49,811 nucleotides of DNA from Runella sp. GTDB lineage: Bacteria; Bacteroidota; Bacteroidia; Cytophagales; Spirosomataceae. Positions 1 through 49,811 of this stretch are shown piece by piece. The position numbers were made by a program, and so were the translations under genes. The DNA lies in contig NZ_JAIXST010000020.1 in NCBI RefSeq assembly GCF_027484545.1, forward strand, positions 1-49,811, written 5' to 3'. The notes below the pieces were generated by a model. That model worked only from the letters and a program-made list of their open reading frames with translations, was not told where the DNA came from and did not search any database. Numbering within the stretch: position 1 is the first letter of the stretch; each line of letters begins with the position of its first letter.

Positions 1-187
1 ATATTTCTTTTTGTTGCTAATTTTGAATGACATCTGATTGGAGTTAAATTAGTAAGTGAGATTCCTAACTAACTCTTTTCGGGTGTCTTTTGTCTTTACC
101 CTATTTTAAAACAGCCTCTCAGAATTCCAATTCTTCAAGCAAGTCATTTTTTTCCTTTTGCGTCGTTATCAAATGTTATCAATCAAG

Positions 188-224
188 TTTTGGAACTCCT
201 AAAACAAGCTTAGGAGTTCCAAAA
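188..224 (-). terminator. Strong hairpin after the TonB receptor gene
   Basis: Two 15-base arms (188-202 and 210-224) are exact reverse complements around a 7-base loop, and A/T runs flank both sides. The hairpin begins two bases after the receptor stop codon, so it should end that transcript; its symmetry would let it work in both directions. Bases 1-187 beyond it hold no gene I can support. Confidence 0.75.
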
Positions 225-225
225 A

Positions 226-2688
226 TTAAAACTTCAAACCTACACTCACCAGAAAGTTTCGTCCTGCCTGCGGATAGTAGAAGTTTTCGGTAGTGGTTTG
301 TCCGCCGTAAATGTAGCTGTACGTATAGCCGTTGGATTCATACAATTCATTGAAAACGTTGTTGGCCAGCGCGCTCACCGTAATTTCATTCATCCATTTG
401 GGCTTAATTCGGTAAATCAAACGAAGGTCGTTGGTGAAATACGCATCCAATTTACGGCCTTCATTAGAGGTATTATCCAAATATTGTTTCCCAACGTATT
501 TGGTCAACAACGCCAATTCCAGATTCTTCGCGGGTGTATACAGGAGTTGGCTTCCGACAATCACATTGGGCGACAGAGCAATGTCTGAATTGCCGTGGTT
601 GGTGGTTTTGTAACCGCCGTTTTCGTCATCGTAATTGACAACATACTCCGTAAAATTCTTGATTTTATTTTGGCTCAACGTCGCGTTGGCATTCCATTTC
701 CATTGTTTGCTCAACTGCGCTCCAAACTCCAATTCAATCCCCGCCCGGTAGCTTTCCGGCACGTTGATTTTGATGGGGTTGCCTACGTCGTTCAACTGTC
801 CGGATACTACCAATTGATTTTTGTAATCCATGTAATAACCGCCAACGGAAGCTGCTACGCGCCCTTTTTGGAAACGATAGCCCACTTCTAAGTCACGCAA
901 GGTTTCCGGATTGGGCTGAATTTGTCGAGTCGATTCCGTAAAATCATCCCGGTTGGGCTCCCGATGGGCTAAACTAAACGAAGCAAAAGCCGTACTGCTT
1001 GCCGAAACTTGGTACGTTATGCCTGCTTTGGGGTTGAAAAACGAATAATTGACATCGTGTAATTGCTGCCGTTGCTGATTGTCATCGCCTTTGATAAAGT
1101 AACCAACCTTACGAAGTTGGACATCGGCAAAAACATTGAGCTTTTCCGAAAGTTGATAGTATACCTTACCGTACAAATTGAAATCTGTTTTCAAACCTAC
1201 GCTTTGATAATACCGCTGACGGATACTGCTGCTGCTCGCAAAACGTGACCAAATCACTTCCCCAAAGTGGTCTCCATCGTATTGATTCCATCCTCCCCCA
1301 ATGTTCGCCGTCAGTTTTTTGAAACTGTTGTAATCTAAGGAAAACGTTGAGCCATAAAAAGCGTTATCCAGCCAACGGCGGCGAATCAAATCGCTGCGCG
1401 TAATGGTCTGATTTCCGACAACTACATCGGGCAGTTTATAGTTTTTCAATTTATCATTGTCGCGGTATTGCTCATAGTAACCTCGTCCTTTTACCAAAAA
1501 CCCGTTTAGGTTGAAAGTCCAATTTTTAGAAAGATTGTGCGATGAAATCAATTGGTAATGGTCCTGCTGATAATTGTCCGTTTGGTTGTCGTACAAATAC
1601 AGATTGTAGGTGCGGCTGTTGGAATTCAACAGATTTTGGGCGTCGCGTTCATTCAGTCCATTACGGTCAATGTAAGCCGATATGCCTTCGCGGTCGCCTT
1701 TGAGACGGGCTTCGGGAATTCCTTCCCATGCCTGATACGTGACTTCTTTACCCGAAAACACATTCATCCGTACCGAGCTTTTCTTGCCGAAATAAGCCCC
1801 AGACACGTAAAAAGAACCTAAATCCGACTTGGAACGGTCAATAAAACCGTCGGAAGTGATTTTTGACAAACGGGCATCCAACGTAAATTTGTTATTCAAC
1901 AAACCCGTTCCAGCCAAAATCGTGTGTTTTTTTGTATTGAAAGACCCAAACGAATTGTTGATTTCGGCATACGCCTCTTTTCTAAACTCATTGGTATTGA
2001 TGTTGACAGTGGCGCCAAAAGCAGCGGCACCGTTGGTAGAAGTCCCCACTCCTCGCTGAATCTGCACACTGCTGACTGAAGAACCAAAATCGGGCATATT
2101 TACCCAAAAGGTTCCCTGACTTTCAGCATCGTTGTAAGGAATCCCGTTGATTGTCACGTTGATACGGGTAGCATCCGTTCCACGAATGCGTAAGCCCGTG
2201 TATCCTACGCCCGCTCCTGCATCCGATGTCGTAACGAGTGACGGCGTAAAGTTGAGCAATACGGGCAAGTCCTGTCCCAGATTTTGTTTGCTCAATTCGA
2301 GTTTACCAACGTTCGTAAAGGCCACACCCGAATTTTGATTGGCCCGCGTGGCATTGATGACCACTTCGTCGGCGTTGAAAGAACTGCGTTTGAGTTGAAT
2401 GGGATTAGTGTCCGCTTGTAAATCTGAAATAGTGACGCTTTTGCTTTCATACCCCACGTACGAAATTTCTACGATATTGGTATTATCGGGAAGATTTGAG
2501 AGAGAGAATTCCCCTTTTGCGTTTGTCACCGTTCCCCGAAAACTCCCCGCTCGAATAGTAGCACCGGGCAACGGTGTACCGTCTTCGGCGTCAATGATCT
2601 TACCCGACACAGATAGTTGGGCAAGTGCAGGCACGTACAGCAACACTCCCGTTGCCACGGCCAAAAACCAAGATGTAATCTTTTGCAT
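226..2688 (-). CDS. TonB-dependent outer-membrane receptor, probably for thiamine or a precursor
   Basis: An 820-residue outer-membrane active transporter. Seen in the sequence: a signal peptide of about 24 residues ending near ALAQ, a carboxypeptidase-regulatory-like domain (about 25-105) typical of Bacteroidota receptors, a plug domain (about 110-230, with the GLRIRGTDATRINVTINGIP stretch), then a long beta-barrel ending in the terminal Phe expected for outer-membrane insertion (SVGLKF). The start is fixed by the ribosome-binding site, which overlaps a TPP riboswitch directly upstream. Riboswitch control is the main clue to substrate: TPP-regulated TonB receptors are known in Bacteroidota and are taken to import thiamine compounds. 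No thiamine biosynthesis gene, PnuT or thiamine kinase is in view, so the substrate is inferred from regulation only. A hairpin follows the stop, so the gene is probably monocistronic. Confidence 0.92.
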   Translation of the reverse strand: MQKITSWFLAVATGVLLYVPALAQLSVSGKIIDAEDGTPLPGATIRAGSFRGTVTNAKGEFSLSNLPDNTNIVEISYVGYESKSVTISDLQADTNPIQLKRSSFNADEVVINATRANQNSGVAFTNVGKLELSKQNLGQDLPVLLNFTPSLVTTSDAGAGVGYTGLRIRGTDATRINVTINGIPYNDAESQGTFWVNMPDFGSSVSSVQIQRGVGTSTNGAAAFGATVNINTNEFRKEAYAEINNSFGSFNTKKHTILAGTGLLNNKFTLDARLSKITSDGFIDRSKSDLGSFYVSGAYFGKKSSVRMNVFSGKEVTYQAWEGIPEARLKGDREGISAYIDRNGLNERDAQNLLNSNSRTYNLYLYDNQTDNYQQDHYQLISSHNLSKNWTFNLNGFLVKGRGYYEQYRDNDKLKNYKLPDVVVGNQTITRSDLIRRRWLDNAFYGSTFSLDYNSFKKLTANIGGGWNQYDGDHFGEVIWSRFASSSSIRQRYYQSVGLKTDFNLYGKVYYQLSEKLNVFADVQLRKVGYFIKGDDNQQRQQLHDVNYSFFNPKAGITYQVSASSTAFASFSLAHREPNRDDFTESTRQIQPNPETLRDLEVGYRFQKGRVAASVGGYYMDYKNQLVVSGQLNDVGNPIKINVPESYRAGIELEFGAQLSKQWKWNANATLSQNKIKNFTEYVVNYDDENGGYKTTNHGNSDIALSPNVIVGSQLLYTPAKNLELALLTKYVGKQYLDNTSNEGRKLDAYFTNDLRLIYRIKPKWMNEITVSALANNVFNELYESNGYTYSYIYGGQTTTENFYYPQAGRNFLVSVGLKF

Positions 2689-2693
2689 TTCTA

Positions 2694-2767
2694 ATTCCCT
2701 CCGCCGGCATTACCCGGTTCAGGTGTTAAGGGTATAATCTCAGCCCGTCATGTTAGGGCACCCCATT
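2694..2767 (-). promoter_or_regulatory. TPP riboswitch (thi box)
   Basis: Reading the minus strand toward the receptor gene, the conserved blocks occur in order: GGGGTGCC, GGCTGAGA, ACCCTT, ACCTGAACCGGGTAATGCC and GGAGGGA. These are the signature segments of the THI element, with the pyrimidine-sensing CUGAGA and the pyrophosphate-sensing ACCUGA...GGnUAAUGCC parts. The last block, GGAGGGA, is purine rich and ends 7 bases before the ATG at 2688, so it probably is also the Shine-Dalgarno sequence. Ligand binding would then hide the ribosome-binding site, that is, repression of translation. No separate terminator hairpin lies between the aptamer and the start codon. Confidence 0.93.
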
Positions 2768-2862
2768 ATGTAAAAATTCCGCGCGCCAGAATTGACTGCA
2801 AAGGTAAGAGGATAACTTTAGAAAAATACAATTCTATTTTTAAGCCGTATGAAATCAGCAAC

Positions 2863-4047
2863 TTAGCCACATCGAAAAAGCGCTTCATTCGCAATCCCCT
2901 GCACGGACTGAATCCATTCATTTTCAGCATTTTTCAAATAGTCCATCGTGGTTTTGAGTTCACCTTTACCCTGTACAAAATCAATCAAAATTTCATCACC
3001 CACCAAAATCTCCAATGCTGTACGCGGATTACCTTTTTCATAAGCACCTTCCCGCCAAAGGTTAGGCACATATTCATTAAAAATTCGGAGTAAAACCAAA
3101 GAGCTCAACAGGGAGTGATTCGCCTTCCTATGAGACAGATGTACTTGAAAACCACCGCAAAGCTCGTTGGCATATTTATGAAAAGTCGGAATGAATTGCA
3201 ATGGCCGCAACACGTAGTTCACCCACGGCAAATCATCAGTCCAGTTTTCAAAATCCCGTTTGATGTTCTGTAACGTATTCCATGCTAAAAAAGGAGCCCC
3301 CACTATCTCAAACGGGCGCGTGGTACCGCGTCCTTCACTTAAAACAGTAGCTTCAAACAAGCATTGTCCGCTGTACAAATGGGCGGTTTGCAATGAAGGA
3401 AAATTGGGGGAAGGAAAAATCTGAAAATAGAAGTCGTTGTAGTGAGGGGAAATATTGTTCAGTTCGAAATTACCGCCGTAAACGTCTTTTAGCCAAACCG
3501 CCAATTCTCCCAATGTCAAACCATGACGGTGCGGCAGTCCTTCGTGACCAATAAACGAAGCATATTTACGGCTAATCGGCGTGCCTTCCACTTGTCGATC
3601 GGCAGGATTGTGATGGTCAATGAGCCAAATTCGCGGCGGATGAGCACAGCGAGAGAGGGTTTCAAACAAATAGGCAATGGTCGTCAAATACGTAAAATAC
3701 CGACACCCAACATCCTGAATATCAATAATAATATCTTCCAATTCTTCCAATAAAGCAGGAGCCGCTTTGAGGCTTTGCTCGTCATGACCGTACAACGACA
3801 CAAAAGAGACATCCTCCCAAAATGAATAGGCTTGGGTAGTTTCGAGGGGCTCCTGGTCCTGCAATTCTGAGAAAAGGCCATGTTTCGGAACAAAGACCGT
3901 TTTCAGTACTTTTTTTTCGGCCAATACCTCAATCAGGTACTGCCGTTGTTCAAACACAAAGGCGGTTTGATTGCACAAAACCCCTACTCTACTTTGATTG
4001 AGCTGGAAAGATTGGATTAATTCGTGGAGTGAAGTATGTGATTTCAT
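2863..4047 (-). CDS. DUF1343 / NamZ-like exo-beta-N-acetylmuramidase
   Basis: A 394-residue DUF1343 protein. The family's landmarks are present: an N-terminal VGVLCNQTAF block, VFVPKHGLFS (family form: PEHGF), DIQDVGCRYFTY, an IDHHNPADRQVEG block (family form: DRPNPLGG...VEG), and the HGLTLGELA motif. Members characterised as NamZ remove N-acetylmuramic acid from the non-reducing end of peptidoglycan fragments (GH171). I see no signal peptide, unlike many secreted members, so this copy may act in the cytoplasm on recovered muropeptides; an unnoticed upstream start cannot be ruled out. The PNPL to HNPA change in the usual DRPNPLGG block is a deviation. It is divergent from the PLP enzyme gene at 4199. 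Confidence 0.82.
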   Translation of the reverse strand: MKSHTSLHELIQSFQLNQSRVGVLCNQTAFVFEQRQYLIEVLAEKKVLKTVFVPKHGLFSELQDQEPLETTQAYSFWEDVSFVSLYGHDEQSLKAAPALLEELEDIIIDIQDVGCRYFTYLTTIAYLFETLSRCAHPPRIWLIDHHNPADRQVEGTPISRKYASFIGHEGLPHRHGLTLGELAVWLKDVYGGNFELNNISPHYNDFYFQIFPSPNFPSLQTAHLYSGQCLFEATVLSEGRGTTRPFEIVGAPFLAWNTLQNIKRDFENWTDDLPWVNYVLRPLQFIPTFHKYANELCGGFQVHLSHRKANHSLLSSLVLLRIFNEYVPNLWREGAYEKGNPRTALEILVGDEILIDFVQGKGELKTTMDYLKNAENEWIQSVQGIANEALFRCG

Positions 4048-4198
4048 AAGCCGAAATGAGGGATTCAGTTCGGCAAGTTAGTAGAAACCTATTTTTGATT
4101 TTATTTTCTCCTAATAATTCATTCCCAATCATAACAATCTTAAAAATCAGTGTTCTATTTTAGCATTCCAAACGACAAAAAATATAATCACTTTCTTA

Positions 4199-5359
4199 AT
4201 GCACCCTTCCCAAATTATCAACGAACTCGCCGAAGACCGCGAACTGTATTTTAACGCCGTAAGCCCGCCCATTGTCCAAACCAGTAATTTCGCTTTCAAA
4301 GATTTTGCCTCATTGCGGGGAGCGTTTGACGACGAAATGTCCACCTATTTGTATTCCCGGGGCATTAACCCAACAGTAGATATTTTACGACAAAAACTGG
4401 CGGCTTTGGACGAAGCCGAAGATTGTTTGGTGCTCAATAGCGGTGCCTCCGCTATTTTTTGCGCAGTCATGTCCAATGTTCAGGCAGGCGACCACATCAT
4501 CAGCGTTCATAAACCTTATACGTGGGCTTGGAAGCTTTTTGACAACATTTTGCCGCGTTATGCCGTCACTACCACTTACGTAGATGGTACTTGTATTGAA
4601 AACTTTGAAGCCGCTATTCAGCCCAATACCAAAGTAATTTATCTGGAATCTCCCAATACGCTGACGTTTGAGTTACAGGATTTAGAAGCCGTGGCCCAAT
4701 TGGCTAAATCGAAAGGCATTATTACCATTATTGACAACAGTTATTGCACGCCACTGTTCCAAAAGCCTCATCGTTTGGGTATTGATTTGTGTTTGCAATC
4801 AGCCACTAAATACATTGGCGGTCATTCGGACACGGTCGGTGGTGTATTGACGGGTAGCAAAGCCATGATAAAGCAGATTTTTGACCGCGAAGCCTTGAAT
4901 ACCGGTGCTTTTATATCGCCTTTCAACGGTTGGTTGTTGCTGCGGGGATTGCGTACGCTGCCCATTCGCCTAAAACACATTTCGGAAAGCACTCAAAAAG
5001 TCCTTGCTTTTCTGAAATCTCATCCCAACATCGAAAAGGTCTATTTCCCTTTTGACCCTGATTTTTCGCAATACAAATTGGCTCAAAAACAGATGACGGG
5101 TGCCTGCGGTTTGCTTACTATTGCCCTCAAAGCCGAAAGCTATGAGCAAATCGAAGCCTTTGCCAAATCCTTAAAACACTTCTTATTGGCCGTGAGTTGG
5201 GGAGGACACGAATCACTCATTATGCCCAAATGCGCCGGGCTCTGTCCCGAAGAATTTGATGCTTCTAACCAAGAACATCGCCTCATACGACTCTACATCG
5301 GGTTGGAAGAAGCCGATTATCTGATTGAAGATTTGACACATGCTTTGGCCCGTTTATAA
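4199..5359 (+). CDS. Cys/Met-metabolism PLP enzyme (trans-sulfuration family)
   Basis: A 386-residue fold-type I PLP enzyme of the cystathionine gamma-synthase / gamma-lyase / O-acetylhomoserine sulfhydrylase family. The PLP lysine is K204 in SATKYIGGHSD, the aspartate that holds the pyridine nitrogen is D179 in IIDNSYCTP, and the SGASAI block (81-86) binds the phosphate. The N-terminal PPIVQTSNF block is also typical. Length matches the family. Substrate choice within the family (cystathionine, methionine or O-acetylhomoserine) cannot be read from the motifs, so I give no symbol. The ATG at 4199 lies just downstream of an A/T-rich region shared with the divergent DUF1343 gene. Confidence 0.88.
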   Translation: MHPSQIINELAEDRELYFNAVSPPIVQTSNFAFKDFASLRGAFDDEMSTYLYSRGINPTVDILRQKLAALDEAEDCLVLNSGASAIFCAVMSNVQAGDHIISVHKPYTWAWKLFDNILPRYAVTTTYVDGTCIENFEAAIQPNTKVIYLESPNTLTFELQDLEAVAQLAKSKGIITIIDNSYCTPLFQKPHRLGIDLCLQSATKYIGGHSDTVGGVLTGSKAMIKQIFDREALNTGAFISPFNGWLLLRGLRTLPIRLKHISESTQKVLAFLKSHPNIEKVYFPFDPDFSQYKLAQKQMTGACGLLTIALKAESYEQIEAFAKSLKHFLLAVSWGGHESLIMPKCAGLCPEEFDASNQEHRLIRLYIGLEEADYLIEDLTHALARL

Positions 5360-5408
5360 TCTTTTACAAGCAATTGGTCAAAAATAGCCCACGGATGAAA
5401 GAGATTGG

Positions 5409-5477
5409 ACAGATTCTCACGGATTAAATCCGTTCTAAACCGCGGTCCGCTGCTGCGGTTTTATCCGTACAATCTGT
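5409..5477. repeat. Imperfect long palindrome between genes
   Basis: Arms ACAGATTCTCACGGAT (5409-5424) and ATCCGTACAATCTGT (5463-5477) are near reverse complements with one gap. A second, inner 7-base stem AAACCGC/GCGGTTT lies at 5437-5443 and 5455-5461. It sits after the PLP enzyme gene and before rhaM, where it could terminate transcription. The composition looks like a dispersed intergenic repeat rather than a unique sequence; that needs a genome comparison. Confidence 0.55.
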
Positions 5478-5595
5478 GTTCCATTATCAGTTCTGTGTAA
5501 AACTGTAAAGAACAAAAAAATACAATTCCATAAAAGTACAGGAGGGTTGCGCCTTTAGATTCTTTTTGATTTGTTAGACCAATTCCTAAATCACC

Positions 5596-5910
5596 ATGCA
5601 CGAAATCGCCTTTTTGATGAAACTCAAACCCGGTTTTGAGGAAGAATACAAAAAACGCCACGACGAAATTTGGCCCGAGCTTTCCGAAGCATTGACCGCT
5701 GCGGGAGTAAGCGACTATTCCATTTACCTTGAACGCGCCACGGGAGTCTTATTTGCTGTCCAAAAACGTACCAAAAATCATACCGCTGACGCATTACCTC
5801 AACTGCCGATTGTAAAAAAATGGTGGGCTTACATGGCCGATATTATGGATACCAACCCCGACAATTCGCCCGTAAGTACGTCGTTAGAATGCGTTTTTCA
5901 CATGGATTAA
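5596..5910 (+). CDS. rhaM: L-rhamnose mutarotase
   Basis: A 104-residue protein that interconverts alpha and beta anomers of L-rhamnose. It aligns throughout with E. coli RhaM as I recall that sequence: the catalytic histidine H22 in [10 protein letters not shown], the [13 protein letters not shown] strand, the WWAYMADIM helix and the NPDNSPVS loop are all in place. No rhamnose isomerase, kinase, aldolase or transporter is nearby; the neighbour is a Gfo/Idh/MocA oxidoreductase. In Bacteroidota such stand-alone RhaM proteins often accompany genes for other sugar breakdown, so the sugar may not be rhamnose. A strong hairpin follows the stop codon. Confidence 0.93.
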
Positions 5911-5917
5911 TAAAATC

Positions 5918-5965
5918 AAACCTCACAGGTTTTACGGTACAATAGTATGCAAACCTGTGAGGTTT
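5918..5965 (+). terminator. 15-bp palindrome after rhaM
   Basis: AAACCTCACAGGTTT (5918-5932) and AAACCTGTGAGGTTT (5951-5965) are exact reverse complements around an 18-base loop, with T residues after the right arm. It lies 7 bases after the rhaM stop codon and 21 bases before the ATG of the next gene. The right arm contains an in-frame GTG (5957) that could be mistaken for the start of that gene. Confidence 0.7.
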
Positions 5966-5986
5966 TTACCACAACTCCTTCCTACT

Positions 5987-7339
5987 ATGAACAACCCTCA
6001 GGAAACCTTTAACCGTCGCGAGTTTTTACAGAAATCTTCGTTGGCTACGGCGGGGGTACTGGCATCAGCACCTTTGTTTGCCAATGCAACTGCTACCGCC
6101 AAACGCAAAGTAGCCATGGTGGGTACAGGCCACCGTGGCACAAGCATGTGGGGCGTACCCGTTGTCAAAGAATTCGGTGATATTATTGAGTTTGTAGGTC
6201 TTTGCGACATCAACCCCGGACGCGCTGAAACGGCCCGCAAAATGCTCAACGTCAATTGCCCGCTATACACTGACTTTGAGAAAATGATGCGCGAAGCCAA
6301 ACCCGATTTACTTATTGTGACTACGGTAGACGCTACCCACGACCAATTCATCATCAAAGGCATGGAAATGGGCGCTGACATCATTACCGAAAAGCCCATG
6401 ACGACGGATGAAGCTAAATGTCAGGCGATTTTGGATGCTGAAAAACGTACGGGCAAAAAAGTAACGGTTACGTTCAACTATCGCTATTCGCCTCACCGCC
6501 AGAAATTATATGAACTTTTGCGCGAAGGGGCCATTGGTAAAATAACTTCGGTTGATTTTCACTGGTACCTTGACACTCGTCACGGCGCTGATTATTTTCG
6601 TCGTTGGCATCGCCTCAAAGAAAACAGCGGGTCGCTTTGGGTGCACAAAGCCAGTCACCATTTTGATCTGTTGAATTGGTGGTTGGAGTCGGAACCCGAA
6701 AGCGTATTTGCTCAAGGTTCACTGGAACATTATGGTAAAAACGGCGCGGTAAGAGGGAACAATTGCCGTACCTGCGACCACAAAACTGATTGTAAATTTT
6801 ATTGGGATATTAACAAAGACAAGCGCCTGACGGCGCTCTACGTTGACAATGAAAAACACGACGGCTACCTGCGCGACGGTTGCGTGTTTAAAGAAGATAT
6901 TAACATTTACGATAAAATGGCGGCTACGATTCATTACGCCAACGGTGTCAATGTGAGTTATTCGCTTACTACGTATTCACCCTACGAGGGGTACCGAATT
7001 GCCTTCAACGGTACGAAAGGCCGTTTGGAAGCGTGGATAAAAGAAGCCGGAAAAATGACGATTGAACCGTATGATGAATTGATGCTTTCCAAAAACTTTG
7101 GTGAAGTGGAATACATTAAAGTGCAACAAGCCGAAGGACACGGCGGCGGTGACGCTCGCTTACGGGACAAGATTTTCCGTAATCCAAATTCGGCAGATAC
7201 ATTCCGTCAATTGGCCGGCAGCCGCGACGGAGCTATGGCTATTTTGGTAGGCATAGGTGCTCGCAAGAGCATCCAAACGGGCCTACCCGTAAAAATCGCC
7301 GACCTCACCGATTTGAAGCCGATAGCTGTAAAGGTTTAG
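5987..7339 (+). CDS. Tat-exported Gfo/Idh/MocA family oxidoreductase
   Basis: A 450-residue NAD(P)-dependent sugar oxidoreductase family member. Start chosen at the ATG 5987 because it gives a normal twin-arginine leader (NRREFLQKSSLATAGVLASA); a GTG 30 bases upstream falls inside the rhaM hairpin. After the leader comes a Rossmann domain (VAMVGTGHRG, about residues 40-50), then ITEKPMTTD, which holds the family's EKP motif, and a C-terminal alpha/beta substrate domain. A cysteine cluster CRTCDHKTDC (about 259-268) suggests a metal-binding insert, as seen in some secreted members. Export means it probably acts in the periplasm on a polysaccharide-derived sugar with a tightly bound cofactor. 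It may work with the neighbouring mutarotase. Substrate unknown. Confidence 0.88.
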   Translation: MNNPQETFNRREFLQKSSLATAGVLASAPLFANATATAKRKVAMVGTGHRGTSMWGVPVVKEFGDIIEFVGLCDINPGRAETARKMLNVNCPLYTDFEKMMREAKPDLLIVTTVDATHDQFIIKGMEMGADIITEKPMTTDEAKCQAILDAEKRTGKKVTVTFNYRYSPHRQKLYELLREGAIGKITSVDFHWYLDTRHGADYFRRWHRLKENSGSLWVHKASHHFDLLNWWLESEPESVFAQGSLEHYGKNGAVRGNNCRTCDHKTDCKFYWDINKDKRLTALYVDNEKHDGYLRDGCVFKEDINIYDKMAATIHYANGVNVSYSLTTYSPYEGYRIAFNGTKGRLEAWIKEAGKMTIEPYDELMLSKNFGEVEYIKVQQAEGHGGGDARLRDKIFRNPNSADTFRQLAGSRDGAMAILVGIGARKSIQTGLPVKIADLTDLKPIAVKV

Positions 7340-7351
7340 TTTATAAGTTTG

Positions 7352-7401
7352 GGGTTTACAGTTTTTAGGTTAGAATGTTGAAACTTAAAAACTGTAAACC
7401 C
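7352..7401. terminator. 16-bp palindrome between converging genes
   Basis: GGGTTTACAGTTTTTA (7352-7367) and TAAAAACTGTAAACCC (7386-7401) are exact reverse complements. It lies between the converging oxidoreductase and DUF547 genes and can serve both. Further copies of the GTAAACT unit follow at about 7407-7420. The same GTTTACAGTT unit occurs inside the coding sequence at 31909-31939. Confidence 0.7.
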
Positions 7402-7433
7402 TAAATTGTAAACTGTAAACTACTTACTGCCAA

Positions 7434-8195
7434 CTATTTCCCGTTCAACTCCCAATTGTAGTCGTTGTATGAAATGGGCGTATTCTTGTCTATTTTCGTC
7501 GCAGAATATTTATTGAGCCAATCCACCATCGGCATTTTTTTGGTAAAATCTCCCCCGTACCAAGATAAAATCTTCGACACCTCTGCCTTGTCTTTGGTCA
7601 CGTTGTTTTTGGATTTGTCATTGATAAAATCACGGGCCTGATTGTCCAATTGCTTATCTAAACGCTCTGCCACAAACGCCTCATTGCGAAGCGGAGGACA
7701 CGATTTTGCGGCACAAACCAAGGCAAAGTGAATACGGGGCTCGTCAAATTTTTTACGAATGATACCGTGTTCGATATTATTCAAATCCATTTTCGTGTTA
7801 CCAATCTTAATAAACTTCACATCCCAAGGCGTGTTGACAAAGGGAATTTTAATCTTCGACCCAATGTCTTTAATGCTGCTGATGCCCGGATAATTATCCA
7901 AAATCAATTGAATGGTAAATGCATTGTAAGCGTTGATCCAATACGTCAACTGCTCTTCTTTACTCCACGTTTTTTCATTGGGAGCACTGGTACTGAGCAT
8001 GTCCAGGTACTTTTTCAGCTCGTCGTAATCTTTTTTAAAGGCAGTGTAATTCACAAAACCTTTGTCGTTTACGTGTTTTTTCAGAAGTTTGTCCCAAGCA
8101 GAGTGGTCGACGGGTGCGGCATCGGAAGTGGGAGTGGCTGTACAGCTACCAAAAAGTGCCGCAACAAATAACACAATGAAAGCGAAACTGCGCAT
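7434..8195 (-). CDS. DUF547 lipoprotein
   Basis: A 253-residue protein with a lipoprotein signal peptide: hydrophobic stretch then LFGSC with the lipidated cysteine C18. The mature part is a DUF547 domain, recognisable from LTYWINAYNAFTIQLIL, the NNIEHGIIRKKF segment and HFALVCAAKSCPPLRNEAF, which contains the conserved cysteine and histidine that suggest a thiol-based active site. No activity has been firmly assigned to the family, so I do not name one. Expected to be anchored in the outer or inner membrane facing the periplasm. Transcribed alone, converging with the oxidoreductase gene over a shared hairpin. Confidence 0.88.
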   Translation of the reverse strand: MRSFAFIVLFVAALFGSCTATPTSDAAPVDHSAWDKLLKKHVNDKGFVNYTAFKKDYDELKKYLDMLSTSAPNEKTWSKEEQLTYWINAYNAFTIQLILDNYPGISSIKDIGSKIKIPFVNTPWDVKFIKIGNTKMDLNNIEHGIIRKKFDEPRIHFALVCAAKSCPPLRNEAFVAERLDKQLDNQARDFINDKSKNNVTKDKAEVSKILSWYGGDFTKKMPMVDWLNKYSATKIDKNTPISYNDYNWELNGK

Positions 8196-8286
8196 AATTT
8201 TAAGTTGTTTTTACAATACAAACGTTAATTCTGACTAAAAGAGATTTTCAACCTGCTATTTAGCAATAAATAATTGTGCCAATCGC

Positions 8287-9075
8287 ATGAATCTTGATTT
8301 AACACAAAAAACTGCCATTGTTTGCGGCAGCACCCAGGGAATAGGCCGTGCTTCTGCCGTTGAATTGGCCCTATTGGGTGCCAATGTGACGCTCATGGCA
8401 CGCAATGAAGAATCTCTTCAACAAACCGTCAGTGCGTTGGACGTCAGCAGAGGGCAAATCCACCGCTACATTGTTGCCGATTTTTCAAGTACAGAAAACG
8501 TAAAAAATGCAATTGAGGGTTATTTAGCCAAATTTCCCGAGGTTCATATTTTGGTCAATAATACCGGCGGACCGGCGGGAGGCCCCATCATTGACGCCAA
8601 ACCCGAACAATTTTTGACAACGTTTGAAATGCACCTTATCAATAATCAAATTTTGGTGCAGGCGATTGTTCCTGCTATGAAAAAAGCAGGATTCGGGCGC
8701 ATTGTCAACATCATTTCGACTTCGGTCAAACAGCCGATTGTAGGTTTAGGGGTTTCCAATACCATCCGTTGGGCGGTGGCAAGTTGGGCCAAAACCCTTT
8801 CGCTCGAAATTGGCAAGTTTGGTATCACAGTCAATAATGTTTTGCCGGGCTACACCAAAACGGGGCGTTTAGATACTGTCAATAAATCGCGAGCCGAAGC
8901 AACGGGAAAAACCGTTGACGAAGTGGCAACTCTATTAGAATCCGAAATTCCCATCGGACGTTTTGCAGAACCTGAAGAAGTAGCCGCCGCAGTAGCTTTT
9001 TTATGCAGTCCAGCGGCAGCCGTTATCAACGGCATCAACTTGCCCGTTGATGGCGGAAAAACAGGTTCCTTATAG
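8287..9075 (+). CDS. SDR family protein with altered catalytic residues
   Basis: A 262-residue classical-type short-chain dehydrogenase/reductase. The Rossmann glycine motif is CGSTQGIG (13-20), the NNTGG motif is at 91-95, and the active-site Ser/Thr region is IISTS (142-146). The expected YxxxK is not there: aligning on the following WAKTLSLEIG helix puts S157 and R161 where Tyr and Lys should be (SNTIR). Related FabG-like proteins with this SNxxR pattern exist in other bacteria, so this is probably a real subfamily and not a damaged gene. Redox activity is therefore uncertain. The MaoC-type hydratase gene follows at 9231, which hints at acyl-CoA or fatty-acid chemistry. Confidence 0.85.
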   Translation: MNLDLTQKTAIVCGSTQGIGRASAVELALLGANVTLMARNEESLQQTVSALDVSRGQIHRYIVADFSSTENVKNAIEGYLAKFPEVHILVNNTGGPAGGPIIDAKPEQFLTTFEMHLINNQILVQAIVPAMKKAGFGRIVNIISTSVKQPIVGLGVSNTIRWAVASWAKTLSLEIGKFGITVNNVLPGYTKTGRLDTVNKSRAEATGKTVDEVATLLESEIPIGRFAEPEEVAAAVAFLCSPAAAVINGINLPVDGGKTGSL

Positions 9076-9189
9076 ACCATTTTGTCATTCCGAAGGAGTC
9101 TATTTTTGTCTCTTGCAAAGTTTTACAAATGCGTTTCAAACGCACAGAACAGTGATTCGCGTCGCAGACGCAAACCAACAATGACTTGA

Positions 9190-9221
9190 CATTCACTAAA
9201 TCGCTCATTCACTAAATCACT
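9190..9221 (+). repeat. Two tandem 16-bp units before the MaoC gene
   Basis: CATTCACTAAATCGCT (9190-9205) is followed directly by CATTCACTAAATCACT (9206-9221), differing at one base, then by a partial third unit CATTA. The array ends 9 bases before the MaoC start codon. The region just upstream (9128-9172) also has short palindromes such as TGCGTTTCAAACGCA, so this intergenic space seems made of repeats. Confidence 0.7.
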
Positions 9222-9230
9222 CATTAAAAT

Positions 9231-9638
9231 ATGCAACTCTCTATCGGTGACACCTACGAATACGAATTCAGTTTTTCTCAAAATGACGTCATTGCCTTTG
9301 CACAACTTACTGGCGATGATAATCCTTTGCATTTAGACCCCGAATACGCGGCTACGACTCCTTTCAAGCGTCCTATTATTCATGGAATGTTGGGAGCAAG
9401 TGTGTTTACCAAAGTCATTGGTACGAAGTTTCCGGGTTATGGTTCCATTTACGTCGGACAAACTTTTCAATTTTTACGACCCATGTTTGTGGACACCGAT
9501 TACAAAGTGAAATTCACCGTCATCAGCCTAAACTCTGAAAAACATACAGGAGAAATTTTAGGCGAAGTCTTTGACGTAACTACGGGAAAAATCACCACTA
9601 AAGGGGTGGCAACGCTGATGCACAAAGAAAAGATATGA
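9231..9638 (+). CDS. MaoC-type (R)-specific enoyl-CoA hydratase
   Basis: A 135-residue hot-dog fold protein. The catalytic dyad of PhaJ-type hydratases is visible: D29 and H34 in GDDNPLHLD, followed by the conserved RPIIHGML (47-54). Such enzymes hydrate trans-2-enoyl-CoA to (R)-3-hydroxyacyl-CoA in fatty-acid or polyhydroxyalkanoate metabolism. Length is that of a single-domain member. The stop codon overlaps the start of maf by four bases (ATGA), which implies translational coupling. Exact chain-length preference cannot be told. Confidence 0.88.
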   Translation: MQLSIGDTYEYEFSFSQNDVIAFAQLTGDDNPLHLDPEYAATTPFKRPIIHGMLGASVFTKVIGTKFPGYGSIYVGQTFQFLRPMFVDTDYKVKFTVISLNSEKHTGEILGEVFDVTTGKITTKGVATLMHKEKI

Positions 9639-10213
9639 TTTCCCTCTCACGCCCCCTCATTCTCGCTTCCAATTCTCCTCGTCGTCAGCAGCTATTGCGA
9701 GAATTGGGGTTTGATTTTACAGTGCAGGTACGACCGACTGACGAGATTTTTCCAGCCAACATGCCTCCTGCGGAAGTTGCGGGCTTTTTGGCACAACACA
9801 AGGCCGAACAATTTCAGTCAGATTTGGAGAATCAACTCGTTTTGTGTGCCGATACGATTGTGGTCGTTGAAAACGAAATTCTGAATAAACCCGCCAACGA
9901 AGCCGAAGCGCAGGTAATGCTCCAAAAACTTTCGGGTCGAACCCACGAAGTCATTACTGGGATTTGTCTCTTAAGTTCCGAAGGTTTTCATACCCTCAGC
10001 GATATTGCTAAAGTAGAATTTAAAGCACTGACCAACACCGAAGTCAATTATTATATTCATCATTATCGCCCTTTCGACAAAGCGGGCGCTTACGGCATCC
10101 AGGAATGGATTGGCATGGTTGGTATTCAGCGCATTGAAGGGTCTTTTTACACAATTATGGGATTGCCGTTGCACCAAGTGTATCAATTACTATTGCCGTA
10201 TATACATGTTTAA
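9635..10213 (+). CDS. maf: Maf family nucleoside triphosphate pyrophosphatase
   Basis: A 192-residue cytoplasmic house-cleaning enzyme that hydrolyses non-canonical or excess nucleoside triphosphates to monophosphates. Motifs: LILASNSPRRQQLLRELGF (8-26) with the SxRR substrate loop, LCADTIVV with the catalytic aspartate, KPANEAEAQVMLQKLSGRTH, and DKAGAYGIQ. The pattern fits the dTTP/UTP-type YhdE subgroup. It overlaps the MaoC gene by 4 bases and is followed by a lipoprotein gene. Confidence 0.93.
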   Translation: MISLSRPLILASNSPRRQQLLRELGFDFTVQVRPTDEIFPANMPPAEVAGFLAQHKAEQFQSDLENQLVLCADTIVVVENEILNKPANEAEAQVMLQKLSGRTHEVITGICLLSSEGFHTLSDIAKVEFKALTNTEVNYYIHHYRPFDKAGAYGIQEWIGMVGIQRIEGSFYTIMGLPLHQVYQLLLPYIHV

Positions 10214-10292
10214 CCGTTCGTCAAAAATTAGTTGGAAAGCGATTTGCCACTATCTATTTTTGTTAGACAGCATTCTAAAAGCCGCTTTTGCC

Positions 10293-11066
10293 ATGAAAAA
10301 CAAATTTTATTTTCTTCTTCTTGCCTGCGTTGGGTTTCTAACCAGTTGCTCTACTAATTTTTATCAATTACGGCCCGTATCAGGCGATGTAGCTTGGCTG
10401 GAAGGTCGCGAAGTAACCCGCACGGAACAAAACGGCGTGGTATTGGTGGCTTCTTACGAGTTTGAAGACCCCCATCACATGGTATTGGATGTAGAAATAA
10501 AAAATCGGACTTCTACCCCACTGCTCGTTGATCCCAACGACTTTTTCTTCCTTCCTTTCAATAATCAAAGCGATACGCTTCGCAACGAGCAAAATCCAGT
10601 CTATGGTTCTTTTTATCGAGCAGCTGACCCCGAAGAAAAAATTCAACAGGCCATTTTAGATGTGAAACGTGAAAAGCAGCGTTTAATAGCTTCTTCCATC
10701 TTTAATGGTATACTTTTAGTAGCAACCGTTGCCAGCGATATTCATTCAAGTAAAAATGACCGTTCGTGGCAGCAACGTGCCAACCGTCAATATGCACACG
10801 CTCAAGCCTATAACTTCATCATTCAGAAGCAAATAGCTGACGTTAATCTTCAAAAAGTGCGTACAAATCGATTGGAGAACGAACGCGCCAATTGGCAGGA
10901 ATTGGCTCTTCGCAAAACTACTTTGCCTGCGGGCGAATCGGTACGCGGGCTTTTGTTTTTGCCCAAAGACACCAGAGCTTCTTATCTGTTGTTGAATTAT
11001 GAATCTCCCGCCGATTCTACAACAATGAAACTCAAGTTTTTACAGGAAAAAATCAAAGCAAAATAA
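10293..11066 (+). CDS. Lipoprotein of unknown function
   Basis: A 257-residue protein if read from the ATG at 10293, which gives a clean lipoprotein leader with FLTSC and lipidated C19. A longer frame open from 10110 overlaps maf and lacks such a leader, so I reject it. The mature part has a beta-rich first half (VVLVASYEFEDPHHMVLDVEIKN) of the kind seen in extracellular Ig-like folds, then a helical, Lys/Arg/Gln-rich middle, and another beta segment near the C-terminus (RGLLFLPKD). I do not recognise a named family. Convergent, with 2 bases between, to the GT-C gene. Confidence 0.8.
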   Translation: MKNKFYFLLLACVGFLTSCSTNFYQLRPVSGDVAWLEGREVTRTEQNGVVLVASYEFEDPHHMVLDVEIKNRTSTPLLVDPNDFFFLPFNNQSDTLRNEQNPVYGSFYRAADPEEKIQQAILDVKREKQRLIASSIFNGILLVATVASDIHSSKNDRSWQQRANRQYAHAQAYNFIIQKQIADVNLQKVRTNRLENERANWQELALRKTTLPAGESVRGLLFLPKDTRASYLLLNYESPADSTTMKLKFLQEKIKAK

Positions 11067-11068
11067 CC

Positions 11069-12433
11069 TTAAGAAGCTTCCCAATCCAGTCCTTTTAAAA
11101 ATACTTCGTAGCACAGACAGCCCAGTACTAAAATGTACTCCAATCCTACCACACGGAGGTTTTCGTGATAAGGGATGGACGAATACGCCACGTACGTAAA
11201 AGGCAAAAGCGCCGACCACACTACCGGATACCACCGCCCCGTCCATGCCCCAAAGGCAACCAAGGTTGTAATGTACCAAGGGTGAATCGTGGTAGCCAGC
11301 AGAAAATAAACTGTCAATGAAAACAGCATTTTCTCCAAAAAAGAACGCCGTTGAAATGCAATCCAAATCAAGAAAGTAAATGTAATCAGTGACAACAACG
11401 GCCCAAGCACCTGAATAAGGTTATAGCCTGTCACCCAATACCCTAACTCTCTTAACAAGTAGTAGAAACTTGCATTAAACTCAAATTTCTGAAAGTACAA
11501 ATCAAGGCTTTTACCGAAGTTGAGCAATAGCTCCAAGCTGAGAAACGGAAGAAATAAAACCAACAAAACACTTCCGGTTATTGCACTGTAAATCAGCCCC
11601 TTTTTGATTCCAAGACGTTTGATAAATAGCGGCAAAAAAAGCAAAGGCAACAACTTAACCACTACTCCCAACCCCAATGCCACTGCCGACGCAATGTAGT
11701 ATTTATCACCCTGAAAGGGTGTATTCAACCACCTCACGGCCAACAAAACAAAGAATAAAGTAACCGCTTCAAAGTGCAGATTCCCCGTTAATTCCACAAT
11801 AATTAATGGATTGAGGGCATAAATCAAGGCAAATTGGCTTCCTTTTTTTTTATTAATGACAGAATTTACTGATTTGGCAGGATGCATCATCATCCAAAAA
11901 ATACCTGCTTCTGCCAAAACTATAAAACTGCGCAGCAAAATAACTGTTATTAAAGTATTCCCTCCTGCGATCCAAGCGGCCACTCCAAACATCATTTGAT
12001 TCAACGGCGGATATACAGTAAAATAATGAGGTGAATTCATTCCCTCAAAAAGCACTGTATCCAACTGAGCATCAACCGCTATGGAGGAACCAATCAGTGC
12101 AGAGGGCAAATACAAGTACGGATTATAACCGGCAGCCAACAATCGCCCATCCCAAATGAAACGGAAGTAATCATCCGACAACACAGGAACGGCAAGCAAG
12201 AATAACAACCGAAAACCTAAAGCTATCCACAACCATCTTCTGACCCACAACTTATCCCATTTTTGGCTAATAATCAACCCATATATTAAAAACAAGACTC
12301 CAAAACTCAGGATCAATTCACCCGATTGGGTACGGATAAATCGGTAACCAATCAGCCAATATGCCAATACACTCAACAAACAAAATAAAACACACTGAAT
12401 CCATTTTGCTTTGTCAACCTGAAAGAGAGTCAT
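11069..12433 (-). CDS. Polytopic GT-C type glycosyltransferase
   Basis: A 454-residue integral membrane protein with about 11-13 hydrophobic segments. The first periplasmic loop holds SDDYFRFIWDGRLLAAGYNP, the acidic-pair motif typical of GT-C enzymes that use polyprenyl-phosphate mannose or similar lipid-linked sugars; another loop has YFTVYPPLNQ, also usual in this group. It most likely mannosylates a lipid or envelope glycan at the outer face of the inner membrane. Sugar and acceptor are unknown. It ends next to the lipoprotein gene and has no operon partner on its strand. Confidence 0.8.
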   Translation of the reverse strand: MTLFQVDKAKWIQCVLFCLLSVLAYWLIGYRFIRTQSGELILSFGVLFLIYGLIISQKWDKLWVRRWLWIALGFRLLFLLAVPVLSDDYFRFIWDGRLLAAGYNPYLYLPSALIGSSIAVDAQLDTVLFEGMNSPHYFTVYPPLNQMMFGVAAWIAGGNTLITVILLRSFIVLAEAGIFWMMMHPAKSVNSVINKKKGSQFALIYALNPLIIVELTGNLHFEAVTLFFVLLAVRWLNTPFQGDKYYIASAVALGLGVVVKLLPLLFLPLFIKRLGIKKGLIYSAITGSVLLVLFLPFLSLELLLNFGKSLDLYFQKFEFNASFYYLLRELGYWVTGYNLIQVLGPLLSLITFTFLIWIAFQRRSFLEKMLFSLTVYFLLATTIHPWYITTLVAFGAWTGRWYPVVWSALLPFTYVAYSSIPYHENLRVVGLEYILVLGCLCYEVFLKGLDWEAS

Positions 12434-12549
12434 TTGATTTAAACTGATTTTAGAAGTTTTCAGCCTATTAAATTTTTACTCAATAAATCAATAACAACTG
12501 ACAATTAAAAGTTTATGACTTTAAATTCTGTTTTTTCCTCCAAATATAG

Positions 12550-12581
12550 TTTGTAAACTTTTAGATATTTCCGTACCTTTG
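12550..12581 (+). promoter_or_regulatory. Bacteroidota promoter of rpmH-rnpA
   Basis: TTTG at 12550-12553 (-33 element) and TACCTTTG at 12574-12581 (-7 element) are separated by 20 bases. This matches the Bacteroidota sigma-ABfr consensus TTTG-N19-21-TAnnTTTG exactly. It lies about 50 bases before rpmH. Confidence 0.85.
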
Positions 12582-12630
12582 CGGACTCGTTTTGAATCCA
12601 AGGATTTTACAGGTATAAAAGTAATAAGAA

Positions 12631-12789
12631 ATGAAACGTACATATCAACCTTCAAACCGCAAAAGACGCAACAAGCACGGATTCCGTGAGCGTATGGAAT
12701 CGGCTAATGGCCGCAAGGTATTGGCAGCTCGTCGCAAAAAAGGCCGTTGGAAACTTACTGTTTCTGACGAAAAGCGTCATAAGCAATAA
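12631..12789 (+). CDS. rpmH: 50S ribosomal protein L34
   Basis: A 52-residue, highly basic protein starting [20 protein letters not shown] and containing the universal [15 protein letters not shown] segment. L34 is part of the large ribosomal subunit and binds 23S rRNA. The slightly extended C-terminus ([13 protein letters not shown]) is usual in Bacteroidota. rnpA follows after 72 bases, the classic rpmH-rnpA order. In many bacteria this pair lies near oriC, but no dnaA or origin is visible here. Confidence 0.97.
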
Positions 12790-12861
12790 TTCATTAGTTT
12801 AGGGTTTGAAGTTTAGGGTTTAGAGTTTATTCTCCAAAACTTTAGACTGATACTCGATACA

Positions 12862-13305
12862 ATGATTAATCAGACATTCAAAAAAACAGAACGCCTTTGT
12901 AGTAAAAAAACTATCGAGCGTTTGTTTGAAAAAGGTAGCACGGAAACAGAAACGTCCTACCTTTTTCCATTTAAGGTATTTTACCTTTTCGATTCCACAC
13001 AAGCTCCCGAACAACTCCCCCAAGTCCTGTTCACCATTTCTAAACGAAATTTCAAGAGAGCCGTTGACCGTAATCTTCTTCGCCGCCGCTGCCGGGAAGC
13101 CTATCGTAAAAACAAACATTTATTCTTTGAATCCCCCGGAGGTCATTCTCCTGCTTCCATTGCCTTTGTACTTATTGCCAAAGAAAAAGTAGCGTATGAA
13201 GTCATTGAACGCTCAATGAAAAAATTAATCGTACGATTGAGCAAAGAAGTCAATCAGGAAAAAGAAGCAACAAAAACTGCACAGAACACTCCAGAGGAGT
13301 CATAA
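12862..13305 (+). CDS. rnpA: Ribonuclease P protein component
   Basis: A 147-residue basic protein, the protein subunit of RNase P that helps the RNA subunit mature tRNA 5' ends. The family signature appears as ISKRNFKRAVDRNLLRRRCREAYRKNK, including the RNR-type motif. The N-terminus (FKKTERLCSKKTIERLFEKG) is the usual beginning. A long Glu/Lys/Thr-rich C-terminal tail is typical of Bacteroidota. Directly downstream of rpmH and probably co-transcribed with it. The intergenic stretch 12795-12830 has GTTTAGGGTTT-like repeats. Confidence 0.96.
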   Translation: MINQTFKKTERLCSKKTIERLFEKGSTETETSYLFPFKVFYLFDSTQAPEQLPQVLFTISKRNFKRAVDRNLLRRRCREAYRKNKHLFFESPGGHSPASIAFVLIAKEKVAYEVIERSMKKLIVRLSKEVNQEKEATKTAQNTPEES

Positions 13306-13437
13306 TCACCTTTTATAACTCCTTTGAGATTGACCATTTATACACAACAGCTGTTAAATTTGTGTTAACAATGAGGAAGTCGTGTTAAAATTCCTGACAC
13401 GTCTCGTAACTTCGTCACCGAAACCAACACCTATGCT

Positions 13438-14139
13438 ATGAGCGCTGCCAAATCGGCTCAAATTGCACACAAAGTTTTAGTCGTTGACGACGACCCGGAT
13501 ATTGTAGAGCTTCTTGCTTATAACCTGGAAAAAGAGGGCTACGACGTAGCTACTGCTTCCAATGGAAAAAATGCCATCGAAACGGCACGTACGTTCATTC
13601 CCGAACTTGTTGTTTTAGACATTATGATGCCTCAAATGGACGGCATCGAAACAGCTCGCCTCCTGCGCGACATTCCCGATTTTAAAAATACCTACATCCT
13701 GTTCCTGACGGCGCGCTCGGAAGAATATTCAGAAGTAGCAGCTTTTGAAATCGGAGCGGACGATTACCTCACCAAACCTATCAAACCCCGCGCGCTGATG
13801 AGTCGCATCAACGCGCTTTTTCGCCGTGAAGCCCAAAAAGTGGATCCCGGAGAGCAAGTTGAAATTGCGGGTTTATCCATTAATCGTAAAAATTATACGG
13901 TTACGAAAGAAGATAAGTCGGTAGTGTTACCTAAAAAAGAGTTCGAATTGCTTTTCTTTTTGGCACAACACCCCAACAAGGTTTTCAATCGCGATGAACT
14001 TTTGCAGAAAATTTGGGGAGCCAACATTTATGTCTTGGAACGTACAGTAGATGTACACATTCGTAAAGTTCGCGAAAAAATCGGGGAAACCTACATCAAG
14101 ACCCTGAAAGGGGTTGGGTATATGTTTACGGATGAATAA
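13438..14139 (+). CDS. OmpR/PhoB-type response regulator
   Basis: A 233-residue two-domain regulator. Receiver domain about 11-130: acidic pocket D17-D19, phospho-acceptor D61 in LVVLDIMMPQMDG, T91 in LFLTARSEE and K113 in LTKPIKP. C-terminal winged-helix DNA-binding domain about 140-232, with KEFELLFFLAQHPNKVFNRDELLQ (134 onward region) and ERTVDVHIRKVREKIG. No histidine kinase gene is adjacent, so its partner is elsewhere; it could be the PhoB/PhoP-like regulator conserved in Cytophagales. The 130-base leader contains a TAACTTCG element that resembles a weak -7 box. Confidence 0.92.
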   Translation: MSAAKSAQIAHKVLVVDDDPDIVELLAYNLEKEGYDVATASNGKNAIETARTFIPELVVLDIMMPQMDGIETARLLRDIPDFKNTYILFLTARSEEYSEVAAFEIGADDYLTKPIKPRALMSRINALFRREAQKVDPGEQVEIAGLSINRKNYTVTKEDKSVVLPKKEFELLFFLAQHPNKVFNRDELLQKIWGANIYVLERTVDVHIRKVREKIGETYIKTLKGVGYMFTDE

Positions 14140-14147
14140 TTTGTAGG

Positions 14148-14217
14148 AACGCAATATTTTGCGTTTCATTTTCAAACATTACGTTATGCATTAAGGAGAC
14201 GCAATATTTTGCGTCTC
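14148..14217. repeat. Pair of near-identical hairpins (ACGCAATATTTTGCGT)
   Basis: AACGCAA/TTGCGTT (14148-14165) and GAGACGCAA/TTGCGTCTC (14196-14217) are two copies of the same small palindrome, 48 bases apart, between the converging response regulator and nuoD. The second ends on the nuoD stop codon. Together they can terminate both transcripts. The sequence resembles the short dispersed GAGACGC-type palindromes seen in other genomes; copy number here is untested. Confidence 0.7.
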
Positions 14218-15437
14218 TACCTGTCTACTTCTCCCATCACTACATCAATCGAACCGATAATCGCCACTAAATCGGCGAGCATCGCACCGCGTGAAATTTC
14301 GGCAATGACTGAAAGGTTGTTGAACGAACAGGCACGGGCTTTGCACCGAACGGGAATATCTGACTTACCATCAGTTCGGAAGTAGAAACCCAATTCGCCT
14401 TTTGGATTTTCGGCCCGCACGTAATAATCCATTGCCTGCGGACGAATTTTCTTAGGCACCAAAGCTTGGGGGTCAAAATCAGGCGTGCGACGATGTTCTC
14501 CCAATAGCTTTTCAACGCATTGCTCAATGATTTTAACTGATTCCCAGCATTCCTGCACCCGCACATAATTCCTGTCCCAACAATCACCTACTGTCCCTAC
14601 AATGCCTTCCCCCATGGGTATATCAAAATCCAATTCGGGATAAACTGAATATCCATCTACTTTTCGTAAATCCCAACGCAGGCCTGAACCACGCAATACC
14701 GGCCCTGAACAGCCATAGTTTATCGCCACTGGTAAAGGTAAAACTCCCACATTAGCAGTACGTTGTATAAAAATCTTATTCTCAATAACCAATTGCTGGA
14801 GTTCCTGCAATTTTGGTTTTAAATACGTAACCAATTCCTGACAACGCTCTTCAAAACCGACGGGCAAATCATAAAACAGCCCTCCTACCCAAATATAATT
14901 GTAAAGCATACGGGCGCCCGACAGCCATTCGAGCATCCGCAAAATATGTTCACGGTCGCGCATCATCCACAGGAAAGGCGTATAAGCGCCAATATCCATG
15001 GCGTAAGTACCAATTGCCACAAAATGAGACGCTAATCTATTCAACTCTGCTACCAATACCCGAATGTATTCGACGCGCTTGGGAAGGTCTTTGTCAATGC
15101 CCAGCATTCGTTCTACGCCCATCACGTAGGCGTGCTCGGAATTCATCGCCGCTACGTAATCCATCCTGTCTACGTAGGGTATGATTTGATTGAAGGGCAA
15201 TGATTCGGCATGTTTCTCAAAACACCGGTGTAAATAACCAATGTGCGGAACTACATCCACAATAATTTCTCCGTCAGACACTACTTCAAGTCGCAGCACC
15301 CCATGCGTAGAAGGATGTTGCGGCCCCAGATTAATCACCATTTCTTCCGATTTCAGATTCTCCGCAGTGTATTTACTGGGTTCTGAAATGTTGAGGTGTT
15401 CGGGTTTATAATCGTACTGAATTGTTTTAGAGGACAT
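14217..15437 (-). CDS. nuoD: NADH-quinone oxidoreductase subunit D
   Basis: A 406-residue 49-kDa type subunit of respiratory complex I, on the peripheral arm at the quinone-binding site. Signatures: NLGPQHPSTHGVLRL near residue 36, HIGYLHRCFEKHAES, the VDRMDYVAAMNSEHAY block, and the universal C-terminus VMGEVDR. Full length. It is not flanked by nuoC or nuoE here; instead a small HicB-like gene lies 10 bases upstream. So either the nuo genes are scattered in this genome or the rest lie outside the window. Confidence 0.97.
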   Translation of the reverse strand: MSSKTIQYDYKPEHLNISEPSKYTAENLKSEEMVINLGPQHPSTHGVLRLEVVSDGEIIVDVVPHIGYLHRCFEKHAESLPFNQIIPYVDRMDYVAAMNSEHAYVMGVERMLGIDKDLPKRVEYIRVLVAELNRLASHFVAIGTYAMDIGAYTPFLWMMRDREHILRMLEWLSGARMLYNYIWVGGLFYDLPVGFEERCQELVTYLKPKLQELQQLVIENKIFIQRTANVGVLPLPVAINYGCSGPVLRGSGLRWDLRKVDGYSVYPELDFDIPMGEGIVGTVGDCWDRNYVRVQECWESVKIIEQCVEKLLGEHRRTPDFDPQALVPKKIRPQAMDYYVRAENPKGELGFYFRTDGKSDIPVRCKARACSFNNLSVIAEISRGAMLADLVAIIGSIDVVMGEVDR

Positions 15438-15447
15438 TCTAATAGAT

Positions 15448-15609
15448 CTACAATTCTTCTTTAACTGATAAACATCCTTCTACAGCTTCATAAATATTTG
15501 AAAGGAGCTCTTCAAAGCTGTCTCCTTGTGTCATACACCCTGCAATTGCGGGAACCTCAGCCCAAAAGCCACCTCCTTCCGCTTTGTGAATTACTACTTT
15601 TAGTTTCAT
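15448..15609 (-). CDS. Solitary HicB-like (UPF0150) protein
   Basis: 53 residues from the ATG at 15609 ([20 protein letters not shown]), or 61 from 15633; the shorter start gives the normal family beginning. The fold signature is a beta-beta-alpha pattern with [27 protein letters not shown] cut short at CLSVKEEL. HicB proteins neutralise HicA mRNA interferases, but no HicA is next to this one and it lacks a C-terminal DNA-binding domain. It could be an orphan antitoxin or a general RNase-H-fold binder. Ten bases from nuoD, so probably transcribed with it. Confidence 0.72.
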
Positions 15610-15888
15610 CTGACTGCTATTATGATTGTTCAAAGATAAAACAAGTTAATCATAAAATAGACGGTTTTCAAGAGCATAAAGCAAAAGGAGTAATAGATTT
15701 TACCAGAGAATGTACCCCATTATTGTCTTTCCGGCCTTCATAGTGAGAAAAAAAATACCCATTGGAAGCCTGTATTTTTAGGGTACAGTTTTTTACAATT
15801 TTCTGTAACATCCACTTTTCCTTATCAGTTGTTATCTTTGTCTATATATTTGTCGAATACCAACGTGAGACTTTGACTGTGGTGAGCT

Positions 15889-16455
15889 ATGCACGAGATT
15901 GAGCCTTTTTATAACTGGGAAAAGCATTATGTAGCTGCTGAAGACCGAAAATCCCCTTTTTACGGTCGCGACTACAACATGAATCAGTACGAACACGATA
16001 TTTACGGTTATTATATTCATCCTCTGTGGGACGAAATTGATTCCGAAACTTTATACGTAAAAATCCTTTTTGCCGATTACAAAAAGAAATTTGCAATCAT
16101 TGAGCTGTTTGGTGAATGGAACGATACCCTTCACAACGACATCATGTATTTCAAACGAAATGTGATTGATCATTTGTTGGCAGAAGGTATCAACCAATTC
16201 ATCTTAATTGCCGAAAATATTCTGAATTTTCACGGCTCTGATGATGAATATTACGCCGAATGGTTTGACGAAGTTGAAGACGGGTGGATTGCAGTGATTG
16301 GCTCCCGCGAACATACTGAGCAGGAATGGAAACGCTACCGACTGGATTATTACCTCAATTTTGGCGGAACACTGCACTTGGATAATTGGCGGACAATGCA
16401 ACCGCAACCTTTTTACGAATTGGTCAAAAGCCTCATCATCCGCCGACTGATGTAA
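15889..16455 (+). CDS. Conserved hypothetical acidic protein
   Basis: A 188-residue soluble protein rich in aromatic and acidic residues (FYNWEKHYVAAEDRKSPFYGR at the N-terminus, GSDDEYYAEWFDEVEDGW in the middle). No signal peptide or membrane segment. Secondary-structure pattern alternates strands and helices (VKILFADYKKKFAIIELFGEW; NQFILIAENIL). I do not recognise a family with a known function; it looks like a protein restricted to Cytophagales relatives. A TATCTTTG element (15833-15840) is a plausible -7 box, but I see no matching -33. Its stop abuts that of the convergent MarR gene. Confidence 0.72.
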   Translation: MHEIEPFYNWEKHYVAAEDRKSPFYGRDYNMNQYEHDIYGYYIHPLWDEIDSETLYVKILFADYKKKFAIIELFGEWNDTLHNDIMYFKRNVIDHLLAEGINQFILIAENILNFHGSDDEYYAEWFDEVEDGWIAVIGSREHTEQEWKRYRLDYYLNFGGTLHLDNWRTMQPQPFYELVKSLIIRRLM

Positions 16456-16953
16456 CTATTTTTGGCGCTCTTCCTCTTCATCCAAAACTGCCAGCAAATC
16501 ATACATTGTATCCATCATTTGCTGGCATTTTTTTGCACCGATAGCTTTATCAAAACGAGTTCGGACCTCCATCATCGCTTCATTGAGGTCTACAAACAAT
16601 TGTTTTCCACGCTCATCCAAAAAAATCACACTCGAACGAGCGTCCGCTTCATTAGGCCGTATATAGACATATTTGTGCTCTTCCAATTCTTTTACCACCT
16701 TACTCATCGCCTGTTTGGTCACACACGCCTTTTTGGCCAACTCATTGTTTGTTGTCCCATTTTCATCAATATTGGCGATAAAAGCCAATGAGCTCAATTT
16801 AAAGTCAACATGACCTTTAGCCAGCAATATCGGCTCTACGTGTTGATGTATATGACGTTTTAAGCGCCAAATTAATCTCCCCAACGAGCGACTTCGAATG
16901 GCGTGAAATTTTTCAAAATCAAAATTACCCATTTTGTTTTCTACCGTTTCCAT
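16456..16953 (-). CDS. MarR family repressor of the efflux operon
   Basis: A 165-residue winged-helix dimeric regulator. The DNA-binding part is TNNELAKKACVTKQAMSKVVKELEEHKYVYIRPNEADARSSVIFLDERG (about 77-125) written here only as landmarks: NNELAKKA helix, TKQAMSKVVKELE recognition helix and the DARSS wing. It is divergent from emrA-emrB-tolC genes, the classic arrangement for a local repressor released by the toxic substrate. Three palindromic sites in the intergenic region are its likely operators. Its own start codon is only 5 bases from a TAGATTTG sequence (16958-16965), so it may have a very short leader. Confidence 0.9.
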   Translation of the reverse strand: METVENKMGNFDFEKFHAIRSRSLGRLIWRLKRHIHQHVEPILLAKGHVDFKLSSLAFIANIDENGTTNNELAKKACVTKQAMSKVVKELEEHKYVYIRPNEADARSSVIFLDERGKQLFVDLNEAMMEVRTRFDKAIGAKKCQQMMDTMYDLLAVLDEEEERQK

Positions 16954-17014
16954 ATTACAAATCTACTGAAAGACAGCTTATTAAAAAAATTCAATTAAAT
17001 TTTAATCTAAATAA

Positions 17015-17087
17015 TAGTCAACTTATTTGACTTTAATAGTCAACTTAGTTTACCTTTACGGACACAAAAGTAGTCAACTAAGTTTAC
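17015..17087 (+). promoter_or_regulatory. Efflux operon promoter with three MarR-type operators
   Basis: Three related palindromes: GTCAACTTATTTGAC (17017-17031, perfect GTCAA-N5-TTGAC), GTCAACTTAGTTTAC (17039-17053) and GTCAACTAAGTTTAC (17073-17087). Each is preceded by TA. Centre spacings are 22 and 34 bases, close to two and three helical turns. A promoter fits on top: TTTG at 17026-17029, 21 bases, then TACCTTTA at 17051-17058. Sites 1 and 2 cover its -33 and -7 elements and site 3 lies just downstream, an arrangement suited to repression by the divergent MarR protein. Confidence 0.75.
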
Positions 17088-17143
17088 TTATTAATAAATT
17101 TCAATTAAAAATTTGTTTTTCACCATTCAGACGCAAAACAACC

Positions 17144-18187
17144 ATGGCAACTGAGCAAAAAAGCATCATTAGAAAGTTACTTCCTCCTGTCATCGGCCTT
17201 ATTGTGCTGGGCAGTGCGGGATTTTATGGGTTTCAATCGTATCGTCATAACCAAACCTACGAAACCACCGATAACGCTCAAATTGAATCTAAAAGTGCTC
17301 CCGTATTGGCTCGGGTAGCCGGCTATATTCAAGTGTCAAACGTAGAAGATTATAAATCGGTCAATGCCAACGAACGACTGATTGAAATTGACCCGCAGGA
17401 ATATGCGATTGCCGTTAGCCAAGCCGAAGCTGATTATCAGCAATCTTTGGCCGACTTAGAAACGGCGAAAGCATCGCTCCGCAACATTCAGGAAAATTAC
17501 AAAGTTGCCCAAGCCAACGCCAACGTACAGCTAAGCCGCAAGACCAAAGCTGCCACCGACCTGCAACGTGACAAAAATCTTTACGAGGGAGGCTCGGCTA
17601 CTAAAAAGGTATTTGAAGAAAGTCAATCGAACGTAGAAATTCAGGATCGTCAATACGATGCCACTTTGGCGCAAGTCAATCAGGCAAAAGTATCGGAAGG
17701 GTCGGCTTTGGCTAACATCAAAAAAATGGAAGCTATTCTGAAAGTAAAACAAACGGTATTGGACCAAGCCAAATTACGTTTGTCATACACCCATATTGAC
17801 GCTCCGGTATCGGGTAAAACGGGTAAAATCAACGTAGCCAAAGGACAATATGTGCAGCCCGGTCAGAATCTTTTCACGATTATCAACGATTCTAATTTTT
17901 GGATAACGGCCAATTTTAAAGAAACACAATTGGAAAAAATGCGCGTTGGACAACCCGTTGAAATCAAAATTGATGCGTTTCCAAACTTAAAAATCACGGG
18001 AAAAATCACTACGATTTCAGACGCGACGGGTGCTAAGTTCTCGCTGCTACCCGCCGATAATGCTTCGGGCAACTTCGTTAAATTGGTGCAACGCATTCCC
18101 GTTAAAATTGAGATTGACAATCCACAACAATACAAAGACCTCCTGCGCGCTGGACTCAGTACCGAAGTAGCCGTAAAAGTGAAATAG
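17144..18187 (+). CDS. EmrA-type periplasmic adaptor of tripartite efflux pump
   Basis: A 347-residue HlyD/EmrA membrane-fusion protein. Start set at ATG 17144, downstream of the operators; upstream extension would place coding sequence across the promoter. One N-terminal membrane anchor (LLPPVIGLIVLGSAGFYGF), then the lipoyl half-motif beginning TTDNAQIESKSAPVLARVAGY, a long alpha-helical hairpin (about 95-210), the second lipoyl half with YTHIDAPVSGKTGKINVAKGQ, and a beta-barrel domain. It links the inner-membrane pump (18210) with the TolC-like channel (19819). First gene of a three-gene operon. Confidence 0.93.
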   Translation: MATEQKSIIRKLLPPVIGLIVLGSAGFYGFQSYRHNQTYETTDNAQIESKSAPVLARVAGYIQVSNVEDYKSVNANERLIEIDPQEYAIAVSQAEADYQQSLADLETAKASLRNIQENYKVAQANANVQLSRKTKAATDLQRDKNLYEGGSATKKVFEESQSNVEIQDRQYDATLAQVNQAKVSEGSALANIKKMEAILKVKQTVLDQAKLRLSYTHIDAPVSGKTGKINVAKGQYVQPGQNLFTIINDSNFWITANFKETQLEKMRVGQPVEIKIDAFPNLKITGKITTISDATGAKFSLLPADNASGNFVKLVQRIPVKIEIDNPQQYKDLLRAGLSTEVAVKVK

Positions 18188-18209
18188 TTGTACTAAAAAA
18201 GCCTGTGTT

Positions 18210-19769
18210 ATGAAAAGATGGATTGTGGTCATTACAGTGATTACGGCGGCGGTGATGGAGCTGATAGACACCTCCATTGTTAACGTCGGGCTGTATCAAA
18301 TGGCGGGGAATCTGGGCGTAACCATCGAAGATATTTCGTGGGTCATTACCGCCTACGCCATTGCCAATGTGATTGTTATTCCCATGACGGGATTTTTGCA
18401 AAGCTACTTTGGACGAAAAAATTACTTTATTGCTTCCATTGCCCTGTTTACGTTTGCGTCTTACCTCTGCGGAGTAGCCGATACCTTGCCGTTGCTGGTC
18501 ATTGCACGTTTTCTCCAAGGAATTGGCGGAGGAGCTCTGCTGTCTGTTTCTCAAGGTCTGCTTTTTGATTCATTCCCCGTGAATCAACGCCCCATTGCTT
18601 CGGCAGTTTTTGGGATGGGGATTGTGATGGGGCCAACTTTCGGGCCAACGCTTGGAGGAATGATTATTGACAATTATCACTGGAGTTGGATGTTTTACAT
18701 CAACATTCCGGTTGGGATTGTGGCGCTCATATTGAGTTATTTATACATCGATAAGAAGCCGGAAGAGTACAAAATTGACCGCAGCAAAATAAGAATCGAT
18801 TACTTGGGAATTGTCTTATTGGCCGTTGGCGTTGGCTGTTTGCAATTTGTACTTGAACGCGGCGAAGCCAACGATTGGTTTGAAGATCAAAGCATTCTAA
18901 TTTGTACAATTTTGCTTTTTATCTCTCTTACCACTTTTATCTGGTGGGAGCTTAAAATAGATAATCCTGTAGTTAATTTAAGGGTACTCAAAAACCGCAA
19001 TCTGGCAATTGGGTCTATCTTAATTTTCGTCATTGGAATTGGGTTGTTTACCTCCGTGTTCATGTATCCGCTGTTTGTCCAGCGAATTCTTGGCTTCACC
19101 GCTTCCCAAACGGGGCTTTTACTCATTCCCGGAGGAGCCGTTACTCTATTGGTTTTTCCTATTGTAGGACGTCTTATTTCAAAGGGGGTACCACCAAGGT
19201 ACATTGCCACAGCGGGTTATATCGCCTTTGCGACCTTTTGTTATATGATGTCCACGTTTGATTTAAACACTTCGACGGGGATTTTCTTGGTTGCTTTGAT
19301 CATTCGTGGGGTGGGATTGGCAATGTCCAATGTGCCGCTTATCAACCAATCCATTTCTACGTTGACTCCCAAGGAAATGCCGATGGGAATTGCCATCACA
19401 AACATGATTCGACAAATTGGGGGTGCCGTGGGTGTAGCCTTAGTCAACACTTATATCGCTCAGCGCCTTCCATTCAACGCCGTGAATCTGTCCTCTCACT
19501 TGCAGCCAGGTGATATGCTTACCCAAGAACGCATCACAACGATGTCTCAGAGTCTGATAAGTCGCGGCATTAATCCACTCGACGCCCTGCAATTAGCTTA
19601 CGGAAACATGAACATAATTATTCAAAAACAGGCCCTGATGCTTTCTTATCTGGACGTTTTCCAAATGGCCACTTGGTTTTTCATCTTCACGTTCCCGTTG
19701 CTGTTTCTCTTAGAGCGCAAAAAAACAGATTTAACTGTCGTCAAAGCGGCATCCGATTCAGCGCATTAA
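18210..19769 (+). CDS. EmrB/QacA-type MFS drug exporter (DHA2, 14 TM)
   Basis: A 519-residue proton-driven multidrug exporter of the inner membrane with about 14 hydrophobic segments. Landmarks: an acidic residue in TM1 (MELIDTSIVNVGL), ARFLQGIGGGALLSVSQ, and the antiporter motif C in GMGIVMGPTFGPTLGG. It starts 22 bases after the adaptor gene. Together with it and the TolC-like protein it forms an EmrAB-TolC-type pump. The natural substrate is unknown; MarR control suggests hydrophobic or phenolic compounds. Confidence 0.94.
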   Translation: MKRWIVVITVITAAVMELIDTSIVNVGLYQMAGNLGVTIEDISWVITAYAIANVIVIPMTGFLQSYFGRKNYFIASIALFTFASYLCGVADTLPLLVIARFLQGIGGGALLSVSQGLLFDSFPVNQRPIASAVFGMGIVMGPTFGPTLGGMIIDNYHWSWMFYINIPVGIVALILSYLYIDKKPEEYKIDRSKIRIDYLGIVLLAVGVGCLQFVLERGEANDWFEDQSILICTILLFISLTTFIWWELKIDNPVVNLRVLKNRNLAIGSILIFVIGIGLFTSVFMYPLFVQRILGFTASQTGLLLIPGGAVTLLVFPIVGRLISKGVPPRYIATAGYIAFATFCYMMSTFDLNTSTGIFLVALIIRGVGLAMSNVPLINQSISTLTPKEMPMGIAITNMIRQIGGAVGVALVNTYIAQRLPFNAVNLSSHLQPGDMLTQERITTMSQSLISRGINPLDALQLAYGNMNIIIQKQALMLSYLDVFQMATWFFIFTFPLLFLLERKKTDLTVVKAASDSAH

Positions 19770-19818
19770 TTCATGACTTTGAACTCTTTTCACATTACAG
19801 TCATCCTCATACATTACG

Positions 19819-21132
19819 ATGAAAACTTCACTCAAAATACTCATACTCGGCTCTTTATTGGCAGGCATTACCCATGCAACCATGGCTCAAATTCCTGCCC
19901 CACTCCAAAATTTAGTGCAGCAATCTTTCCAAAATTTCACCAAACTCAAAGAAGCCGAGCAGCTGATAAGAGTAGGTGAATTACGCGTAGATGTAGCAAA
20001 AACCGCTTTATTACCTTACGTAAGCGCAGCCGGCTCGTACAATTACATTACACCCACGGCTAAAGCCACGTTACCGCTTCCCGAAGGAGCCCGCGAAATT
20101 CAGTTTATTCCCAATCATAATATCAATTTAGGAGTCAACGGAAGTTATGGATTGTATGATTTTGGCAAAACGGATTTAACCATTCGTCAGGCGCGGAAAA
20201 ATGTATTGACGTCTCGCCATAATTTAGAATTGAATCGCCATAATCTGGCGTATCAGATTGCGCAGTTGTACTATACTATTGCCTTTTTACAAAAAAGCCT
20301 GAAAGTACAACAGGAAGTCATTCAAGGCAGTGAAGAGGTACTCAAACAAGTGGAACAACGGTTCAAAAACGGTGACGCCTTGGAATTTGATGTAGTATCT
20401 CAACAGGTAAAACTCAAAATGACTCAAAACCGTAAAATTGATTTTGAGAACCAAATTGAAAAACAAAAAGTCATGTTGAGTTATTTGACCGGCACCCCGG
20501 CCGCAAATATTACTGTACCCGAACTGGCAATTGAAGGTTCGTCACCTGCTGTCTCGACTGAATCTTTGTTAACACTGGCGGATGGCAACAGTAAGGAAAT
20601 CTTACTCGCTAAAGACCGAATTCGCAGCGCTGAAACGGAGATTGAAATCGCTCAAAAAGCACACCTGCCCACGATCATGCTCAACGGAAGTGTCGGTGAA
20701 AAAAATGGTTATATGCCCAATGTTAACCAATTGCGTTTCAACGTTGCTGCCGGACTCAGTGTAAATATTCCCTTGTATGCCGGCAAGCGTTATGACATAC
20801 AGCGCAGGGCTGCTCAGGTAAATTTGGAAGCCACCAAATACAATCTCACTGCCGTTAATGAGAATTTACAAAAAGACATTGAAAGTGTGAAGATTGATAT
20901 CAAAAGCAATCAACAACGCCTGGAAAATGTGGGTCTCCAAGTAACCCAAGCTGAACGAGCACTGACGATTGCCAAAAACCGCTTGGCTAACGGAACCATC
21001 ACCAACGTAGAATTGGAAGGCGCTCAAACAGGAATCGAAGAAGCTCTTTTGTCCCAACTCAATTATCAATTCCAATTGTTTATGAACCGATTGGAATTGA
21101 AGCGTTTGATAGGAGAAGAATTTTGGAAGTAA
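19819..21132 (+). CDS. TolC-like outer-membrane efflux channel
   Basis: A 437-residue outer-membrane factor. Signal peptide of about 24 residues (ends ATMAQIP). Two tandem OEP repeats follow: the first with YLFDFG-like motif YGLYDFGKTDLTIRQARKN cut here to its core, the second with AGLSVNIPLYAGKRYDIQ. The long coiled helices (for example EEVLKQVEQRFKNGDALEFD and ALTIAKNRLANGTITNVELE) are the periplasmic tunnel parts. Last gene of the efflux operon, 49 bases after the MFS gene. Length and repeats are normal for the family. Confidence 0.93.
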   Translation: MKTSLKILILGSLLAGITHATMAQIPAPLQNLVQQSFQNFTKLKEAEQLIRVGELRVDVAKTALLPYVSAAGSYNYITPTAKATLPLPEGAREIQFIPNHNINLGVNGSYGLYDFGKTDLTIRQARKNVLTSRHNLELNRHNLAYQIAQLYYTIAFLQKSLKVQQEVIQGSEEVLKQVEQRFKNGDALEFDVVSQQVKLKMTQNRKIDFENQIEKQKVMLSYLTGTPAANITVPELAIEGSSPAVSTESLLTLADGNSKEILLAKDRIRSAETEIEIAQKAHLPTIMLNGSVGEKNGYMPNVNQLRFNVAAGLSVNIPLYAGKRYDIQRRAAQVNLEATKYNLTAVNENLQKDIESVKIDIKSNQQRLENVGLQVTQAERALTIAKNRLANGTITNVELEGAQTGIEEALLSQLNYQFQLFMNRLELKRLIGEEFWK

Positions 21133-21219
21133 TTTGATGAACCATACAAGGCACATAAGAAAATACAAGAAGTTGTACGGCAACCTTATATGAACTTATA
21201 TGCCTTATATAGTAAAAAA

Positions 21220-23178
21220 CTACAAATCCTCAATCAAAAACAAATGGAACGGCAACAAATAAGGGTCAAGCTCTATGTAGTTGTACTCCCCTTTCCAAAC
21301 GTATTTTGAGCCCGTGATCAAGTCATGTACAACATATTCCTCCCATCCTGCTTTCTTAATTTTTTGGAGAGGTATTTTTACCATATTGCCTCGACGATTG
21401 TATCCATCTAAATTGACAACACACAGGATTCGATTCCCGTCAGGATGAGTCTTAAGATAGGCTAATAGCTGATCGTCGTTGATATCGCAAAAAGTAATGT
21501 TATTGGTTTGTTGTAAAGCCGCATTTTCTCTGCGGGCGCGGTTTACCAGCGTAATTACGTAAGTAAGCTTATTGGTATGTTCCCAATCCCAGTACTTGAT
21601 TTCGTATTTTTCCGAATTCCAATATTCTTCTTTCCCCGGAAAAGCTTCGTTCACCATGTACTCATACGTAGGTCCGAAGATTCCGTAATTGGAAGATAAA
21701 GTAGCGGCCAGAAAATAGCGAATCAGGAAGTTAGGCTCATGCCCACTTTGGAGCAACGGCGGATTTATATCGTGAGTATTAGGCCAAAAATTCGGACGGA
21801 AATAGTACTTCATTTCAGTCTGCGTCAACTCTGTCATGTACTCCATGAGTTCATACTTCGTATTACGCCACGTGTAGTAGGTGTAAGATTGAGTATACCC
21901 TCCTTTTGCCAATTGCTGCATTACTTTCGGGCGCGTGAACGCCTCCGCCAGAAAAAGCATATCAGGGTACTTTTTCTTGGTTTCGGCAATGACCCATTCC
22001 CAAAACGAAAACGATTTAGTGTGCGGATTATCCACCCGAATGATGCGAACACCCCATTCTGCCCATACAAAAATGACGCGACGCAATTCTTCCCAAAGGC
22101 TCTGCCATGCTTCCGTCTCAAAATTAATAGGGTAAATATCCTGGTATTTTTTAGGAGGGTTTTCGGCGTATTGAATGGTGCCATCCGGGCGAATTTTAAA
22201 CCATTCAGGATGGTTTTTTGCCCAAGGGTGGTCAGGCGAACATTGAATGGCTAAATCCATGGCAATTTCCATGTTATGTGCCTTGCAGGCAGCCACAAGG
22301 GCTTTAAATTCGTCTAAGGTGCCCAAATCCGGATGAATGGCATCATGACCGCCCAATTCAGAACCTATTCCGTACGGTACGCCAGGCTCGCCGGGCATGC
22401 AAAGTACGTTGTTGTTTTTGCCTTTTCGGAACTGCATTCCAATGGGATGTATCGGCGGCAGATACAAGACATCAAAACCCATACGCTGAATCCGGGGGAG
22501 CAAATCAACTACATCATTAAACGTCCCGTGCACTCCGTGTTCTTTGGCTGCCGAACGCGGAAACATTGAATACCAACTGGAAAACCCTGCTTTGGGGCGA
22601 TCCACCCAAAGTTGCAACTCGTGGTATCGGGTTACGTTTTCACGGTGAGGATACTTATCAATCCAACTCACAAACTGCTCACTGATAGATAGAAGCACTG
22701 CTTCTTCGTACCTGCTTTCGTCACGGAACGTTTTGATAGCCTCCTGAACTGCTTCTTTGTCTTCTTTTGAAGTATGGTTTACTATTTTTTCCAGCAAAGT
22801 TGCTCCTACCAAAAGTTCACTGTTTACGTGCTGGGCATCGCGGATTTTAAGTTTTATTTCGTGTTCCCAAGAAGCCAAATGATCAACCCATGCTTCGATG
22901 GTATAGCTGTAAAACCCTTCTTTGTCTGCCGCAAACTCTCCCCCCCAACGGTCATTATCGACAAACCGCATCGGAACTTCGCTCCATTTCTTTTCTAATT
23001 CATGTTTGTAAAGCAGTCGAGCAGCCGTTTTATCGTGACCGTCACAGAAAATATCCGCTTCTACCTGAATAACTTCCTGTAGAACAGCCTTGATAAAAAA
23101 GCGCCTACCTTCTAATTCCGGTACTACGCTTTCCACGATTACGCGGTTTCTGCCCGGTATTTTTGCAAGATTCATCAT
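21220..23178 (-). CDS. glgE: Alpha-1,4-glucan:maltose-1-phosphate maltosyltransferase
   Basis: A 652-residue GH13 subfamily 3 enzyme that adds maltosyl units from maltose-1-phosphate to alpha-1,4-glucans, lengthening glycogen-like chains. N-terminal DUF3416-type domain (about 1-195), then the barrel: GFSSWYSMFPRS (199-210), LYLPPIHPIG (238-247), nucleophile D383 in IIRVDNPHTK and acid/base E412 in LFLAEAFTRP. A C-terminal beta domain completes it. Start at the first of two Met codons; either could be used. No treS, pep2 or glgB is adjacent, although GlgE pathways normally need them. Confidence 0.95.
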   Translation of the reverse strand: MMNLAKIPGRNRVIVESVVPELEGRRFFIKAVLQEVIQVEADIFCDGHDKTAARLLYKHELEKKWSEVPMRFVDNDRWGGEFAADKEGFYSYTIEAWVDHLASWEHEIKLKIRDAQHVNSELLVGATLLEKIVNHTSKEDKEAVQEAIKTFRDESRYEEAVLLSISEQFVSWIDKYPHRENVTRYHELQLWVDRPKAGFSSWYSMFPRSAAKEHGVHGTFNDVVDLLPRIQRMGFDVLYLPPIHPIGMQFRKGKNNNVLCMPGEPGVPYGIGSELGGHDAIHPDLGTLDEFKALVAACKAHNMEIAMDLAIQCSPDHPWAKNHPEWFKIRPDGTIQYAENPPKKYQDIYPINFETEAWQSLWEELRRVIFVWAEWGVRIIRVDNPHTKSFSFWEWVIAETKKKYPDMLFLAEAFTRPKVMQQLAKGGYTQSYTYYTWRNTKYELMEYMTELTQTEMKYYFRPNFWPNTHDINPPLLQSGHEPNFLIRYFLAATLSSNYGIFGPTYEYMVNEAFPGKEEYWNSEKYEIKYWDWEHTNKLTYVITLVNRARRENAALQQTNNITFCDINDDQLLAYLKTHPDGNRILCVVNLDGYNRRGNMVKIPLQKIKKAGWEEYVVHDLITGSKYVWKGEYNYIELDPYLLPFHLFLIEDL

Positions 23179-23204
23179 AAGGTTGTTTAGTTTCGAGCCT
23201 TAAA

Positions 23205-23240
23205 CCTAAAAAAATACCCCGACGTGAACAAACGTCAGGG
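23205..23240 (-). terminator. Rho-independent type terminator of the XRE gene
   Basis: On the minus strand CCCTGACGT, a 6-base loop, ACGTCGGGG and then TATTTTTTT. Nine pairs with one G-T wobble (arms 23217-23225 and 23232-23240). It lies between the XRE regulator stop and the glgE start, so the two genes are probably separate transcripts. Confidence 0.8.
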
Positions 23241-23263
23241 CATAGCTTTTACAATTTCTTTAT

Positions 23264-23635
23264 CTAAAAACCGATTCTTTTCCGTTCGGAAGGCAAATCT
23301 ACCTTTTCGCGAACCAAATCAATAATCATTCTTCCCGCTAATTTTTCCCGTAAGTATTGATTTTCAAGGCGGAGTTTATCATTTTCAATTCTCAATTTTT
23401 CCAATTCCAACTGCTGCAATTCCTGCTGAAGAGATGTGGTTTCTCCCAACAAAGTGGTGATACTTATTTCAAACACTTCGGCTATTTGATGCAATCTTGA
23501 AAGGGTTAGATCGGTTTTTCCCCGTTCAATATCCCCATACGAGGTAGTGGATATGCCCAATGAGTCGGCCATATTCTCTTGAGATAAACCGTGCTGTGTG
23601 CGCAACAAGCGTATTTTTTCGGCGATAGTTTTCAT
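23264..23635 (-). CDS. XRE family regulator with C-terminal coiled coil
   Basis: A 123-residue protein. Residues 1-65 form a Cro/CI-type helix-turn-helix (KIRLLRTQHGLSQENMADSL, then ISTTSYGDIERGKTDLTLSR). Residues about 68-98 are a heptad-like Leu/Glu/Asn-rich coiled coil (LQQELQQLELEKLRIENDKL) that probably drives dimer formation. This layout is common for small Bacteroidota regulators. Target unknown. It is flanked by two terminators, upstream by the lipoprotein gene's hairpin and downstream by its own. Confidence 0.88.
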   Translation of the reverse strand: MKTIAEKIRLLRTQHGLSQENMADSLGISTTSYGDIERGKTDLTLSRLHQIAEVFEISITTLLGETTSLQQELQQLELEKLRIENDKLRLENQYLREKLAGRMIIDLVREKVDLPSERKRIGF

Positions 23636-23643
23636 AATGACTT

Positions 23644-23691
23644 AAAAACGACAAAAGCCCTGCGAAGGTTCGCAGGGCTTTTGTCGTTTTT
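23644..23691 (-). terminator. 23-bp perfect hairpin after the small lipoprotein gene
   Basis: Arms 23644-23666 and 23669-23691 are exact reverse complements with a 2-base loop, G/C rich in the middle (AGCCCTGCGAA) and ending in T5 on the minus strand. Among the strongest terminators in the window. It starts 9 bases after the small lipoprotein stop and sits 8 bases before the XRE start codon. Confidence 0.88.
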
Positions 23692-23700
23692 AGAAGCGAA

Positions 23701-23880
23701 TTATTTCGCAGCTGAAGTATCAACAGCAGCAGTAGTATCAACAGCAGCTGTGTCAACAGCAGCAGTAGTATCAACAGCGACAACAGTAGAATCAGTAGTA
23801 GCCGCTTCTTCAGTTTTACCGCCACAAGCTGCCAAAGTTACCATACCGGCAACGAATAAGAATGCAAATGTCTTTTTCAT
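23701..23880 (-). CDS. Tiny lipoprotein with AVDT repeats
   Basis: A 59-residue protein. Leader MKKTFAFLFVAGMVTLAAC with lipidation at C19; a promoter and a strong terminator frame the gene, so it is very likely expressed. After GGKTEEAATTDST the mature part is a low-complexity run of the unit AVDTT: VAVDTT, AAVDT, AAVDTT, AAVDTS, ending AAK. Only about 41 residues remain after lipidation. Similar small Ala/Thr/Asp/Val-rich lipoproteins are found in Bacteroidota, but I know no function. An unstructured, acidic surface or periplasmic tether is likely. The opposite strand and shifted frames over this repeat are open but give meaningless proteins. Confidence 0.85.
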   Translation of the reverse strand: MKKTFAFLFVAGMVTLAACGGKTEEAATTDSTVVAVDTTAAVDTAAVDTTAAVDTSAAK

Positions 23881-23909
23881 TTTTTGTGATGTTTTTAAGG
23901 TTTCCTCTA

Positions 23910-23940
23910 CAAAGGTAATGCCTTTTTTAATATTCGCAAT
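23910..23940 (-). promoter_or_regulatory. Promoter of the tiny lipoprotein gene
   Basis: Minus strand: ATTG (23937-23940), 19 bases, TACCTTTG (23910-23917). The -7 element is a perfect TAnnTTTG match; the -33 has one change. It lies about 30 bases before the start codon. Confidence 0.75.
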
Positions 23941-24071
23941 GGTTTTCTTAAAAAAAAATTAAAAAATCATTAAAAGTAAAATTGTTTCTTGAAAAAATAC
24001 TATTTCTAACTCTTTTAAGGCTACAAATGAGATAAAAACAACAATTTTTTAATAATTGCATTGCATTATTT

Positions 24072-25238
24072 TTAATAAACCGACTTATATCCCACTGCAT
24101 CAACCACAATTTTCGAGATGATTTCCCGCATAATTTCAGACGTTCCCCCGGCAATAGTGCCGACGCGTACATCGCGATTCGGGTAATCTTCCATGTAGCC
24201 ATATCCACCCAAAAACTGTGAACAGCTATCCACTACCCTTTTCTGTATCTCGCTTGTAAAAAGCTTCGCCATTGAACATTCTTTTACGGCCACTTCTCCC
24301 TGCGTAAATTTCCAACAGGTGCTGTACACAAACTCCCTTGCCACCTCAATTTCAGTGGCAATATCAGCAATTTTGTGTCGGATGGCCTGAAACTTACCAA
24401 TTTTTCTTCCAAAGGCTTCACGTTCATTCAGATAGTGTAACGTTTGATCGAGCGCCCACTGTGCGCCCGAAACGGCCATTATGGAAGCTACCAAACGTTC
24501 CAATTGAAGACTTTCCATGAGGTAATAGAATCCAAAATTTTCCACACCTATCAGGTTTTCAACGGGTACGCGTACCTCATCAAAGTTTATTTCAGCAGTA
24601 TCCGAACTGTGCCAACCCATTTTATTGAGTTTGGTCCGCGAGACACCTTCTGCTTCTAAATCTACTACCAGTAAACTAATTCCGTTTTGAGCCTGACCGG
24701 CATCCAGTTTGGTCTTTACCGCTAATGTGATAAAATCACCGTAGGTACCATTGCTGATGAACGTTTTGGAACCGTTAACAATAAATTCATCGCCTTCCCG
24801 CACGGCAGTTGTGTGAATAGCCGATACATCAGAACCGGTATTGGGTTCAGTAATACCCAAAGCCGCTACTTTTTCTCCCAAAATGGCTGGCATCAGGTAG
24901 TTGTGTTTGAGCTCGACACTGCCCGCTTTGGAAATATGATTGATGGCCATAAATTGATGTACACTTACCGCCGTGGCAAAACCACCCATTCCGCAACGCG
25001 CCAATTCTTCTAAAAACACGACCGAAAACCAAAAATCAGCATTTACTCCCCCATACTCTTCAGAATAAAGCAGCCCTAAAAAGCCCAAATCCCCCATACG
25101 TTTGAAGATTGAAAGCGGAATGCGGCGCCCAGTTTCCCATTCTTCCGTATGAGGCACGATTTCCTTTTCCATAAACTGCCGCACACTTTGCCGAAACAAT
25201 TCATGGTCTTCGTTGAAATACTGAGATTTTGATTTCAT
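24072..25238 (-). CDS. Acyl-CoA dehydrogenase (long-chain/isovaleryl type active site)
   Basis: A 388-residue flavoenzyme that introduces the alpha-beta double bond in acyl-CoA. FAD/substrate motifs: ALGITEPNTGSDVSA (127-140), EREAFGRKIGKFQAIRHK, and QFLGGYGYMEDYP. The C-terminal motif reads IAGGTSEIMR, with Gly where medium-chain enzymes have catalytic Glu; instead E247 in LQLERL aligns with the catalytic base of long-chain and isovaleryl-CoA dehydrogenases. So the active base sits on the other helix. Substrate chain is not certain. No beta-oxidation partner is nearby. Confidence 0.92.
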   Translation of the reverse strand: MKSKSQYFNEDHELFRQSVRQFMEKEIVPHTEEWETGRRIPLSIFKRMGDLGFLGLLYSEEYGGVNADFWFSVVFLEELARCGMGGFATAVSVHQFMAINHISKAGSVELKHNYLMPAILGEKVAALGITEPNTGSDVSAIHTTAVREGDEFIVNGSKTFISNGTYGDFITLAVKTKLDAGQAQNGISLLVVDLEAEGVSRTKLNKMGWHSSDTAEINFDEVRVPVENLIGVENFGFYYLMESLQLERLVASIMAVSGAQWALDQTLHYLNEREAFGRKIGKFQAIRHKIADIATEIEVAREFVYSTCWKFTQGEVAVKECSMAKLFTSEIQKRVVDSCSQFLGGYGYMEDYPNRDVRVGTIAGGTSEIMREIISKIVVDAVGYKSVY

Positions 25239-25368
25239 AATTATGATTTAAAAAATTAACGTGCTGTTCTTGGTTTAATGCAAAGTAGAAAATCGGTACT
25301 AAGTTGATTTTAAATAAGATTTGCCAAACTTGTTATTATTCTTTATATCTACTCTAAAACGAAAAACT

Positions 25369-26025
25369 ATGAAAAAGCTCGCTTATTTACCTGTAATCGC
25401 ACTTTTGTTCACTGCTTGCCAAAAGCAAAATTATGTCTCGTCCATTCCTGCACCTACATTTAATCATTACACTTCGGGGTCGGTTTCGAAACCAATCATA
25501 GAATCTAACTTTGAAGCGAATGCAACTACTGCCTTATCTGCCGAAATCATAGCACCCTCTACTCCTGCTTTTGCTTTTTCAATTTCAGAAAGTATTTCCG
25601 GTTCTACTAATGAAACGAAGATAAATGTGGTGACTTCGACCTCAAAAGTAACAAGCCACAGCACAAAAACGCCCCTGAAACAGCGAATGATAAAACGTTT
25701 TGTTGAACGAAAAATAAGTAAAATGAGCGTTCAGCAAAATAGTAATCCTACAGCAAAACGGTCAGACGGAATTGCAGTAACTTCCTTTTTAGCGGCCATT
25801 TTAGGAATTGTCGGCCTATTCACAACAGGATGGTTATTTCTGATAGGAATGGTGGCGGCAATTGTCTTAGGCTTCGTCGGTCTCAGCAGAATCAGACACA
25901 GCAATGGCGAACTCGGGGGACGAGGCTGGGCGCTTGGAGGCTTAATACTTGGTTTTATTGAATTGCTTTTACTTATACTTGGTGTATTGTTTGTAGCGGC
26001 ACTTTTAGGGGCATTTGGCGCTTAA
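25369..26025 (+). CDS. Lipoprotein with C-terminal DUF4190-like membrane domain
   Basis: 218 residues from ATG 25369, which gives a lipoprotein leader ending LLFTAC (C17). A longer frame from 25321 lacks reason. Residues about 20-130 are Ser/Thr-rich and probably unstructured. The last 80 residues hold two or three hydrophobic helices separated by a RIRHSNGELGGRGWALGG loop, the pattern of DUF4190 proteins. A lipid anchor at one end and membrane helices at the other is unusual and points to the inner membrane. A terminator follows. Function unknown. Confidence 0.78.
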   Translation: MKKLAYLPVIALLFTACQKQNYVSSIPAPTFNHYTSGSVSKPIIESNFEANATTALSAEIIAPSTPAFAFSISESISGSTNETKINVVTSTSKVTSHSTKTPLKQRMIKRFVERKISKMSVQQNSNPTAKRSDGIAVTSFLAAILGIVGLFTTGWLFLIGMVAAIVLGFVGLSRIRHSNGELGGRGWALGGLILGFIELLLLILGVLFVAALLGAFGA

Positions 26026-26033
26026 TTTTAGCT

Positions 26034-26067
26034 AAAGCGGCTCCAAATACTGATTTAGAGCCGCTTT
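26034..26067 (+). terminator. Terminator after the DUF4190-like gene
   Basis: AAAGCGGCTC (26034-26043) pairs with GAGCCGCTTT (26058-26067), with AAAT/ATTT pairing inside the loop, followed by T-rich sequence. It also lies just after the convergent serine hydrolase gene and may serve both. Confidence 0.82.
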
Positions 26068-26083
26068 TGTTATCTTAGTACAT

Positions 26084-27241
26084 TTACTTTAATACCTTCA
26101 ATGCCGCTTCTAAATACATTTCCGAATCCTGTTTGAAATAAGGACCTACTTTCTGCGGTGCTTCTTTATGCCCTAATCGTACAACAACCGCATTTTTGGA
26201 AGGGATTGCCCAAATCAATTGCCCCAACAGTCCTCTCATACTGACGGTCTGAAGTTCTTTGTAAGGTTGCACCCAAAACTGAAACCCATACACTTGAAGG
26301 GCTTTATCGGTTTTGGGGTCTTTGAGATAAGAAGCCGGACTCAATGCCTGAGTCATGTATTTTTCAGGGATGATTTGACGTCCTTTCCAATTGCCTTTCC
26401 AAAGCATCAAATGTCCAAATCGAGCATAATCGCGGGCAGTGGGAGCAAAACAGCAAAATGCTTTCTCACGCCCTTTGGGTTTGTCCAGCATCCAAATCGC
26501 GTCGGTTTCGCTGCCAATGAGTTGGAAGATTTTTTCGGAAGCCAAGTCAGCAATTTTTTTGTTGTAGGCTTTTTCCAAAATCAATCCCAACACTTCCGTA
26601 TCACCGCTCCGATATTCAAATTCTTTCCCTACCGGTTTTTCAATTTTGAGTTCATCAATTACGTCTGCAATGTTTTCCCCGTAATACCCATAGGCATTGT
26701 TGCTGAAAACCCCTCGGTCTTTCTCGTGCCAATTCAAGCCAGAACTCATTGTCAAGCAATTACGAACCGTAATTTTATTTTTCCCGCCTTCTGAAAATGA
26801 ACCGATGTAATGTGCAACCGGCTCGTCCAATCCTTTGATTTTATTTTCATTAAGAGCGATTCCTACTAACATCGAAATGATGCTTTTGGAAGCTGAAAAG
26901 GATTGGCTAAGGGTTTTGGTATCGTAATTTTCCCAATAACGCTCGTACTTGAGTTTTCCATCCTGAAATACCAAAAACGCCGTTGTATGGTATTTTTCCA
27001 TGGTATCAATCAGATTCTGAGGAATCGTAGTTTTATTAAAATTAGAATCCAATGGCCAAGGCTCAGGACGTGTAGAGGCCAACACCTGACGCGTAGGATG
27101 AAATTTATAATCTAACACATCCACCTCTCCCCACTGTACATAATTGCGAATGTGGATAAACGGCGGCGTATAGGTTAGGCCGGTACCTAACAGAATGATT
27201 CCTACAAAACCAAAAAGTGAATTACGAAGTAGTCTTTTCAT
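26084..27241 (-). CDS. Serine hydrolase of the beta-lactamase (class C / S12) family
   Basis: A 385-residue protein with an N-terminal membrane or signal segment (FGFVGIILLGTGL). The nucleophile motif SxxK is S116-A-S-K119 (FSASKSIISM). The second motif reads EYRSGDTEVLG (Tyr-x-Ser type). A HKEAP segment near the C-terminus stands about where the third motif is expected. These are features of the 6-aminohexanoate-dimer hydrolase / esterase branch and not of true beta-lactamases, so antibiotic resistance should not be assumed. Periplasmic or membrane-bound. Single gene. Confidence 0.88.
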   Translation of the reverse strand: MKRLLRNSLFGFVGIILLGTGLTYTPPFIHIRNYVQWGEVDVLDYKFHPTRQVLASTRPEPWPLDSNFNKTTIPQNLIDTMEKYHTTAFLVFQDGKLKYERYWENYDTKTLSQSFSASKSIISMLVGIALNENKIKGLDEPVAHYIGSFSEGGKNKITVRNCLTMSSGLNWHEKDRGVFSNNAYGYYGENIADVIDELKIEKPVGKEFEYRSGDTEVLGLILEKAYNKKIADLASEKIFQLIGSETDAIWMLDKPKGREKAFCCFAPTARDYARFGHLMLWKGNWKGRQIIPEKYMTQALSPASYLKDPKTDKALQVYGFQFWVQPYKELQTVSMRGLLGQLIWAIPSKNAVVVRLGHKEAPQKVGPYFKQDSEMYLEAALKVLK

Positions 27242-27342
27242 GCAGGCTAAGAGTAAGTAAAAGGGCCGATTCCCTGATTGAGTGGGTAAGGTTTAAAAGT
27301 GCAAGACTTTATCAAGGCAAATATATATAACCACTGTTGTTT

Positions 27343-28335
27343 ATGAAATATTTTTTCTTCGCTGCGTTATCCATTCTGTTTACCAATAAATGTAGGGCGC
27401 AGGAAACGTACGCCGAAAAACTGCGCTACCCCAAGGGCAAAAAAGTAATCATTCTGCACATTGATGATGCGGGAATGTCTTATGAGGCCAACCAAGGAAC
27501 GATTCTGGCCATGGACAAAGGCGTTGCCAATTCTACCAGCGTGATGATGCCCTGCGGATGGGTACCAGCCTATATGAAGTATCTTCAACAACATCCCACC
27601 ACCGACGCGGGCGTTCATCTTACTCTTACGTCTGAATGGAAAGGCTACCGTTGGTTTCCGCTTTCGGGACGGGAAAAAGTACCGGGGCTCCTGGACAAAG
27701 AAGGGGCCATGTGGTCGAATGTTCCTGATGTAGTCAAACACGCCACTGCCGATGAAGTGGAAACTGAAATTCGCGCCCAAATTGCGCGTTTCCGCTCGTT
27801 TGGTGTGGAACCTTCGCACATTGACTCTCACATGGGCACGTTGTTTGGGTCACCTGCTTTTACCGAACGTTATATCAAAGTGGGAATGCAGGAAAAAATT
27901 CCCGTGATGTTGCCCGGCGGACATGCCACGCTGATTGCCAAAGAACGCAATAGTCCCGCTCAGGAAATTAAGCAATTTCAACAAATAGGTCAACTGCTGT
28001 GGAACGCGGGCTTGCCTGTGTTGGATGATTTGTTTGCCGATACATACGGCTGGAAACTTTCTGCCGAAACGCCTAATACCGAAGAAAACCTGCGTAAAAT
28101 GAAAACGCAGAAATATATGGAGCTTTTGAAAGAAGCCAAACCGGGCATTACGATGGTCATTATGCACTGCGCTGCTCCAAGCGATAATTTTAAGGAACTT
28201 ACCGATTCATGGCCGACTCGTTATGGAGATCTCTACGCGATGCAAGACCCGGAACTCAAGAAATTCATCGAAAAAGAAGGTATTATTCTCACTACCTGGC
28301 GCGAAATGCGTGAACGACGGGCAAAGGTGAAGTAG
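27343..28335 (+). CDS. Secreted ChbG/HpnK-like (YdjC) deacetylase
   Basis: 330 residues from ATG 27343; a TTG two codons earlier is less likely. Signal peptide ends near NKCRAQ. YdjC/ChbG-family metal site: HIDDAGMS (Asp pair), HIDSHMG and GVHLTLTSEW supply Asp and His ligands. Family members remove acetyl groups from oligosaccharides such as chitooligosaccharides or hopanoid-linked GlcNAc. Being secreted, this one probably acts on external glycans. Followed by a 15-bp hairpin. Substrate is not known. Confidence 0.87.
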   Translation: MKYFFFAALSILFTNKCRAQETYAEKLRYPKGKKVIILHIDDAGMSYEANQGTILAMDKGVANSTSVMMPCGWVPAYMKYLQQHPTTDAGVHLTLTSEWKGYRWFPLSGREKVPGLLDKEGAMWSNVPDVVKHATADEVETEIRAQIARFRSFGVEPSHIDSHMGTLFGSPAFTERYIKVGMQEKIPVMLPGGHATLIAKERNSPAQEIKQFQQIGQLLWNAGLPVLDDLFADTYGWKLSAETPNTEENLRKMKTQKYMELLKEAKPGITMVIMHCAAPSDNFKELTDSWPTRYGDLYAMQDPELKKFIEKEGIILTTWREMRERRAKVK

Positions 28336-28350
28336 TTTTGATAAAGCTTA

Positions 28351-28400
28351 AGACTTTCCAAGTTTATTATCATAGATTGAGCCTGAAACTTGGAAAGTCT
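28351..28400 (+). terminator. 15-bp palindrome after the deacetylase gene
   Basis: AGACTTTCCAAGTTT (28351-28365) and AAACTTGGAAAGTCT (28386-28400) are exact reverse complements around 20 bases. A half copy of the same core, AGACTTGGAAAGTTTT, lies at 43214-43229 after the M28 peptidase gene, which suggests a dispersed repeat. Confidence 0.68.
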
Positions 28401-28472
28401 CAGTCAATTTAACAACTTTCTCAAGGGCTTTAAATTTTTGCGTAATTTGGCAATGATATAAAGAGCCTTTAT

Positions 28473-29606
28473 ATGCTGCCCCCCACCATCGCCAATATCC
28501 TGATTTTATTAGGAGTGCTGCAAGGCAGCATTTTATCCGGAATTGTGCTTTTTTCCAAAAATACGTCAAAACCTACACGATACTCTCTGGCTGTCTTCCT
28601 GTTGATATTGGTCTATAACGGCCTTGAAACCCTTAATTGGAGTGCCGACTTTAACTACAAAATTTTTGATCTGTTTACCTATACTTGGATCATGGGGCTG
28701 GGGCCAAGTTTATATCTATATATCGGATCATTTAGCCCTGCTTCCATTTCTCGAAAACAGCTTTGGCACTATACTCCCGTTTTAATTAAGATTTTATTCA
28801 ATTTTTCAGTAGTAGCATGGGCATTGATGTATCCTGCTTTATCCAAAATCGGGACAAACTCATTCGATAATTTATGGTTTCAAATTCTTGATTATTCAGA
28901 ATGGTTGGCCGTAGGTTTGACGGGGACTTATGCGCTGTTAGCATGGCAGAAATTTCAATGGTTCAGTCAGCCTCCAACGACGCTTTCGACTAAAGAATGG
29001 CTTTTGTTAAAAAAATGGCTGCGAAGTTTTATTGCCGTTTTTACCCTATTTTGGATATTTTGGGTAGTTACGGTAAGCCAAAAACACCTTTCCGAATCCT
29101 ATGACTCGTCTGTTTATTATCCCATTGAAGTAGCGATAGTTGTCATGATTTATTGGATAGGTTTTGGGAGTTATCACCGATTAAAATTTGTCGCAGTAGA
29201 GCCTTCCAAGTCAGGAGCTTTCCTAAATGACTTTTCGGAAGAAATAATAACAACTTGTTTGGAAGTGCTGCTTAAAGCTATGGAAAAGGAACAACTTTAC
29301 CTCAACCCTACCCTTTCTGTGAGCGATTTAGCCAAACACATCGGTTTTACCCCTAAGTTAATTTCAGCGGTATTGAATCAACGTTTGCACAAAAGTTTCA
29401 ATGATTTTGTAAATGAATACCGCGTTGAGGAGGTAAAAAAACGATTGCTTGAACCCAACGGGCAACGCCTTACTCTGTTAGGAATTGCTCTCGAATCGGG
29501 CTTTAATTCACAGGCAACTTTTCAGCGAGTTTTCAAAAACAAGACTCAACTTACTCCCAAAGATTTTTTAAATTCTATAAAAATTACTTCTCAAAACCGG
29601 TTTTGA
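28473..29606 (+). CDS. Membrane-bound AraC family regulator
   Basis: A 377-residue protein: about seven hydrophobic helices in residues 5-235, then an AraC-type double helix-turn-helix (about 275-372) with SVSDLAKHIGFTPKLISAVL and the conserved second half GIALESGFNSQATFQRVFKN. This 7-TM plus AraC layout is widespread in Bacteroidota and presumably senses a membrane-soluble or periplasmic signal. It lies 46 bases before the S41 peptidase gene on the same strand, so both may be one unit. Confidence 0.9.
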   Translation: MLPPTIANILILLGVLQGSILSGIVLFSKNTSKPTRYSLAVFLLILVYNGLETLNWSADFNYKIFDLFTYTWIMGLGPSLYLYIGSFSPASISRKQLWHYTPVLIKILFNFSVVAWALMYPALSKIGTNSFDNLWFQILDYSEWLAVGLTGTYALLAWQKFQWFSQPPTTLSTKEWLLLKKWLRSFIAVFTLFWIFWVVTVSQKHLSESYDSSVYYPIEVAIVVMIYWIGFGSYHRLKFVAVEPSKSGAFLNDFSEEIITTCLEVLLKAMEKEQLYLNPTLSVSDLAKHIGFTPKLISAVLNQRLHKSFNDFVNEYRVEEVKKRLLEPNGQRLTLLGIALESGFNSQATFQRVFKNKTQLTPKDFLNSIKITSQNRF

Positions 29607-29652
29607 GAAGATTGAATAGACTTTTCTACGGTGTTTTGCCTGAAAAAACGCC

Positions 29653-31164
29653 ATGAAAAAGTATTTACCCCTCTTATTATTGCTTATTTTTTTCAGGACT
29701 TCTGCTCAAACCGGCGATTCTCTCCTTACTAAAGTACTCACCCCTACTGAGATGCAAACAGACTTTAAGTACTTACGCAGATTGTTGGAAGAAACTCACC
29801 CGGGCCTTTATCGCTATACGTCCAAAATGCAAATGCAGGCTAAAATGGACAGTATCTATCAGTTGATCCAACAGCACATGGGTTTTTACGATTTTTATCG
29901 CACCATCGAAGGGTTTATTGCAGATATTCGATGTGCTCATACTCATTCCTTGCCCTTCAAAAACTGGGTGAGCTATTATTCCAACCGCATGAAAACTCTT
30001 CCTTTTTTTTTCTTTCCTATCCAAAATCGGTCTTATGTTTTATTTAACGGTACTTACGACCAACGTATTCAACCGGGTTTTGAGCTGATAAGTATCAATG
30101 GGAAAAGTATGGAAAGTATCCGTAAAGATATCTATAGATATCATTGGGATGATGGCTTTATTGAAAGCTCCAAAAGTGTTGCGCTTCAGGGACAGCTGTT
30201 CGGTTTGTTTTATTATACATGCATAGATCGTCCTGATACTTTTCAACTTGCCTTTCGAGATTTACAGGGAGATACTGTACACCTTACAACTCCTGCCCAA
30301 ACATTTGTTAACCATCAAAAAGCCTACATTAAAAATCCGGTTAACAAACAAATGTTGAAATGGTACAATACCAAACGGCCCAAAAAACCGTGGCGACTGT
30401 CATTTATAAAAGACCTTTCTACTGCTTATCTTCGATTTGACAGTTTCTCGGGTGAAGGAGCTAAAACCGGAGAGGAAGCACGCGAACGATTTCGCCGATT
30501 TATGGATGTTTCTATGGCGAAAATTCAGCAAAAAAAGACGCACTATCTTATCGTTGATGTTCGGAGCAACTATGGTGGTTGGGATACACAAGGCGTGGAG
30601 CTTTTTACTTACCTGATGAAATCCGATAGTGCGGTTCGATATTATCAACGCCTGCACAGTATTACCGATAGCTCTGAGTTTTTCAAGTACTCAGACCTAT
30701 CATCTGATGATCTGAAAAATATCAAAAAGGAACTCCAAAGCGAGAAAGACGGGACTTTTACATTAAAAGAAAACGAAAACCCTGATTTACAACTGCAATC
30801 TCCTAAACCTAATCGTTTTAGAGGGAAGGTGTATATTTTGATAGATGGTCGAAGCTTTTCTACCACTACCGAATTTACTGCGGTAGCCCACAGCAATAAA
30901 GTAGGTACGTTTGTAGGCGAAGAAACCGGCGGCGCTTATGAAGGTGGGAATGGCAGCAGTTTTATTCATTTAGAGTTACCGAATTCCAAAATTCAGGTAG
31001 GAACGCCGCTGGTCTATTATCAAAATGCTGTTCATCAGCCCAAACAAAAAGGACGCGGTACACTACCCGATTACACGGTACCTATTACCCTTGAAAGCCT
31101 TCTCCAACATAAGGATGTACAATTAGAGTTTGTAAAGGAATTAATCAAAAAGGGGAATAATTAA
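29653..31164 (+). CDS. Secreted S41 family (C-terminal processing type) peptidase
   Basis: A 503-residue protein with a signal peptide (MKKYLPLLLLLIFFRTSAQ). N-terminal helical domain (about 25-110), a region about 115-220 that probably includes a degenerate PDZ-like fold, and a C-terminal S41 catalytic domain: HYLIVDVRSNYGGWDTQG, then the serine motif LIDGRSFSTTTEF and FVGEETGGAYEGGNG. Non-peptidase relatives exist, but the Ser motif is present. Expected in the periplasm or outside the cell. Possibly co-transcribed with the AraC regulator. Confidence 0.87.
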   Translation: MKKYLPLLLLLIFFRTSAQTGDSLLTKVLTPTEMQTDFKYLRRLLEETHPGLYRYTSKMQMQAKMDSIYQLIQQHMGFYDFYRTIEGFIADIRCAHTHSLPFKNWVSYYSNRMKTLPFFFFPIQNRSYVLFNGTYDQRIQPGFELISINGKSMESIRKDIYRYHWDDGFIESSKSVALQGQLFGLFYYTCIDRPDTFQLAFRDLQGDTVHLTTPAQTFVNHQKAYIKNPVNKQMLKWYNTKRPKKPWRLSFIKDLSTAYLRFDSFSGEGAKTGEEARERFRRFMDVSMAKIQQKKTHYLIVDVRSNYGGWDTQGVELFTYLMKSDSAVRYYQRLHSITDSSEFFKYSDLSSDDLKNIKKELQSEKDGTFTLKENENPDLQLQSPKPNRFRGKVYILIDGRSFSTTTEFTAVAHSNKVGTFVGEETGGAYEGGNGSSFIHLELPNSKIQVGTPLVYYQNAVHQPKQKGRGTLPDYTVPITLESLLQHKDVQLEFVKELIKKGNN

Positions 31165-31194
31165 ACTACTCGGATGGCAACTTAGTTTTACATT

Positions 31195-34100
31195 TCAAAA
31201 TAAGTCAGGAGACTTTATTTGATACGATTGTGCCTTCCCGTCATTTGCAGTAAAAATCAACTGATTTCCTACCTGTTGTACATCACGAATGTCGCCTGTC
31301 AGATGCAAACCGGATTGATATTGAGGCAAATACTCGAAATCGCCTTTTCCGTTTCCTCTCAATATCATTCCATAATTGGCGTCGGTTTTACCAATTCGGA
31401 TGCGGAATTTGGATTGATTTCCTGCTAATAGAATATCCGTTTTACCATCTCCATCAAAATCGCCTGTGGAAATAGCGTAAACGGGCGAAATTTGAGCAGC
31501 TAAAGGCAACGGTTTAAACGTCAATTTTCCTTTATCATTCCACAAAATGCCCGATTGGGTTTCAGTAACCGTTAATTTGGTGGAACGCGTTGCCCACTCC
31601 TTTCCCAACACTTCTTCGGCAGTAGCAGCGGCGTAGGATTTATAATCAATGAAAAGTTTGCGCAGTGGCGCTAATTGCTCCAATGCCTCATCTCGTCCCG
31701 CCAAAGGAAAGGCTTTCCCCTGAATGTAATAAGAAATAAACGGGTCAAAACGGCCATTTTGGTCAAAATCGTCGTAATAAAGCGTAATGGGTTGCTCGGC
31801 GGTTGCTTTTAGCGGGGTATTTAATCCTAAGTTTCCTACTATAAAATCCAAGTCGCCGTCGTTGTCCAAGTCGGCGGAAGCGATGCGGTTCCAAAGGCCG
31901 GAAAAAGAGTTTACAGTTTGCAGTTGATAGTTTACAGTTGATTCTTTGTTTTTACTTTCTAATACCTGAATGGGTTTCCATTCGGCGGTAATAATTATTT
32001 CGGGGTGTTTATCATTGTTTAAATCTGTAGTTACAACATCGGTAACTAAACCCAACTCCCATTTTTCGGCTATCTCAAAGTGTCCTTTTCCATCGTTACG
32101 CAACAAAAAGCTTTCGCTGGCGTAGGGAAAATTGCCCGACTGAACACCACCTCCCAAAAACAAGTCCAAGTCCCCGTCCTGATCGGCATCAAAAGCTTCT
32201 ACACACGTTTTGTTAAGCGTGATTTCAGGAATCTGTCCCATTGGACATCGACTAAATTGGCCTTTGCCATTGTTAAGATACAGGCGGTCTTGCAGCAGCG
32301 CAAACTCGGTGTTATATTCACCCGTTATTACATATAAGTCTACATCTTTGTCTCCATCCGCATCAAACAAAACGGCATCTCGGTCTTCAAAAGCTTTATC
32401 CGCTTCAAAAGCAGGTTGAGAATTGGTTACAAAACGCTTGTCTTTTGTCTGCAAAAACAATTGTCCTGCTTGATTGGCTGCACCACCGATGTAGATATCT
32501 TCCAATCCGTCTCCGTTCACATCTCCTTTTGCCATGCGAGGCCCGCCGTAGGAATAAAGATAGAGCAGTAGAATTTGGGTATTGAAGTCAATCAACGGAT
32601 TCTCATGGTGAACAAAATCAATAGCCTCCGTTTCTTCAAAAATGGGTTTAGGTTGGGGCAATAACAAGGCAGGATTGAAAGGAAAGGCATTTTTTTCTTC
32701 GGCTACCTGTGTTTTGTTTAGTGTCACTTTCGGCAACAATTGACTTTTATTACTTGGCCAAAGCACTCGAACAGAATCTATCACAGTCGTTTTGCCCAGC
32801 CCAAAATGAAGGTCATCGTACATGCAAGCCTGAAAACCGCGCGTAGGGGTAAATTCCTGGTATTGCACCTGACCATTGGCATACACGTACACTTTGGCAC
32901 CCACGCCAAACAGGTTTCCTCCCTCCCCTTTCAACTTGATTTTGACAAAGTTTTGCGGATTACGTTCCTGTTGATGATTTAAGTATAGACTCGCCGGCTC
33001 GTTGGTATTGGAGGTAATGAGGTCAAGGTCACCGTCTCTATCAAAGTCGGCATAAGCGGCTCCGCAGGCAATCGTACTTTCCTCAAAACCCCATTCTTTG
33101 ACTTTATTGGAAAACTGAACTCCTCCCCTCTGAGGGAGGAGAGTTTCATTTTTAAAAATATAATGATGCGTAGGCGTGGCGGGCATTTTTTTGAGGTGTT
33201 CCAACAATGATTTAGTGGATTTTTGGCCTTCTCCGTTCATCTGCTCATCGGCGTAGTATTTCACAAAATCCAAATCGGTATAATCACGTACAAAACCGTT
33301 GGAAACAAACAAATCTTTCAGGCCATCATTATCAAAATCAGCTAACAAGCCCGCCCAACTCCAATCTGTAGCCTGAACACCAGCCAATTGACCGATTTCG
33401 GAAAACCTCATTACTTTATTCTTCCCGATTTCTGACCGCAGCGGCGGCTGCTTCTGACTCCTGACTCCTTGGTTCAACTGCAGCATATTCCGCATATTTT
33501 GCCAGTGAAAGCCATTTTCGAGCATGGCTTGCTGCACATTCCAGTTGTCGGGCCACGAAAGTGATTTCTGACGACGATTGTCTTCGGGCAACATATCCGT
33601 CGTAAAAATATCGGGCAAAGCATCATTGTTTACATCGGCAATATCAACGCCCATCGTAGAAAATGAAAAATGCCCCATCATCTCTTTTCCCCGTTCCGAA
33701 AACGTGCCGTCGCCGTTGTTGAGATACGCATAATCTTCTTCTACATAATCGTTGCAGACGTACAAATCAGGTTTATTATCCCCGTTAAAGTCACCCGTAG
33801 CGATGCCCAATCCGAAACCAAGTGCATTGCTGATAATAGCTGCTTCGCGAGTGACGTCGGTAAACAGCCCCCTAACCCCCAATGGGGGAACCATTATTCC
33901 CCCATTGGGGGTTAGGGACGGTCGCAGTGGCGCACCGCCGCCGCGCGGGCTTTCATTCCTGTATAGCCTATCTCCTGCATTTAGGTCAAATTCTTTTTTA
34001 AGGTAGGCAGCTTCCTTGCGTTGATAGCCGCGCAGATTGTGATTCAGCACAAACAAATCTAAATCTCCGTCGGTATCATAATCGAAGAATAAGCCTTGTG

Positions 34101-34641
34101 TAGAATAACCAGCATCGGCAATGCCGTAGGCTTCCGCCTGTTCGGTAAATTTTACTTCCTTTTGTGCTTTATTTGATACACCAAGATTTATAAACAATTG
34201 GTTTTTACGTTTTTCGACAGGGAGATTACCAGAATAACAAACATAAATATCCAACCAACCATCGGCGTTCACATCAGCAAGGGTCACGCCCGTTTTCCAG
34301 CCATTGGCTCGACCTGCTACGCCGGCATTATCGGTAATATCTTCAAAAGTTACTCCTTCCTCCGATGATTTTGTCGTATTTATGTACAGTTTATTAGGGA
34401 CTTGATTCCCCGTAAAATACACATCAGGCAGTCCATCATTGTTAAAATCTCCCACGGCCACCCCGCCACCGTTGTAGAAATATTCGTAGGCTAAAATATT
34501 GGACGATTCAGTCTCAGTAAGGCGATTTTCGAAGGAAATTCCTGTTTTAGAAGCATCAAGACGTTCAAAAAGTGTAGAGTTTGACTGACAATTACTTAAA
34601 AACAGCACGACTGCTATTCCGATTGCCCATCCTTTTTTCAT
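31195..34641 (-). CDS. Large FG-GAP/VCBS lipoprotein with ASPIC/UnbV domain (CRTAC1-like)
   Basis: About 1148 residues from ATG 34641 (34644 also possible), with a lipoprotein leader ending FLSNC. Repeated FG-GAP calcium-binding blades with DxDxDGxxD loops are seen (DFNNDGLPD, DVNADGWLD, DYDTDGDLD, DFDRDGDLD, DADGDKDVD, DLDNDGDLD, DFDGDGKTD). They build beta-propellers. An ASPIC/UnbV domain lies in the middle (GGNLFGVGAKVYVYANGQVQ; QEFTPTRGFQACMYDDLHFG). Such proteins sit on the Bacteroidota cell surface, often linked to glycan use; exact role unknown. Odd point: at four places, conserved spacing is interrupted by peptides that are encoded by palindromic or tandem DNA repeats (see separate entries). 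Lies 45 bases after the sugar nucleotidyltransferase gene and may be transcribed with it. Confidence 0.9.
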   Translation of the reverse strand: MKKGWAIGIAVVLFLSNCQSNSTLFERLDASKTGISFENRLTETESSNILAYEYFYNGGGVAVGDFNNDGLPDVYFTGNQVPNKLYINTTKSSEEGVTFEDITDNAGVAGRANGWKTGVTLADVNADGWLDIYVCYSGNLPVEKRKNQLFINLGVSNKAQKEVKFTEQAEAYGIADAGYSTQGLFFDYDTDGDLDLFVLNHNLRGYQRKEAAYLKKEFDLNAGDRLYRNESPRGGGAPLRPSLTPNGGIMVPPLGVRGLFTDVTREAAIISNALGFGLGIATGDFNGDNKPDLYVCNDYVEEDYAYLNNGDGTFSERGKEMMGHFSFSTMGVDIADVNNDALPDIFTTDMLPEDNRRQKSLSWPDNWNVQQAMLENGFHWQNMRNMLQLNQGVRSQKQPPLRSEIGKNKVMRFSEIGQLAGVQATDWSWAGLLADFDNDGLKDLFVSNGFVRDYTDLDFVKYYADEQMNGEGQKSTKSLLEHLKKMPATPTHHYIFKNETLLPQRGGVQFSNKVKEWGFEESTIACGAAYADFDRDGDLDLITSNTNEPASLYLNHQQERNPQNFVKIKLKGEGGNLFGVGAKVYVYANGQVQYQEFTPTRGFQACMYDDLHFGLGKTTVIDSVRVLWPSNKSQLLPKVTLNKTQVAEEKNAFPFNPALLLPQPKPIFEETEAIDFVHHENPLIDFNTQILLLYLYSYGGPRMAKGDVNGDGLEDIYIGGAANQAGQLFLQTKDKRFVTNSQPAFEADKAFEDRDAVLFDADGDKDVDLYVITGEYNTEFALLQDRLYLNNGKGQFSRCPMGQIPEITLNKTCVEAFDADQDGDLDLFLGGGVQSGNFPYASESFLLRNDGKGHFEIAEKWELGLVTDVVTTDLNNDKHPEIIITAEWKPIQVLESKNKESTVNYQLQTVNSFSGLWNRIASADLDNDGDLDFIVGNLGLNTPLKATAEQPITLYYDDFDQNGRFDPFISYYIQGKAFPLAGRDEALEQLAPLRKLFIDYKSYAAATAEEVLGKEWATRSTKLTVTETQSGILWNDKGKLTFKPLPLAAQISPVYAISTGDFDGDGKTDILLAGNQSKFRIRIGKTDANYGMILRGNGKGDFEYLPQYQSGLHLTGDIRDVQQVGNQLIFTANDGKAQSYQIKSPDLF
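31909..31939. repeat. GTTTACAGTT repeat inside the FG-GAP gene
   Basis: GTTTACAGTT at 31909-31918 and again at 31930-31939, 21 bases apart. On the coding strand this yields STVNYQLQTVN, placed between a VLESKN strand and the SGLWNRIASADLD block, where related proteins usually have a short FG-GAP linker. The same unit forms the intergenic hairpin at 7352-7401. Confidence 0.65.
33120..33141. repeat. CTCCTCCC palindrome inside the FG-GAP gene
   Basis: CTCCTCCC (33120-33127) and GGGAGGAG (33134-33141) pair around 6 bases. It encodes LLPQRGGV between YIFKNET and QFSNKVKEWG. In-frame, so the protein continues. Confidence 0.65.
33451..33468. repeat. GGAGTCA tandem repeat inside the FG-GAP gene
   Basis: On the minus strand, GGAGTCAGGAGTCAGAAG, two copies of GGAGTCA, followed by GC-rich sequence down to about 33409. 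It encodes part of an unusual segment (VRSQKQPPLRSEIGKNKV) between NMLQLNQG and RFSEIGQLAG, which in relatives are normally joined by a few residues. Confidence 0.55.
33868..33951. repeat. 84-bp palindromic insertion inside the FG-GAP gene
   Basis: Arms 33870-33890 and 33897-33917 are exact 21-base reverse complements (CCCTAACCCCCAATGGGGGA type) around a 6-base loop; a GC-rich stretch extends to 33951. The piece is 84 bases, exactly 28 codons, between YRNE and LFTDVTREA, which in FG-GAP proteins are usually separated by GDGTF-like linkers. On the minus strand it encodes a Pro/Gly-rich peptide with no stop. Confidence 0.85.
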
Positions 34642-34686
34642 CATTAGGTTTTTATTTTGGAATCCCAAAATTAGGCAATAAAGGCT

Positions 34687-35415
34687 TTATGCCTTCACAC
34701 TTCCAAAAATCATTTGTTGGGCTCGCTCAAAATCACTCAAATTACCAATGTCCACCCAATACCCTTCTATAGGCAAAGCTATCACGTGGTAATTTTGCTC
34801 AATCGCATCTTTCAGCATTTGCCATCCTTCGTAGGGCTCATTGGGTGGAAACAAATTGAGCATTTTCTGCTTGAAAAGATAAATACCGGCATTTATCTGT
34901 CGTGAAATGGTGGGCTTTTCTCTAATTCTTTTCACATTGCCCGTTTCACTCACTTCTAAAATCCCCCAAGGTATTTCGAGGCTGTAGTTATAAGTAGCAA
35001 CTGCCAAATCGGCATTGCTTTGTTTGAACTGATTGTAAAATCGCTCTACGTCAAAATTGGTTAATAAATCGCCGTTGATAACCAAAAATTGCTCGTGCGT
35101 CCATTCGCTTTGATGGCCTATAATGCCAATACTTCCCAAAGGTTGATATTCATTCAAATACCTTATGTTTACTCCCAGCACGGTTCCATCTCCAAAATAC
35201 GTTTTGATTTTTTCGCCCAGGTGCCCTACTGAAAAGCAGAGATTTTTCAATCCAAATGAATTCAGATGTCCAACAAGCCGTTCGGCAATCGGCTTATTTC
35301 CTACTTCCAATAAAGCTTTGGGGGTATCGTTGGTCAAGGGTCTCAGGCGTTTTCCTTGTCCTCCGGCCATAATGACTACGTTCAATGGCAGCCTATTGTC
35401 GTAAACAGGAAGCAT
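34687..35415 (-). CDS. Sugar nucleotidyltransferase (mannose-1-phosphate guanylyltransferase-like)
   Basis: A 242-residue enzyme that activates a sugar phosphate with a nucleotide. Signature VVIMAGGQGKRLRPLTNDTPKAL (14 onward) is split here: GGQGKRLRPLT binds the nucleotide, PKALLEVGNKP binds the sugar phosphate side. LVINGDLLTN holds the metal-binding Asp. Lacks C-terminal hexapeptide repeats, so it is a single-domain transferase. It is the last gene of the minus-strand glycan cluster, 11 bases after the LegC-type aminotransferase, and likely supplies an activated sugar for it. Confidence 0.9.
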   Translation of the reverse strand: MLPVYDNRLPLNVVIMAGGQGKRLRPLTNDTPKALLEVGNKPIAERLVGHLNSFGLKNLCFSVGHLGEKIKTYFGDGTVLGVNIRYLNEYQPLGSIGIIGHQSEWTHEQFLVINGDLLTNFDVERFYNQFKQSNADLAVATYNYSLEIPWGILEVSETGNVKRIREKPTISRQINAGIYLFKQKMLNLFPPNEPYEGWQMLKDAIEQNYHVIALPIEGYWVDIGNLSDFERAQQMIFGSVKA

Positions 35416-35426
35416 ATCAGAAAGGG

Positions 35427-36572
35427 TTAGGGATAGTATTCAATTATTTTTTCACCTACAAAAGCTATTTGTTCAAGAGTAATGGAAGTAGAGCAAGGCA
35501 GCATTATGCCCTGATACGCCACTTGTTGGGTGTGGTTTTCATTGCTAATATACAAATCATTCCGATAAGGCGGAAGCTCATTCAACGGAATCCATAATGG
35601 GCGAGTCTCAATTGAATGAGTCGCTAAAAATTGAATAAGTTCTCGACTGTTTTTTACTAAAATGACAAAATGCCAATAATTGGAATTGACATCAGACGTG
35701 ATTTTCTGAAATTTAATTTCAGGTAAAATTGACAATTGCTGCGTGTACAGTCCGGCTATCTCTTTCTTTTTTTCTACAAAACGCGGCAATTGCTCCATTT
35801 GAGCTAAACCTATGGCTGCCAATGGATTAACCAATCTATAATTATACCCTACTTCATCATGTAAATACTCTAAAGTTGAGCTCTTGGCCTGCGTAATGAG
35901 GTGTTTGGCGCGTTTGGCCGCTTGTTCATTGTTGGCCAACAGCATCCCTCCTCCTGCCGTAGTAATGATTTTATTGCTGTTAAAACTAAGAGTTCCCGCT
36001 TCCCCAAATGTGCCGGAATGTTGTCCTTTATAAAAAGAACCCAACGACTCCGCAGCATCTTCTACCAAGGCGAGATAATATAAATCAGCTAATGCGCCTA
36101 ACTCAGTCATATCGGGCATATTACCCAAAATATGAACGGGAACAACTGCGCTTATTCGTCGATTTGTTGCTTTATGGAAACAACTTTGACCTTCTACATA
36201 ACATTGTTTTTCCAGAAATTCTGCGAGCAGTTTGATGTCCAATAACCATGTTTCAGGCTCAATATCCAGAAAAATAGGGTCAGCCCCGGTATATTTGATG
36301 GCGTTGGCCGTAGCCACAAAACTCAGATTAGTGGTAATCACCAAATCATCCCGTTGAACTCCTGCCAGCAAAAGCGCAATGTGGAGCGCCGTAGTGCCGC
36401 TGCTTATACCTACGGCATAGGTTGCCCCTGTATATTCCACTACGCTTTCCTCAAATTTTTTCAAAAAACTCCCTCCCGAAAGCCAGTTAGAATCTAAACT
36501 TTCTTTGACATACTGCCACTCGTTGCCCGACAAATTAGGTTCACATAAAGGAATAGGTAGCATCAGTTGCAT
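35427..36572 (-). CDS. LegC family sugar aminotransferase (DegT/DnrJ/EryC1/StrS)
   Basis: A 381-residue PLP enzyme of the sugar aminotransferase family; the N-terminal form (LPIPLCEPNLSGNEWQYVKE, SNWLSGGSFLKKFE) is that of the LegC subgroup. PLP lysine in LSFNSNKIITTAGGG, phosphate site SSGTTALHIAL, and LVEDAAESLGSFYKG with the conserved Asp. LegC-type enzymes make amino sugars on the way to legionaminic acid-like nonulosonic acids. No LegI/NeuB-like synthase is visible, so the final sugar is uncertain. 3 bases downstream of the epimerase gene. Confidence 0.9.
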   Translation of the reverse strand: MQLMLPIPLCEPNLSGNEWQYVKESLDSNWLSGGSFLKKFEESVVEYTGATYAVGISSGTTALHIALLLAGVQRDDLVITTNLSFVATANAIKYTGADPIFLDIEPETWLLDIKLLAEFLEKQCYVEGQSCFHKATNRRISAVVPVHILGNMPDMTELGALADLYYLALVEDAAESLGSFYKGQHSGTFGEAGTLSFNSNKIITTAGGGMLLANNEQAAKRAKHLITQAKSSTLEYLHDEVGYNYRLVNPLAAIGLAQMEQLPRFVEKKKEIAGLYTQQLSILPEIKFQKITSDVNSNYWHFVILVKNSRELIQFLATHSIETRPLWIPLNELPPYRNDLYISNENHTQQVAYQGIMLPCSTSITLEQIAFVGEKIIEYYP

Positions 36573-36575
36573 TTT

Positions 36576-37553
36576 TTAGATGTTACGATAACGAGCGGTG
36601 TAGGTATCCGTCAAAATCCCGCTTTTAATAAGGTAATTTACCTCTTTCACGCCCATAGGGACGGTTCTTGTAATAGTAAATCCTATTTTGTCCCGAATTT
36701 TATCCGAATTGACGCAGTAATCACGCGGGTCTTCCCCCATGGATTTATAAGTTACTTGGAGGTTAGGCACCCACTTCTGTATTTCGTCCATAAGCATTTT
36801 TTTGGTGTAGTTCTGGTCCGTATTTCCTACATTAAAACACTCATTAGCTACCAATTTGGCGTCCGTTTTGAGCGTTAAATTCATCGCATTGGCCAAATCA
36901 TAGACGTGGCAGTAAGGTCGCCAGAAGTTTTCTCCGTAAATCAACAACTCCTTACCTAAGGTCGCATCCCGGGTAAACTCATTGACGGTCAGGTCAAATC
37001 GCATCCTCGGGGAAATGCCGTAAACCGTCGAAAAGCGTAAAATGGTTTTGTAAACCGACGAATTTTGTTGGCTTAATAAATAACTTTCAAAATTGACTTT
37101 GGTTTCGGCATACAATGAAATCGGATTAAGCGGTGAAGTCTCATCCAAGTACAAATCAGGGTCGGGCATCTTGCCGTAATTGCTACAAGTAGAAGCAAAC
37201 ACAAACCGTTTTATATGGGCCTCTTCGCATTGTTCATACAGTTTGACCGACGCCAACCAATTTATTTCCTGCGTTTCCTGCGGATATTTTTTACAGGGTG
37301 GCTCACCCACAATAGCCGCCAAATGACATACGTGGTCAATACCTTTCAAGGCTTCTTTGATGTCTTGTGTGTGGCGTAAATCTCCCTTAAAAAACTCAAA
37401 ATCAGGGTGTGTCCATACATCAATGAGCGCTTCTCCCCCAAACATAAGGTTGTCTATCACCCTCACTTTGAAACCTTCATTCAATAAAATCCGTGTCAGT
37501 ACCGACCCAATATATCCAGCCCCTCCCGTGACCAATACTTTTTCTTTTTGCAT
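36576..37553 (-). CDS. NAD-dependent epimerase/dehydratase (extended SDR)
   Basis: A 325-residue nucleotide-sugar modifying enzyme. GGAGYIGSVLTRILL (10-24) is the GxxGxxG NAD site, HLAAIVGEP the substrate loop, and Y-A-E-T-K in ISLYAETKVNFESYL the YxxxK catalytic pair. Resembles UDP-glucose 4-epimerase-like or GDP-sugar epimerase-dehydratase. Precise reaction unknown. In the same minus-strand cluster, with only a few bases to each neighbour. Confidence 0.92.
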   Translation of the reverse strand: MQKEKVLVTGGAGYIGSVLTRILLNEGFKVRVIDNLMFGGEALIDVWTHPDFEFFKGDLRHTQDIKEALKGIDHVCHLAAIVGEPPCKKYPQETQEINWLASVKLYEQCEEAHIKRFVFASTCSNYGKMPDPDLYLDETSPLNPISLYAETKVNFESYLLSQQNSSVYKTILRFSTVYGISPRMRFDLTVNEFTRDATLGKELLIYGENFWRPYCHVYDLANAMNLTLKTDAKLVANECFNVGNTDQNYTKKMLMDEIQKWVPNLQVTYKSMGEDPRDYCVNSDKIRDKIGFTITRTVPMGVKEVNYLIKSGILTDTYTARYRNI

Positions 37554-37558
37554 AAATA

Positions 37559-38716
37559 CTACCGTTTTTGTACCGTTTTAAAGGCTTGCATCAATTCATT
37601 GACAATAATATCGGGGTGCCATTCGGCTATTTTTTTCTGACCAACTTCCCCAAACTCTTTAAATCGTTCGGGCATTTTCATGATTGCTATCAACTTATCT
37701 TCCAAATCAGCGGCATTAAACGGGTCAAACGTAAATCCATTTTGTCCATTTACGACCAAGTCCGCCGCGCTGCCGCACCGCTCCGAAACAATGACCGGCA
37801 TCCCATACACCAAAGCCTCGTTGGTGACAAATCCAAACGGCTCAAAAGTACTCGGCAAAACAGCCACATCTGCCAAAGCGTACCTTCCCGGTACCTCATA
37901 CCACTCACAAGGTTCAAAAAAAGTGATCGAGTCATTGGAAAGTTGCTTTTGCAACTCTTTCATTGCTCCATAGTCCTCCCCGCTTCCACTCAAAATCAGT
38001 CCCCATTCATCCTTATTCGCGCTCTTTTTTTGAGCAGAATCAAACATTTTCATCAATAAGAGCAAGTTTTTTCGACCCACAAATCGCCCAGCGTATATAA
38101 AATTGTAGGGCGGCAGCCCAAATTTCTTCTTATTACTTTCCCGATTTCCCAAAGCTGCCTGATGCAGTTGAAACAGCGCATCGTTGTCAATGCCCACGTT
38201 CTTGGTACTCAGTATTTTATATTCCGGAATATTTAATCTTCTCAGGTATTCGGCAGCCTTGGTACCCAAGCATACAATACCATCACAGTTATTCAAAAAA
38301 TATTTTTTGAGGTTTTCTTTCCACCAAACTCGTTTACGGCTGGTCTCGGTACTCTCAAAATCAAGCACTATTTTGATATTTTTCAACCTGCAATACAGCA
38401 TCACTAACCAATAGGCCAGGTCATAATAGCCATTGAGATAGACAAGGGTAGGTCGGTAAGCTTGGACTTGTGCCAACAGTTTTTGGGCCTTGGGCAACGT
38501 TTTTATATTTTCGAGCACATCGTCAGGAAAAAGTACCCTGTAATTGTATTGATGAGTTCCTAAATCAGTCCTTAAGGCTGCCCGGCTGTGTTCCGTATAA
38601 GCCAATTGTATGACATAAAAATCAAATTGTTCAGCATCTGCAATCTCCTGTATGCCCTTGAATATTCGTGCTTTGTAATGTGACCATAAAATATTGTGAA
38701 TGGCAAGAATCCTCAT
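37559..38716 (-). CDS. GT4 family glycosyltransferase
   Basis: A 385-residue GT-B fold enzyme. Glycosyltransferase family 4 signs: FIYAGRFVGRKNLLLLMKMF near the middle, ALADVAVLPSTFEPFGFVTNEALVYGMPVI (the E-x7-E motif) and RCGSAADLVV. Transfers a sugar from a nucleotide donor to a growing glycan in the cytoplasm. The N-terminal part lacks a signal. Seven bases downstream of the GT2 gene, co-transcribed with the whole cluster. Confidence 0.92.
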   Translation of the reverse strand: MRILAIHNILWSHYKARIFKGIQEIADAEQFDFYVIQLAYTEHSRAALRTDLGTHQYNYRVLFPDDVLENIKTLPKAQKLLAQVQAYRPTLVYLNGYYDLAYWLVMLYCRLKNIKIVLDFESTETSRKRVWWKENLKKYFLNNCDGIVCLGTKAAEYLRRLNIPEYKILSTKNVGIDNDALFQLHQAALGNRESNKKKFGLPPYNFIYAGRFVGRKNLLLLMKMFDSAQKKSANKDEWGLILSGSGEDYGAMKELQKQLSNDSITFFEPCEWYEVPGRYALADVAVLPSTFEPFGFVTNEALVYGMPVIVSERCGSAADLVVNGQNGFTFDPFNAADLEDKLIAIMKMPERFKEFGEVGQKKIAEWHPDIIVNELMQAFKTVQKR

Positions 38717-38723
38717 AAGGGGT

Positions 38724-39602
38724 TTAGTTGGAGGTTAATTTGCGAATTAAGTAATTCCATTGGCCTTGTCCAAACCAGTAAATAAGTTTTCGGAGATATG
38801 ATTTTGCCCGTACCCACGTATAATTTGGTTTGGTTCCCAACTGTTTTTGATACTGCTGACTAATTTCAGTTCTCTCGTTTTTGTAGGAAGACGTAATATT
38901 AGTGGTCTTTGACTGCGAATGAATACGAAAAGCGCCCCAAAGGTTTTCCACGTATTTCAGCAAAACTCCCGGAGCAGTCCCAAATCGCATAATTAGTTCA
39001 TAATCAAACGAATAATTGTATTTTTCATCTAAATACCCTACTGTATTTAGCAACTCTCTTTTAAAAAACAAGGCTTGATTATGAGCCTGCATTCCCAATA
39101 CCAAATGTTCTTCCAACGAAAAAGGAGTCATTCTCATCTCATTTTGAATAAGGTCGTTTTCGTCAATGATGTATAAGTTTCCAAAAAAAACGGACGCAGT
39201 TGGATTTTGAGCGTAAGATTTCGCCAATTCATAAAAAGCATTGGGAGCATATAAATCATCGGCATTTTGAAAAGTCACAATTTCGCCCGTCGTTTGTCGA
39301 AGACCGAAATTAATCGCCGCTGTTTGCCCGCGATTTGTACCGTCCCCTGCCAATTTTACAAATTCTCCGTACTTCCTGATAATTTCATTACTGTTATCGG
39401 GTGTACGGTCATCCACGATAATGTACTCCACATTGGGATAATTTTGATTAAGAACACTCAAAATAGTGCGCTCAATAAATGCCTCTTGGTTGTAGGATGG
39501 AGTAATTACCGATATTTTAGGATATAGCGAGTCATGAGATAAAATAACCGAAGGTTTGAAAAGAGGTTTAGAAACAAAATCCTGCAAATGTGTATTTGTC
39601 AT
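38724..39602 (-). CDS. GT2 family glycosyltransferase
   Basis: A 292-residue GT-A fold enzyme: SVITPSYNQEAFIERTILSVL, EYIIVDDRTPDNSNEII (the usual VDGGSTDNT site reads VDDRTPDNS), and QNADDLYAPNA, the metal-binding DxD-like motif. First gene of the minus-strand operon 39602-34687; divergent from the GT8-like gene. Acceptor and donor unknown. Confidence 0.92.
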   Translation of the reverse strand: MTNTHLQDFVSKPLFKPSVILSHDSLYPKISVITPSYNQEAFIERTILSVLNQNYPNVEYIIVDDRTPDNSNEIIRKYGEFVKLAGDGTNRGQTAAINFGLRQTTGEIVTFQNADDLYAPNAFYELAKSYAQNPTASVFFGNLYIIDENDLIQNEMRMTPFSLEEHLVLGMQAHNQALFFKRELLNTVGYLDEKYNYSFDYELIMRFGTAPGVLLKYVENLWGAFRIHSQSKTTNITSSYKNERTEISQQYQKQLGTKPNYTWVRAKSYLRKLIYWFGQGQWNYLIRKLTSN

Positions 39603-39734
39603 CTCAGTAAAATTCTTAGCCGTAATGTAGGTACAAAACTTTTATCGGGTTGTACCGAATAATCAAAAATTTCTCCCGAACGTCTGAAACTCGAAATAAG
39701 CATTTATTTTTGTCGCAAATCTACTATTTACCTA

Positions 39735-40712
39735 ATGCGTCTTGCATTTACCATTTGTACCCTCAGTCATTTAGCACAGGCCAAAACCATGGCCGACAGT
39801 TTAATCAAGCAAAACCCTGATTACCAAATTGTTATTGGTTTATTTGACAAAGTAAATGAACGGGATATTTCCTCAGTAAAGAACTATACCTTGATTGAAA
39901 TAAACGGCGAACAAATTCCTGATTTTGAGGGATTGTTTGACCGATATACTCCTTTTGAGCTGAGTTGTCTGGCAAAACCCTATTTGGCAAGCTATTTATT
40001 TAAAAAGTACCCTGAGGTCGAAAAACTGCTTTATTTCGATTCTGATATTCTGTTTTTTGGTCAGGTTACTTCTATTGAGTCAGACTTAGACAATCACAGC
40101 ATTGTACTTACTCCTCACGTGACGCAGCCTATTAAGGATGAAAAAAGCCCTCGTTTGCGCAATTTTTTGAATGCAGGACTGTATAACGGAGGTTTTTTTG
40201 CCCTCAAACGCGGCAAAGAAACGTACGACTTCTTGGCTTGGTGGCAAGACCGTGTGTGGCACGAAGGCTATCTCAATTTCTCTCAGGGAATGTTTGTAGA
40301 CCAATTGTGGCTAAACTACGTTCCTTTGTTTTATCCTAATGCGCTCATCAGTAAAAAACCTGGGTATAACATGGGGTATTGGAATATGCACGAGCGTTGG
40401 GTAACCCAAAAAGAAAATTTATTTTGGGTTAATCAGACGTATCCGCTGGTCTTTTTTCATTTCAGCGGCTATCAGTTATCCGAACCCAATCATATTTCTG
40501 TGCATCAAAATCGTTATAATTTTGATAGTAGGTCAGACGTAAAACCGCTTTTTGAAATGTATCATCAGGCTTTGGTAGCCAACGGTGATGCGTCTTTTCG
40601 CCTCTTACCAAATGCCTACCATCGCCCAAAGTATTTTTATCAAAAAAGTCGCGCTTTAAGGCGTATATTAGTAGCAGGATGTTATCGTTTATTACGATTA
40701 TTAAATGCGTGA
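39735..40712 (+). CDS. GT8-like glycosyltransferase
   Basis: A 325-residue protein of the nucleotide-diphospho-sugar transferase fold. The metal motif is KLLYFDSDILFF (DSD), preceded by LAKPYLASYLFKK, and followed by FLNAGLYNGGFFALKRG. FVDQLWLNYVPLFYPN and FFHFSGYQLSEPN match related proteins in Bacteroidota glycan clusters. A TATTTTTG element at 39705-39712 could be the -7 box. Followed by a GT2 gene. Sugar not known. Confidence 0.85.
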   Translation: MRLAFTICTLSHLAQAKTMADSLIKQNPDYQIVIGLFDKVNERDISSVKNYTLIEINGEQIPDFEGLFDRYTPFELSCLAKPYLASYLFKKYPEVEKLLYFDSDILFFGQVTSIESDLDNHSIVLTPHVTQPIKDEKSPRLRNFLNAGLYNGGFFALKRGKETYDFLAWWQDRVWHEGYLNFSQGMFVDQLWLNYVPLFYPNALISKKPGYNMGYWNMHERWVTQKENLFWVNQTYPLVFFHFSGYQLSEPNHISVHQNRYNFDSRSDVKPLFEMYHQALVANGDASFRLLPNAYHRPKYFYQKSRALRRILVAGCYRLLRLLNA

Positions 40713-40779
40713 TTTGTTTTTAAATAGAGAATTTCACTCCATTTCAACGTAGAAAACTGTATAAAATAGTTCAGTATAA

Positions 40780-41793
40780 ATGTCAAAAAAAACCCTGATT
40801 TCCATAGCCTTGTGTACCTACAATGGCACGCGGTTTTTGTGGGAGCAGTTAGAAAGTTTAGCGGGTCAGACAAGGCTACCTAATGAATTAATCATAGTTG
40901 ACGATGGCTCCACGGATGGGACATTGGCATTAATAGAGAAATTCGCCCAAACCGCTCCTTTCAAAGTTCGTATTTCGGTCAATAAAACTACCTTGGGGGT
41001 AACCAAAAACTTCGAGAAGGCATTGACGCAATGCGAAGGAGACTTTTTGTTTTTATGTGATCAGGACGATATTTGGGAAGCTGAAAAAATTAACGGAATG
41101 ATTTCTTTTTTCGAGCAAAATCCTTCCGTTAATGTAGTTTTTTCCGATGCTTTGTTGGTCAACGAAAAGGCAGTTTCTCTTCAGCAGCGACTCTGGGAGT
41201 TAGTAAGGCTTCACCCACCTCAATTAGAGAAATGGAGTAAAGGAGAAAGCATTGGTCTTATGCTCGTTGGCAACCGGGTAGCGGGTTGTACCATGGCACT
41301 CCGCAGGTCTTTTTTACAAAAAATTCTACCTTTTCCTACCGACATCCCCGAGTTTTTACACGATACTTGGATTGCATTTGTAGCATCGGTTTTAGGTCAA
41401 ATCCAGTTCATTTCGATACCGCTTGTCAAATACAGGCAGCATTCATCGCAACAGGTAGGCACTCGTCCGAAGAATTTAACAGCCTTGACTTTACGTCAGC
41501 GATTGAGTCGCCCTCACGAGGAAAAATTAGCTCCCTTTCAAAAACAGCAACAGGAACTGAACAGGCTTTACCAACACCTTCAAAGGGTGATTCCCAAAGA
41601 CAATAAAAATCTAAAAATTGTGGCTGAAAAAATTCATTTTCTTTCCACACGAGCCTCTCTGCCCAACAATCGTTTGTTGCGAATCAGCCCAATTGTACAA
41701 CAATGGTTCAAAGGCAATTATCATCGTTTTGCAGACCAAGATACTACTTCAACCGGAATCTTTTTGACTGCTTTAGGAGATGTTTTGGAGTAA
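40780..41793 (+). CDS. GT2 family glycosyltransferase (rhamnosyltransferase-like)
   Basis: A 337-residue GT-A enzyme. ISIALCTYNGTRFLWEQLESL, ELIIVDDGSTDGT and FLFLCDQDDIWE are the typical motifs; the CDQDD form is common in rhamnosyl- and similar transferases. The C-terminal part (LRQRLSRPHEEKLAPFQKQQ) is charged and probably peripheral to the membrane. Same strand as the GT8-like gene (67-base gap). Donor not determined. Confidence 0.9.
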   Translation: MSKKTLISIALCTYNGTRFLWEQLESLAGQTRLPNELIIVDDGSTDGTLALIEKFAQTAPFKVRISVNKTTLGVTKNFEKALTQCEGDFLFLCDQDDIWEAEKINGMISFFEQNPSVNVVFSDALLVNEKAVSLQQRLWELVRLHPPQLEKWSKGESIGLMLVGNRVAGCTMALRRSFLQKILPFPTDIPEFLHDTWIAFVASVLGQIQFISIPLVKYRQHSSQQVGTRPKNLTALTLRQRLSRPHEEKLAPFQKQQQELNRLYQHLQRVIPKDNKNLKIVAEKIHFLSTRASLPNNRLLRISPIVQQWFKGNYHRFADQDTTSTGIFLTALGDVLE

Positions 41794-41841
41794 TTTCATT
41801 GGTAATTTCTATATTCGCCAATCACCCAAACATCAACAACC

Positions 41842-43206
41842 TTGAAAAAATCAATTTTCCTCCTCCTCTTTATCACAACCGCCTCTTTTGCCCAAACCCG
41901 CGAAGACTCGGTAATGATTGGTAAGATTTATGACGAAGCCCTGAGCAACGGTCAGGGATATGAATGGCTGCGGTATTTGTGCAAGCAAATCGGCCCGCGT
42001 CTCAGCGGCTCAACTGGTGCACAAAAAGCCGTGACCTGGACCAAACAGGTCATGGAACAACAACAGTTTGACCGCGTATTTTTGCAGGATATAAAAGTGC
42101 CGTATTGGGTACGCGGTGCCAAAGAAGAAGCGTATATCAAAGTCGGTAAACAAAAAACCAAAGTTCCAATAGCCGCTTTGGGAGGTTCCGTAGCCACTGC
42201 ACCCAAAGGCGTAGAAGCCGAAGTGATTGAAGTAAAGAGTTTTCAAGAGCTGCGTGACTTGGGAAAAGAGAAAGTAAAGGGCAAAATTGTGTTTTTCAAT
42301 CGCCCCATGGACCCTACCAAACTCAATACGTTTGAGGCGTATGGCAGAGCAGTAGAACAACGCGCCAACGGTGCCACCGAAGCCGCTAATTTAGGAGCTG
42401 TAGGTGCAATTGTTCGTTCGATGAGTACTTCTCAAGACGATTTTCCACACACGGGCAGTATGCGTTATGGCACGGGAGTTCCACTTATTCCTACCGCAGG
42501 TATCAGTACCAACGGTGCCAATTTGCTGAGTCAGCAGTTGAAAGCAAACCCAAACCTTACTTTTTATTTCCGCCAAAACTGCGAAACTATGCCCGATGCC
42601 GACTCGCATAATGTAGTGGGAGAATTGAAAGGCAGCGAAAATCCTGACGAAATTATCGTCGTAGGGGGTCACTTGGATTCTTGGGATTTGGCCGAAGGTG
42701 CCCACGACGACGGTGCGGGTTGTGTACAATCCATGGAGGTACTGCGCATTTTGAAGGCCTTGGGCTACAAACCCAAGCGGACGATTCGGGCCGTGATGTT
42801 TATGAACGAAGAAAACGGCTTGCGCGGCGGAGTGAAATACGCTGATTTGGCCAAACAAAATAAAGAAAATCACATTGCTGCCGTCGAATCCGACAATGGC
42901 GGTTTTACACCTCGCGGTTTTGGCATTGTGGGTAAACCGGCCCAACGAGCCAAAGCATTGCTGTGGAAAGATTTATTGGCACCTTATGGCTTGGCAGAAA
43001 TAGGCCCGGGCGGTGGTGGCGCTGACATTGGCCCTCTGGCACAAACAGGTACTGTCCTTTTTGGTTTTAAACCTGATTCTCAGCGGTATTTTGATGTTCA
43101 CCACGCTTCCAATGATAATTTTGAGAACGTAAACAAGCGTGAGCTTGACCTCGGTGCTGCTTCTATGGCTGCTATGATTTATCTGTTGGATAAGTACGGG
43201 ATTTAG
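41842..43206 (+). CDS. Secreted M28 family zinc aminopeptidase
   Basis: A 454-residue protein with a signal peptide (KKSIFLLLFITTASFAQ). No ATG is available in frame before the signal; the frame is stopped at 41803, so the TTG at 41842 is the likely start. A PA domain (about 110-235) precedes the M28 domain. Zinc ligands: GGHLDSWDLAEGAHDDGAG (His, Asp), MNEENGLRGG (catalytic Glu-Glu), VESDNGG (Asp) and HHASNDNFENVN (His). Acts as an exported aminopeptidase or carboxypeptidase Q-like enzyme. Confidence 0.9.
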   Translation: MKKSIFLLLFITTASFAQTREDSVMIGKIYDEALSNGQGYEWLRYLCKQIGPRLSGSTGAQKAVTWTKQVMEQQQFDRVFLQDIKVPYWVRGAKEEAYIKVGKQKTKVPIAALGGSVATAPKGVEAEVIEVKSFQELRDLGKEKVKGKIVFFNRPMDPTKLNTFEAYGRAVEQRANGATEAANLGAVGAIVRSMSTSQDDFPHTGSMRYGTGVPLIPTAGISTNGANLLSQQLKANPNLTFYFRQNCETMPDADSHNVVGELKGSENPDEIIVVGGHLDSWDLAEGAHDDGAGCVQSMEVLRILKALGYKPKRTIRAVMFMNEENGLRGGVKYADLAKQNKENHIAAVESDNGGFTPRGFGIVGKPAQRAKALLWKDLLAPYGLAEIGPGGGGADIGPLAQTGTVLFGFKPDSQRYFDVHHASNDNFENVNKRELDLGAASMAAMIYLLDKYGI

Positions 43207-43236
43207 CATATGCCAGACTTGGAAAGTTTTGAATAA

Positions 43237-43290
43237 GTAGCAAAAAAGTTACCTAAAATTTGCAAACAGGTAGCCTTTTTGCTACTTTTG
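43237..43290 (+). promoter_or_regulatory. hicAB promoter inside an inverted repeat
   Basis: Arms GTAGCAAAAAAGTTACC (43237-43253) and GGTAGCCTTTTTGCTAC (43269-43285) pair over 17 bases with two G-T-compatible changes. A perfect promoter lies on the right side: TTTG 43259-43262, 20 bases, TACTTTTG 43283-43290. The right arm fills most of the spacer and touches the -7 box. The repeat could be the HicB operator, or a terminator for the upstream peptidase gene, or both. Confidence 0.72.
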
Positions 43291-43364
43291 TATTAATAAA
43301 CAAATCCAAATGAAACCAATTAAATCTATGAAAGAAACAAACATTTCCCCCCCCAACATTTTTT

Positions 43365-43550
43365 ATGAACGCCAAACAAGTCATCAGACTTTTAGAAGAA
43401 AACGGATGGATTGAAGTAAGACAAAAAGGCAGTCACCGAATTTTCAAACATCCAACGATTACCGACAATATTCCCGTAGCAGATCACGGAACTAAAGATA
43501 TTCCGATAAGCACATTGAAAGCTACACTGAAAAAAGCAGGCATTAAATAA
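43365..43550 (+). CDS. hicA: HicA-type mRNA interferase toxin
   Basis: A 61-residue double-stranded-RNA-binding-fold toxin. Motif RQKGSHRIFKH contains the catalytic H24, and NIPVADHGTKDIPISTLKATLKKAG is the rest of the family signature. HicA cleaves mRNA without translating ribosome need and stops growth until HicB binds. The start ATG follows a C8 run (43347-43354) by 10 bases, and an overlapping frame starts upstream at 43310. hicB begins 2 bases after its stop, the usual toxin-first order. Confidence 0.93.
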   Translation: MNAKQVIRLLEENGWIEVRQKGSHRIFKHPTITDNIPVADHGTKDIPISTLKATLKKAGIK

Positions 43551-43552
43551 AA

Positions 43553-43957
43553 ATGCGATTAACGATAATTATAGAAAAAGGAGACGGCGAAATCTGGGGA
43601 CGAGTAGAAGCTCCCGGATTTCTCAACGTCACAATGGGTAATTCTGAAGCAGAAATTACTCAAAATATGCTTGAACTAATAGAAGACTTTTTAGAAAACG
43701 AAGGAAAAGAAGACGAGTACTGGAAGGGTGTTACCCTTGAAAGTATAGAATTTGATTATCGCTACGATTTAACAGCGTTCTTCGATTTATTTTCTCCTCT
43801 AAAGATCAATTCTATCGCAGAAAAGGCAGGTATCAACAAAGCCTTACTGAGGCAATATGTGTCGGGCGTTAAGCATCCTTCTGCCCAACAGGTTCAAAAA
43901 ATAGAATCTGCCATTCATGCTTTTGCCCAAAACTTAATGAAAGTATCCTTGGTTTAA
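43553..43957 (+). CDS. hicB: HicB-type antitoxin with C-terminal HTH
   Basis: A 134-residue antitoxin. N-terminal half: RNase-H-like HicB fold (IIIEKGDGEIWGRVEAPGF, 4-22). C-terminal half: a short helix-turn-helix (INSIAEKAGINKALLRQYVSG) followed by a PSAQQVQKIESA helix, so it can bind DNA and probably represses its own promoter through the inverted repeat at 43237-43285. Its stop codon overlaps that of the convergent DUF1501 gene in the bases TTAA. Confidence 0.9.
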   Translation: MRLTIIIEKGDGEIWGRVEAPGFLNVTMGNSEAEITQNMLELIEDFLENEGKEDEYWKGVTLESIEFDYRYDLTAFFDLFSPLKINSIAEKAGINKALLRQYVSGVKHPSAQQVQKIESAIHAFAQNLMKVSLV

Positions 43958-45447
43958 GCCAAAATCGGCCGAATTACTTTCCCTGCCACATCGGTCAAAC
44001 GGAAATTGCGACCTTGGAAAGGATAAGTAAATTTTTCGTGATTGAAACCCATTAAATGCAGAATCGTCGCCTGTAAATCGTGAACATGAGTTCGGTCTTT
44101 GACCCCGGCATAGCCCAAGGGATCGGTTTCGCCAAAAGAAAACCCTTTTTTGACGCCACCACCCGCCATCCAAACGGTAAAGGCATCTAAGTGGTGGTCG
44201 CGACCTGAGTAAGGCAAAACCTGTCCATCGCGGTTTTCCTGCATCGGTGTACGTCCAAATTCCCCACCCCACACCACCAGCGTTTCATCCAATAAGCCCC
44301 TCATTTTAAGGTCTTTCAACAACGCCGTAACGCTTTGATCTGAGGCTTTGCATTTTTTATGAAGACCGACTTCTACCGAGCCATCTTCACTTGTGCCGTG
44401 CGTATCCCAACCCCAATCAAACAATTGAACGAATCGAACTCCGTTTTCGACCAATTTTCTGGCCAACAGACAATTCATCGCAAACGAACCTTCACCGGGT
44501 TTTACGCCGTACATATCCAAAATGTATTGCGGCTCTTTGCTCACATCCATCACTTCTGGCACCGACATCTGCATCCGAAACGCCATTTCGTATTGACTGA
44601 TCCGAGTCAGGATTTCGGGGTCTTTGACTTCTTCATAGGCTTGCTTATTGATTTCGTTGATGGCTTCTATGGTCTGCTTCCGAATATCACGGTTCATTCC
44701 CTGCGGGTCAGACACGTACAAAACCGGGTCGCCGCCCATACGACACTGAACTCCCTGATATACACTGGGTAAAAACCCACTTCCCCAAACCGATTTACCG
44801 GCGTCGGGCTGTTTTCCTCCGGAAGCCAAAACGATAAAACCCGGTAGGTTTCTATTTTCTGAGCCCAACCCATACACGGTCCACGCTCCCATACTTGGCC
44901 GTCCCAAACGCGCACTGCCCGTGTGCATCAGCAATTGCGCAGGAGCATGGTTAAATTGATCGGTGTGCATTGCCTTCACAAAAGTCACTTCGTCGGCAAC
45001 GGTCTGTAAATAGGGCAAATAATCAGAAAGCCACGCGCCCGATTGGCCGTATTGGGCAAATTTCCCTTTGGGTCCCAACATTTTAGGGACGCCTTTGATG
45101 AAGGCAAATTTTTTCCCTTCCAAAAACTCTGCCGGACAATCTTTGCCGTGGTATTTTTCGAGTTCAGGTTTATAGTCAAACAATTCCAATTGCGAAGGCG
45201 CACCCGCCATGTGGATGTATATCACTTGTTTGGCTTTGGGCGCAAATTGCGGCATCCTCACACTCATAGGATCAGCAGATTGGAGGGGAGCAGAAGCTAA
45301 CGTTTCTTCTTTACCAAAATACCCACAACTACCAAGCATAGACCCTAAACCGAGCGTTCCGAGCCCCGTGCCGAGTGTTCGTAGAAAATAACGCCGCGTT
45401 TGCCGTTCCAAATCGGCCTGTTGAAGTTCTTTGAGTAGCTTTTCCAT
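43954..45447 (-). CDS. DUF1501 protein with Tat-like leader
   Basis: 497 residues from ATG 45447 (MEKLLKELQQADLERQTRRY); a longer start at 45483 is possible but this one fits related proteins. A twin-arginine leader RRYFLRTLGTGLGTLGLGSM precedes a sulfatase-like alkaline phosphatase fold (DUF1501): IYIHMAGAPSQLELFDYKPE, TVVWGGEFGRTPMQ-like segment (LVVWGGEFGRTPM), DHHLDAFTVWMAGGG and a closing HLMGFNHEKFTYPFQGRNFRLTDV. No enzyme activity is proven. Usually found beside a DUF1553/PSCyt1 cytochrome protein, which is absent here. Confidence 0.9.
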   Translation of the reverse strand: MEKLLKELQQADLERQTRRYFLRTLGTGLGTLGLGSMLGSCGYFGKEETLASAPLQSADPMSVRMPQFAPKAKQVIYIHMAGAPSQLELFDYKPELEKYHGKDCPAEFLEGKKFAFIKGVPKMLGPKGKFAQYGQSGAWLSDYLPYLQTVADEVTFVKAMHTDQFNHAPAQLLMHTGSARLGRPSMGAWTVYGLGSENRNLPGFIVLASGGKQPDAGKSVWGSGFLPSVYQGVQCRMGGDPVLYVSDPQGMNRDIRKQTIEAINEINKQAYEEVKDPEILTRISQYEMAFRMQMSVPEVMDVSKEPQYILDMYGVKPGEGSFAMNCLLARKLVENGVRFVQLFDWGWDTHGTSEDGSVEVGLHKKCKASDQSVTALLKDLKMRGLLDETLVVWGGEFGRTPMQENRDGQVLPYSGRDHHLDAFTVWMAGGGVKKGFSFGETDPLGYAGVKDRTHVHDLQATILHLMGFNHEKFTYPFQGRNFRLTDVAGKVIRPILA

Positions 45448-45536
45448 AAAAGAAAAAGAAAATGTTCCGATAAAGTTACCCAAAAATTCTATTTTGCGTT
45501 AGCATAACTCTAACCCTTTTGCATTTTTTCGGAACC

Positions 45537-45668
45537 ATGAATAAAACCACGATTGTAGCATGGACATGGGGATTGATTTTTACCGTACTTCTGCAAGCCG
45601 TAGCTCAGGAAAAGCCACTAAATCTTTTCCCAACTGAATCAAATAGAAATCCAAAGCGGGGAGATTAA
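45537..45668 (+). CDS. 43-residue secreted peptide or gene fragment
   Basis: Small ORF starting MNKTTIVAWTWGLIFTVLLQ, with a clear signal peptide that would be cut after AVAQ, and then only 19 or so residues (EKPLNLFPTESNRNPKRGD). It lies on the strand opposite both neighbours, between DUF1501 and PLP decarboxylase genes. Either a genuine small secreted peptide or, more likely, the 5' remnant of a secreted-protein gene whose rest was deleted. No strong promoter found. Confidence 0.45.
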   Translation: MNKTTIVAWTWGLIFTVLLQAVAQEKPLNLFPTESNRNPKRGD

Positions 45669-45702
45669 ATCTTATTCAACAACCAGATTAATATGTTAAT
45701 TT

Positions 45703-47472
45703 TCAAACAGTTAACACACTTTGTTTATCTATACTTAAAACCACTTCATCTCGAGCAGCAATGATACAGTTCAAAGCATGACTCATCACTTCAGGAGTGA
45801 TGTAGACATTCATCGGAAACATTTTAATGGCATAGATTACAGCTTTTGCATCTTTCAAGTCCCTGTTATATTCAGCCATACGAAATCCCGTACTAAAGCT
45901 GAGATAAGGAGTGTGCTGTCCGTTTATTTTTTTACCCGAACGAAACCATTCAAATAGTTTGTCCCCTATTGCATGCGTCAGTTTATTGTGTTTAATCAAC
46001 TCTTCTCGAAAATCCGGGTTTGTCAATTCAAGGTCAAATTGAGAAGGAGCATCCACTCCGGCCGGGTATATTCTTAAAAGGGTTACCAATCCGTAATCAG
46101 AAGAATTAACACACACCATTTCAAGCTTTTTGGCAATTTGACTTTGCAGGTAAACTTTATTTTCAAGTATGCCTCCCAAAACTGACTGGAAGCCTTCATG
46201 GCCAAAGAATTTGAGAGTAGCCCATCCTACCATTGAGCCCGTTGCGGCTCTTGAAACTTCTAAAGTATAGTTCATTGGATTATAGGGCGAACGGGGCTGT
46301 AAGTAAGCTTGAACTTCTCTTGAAAGAAGTGACTCAAACTCTTCTGCATTTTTGTAAACAAAAACACTGCTGATATAGGGGGAAAATCCTGTTTTATGAA
46401 AATCAACGCCGAAAGCGTCGGCATAAAAAATACCTTTAACGGCATTGTAATTTTTTTCAAGATAAGGCAGTACGGCATCGGAAAAGCCAAGAGGATTGGC
46501 TTTGAAATCATAGTTCTTAAAAGCTATCCAAGACCAACCAATGACAGAATCACAATACAGCAATACTTTGCCGTATTCCTCCGGGTTTGGATAGTTGTCC
46601 AGTAGCCTGCGGACTTCCTGTACGGGGTCAAATGCATTGGCATCGGTGGTGGCCATGGTACAAACGATGGAAGCAACCGGAATTTCCTTATCCCGGCAAT
46701 CTCTCAACACTTCTTCCAAATGCTGCGTATCCATTGCATTGGTATTAACATCCGTTTTTATTCGGATAATATTATCCATACCTAAACCCATCCAGTCGGT
46801 GCTGTTGAGCATCGTATAATGTGCCTGTTGCGAACAGATTACTTTTGCTTCAGTTCTGATGCCTTTCTTTCTTGAATCGGGAAGAACTCGGGTAAGGGCA
46901 TATTTTAAATGATACGTCCAACAACCTGAGCCACCATAGGTATAGACGCAGCCTGATTTTTTGGGTTCCCATCCTGCAAGGTTTGCCAATATCCCCCCCG
47001 ACTCCAATTCTGCCTGATGGGTATTCCAAGCATATTCGCCCTCCAGAATATTGGGTGCAAATATTTCAGATAAGACTGCTGCCACAATTGCCGCCGTATT
47101 TCCCTGTGGGTTTACATTACACATCGTAAGCGGATGACCCCAATTGGGCAAGCCTTCAAAAAGTTTGATTACTTGCCTGATTACCTCTGTCGAAGTATTC
47201 ATCTTAGGGCTTAAATATGAGTCTTTTATATCTTCAAAATCAATGGTCAGTGCCGGGTTTGTTCCTAAATAGGCAGGACCGCCGTTCTTTTCGGGTTTAA
47301 GTTGATCCAATTGCCGAATAGCATCTTCGATTCCGTCAGCCAAAGAATCTCTTTCGTTTTTGTAAGGAGAGGGAAAAGAGCGAAGCATATCCAAACGAAA
47401 CTTTGCCCATTGGGGAGCTATTAAATAGGCTGTGTCTTCTATTGTAGGTTGTTCTTCCGGTGTGTAACTCAT
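45703..47472 (-). CDS. PLP-dependent decarboxylase (group II type)
   Basis: A 589-residue fold-type I enzyme. PLP lysine K360 in GVDFHKTGF, aspartate D308 in LLYCDSVIGW, and PLP-stacking H218 in SQQAHYTML are all in place; the N-terminal GHPLTMCNVNPQGNT block is typical of glutamate/aromatic amino acid decarboxylase relatives. It is longer than the usual 450-500 residues. Substrate unknown: glutamate, tyrosine, aspartate, cysteine sulfinate and others are decarboxylated by the family. No transporter is adjacent. It is on the same strand as, and downstream of, the broken CHAT gene. Confidence 0.88.
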   Translation of the reverse strand: MSYTPEEQPTIEDTAYLIAPQWAKFRLDMLRSFPSPYKNERDSLADGIEDAIRQLDQLKPEKNGGPAYLGTNPALTIDFEDIKDSYLSPKMNTSTEVIRQVIKLFEGLPNWGHPLTMCNVNPQGNTAAIVAAVLSEIFAPNILEGEYAWNTHQAELESGGILANLAGWEPKKSGCVYTYGGSGCWTYHLKYALTRVLPDSRKKGIRTEAKVICSQQAHYTMLNSTDWMGLGMDNIIRIKTDVNTNAMDTQHLEEVLRDCRDKEIPVASIVCTMATTDANAFDPVQEVRRLLDNYPNPEEYGKVLLYCDSVIGWSWIAFKNYDFKANPLGFSDAVLPYLEKNYNAVKGIFYADAFGVDFHKTGFSPYISSVFVYKNAEEFESLLSREVQAYLQPRSPYNPMNYTLEVSRAATGSMVGWATLKFFGHEGFQSVLGGILENKVYLQSQIAKKLEMVCVNSSDYGLVTLLRIYPAGVDAPSQFDLELTNPDFREELIKHNKLTHAIGDKLFEWFRSGKKINGQHTPYLSFSTGFRMAEYNRDLKDAKAVIYAIKMFPMNVYITPEVMSHALNCIIAARDEVVLSIDKQSVLTV

Positions 47473-47615
47473 GATGTACCCTTTGAAGCTTTAATTTTTC
47501 CTCAAAGGTGAGTACCTTAAAGACAGTTGTTGTTACACAACTTTATCAAAGACTTGCATCATTCACACGTTTTAAAAAAAGAAAATGGTCTGATAATGCT
47601 GCCCAAAAGTCTTAA

Positions 47616-49584
47616 TTAATGCTTTGCAGAAAAATTGCGTCTCATCCGAACGCCCCCAAGGAAAAACAGTGCTGCCAATCCTCCCAATCCCCACCACCAA
47701 GAGGCATTGGAAGGTAAAGCAGAAGCATCGCCAATCAATACCAACCCTGCCCAAGCGGCCGGAGCGGCGTTGGGATGGATGGTGATATAGTGAAGTTTGG
47801 CCTTTTACAAGGCTTCATCTTTGGATAATCCTTCATTCAAATACGTATAAAACAACTCCGTAAGCGAATAAGTCGTTTGATCTTCCACGCTCCAAAGCTT
47901 AGTAATCGTAGAAGGAATACCCGCCATCGAAAAGCCTCTTGCTAAACTCAATACACCCTCCCCCTTGGCTACTTTGCCCACACCCGTTTTGCAGGCAGAT
48001 AATACCAAAAGGTTGATTTTAAAAGAAGCATTACCTAAATCGGAAACTTTAAGCGTAGAGTCCGCGAAGTAAATGTGTGGCTCGGTTTGGGTGCTGTCGG
48101 CAAAAGCATGGGTATATACCTGCACAATGCGGTGCCCGGACGCCTGATTTAAGAAGGAATTTTTGGTGGCTTTTTGATGAACCAACTCGCTTTTCCATAA
48201 ATACGAGCCGCCAATGCGCTCAATGGATTCAGCCGAACCAGTGAGGGTATTGAGTTTTTGAGAGAATTGAACGGGAGCCACCCCCAAAAATGATTTTTGC
48301 GGCCAAAAATCGGAAGAAGGTTGATTTTTGAGCAAAAATTGTGCTGAATACGTATACGAAACCGAATGTTCATTGAGCAAATAGCTCGGATTCGAGGCTG
48401 AAAGGCTAAACGCCTCAAACGGCAAAAAAGCCCCGTTTTGGGAAATAATCAAATGGCCTTTGGATAGCTTAAGGGGCGCAATCAGGTTCTGGTACAGTTT
48501 ATGGCTCACTACCAAAAACTCATTTAGTTCGGTCTTGGTCGAAATGTCTTTCGCGCAGAATCGAAGGTAGGCGTCCGGATCATTGGGCTCAAATCGAAGC
48601 GTTTGAATCTTCACCGCCGTTGGTGAAACCACCATCGCGTAGGTGAGGCTATCGCCTACAAAATACTCAACCAGTGTACTCGCTTTTGACGTCAAATACT
48701 GTTGTACTTGCTTTAAATTAATCGTTGTGGTATCATATTTAAATCGAAAATAAGCGGGATTTGTTTTTTCAAGGTTTTTGATAAAATCACTTTGGGCATT
48801 TTCCGCCATCAACAATTCCCGTTCGGTTTGGTCACTTTTGGTTTTATCGGTTTCTGATTTTTTTCGGAGTTCGTCTATGCGACTTTGCAGCTGAATTTCT
48901 TTGGCGCGGTCGGCTTCTGAAAGGACCTGTTTTGCCCCCAGTTCATTGAGTTTGTCGTTGAGCAATACGGCCCGGCTTTTTTCAAAGAAATAAAAAGCTC
49001 TGTCGTAATCGTTGAGCAGGTAGCAGATCTCGATGGCCTGCTCGTAAATGGAGCGGGTTTTGTTCCGCCAAAAGAGTTTTGATTGAGTACCTTTATGCTC
49101 CTATCGCATGAAATCAATCATTTGGTCGGCCACCAAAAACGTTTTTTCAGCATTGATTAAATAGGTTTTATTTTTAGCCTGTTTATATTGCGCCAACCAG
49201 ACCTTTCCTTTATTTTCAATCAAATCAAGCAGGTAGTTTTTTTCGGCACAATATTTTATCGTTTTGGGAGACGGGTTGCTGTTGATATTAGGGTATTCGG
49301 CAAATGCCGGGAGGTATGTATGAATAGCTTGTTGTAAATAGGAAATAGCTTGCCTATACTTTTTTTGTTTGAAATAAAGCATGGCTAAATTATCCATCAG
49401 GCGCGTTTTGAGGGCTGTATTGTCGGCGAGGATTAATCCTTCCCTGTACAATTTTTCAGCTTCGATTAACTGATTGTCAGAACTTTTTAAATACCCTAAA
49501 TTGGTCTTGACCATAGCCATGCCATAACTAAAATCAGCCTTACGGAATACTTCAAAAGACTTATCGAAATGGTAGTTTTTGAAA
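47616..49584 (-). pseudogene. Decayed TPR-CHAT gene, 5' end cut by an IS element
   Basis: One minus-strand reading frame runs from the IS junction to the stop at 47616-47618 and is broken only by two in-frame stops: TAG at 49101-49103 and TAA at 47805-47807. Upstream part: tetratricopeptide-like helices (AEKLYREGLILADNTALK; YRQAISYLQQAIHTYL). Middle: VLLNDKLNELGAKQVLSEADRA. C-terminal part: a CHAT peptidase domain with the His motif VQVYTHAFAD and the Cys motif LVLSACKTGVG. After the second stop, the frame continues (KAKLHYITIHPN, AAWAGLVLIGDAS) into a final membrane helix (WWWGLGGLAALFFLGGV). CHAT proteins are caspase-like proteases. The 5' third is absent. Confidence 0.85.
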
Positions 49585-49603
49585 GGTGTTGATAGGAAAA
49601 GTA

Positions 49604-49681
49604 AGCATAAGTAAAATTTGTAATTTTGTAATGACCAAACTACAAAAAAATCAAAAACTTATGCTCACAGTTACAAAATTA
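49604..49681 (+). other. Interleaved inverted repeats around the transposase start
   Basis: AGCATAAGT (49604-49612) pairs with ACTTATGCT (49657-49665), and TAATTTTGTA (49621-49630) pairs with TACAAAATTA (49672-49681). The arms occur in the order A-B-A'-B', so both stems at once would make an H-type pseudoknot. The ATG 49631 follows arm B directly and a second ATG, 49661, lies within A'. Confidence 0.6.
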
Positions 49682-49811
49682 GAAAAATGCTCCAAATGTG
49701 GCAGCAACTCAATCGTCAAAAACGGATTTACTCGTCATGGTAACCAGCGAATACTTTGTAAAGATTGTGGAAAAAGTCCTGTTTTACATCGCAAGAAAGA
49801 AACCTCTGTTG
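49631..49811 (+). CDS. IS1-like transposase N-terminal part (InsA-type zinc ribbon)
   Basis: Partial frame of 60 residues reaching the window end. It contains KCSKCGSNSIVKNGFTRHGN followed by ILCKDCGK, which makes a CxxC...CxxC zinc ribbon of the InsA kind used for DNA end binding. The start may be 49631 or, in the same frame, 49661. Frame and family are clear, but the rest of the enzyme is not seen. IS1 transposases normally need a -1 frameshift between two frames; this cannot be tested here. Confidence 0.75.
   Translation, partial: MTKLQKNQKLMLTVTKLEKCSKCGSNSIVKNGFTRHGNQRILCKDCGKSPVLHRKKETSV

Follow-up and report, generated by a model that had tools for sequence, protein, structure and literature searches.

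Short, mostly hairpin-forming repeats lie in frame in protein genes, core enzymes included, of a Runella-like bacterium

Palindromic repeats that keep the reading frame of their host genes have mainly been regarded as a Rickettsia curiosity, and intragenic REPs were described later. Cyanobacteria carry heptanucleotide STRR repeats, degenerate 7-bp tandem units scattered through the genome. In the portions of the published descriptions available to us, Rickettsia palindromic elements (RPE) measure about 105–150 bp, belong to an obligate intracellular alphaproteobacterium and occur in many copies, both between genes and in frame inside unrelated conserved genes (PMC2229807, PMC3733652, PMC10969869). 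For GTAG/CGTC REPs, the available part of the source describes copies within ORFs in which inverted dimers encode 20–30 amino acids, with a tRNA synthetase among the host genes and TAG stops that the REP itself contributes, and gives one case, recB, of REPs near the same site in orthologues (PMC3733652). Nothing like in-frame palindromes is described in the accessible part of a report on one member of the Bacteroidetes with MITEs (PMC5771137), and no account of them in Runella or its family was found in the literature searched, in which subscription journals are thinly covered.

Here we analysed a 49,811-nucleotide stretch of DNA (the window) from a Runella-group genome of 7.1 Mb, a draft in 354 contigs. 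The host of the repeats is a real CRTAC1-like FG-GAP/ASPIC gene of 1148 amino acids (31195–34641, minus strand; translated from 34641, the ORF listing beginning at an upstream TTG). Family scan (PF13517, PF01839 and PF07593) and fold search found FG-GAP repeats, an ASPIC domain and a propeller fold, the best PDB match being murine CRTAC1 (9etn; TM 0.74 when normalised to target length and 0.37 to query length). The gene has 14 matches in the genome, a count that includes itself. A preliminary description had named four stretches of repeat sequence in this gene and placed each between propeller blades. Repeat or palindromic DNA is indeed present in all four places, and the proposed placement was not upheld: the structure model, which shows loop position for the window gene only, sets sites 1–3 between consecutive strands around an xN...xF motif, overlapping segments of pLDDT < 50, and places site 4 over the turn and the first part of a strand. 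The four sites are not of one kind, comprising a palindromic doublet that contains a nested module, two tracts of heptamers and a palindrome lacking a close second copy.

Site 1 (33866–33951, minus strand) is an inverted doublet of a repeat that we call E1 (AGCCCCCTAACCCCCAATGGGGG), with a second repeat, E2, nested in it; it encodes SPRGGGAPLRPSLTPNGGIMVPPLGVRG, with pLDDT < 50 at residues 233–256. The palindrome first noted at 33868–33951 is beyond chance, with 21-nt arms that are 100% complementary across a 6-nt gap, a fold z of −6.6 and 76 E1 matches in the genome against none for the control; including the E1 ends it spans 86 bp. A 30-bp long form of E2 (33917–33946, minus strand) splits the left E1 arm after AGCCC, and elsewhere E1 arms are split by a 15-bp E2. 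The window gene has 30 residues at this position and its two nearest orthologues (G012 and G009) have 4, so that site 1, as judged from sequence, is a clear insertion. Sharing of the segments with other genera had been named as evidence against insertion. A relative from another genus, G018, does hold an E1-like remnant in the equivalent loop, and we take that loop to have been occupied long ago or repeatedly, because the nearest congeners are empty.

The remaining sites are more varied. Site 2 (33451–33468, minus strand) consists of GGAGTCA heptamers within the loop NMLQLN...RFSEIG. The genome contains 12 matches to this unit, three of which are exact (control 0), and the lag-7 periodicity of the loop is weak, being reached in 16 of 500 shuffles with lag 3 equally high; the same loop in G012 and G009 is longer and of unrelated sequence. 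Site 3 (33120–33141, no strand assigned) is a real palindrome, CTCCTCCC...GGGAGGAG, in the loop IFKN...VQFSN, with a fold z of −2.3 and a net gain of two amino acids over G012 and G009. No second copy occurs in the genome at ≤3 mismatches, and at 4 mismatches a search of 505 kb of sequence yielded one relative, at locus L130. Site 4 (31908–31939, minus strand) is a degenerate tandem array of about 4.5 AACTGTA-type heptamers, its lag-7 periodicity (z 4.1) matched in none of 500 shuffles; it adds a net three amino acids relative to orthologues, and its unit has 52 genome matches, some overlapping inside one array (control 0). The heptamer tracts of site 2 (fold z +1.0), site 4 (+1.1) and the alanyl-tRNA synthetase AlaRS do not fold as hairpins. 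As had been proposed for 7352–7401, the site 4 unit also builds an intergenic hairpin (7348–7421, plus strand; fold z −7.1, lag-7 z 5.5). Two further expectations held in part. Homologues cleanly lack the segment at site 1, but at sites 2–4 orthologues hold other sequence in the same loop; and the units recur many times for sites 1 and 4 and weakly for site 2, but not for site 3. Taken alone, sites 2 and 3 would make a weak case.

At ≤2 mismatches the whole genome contains 76 E1 arms in 64 clusters, with none for the reversed-pattern control; column counts over these arms give AGCCCCC[TCA]AACCCCC[AG]ATGGGGG. The arm, 23–26 bp and REP-like, occurs alone or in inverted doublets whose ends are flush, AGCCCCC...GGGGGCT (21 by a looser pattern, 22 being listed and one of these twice), and the hairpins are strong by the fold test. 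Among the repeat units, E1 alone was classified by genic or intergenic placement, and 44 of its 64 clusters lie inside ORFs of at least 100 amino acids. In-frame status is partly circular, as ORFs are chosen for openness, so the weight falls on the 22 clusters that, counted by hand, sit inside conserved domains or alignments, including those of AlaRS, LeuRS, MiaB, KdsB and GltB. There are 41 distinct host ORFs; all 36 that were scanned match a known family, the other five being 135–867 amino acids long, and the hosts are functionally unrelated. All six readings of the arm are used among the 50 arms in ORFs, and therefore no single peptide is being kept; this census is no proof of translation, because the hosts were picked as open frames. 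FG-GAP genes hold 4 of the 64 clusters, an apparent enrichment (binomial P about 0.001, a rough value that assumes 14 genes of 3450 bp and treats E1 copies within one gene, which are not independent, as if they were). E1 also occurs at gene junctions and supplies TAG stop codons. To look for E1 in RNA genes, 17 of the 20 loci that have an E1 cluster outside ORFs (all but L121, L129 and L137, which were too large), together with L145, were scanned against Rfam and gave no match. A periodicity scan of 505 kb found six period-7 tracts, four of them in ORFs, a number too small for their placement to be testable, together with one period-6 tract and none of period 5 or 8–11.

These properties set E1 beside described systems. 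Compared with published descriptions of RPE, as far as the available portions go, E1 likewise is a multi-copy palindromic repeat inserted in frame in unrelated protein genes; it differs in being shorter, a 23–26-bp arm or its doublet, in residing in a Runella-group genome, in having a 15-bp module nested in its arms and in sharing host loops with unrelated repeats that re-use them. It resembles the GTAG/CGTC REPs, again as described in the part available, in its short hairpins (within 20–40 bp), inverted dimers, tRNA synthetase insertions and repeat-supplied TAG stops (PMC3733652). Unlike REPs, which are mainly extragenic, E1 has more clusters in ORFs than outside, and unrelated families alternate here within one loop. 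With REPIN/RAYT systems, in the portions of the sources seen, E1 shares inverted doublets of a short palindrome and copy numbers that are uneven among genomes (PMC3116915, PMC6006769). Site 4 is similar to the cyanobacterial STRR repeats in its degenerate, scattered 7-bp tandem units, which here, in contrast, also lie in frame in the KdsB and AlaRS loops and form hairpins in some places (7348–7421 and the KdsB array of G003).

The strongest evidence comes from beyond the window: the re-use of the KdsB and AlaRS loops. When 13 congeneric genomes are compared, a single loop of KdsB proves to be occupied by E1 in some, and in others by a GTTTACAGTT-type array, by a GGAGTCA-type array or by no repeat that we recognise; AlaRS shows a similar pattern. 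The LeuRS loop of the 13 genomes contains E1 in two, is a shared empty loop in ten and is shorter in one. The KdsB insert is missing from the two solved KdsB structures compared. The KdsB loop copies of G000, G010 and G007 have common ends and may all go back to a single old insertion. Between two relatives whose DNA is 87.8% identical, some E1 copies are shared and others differ. Within the family the spread of E1 is patchy: 59 of 200 genomes have at least one match, and 21 have 10 arms or more. No target-site duplication or exact DNA-level empty site of E1 was established in the comparisons of the window gene, the two relatives and the loops.

How E1 came to be distributed admits several readings. 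It could be a genuine REP/REPIN that a resident Y1 transposase (RAYT, tnpA-REP) mobilises in trans, its coding copies a by-product, which we consider possible though doubtful. Its hairpin arm, inverted doublets and element-supplied TAG stops are REP-like, G000 has nine Y1_Tnp matches, and, according to the available part of one source, Bacteroidetes have tnpA-REP of subclasses 2.4 and 2.6, the former with REPs inside the transposase gene (PMC6006769). Yet, by coordinates, no listed E1 site lies within 10 kb of any of those nine genes on the same contig, G010 combines 52 E1 arms at ≤1 mismatch with a single weak Y1 match, and the consensus of the 76 arms lacks a terminal GTAG or CGTC tag. We do not assign E1 to a RAYT system, as canonical E1 is absent from the 30 Y1 loci examined and their flanks (three of these loci from G000). 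Near Y1_Tnp genes, two loose E1 matches at L161 stem from another palindrome, and a CCCCC/GGGGG hairpin at L160 differs from E1. Nor does E1 qualify as a MITE, since its spacers range from 7 to 101 nt and, by eye, differ in sequence, leaving no conserved interior.

Retention for function, as mRNA hairpins or useful linkers, is unlikely. The strength of the E1 hairpins, the placing of E1 at gene junctions, the stop codons that it supplies and a C-terminal E1 in HisD common to G000, G010 and G007 would suit it, but the use of all six frames, the alternation of unrelated repeats in one loop, close relatives without the insert and the disparate hosts speak against it. Seeding by gene conversion among paralogous FG-GAP genes, in place of independent insertion, is about as improbable: two paralogues in one genome carry the same E1 doublet at the same codon, but they are 46% identical overall and unrelated enzymes carry the same element. 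Chance palindromes or low complexity in naturally variable loops are more improbable still. Loop length does vary in relatives, and sites 2 and 3 offer weak periodicity and no other close copy, respectively; genome-wide copies of E1 and the site 4 unit, with controls of zero, refute a chance origin for sites 1 and 4. An assembly artefact is scarcely credible, for although the genome is fragmented, the same repeats are found in the same loops in further assemblies, among them that of G010, which has 4 contigs.

We favour, with a probability of about 0.78, the spread of REP/RPE-like non-autonomous repeats, with selection keeping stop-free, in-frame copies in tolerant loops. The earlier suggestion that palindromes found between genes also reside within them, where loops tolerate this, is well supported genome-wide, the clean extra segment in the window gene being confined to site 1. 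On this reading the genome is burdened throughout with short, mostly hairpin-forming, non-autonomous repeats, and the window gene is one host among many. Some machinery would copy E1 around the genome, insertion being assumed broadly random, and selection would purge copies that break the frame, add stops or damage folds; the copies seen in genes therefore carry no stops, keep the frame and seem to lie mostly in loops. Retained loop copies add about 6–30 residues, and we infer that they are translated and neutral. A loop that tolerates one repeat would tolerate the next, and the corresponding loop of orthologues and paralogues therefore holds repeats of unrelated sequence, such as E1, heptamer arrays or other palindromes, in different species. 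A bolder and rather improbable extension is that certain protein loops of the genus serve as permanent landing sites in which unrelated repeats, many of which form hairpins, replace one another on the time scale of species, and that E2, whose 15 bp make exactly five codons, is a module inserting into C-runs of other palindromes; together these might form a layered, frame-compatible system that remodels core-enzyme loops via an undescribed hairpin-guided insertion.

What appears to be new here is the presence of dozens of short, mostly hairpin-forming repeats in frame in protein genes of a Runella-like bacterium, core enzymes included, in a lineage with large genomes. In 13 congeneric genomes the loops are filled, empty or differently filled, which offers a natural experiment in the conversion of repeats into protein sequence. 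This makes an old question testable: whether insertion preference or selection lies behind the pattern.

The gene carrying the four repeat sites occupies 31195-34641 on the reverse strand of the window, contig C269 of a 7.12-Mb Runella sp. genome in 354 contigs (G000). It encodes a protein of 1148 amino acids, in which a family scan identified FG-GAP_3, FG-GAP and UnbV_ASPIC domains. The protein has 14 matches within G000, itself counted, and a relative in Runella aurantiaca (locus L031) that is 77% identical over the best segment. AlphaFold2, given the window protein together with 18 relatives, produced a model of mean pLDDT 77.5, whose best PDB match was murine CRTAC1 (9etn; E 1.8e-25; TM 0.74 by target length, 0.37 by query length). 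The model places sites 1, 2 and 3 between predicted strands (225-230/259-262, 386-393/411-416 and 494-498/510-512, respectively), each overlapping a segment of pLDDT below 50. Site 4 (residues 901-911), modelled with fair confidence, spans the turn that follows strand 881-896 and the first residues of strand 905-916.

Site 1 (33866-33951, reverse strand) is an inverted doublet of the REP-like arm E1, its left arm split by a second module, E2; along the coding strand its sequence is AGCCC-[30 bp]-CCTAACCCCCAATGGGGGAA-TAATGG-TTCCCCCATTGGGGGTTAGGGGGCT. At the same position, the orthologue in G005 carries an E1-type doublet containing E2-like sequence, that of G018, from another genus, a CCCCCAGTGGGGG remnant, and a G000 paralogue on contig C177 (46% identical to the window protein) a plain E1 doublet. 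An E1 arm or E1 remnants occupy this place in the homologues of G010, G004 and G007. The orthologues of G012 (RND-SGH-FTDV), a genome listed under the same genus as G000, and of G009 (RND-GGH-FTDV) have a short loop here, as do G006, G008, G011 and G016. In G015, G003, Spirosoma, Fibrella and locus L046 the loop is of medium or greater length and made up of other sequence.

Site 2 is a GGAGTCA tract. In the homologous loop, G010 has an E1 doublet, G018 and G005 have E1-like doublets, the C177 paralogue carries a different palindrome, and G012 and G009 show unrelated sequence. The site 3 palindrome has no second copy in G000 at up to three mismatches; the 505 kb around E1 matches contain one relative at four. 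The 7-bp array of site 4 matched G000 52 times, with some overlaps (control, 0), and has a lag-7 score above all 500 shuffles. Neither site 4 (z +1.1) nor site 2 (z +1.0) folds as a hairpin. Elsewhere in the window, 23643-23692 forms a perfect inverted repeat (24 nt, 2-nt loop) unrelated to E1.

Across G000, the E1 arm matched 76 times at up to two mismatches and its reversed pattern never. We took the surroundings of all 76 matches (49 stretches, 505 kb including the window), where they form 64 clusters, 44 within ORFs of at least 100 amino acids and 20 outside. Between them, 50 arms use all six frames (sense 19, 7 and 3; antisense 12, 7 and 2). The 44 clusters occupy 41 ORFs, and all 36 that were scanned matched a known family. 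Placing clusters on these family matches, with LeuRS on a separate alignment, we arrived, counting manually, at 22 of the 64 that fall within a conserved domain or alignment: in the enzymes MiaB, AlaRS, GltB, KdsB, LeuRS, GH65, GH106 (two) and an alpha/beta hydrolase; in IcmF, two C39 transporters, an ABC ATPase, HupE and two AcrB-like pumps; in a histidine kinase ATPase domain; in FG-GAP proteins (four); and in Ddl, between two stretches of a single domain. The remainder lie near termini, in linkers or in unscanned ORFs. The KdsB insert is missing from the two solved KdsB structures compared, and the E1 residues of GltB fall in a 6-residue gap against solved GltB; the AlaRS structural alignments shown stop before the insert. 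L129:10272-12212 (contig C318) joins an NAD-binding/DUF1932 part to a PrpF part in one frame, with E1-type sequence at the junction. In the CoA-transferase frame L121:12868-14670 (contig C226), residues 261-367 also match the endonuclease-like DUF559, and E1 lies a short way ahead of that match.

E2 (GCGCGGCGTACCGTCC) occurs in the same 505 kb 17 times at up to one mismatch (reversed control, 0), 18 times at two (control, 1) and 24 at three (control, 5); these stretches were selected by their E1 content, and E2 copies elsewhere are therefore under-represented. Omitting a stretch at E2 restores an E1 arm in 12 of 18 copies, 10 of them with 0-1 mismatch, and not in the other six; exactly 15 bp is left out in 11 of the 12 cases, ties being resolved toward 15. 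Random positions restored an arm once in 300. Because E2 occurs in either C-run of E1, its sequence positions suggest more than one insertion. The window E2 is a 30-bp long form outside the 18 copies; the core of this long form has five genome matches at two mismatches.

We searched each of the 13 genomes in the genus set for LeuRS, KdsB and AlaRS and aligned these enzymes. The LeuRS loop holds an E1-type doublet in G000 and G010, is empty in one common form in ten genomes and is shorter in G005. E1-type sequence fills the KdsB loop of G000 and G010 and, in degenerate form, that of G007. Arrays of GTTTACAGTT type stand there in G011 and G012, with a degenerate one in G005, and GGAGTCA-type repeats in G003, G009 and G002. 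G001 has other sequence, and the loop of G006, G008 and G004 is short or shows no recognised repeat. In AlaRS, G000 has E1 and nine genomes have 7-bp-type sequence, judged by eye; none was seen by eye in G006, G008 or G009, though the loop of G006 does form a hairpin (z -4.4). In a lag-7 test of four heptamer candidates per gene, the shuffles reaching the score numbered 0 (G011), 0 (G003), 5 (G009) and 0 (G005) of 500 for KdsB and 0 (G012), 0 (G007), 28 (G010) and 0 (G005) of 500 for AlaRS; heptamer-free loops gave 392/500 (KdsB, G000) and 102/500 (AlaRS, G006). The KdsB arrays form hairpins (z -2.4 to -5.3); those of AlaRS lack such folding (z 0.1 to 1.2). A FastTree phylogeny of the three proteins, repeat loops masked, nests G011 and G012, of GTTTACAGTT type, within the GGAGTCA-type genomes G003, G002 and G009 (support 0.998 for G002+G009+G011+G012). 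If the loop contents are correctly read, this implies that one repeat has taken the place of another in a single KdsB loop at least once. The G012 LeuRS frame (L231, L233) is about 65 amino acids longer than most; between its two matches, query residues 667-687 are left uncovered and may be a further insert.

E1 arms occur at up to one mismatch in 10 of 13 genomes of the genus set. E1 matched at up to two mismatches in 59 of 200 family genomes, belonging by an automated tally to 17 of 36 genera, with at least 10 arms in 21 genomes and a maximum of 98 in G018; since 5 of the 200 also gave control hits, at most one per strand, single matches may have arisen by chance. G010 and G007 are 87.8% identical over 5.4 kb of DNA at one locus, where they have several E1 copies in common; a short-chain dehydrogenase gene has a full doublet in G010, compared with a degenerate E1-like stretch in G007. 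E1 also makes the HisD C-terminus in G000 (L119:17465-18784), G010 and G007 (L186, L187), and this copy looks old because all three share it. In G010 (L186, about 3320-7000), E1 arms fill the space from a stop codon to the following start, their first bases forming the TAG stop.

These sequences are most likely REP- or RPE-type non-autonomous repeats on which selection has acted as a filter. G000 has nine Y1_Tnp genes, and canonical E1 adjoined none of the 30 Y1 loci examined; arm and Y1 counts are not parallel, G010 having 52 arms and one weak Y1 match. Spacers measure 7-20 nt in nine and 44-101 nt in five of the 14 E1 doublets listed with ORFs, and 49-88 nt in the seven others; no common interior was seen among these 21. 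Beside Y1_Tnp genes lie a G006 hairpin with CCCTACGGGGGAATC arms (L160, near 1286), E1-like in style and different in sequence, and, in G010 (L170), next to its sole Y1_Tnp match, a GGTTTTGAGAAACC hairpin recurring about every 135 bp.

Intragenic repeats are themselves already known. PMC3733652 reports REPs inside ORFs, including dimers adding 20-30 amino acids, in tRNA synthetases, stop codons supplied by the repeats and, in recB of two Xanthomonas species, repeats that share roughly one position; Bacteroidetes are mentioned there once, for CGTC repeats. RPEs are described in PMC2229807 and PMC10969869. Unlike these, the E1 family is untagged and belongs to the Runella group, its clusters are commoner within ORFs than outside, unrelated repeat families alternate in a single loop, and a 15-bp module is nested in its arms.
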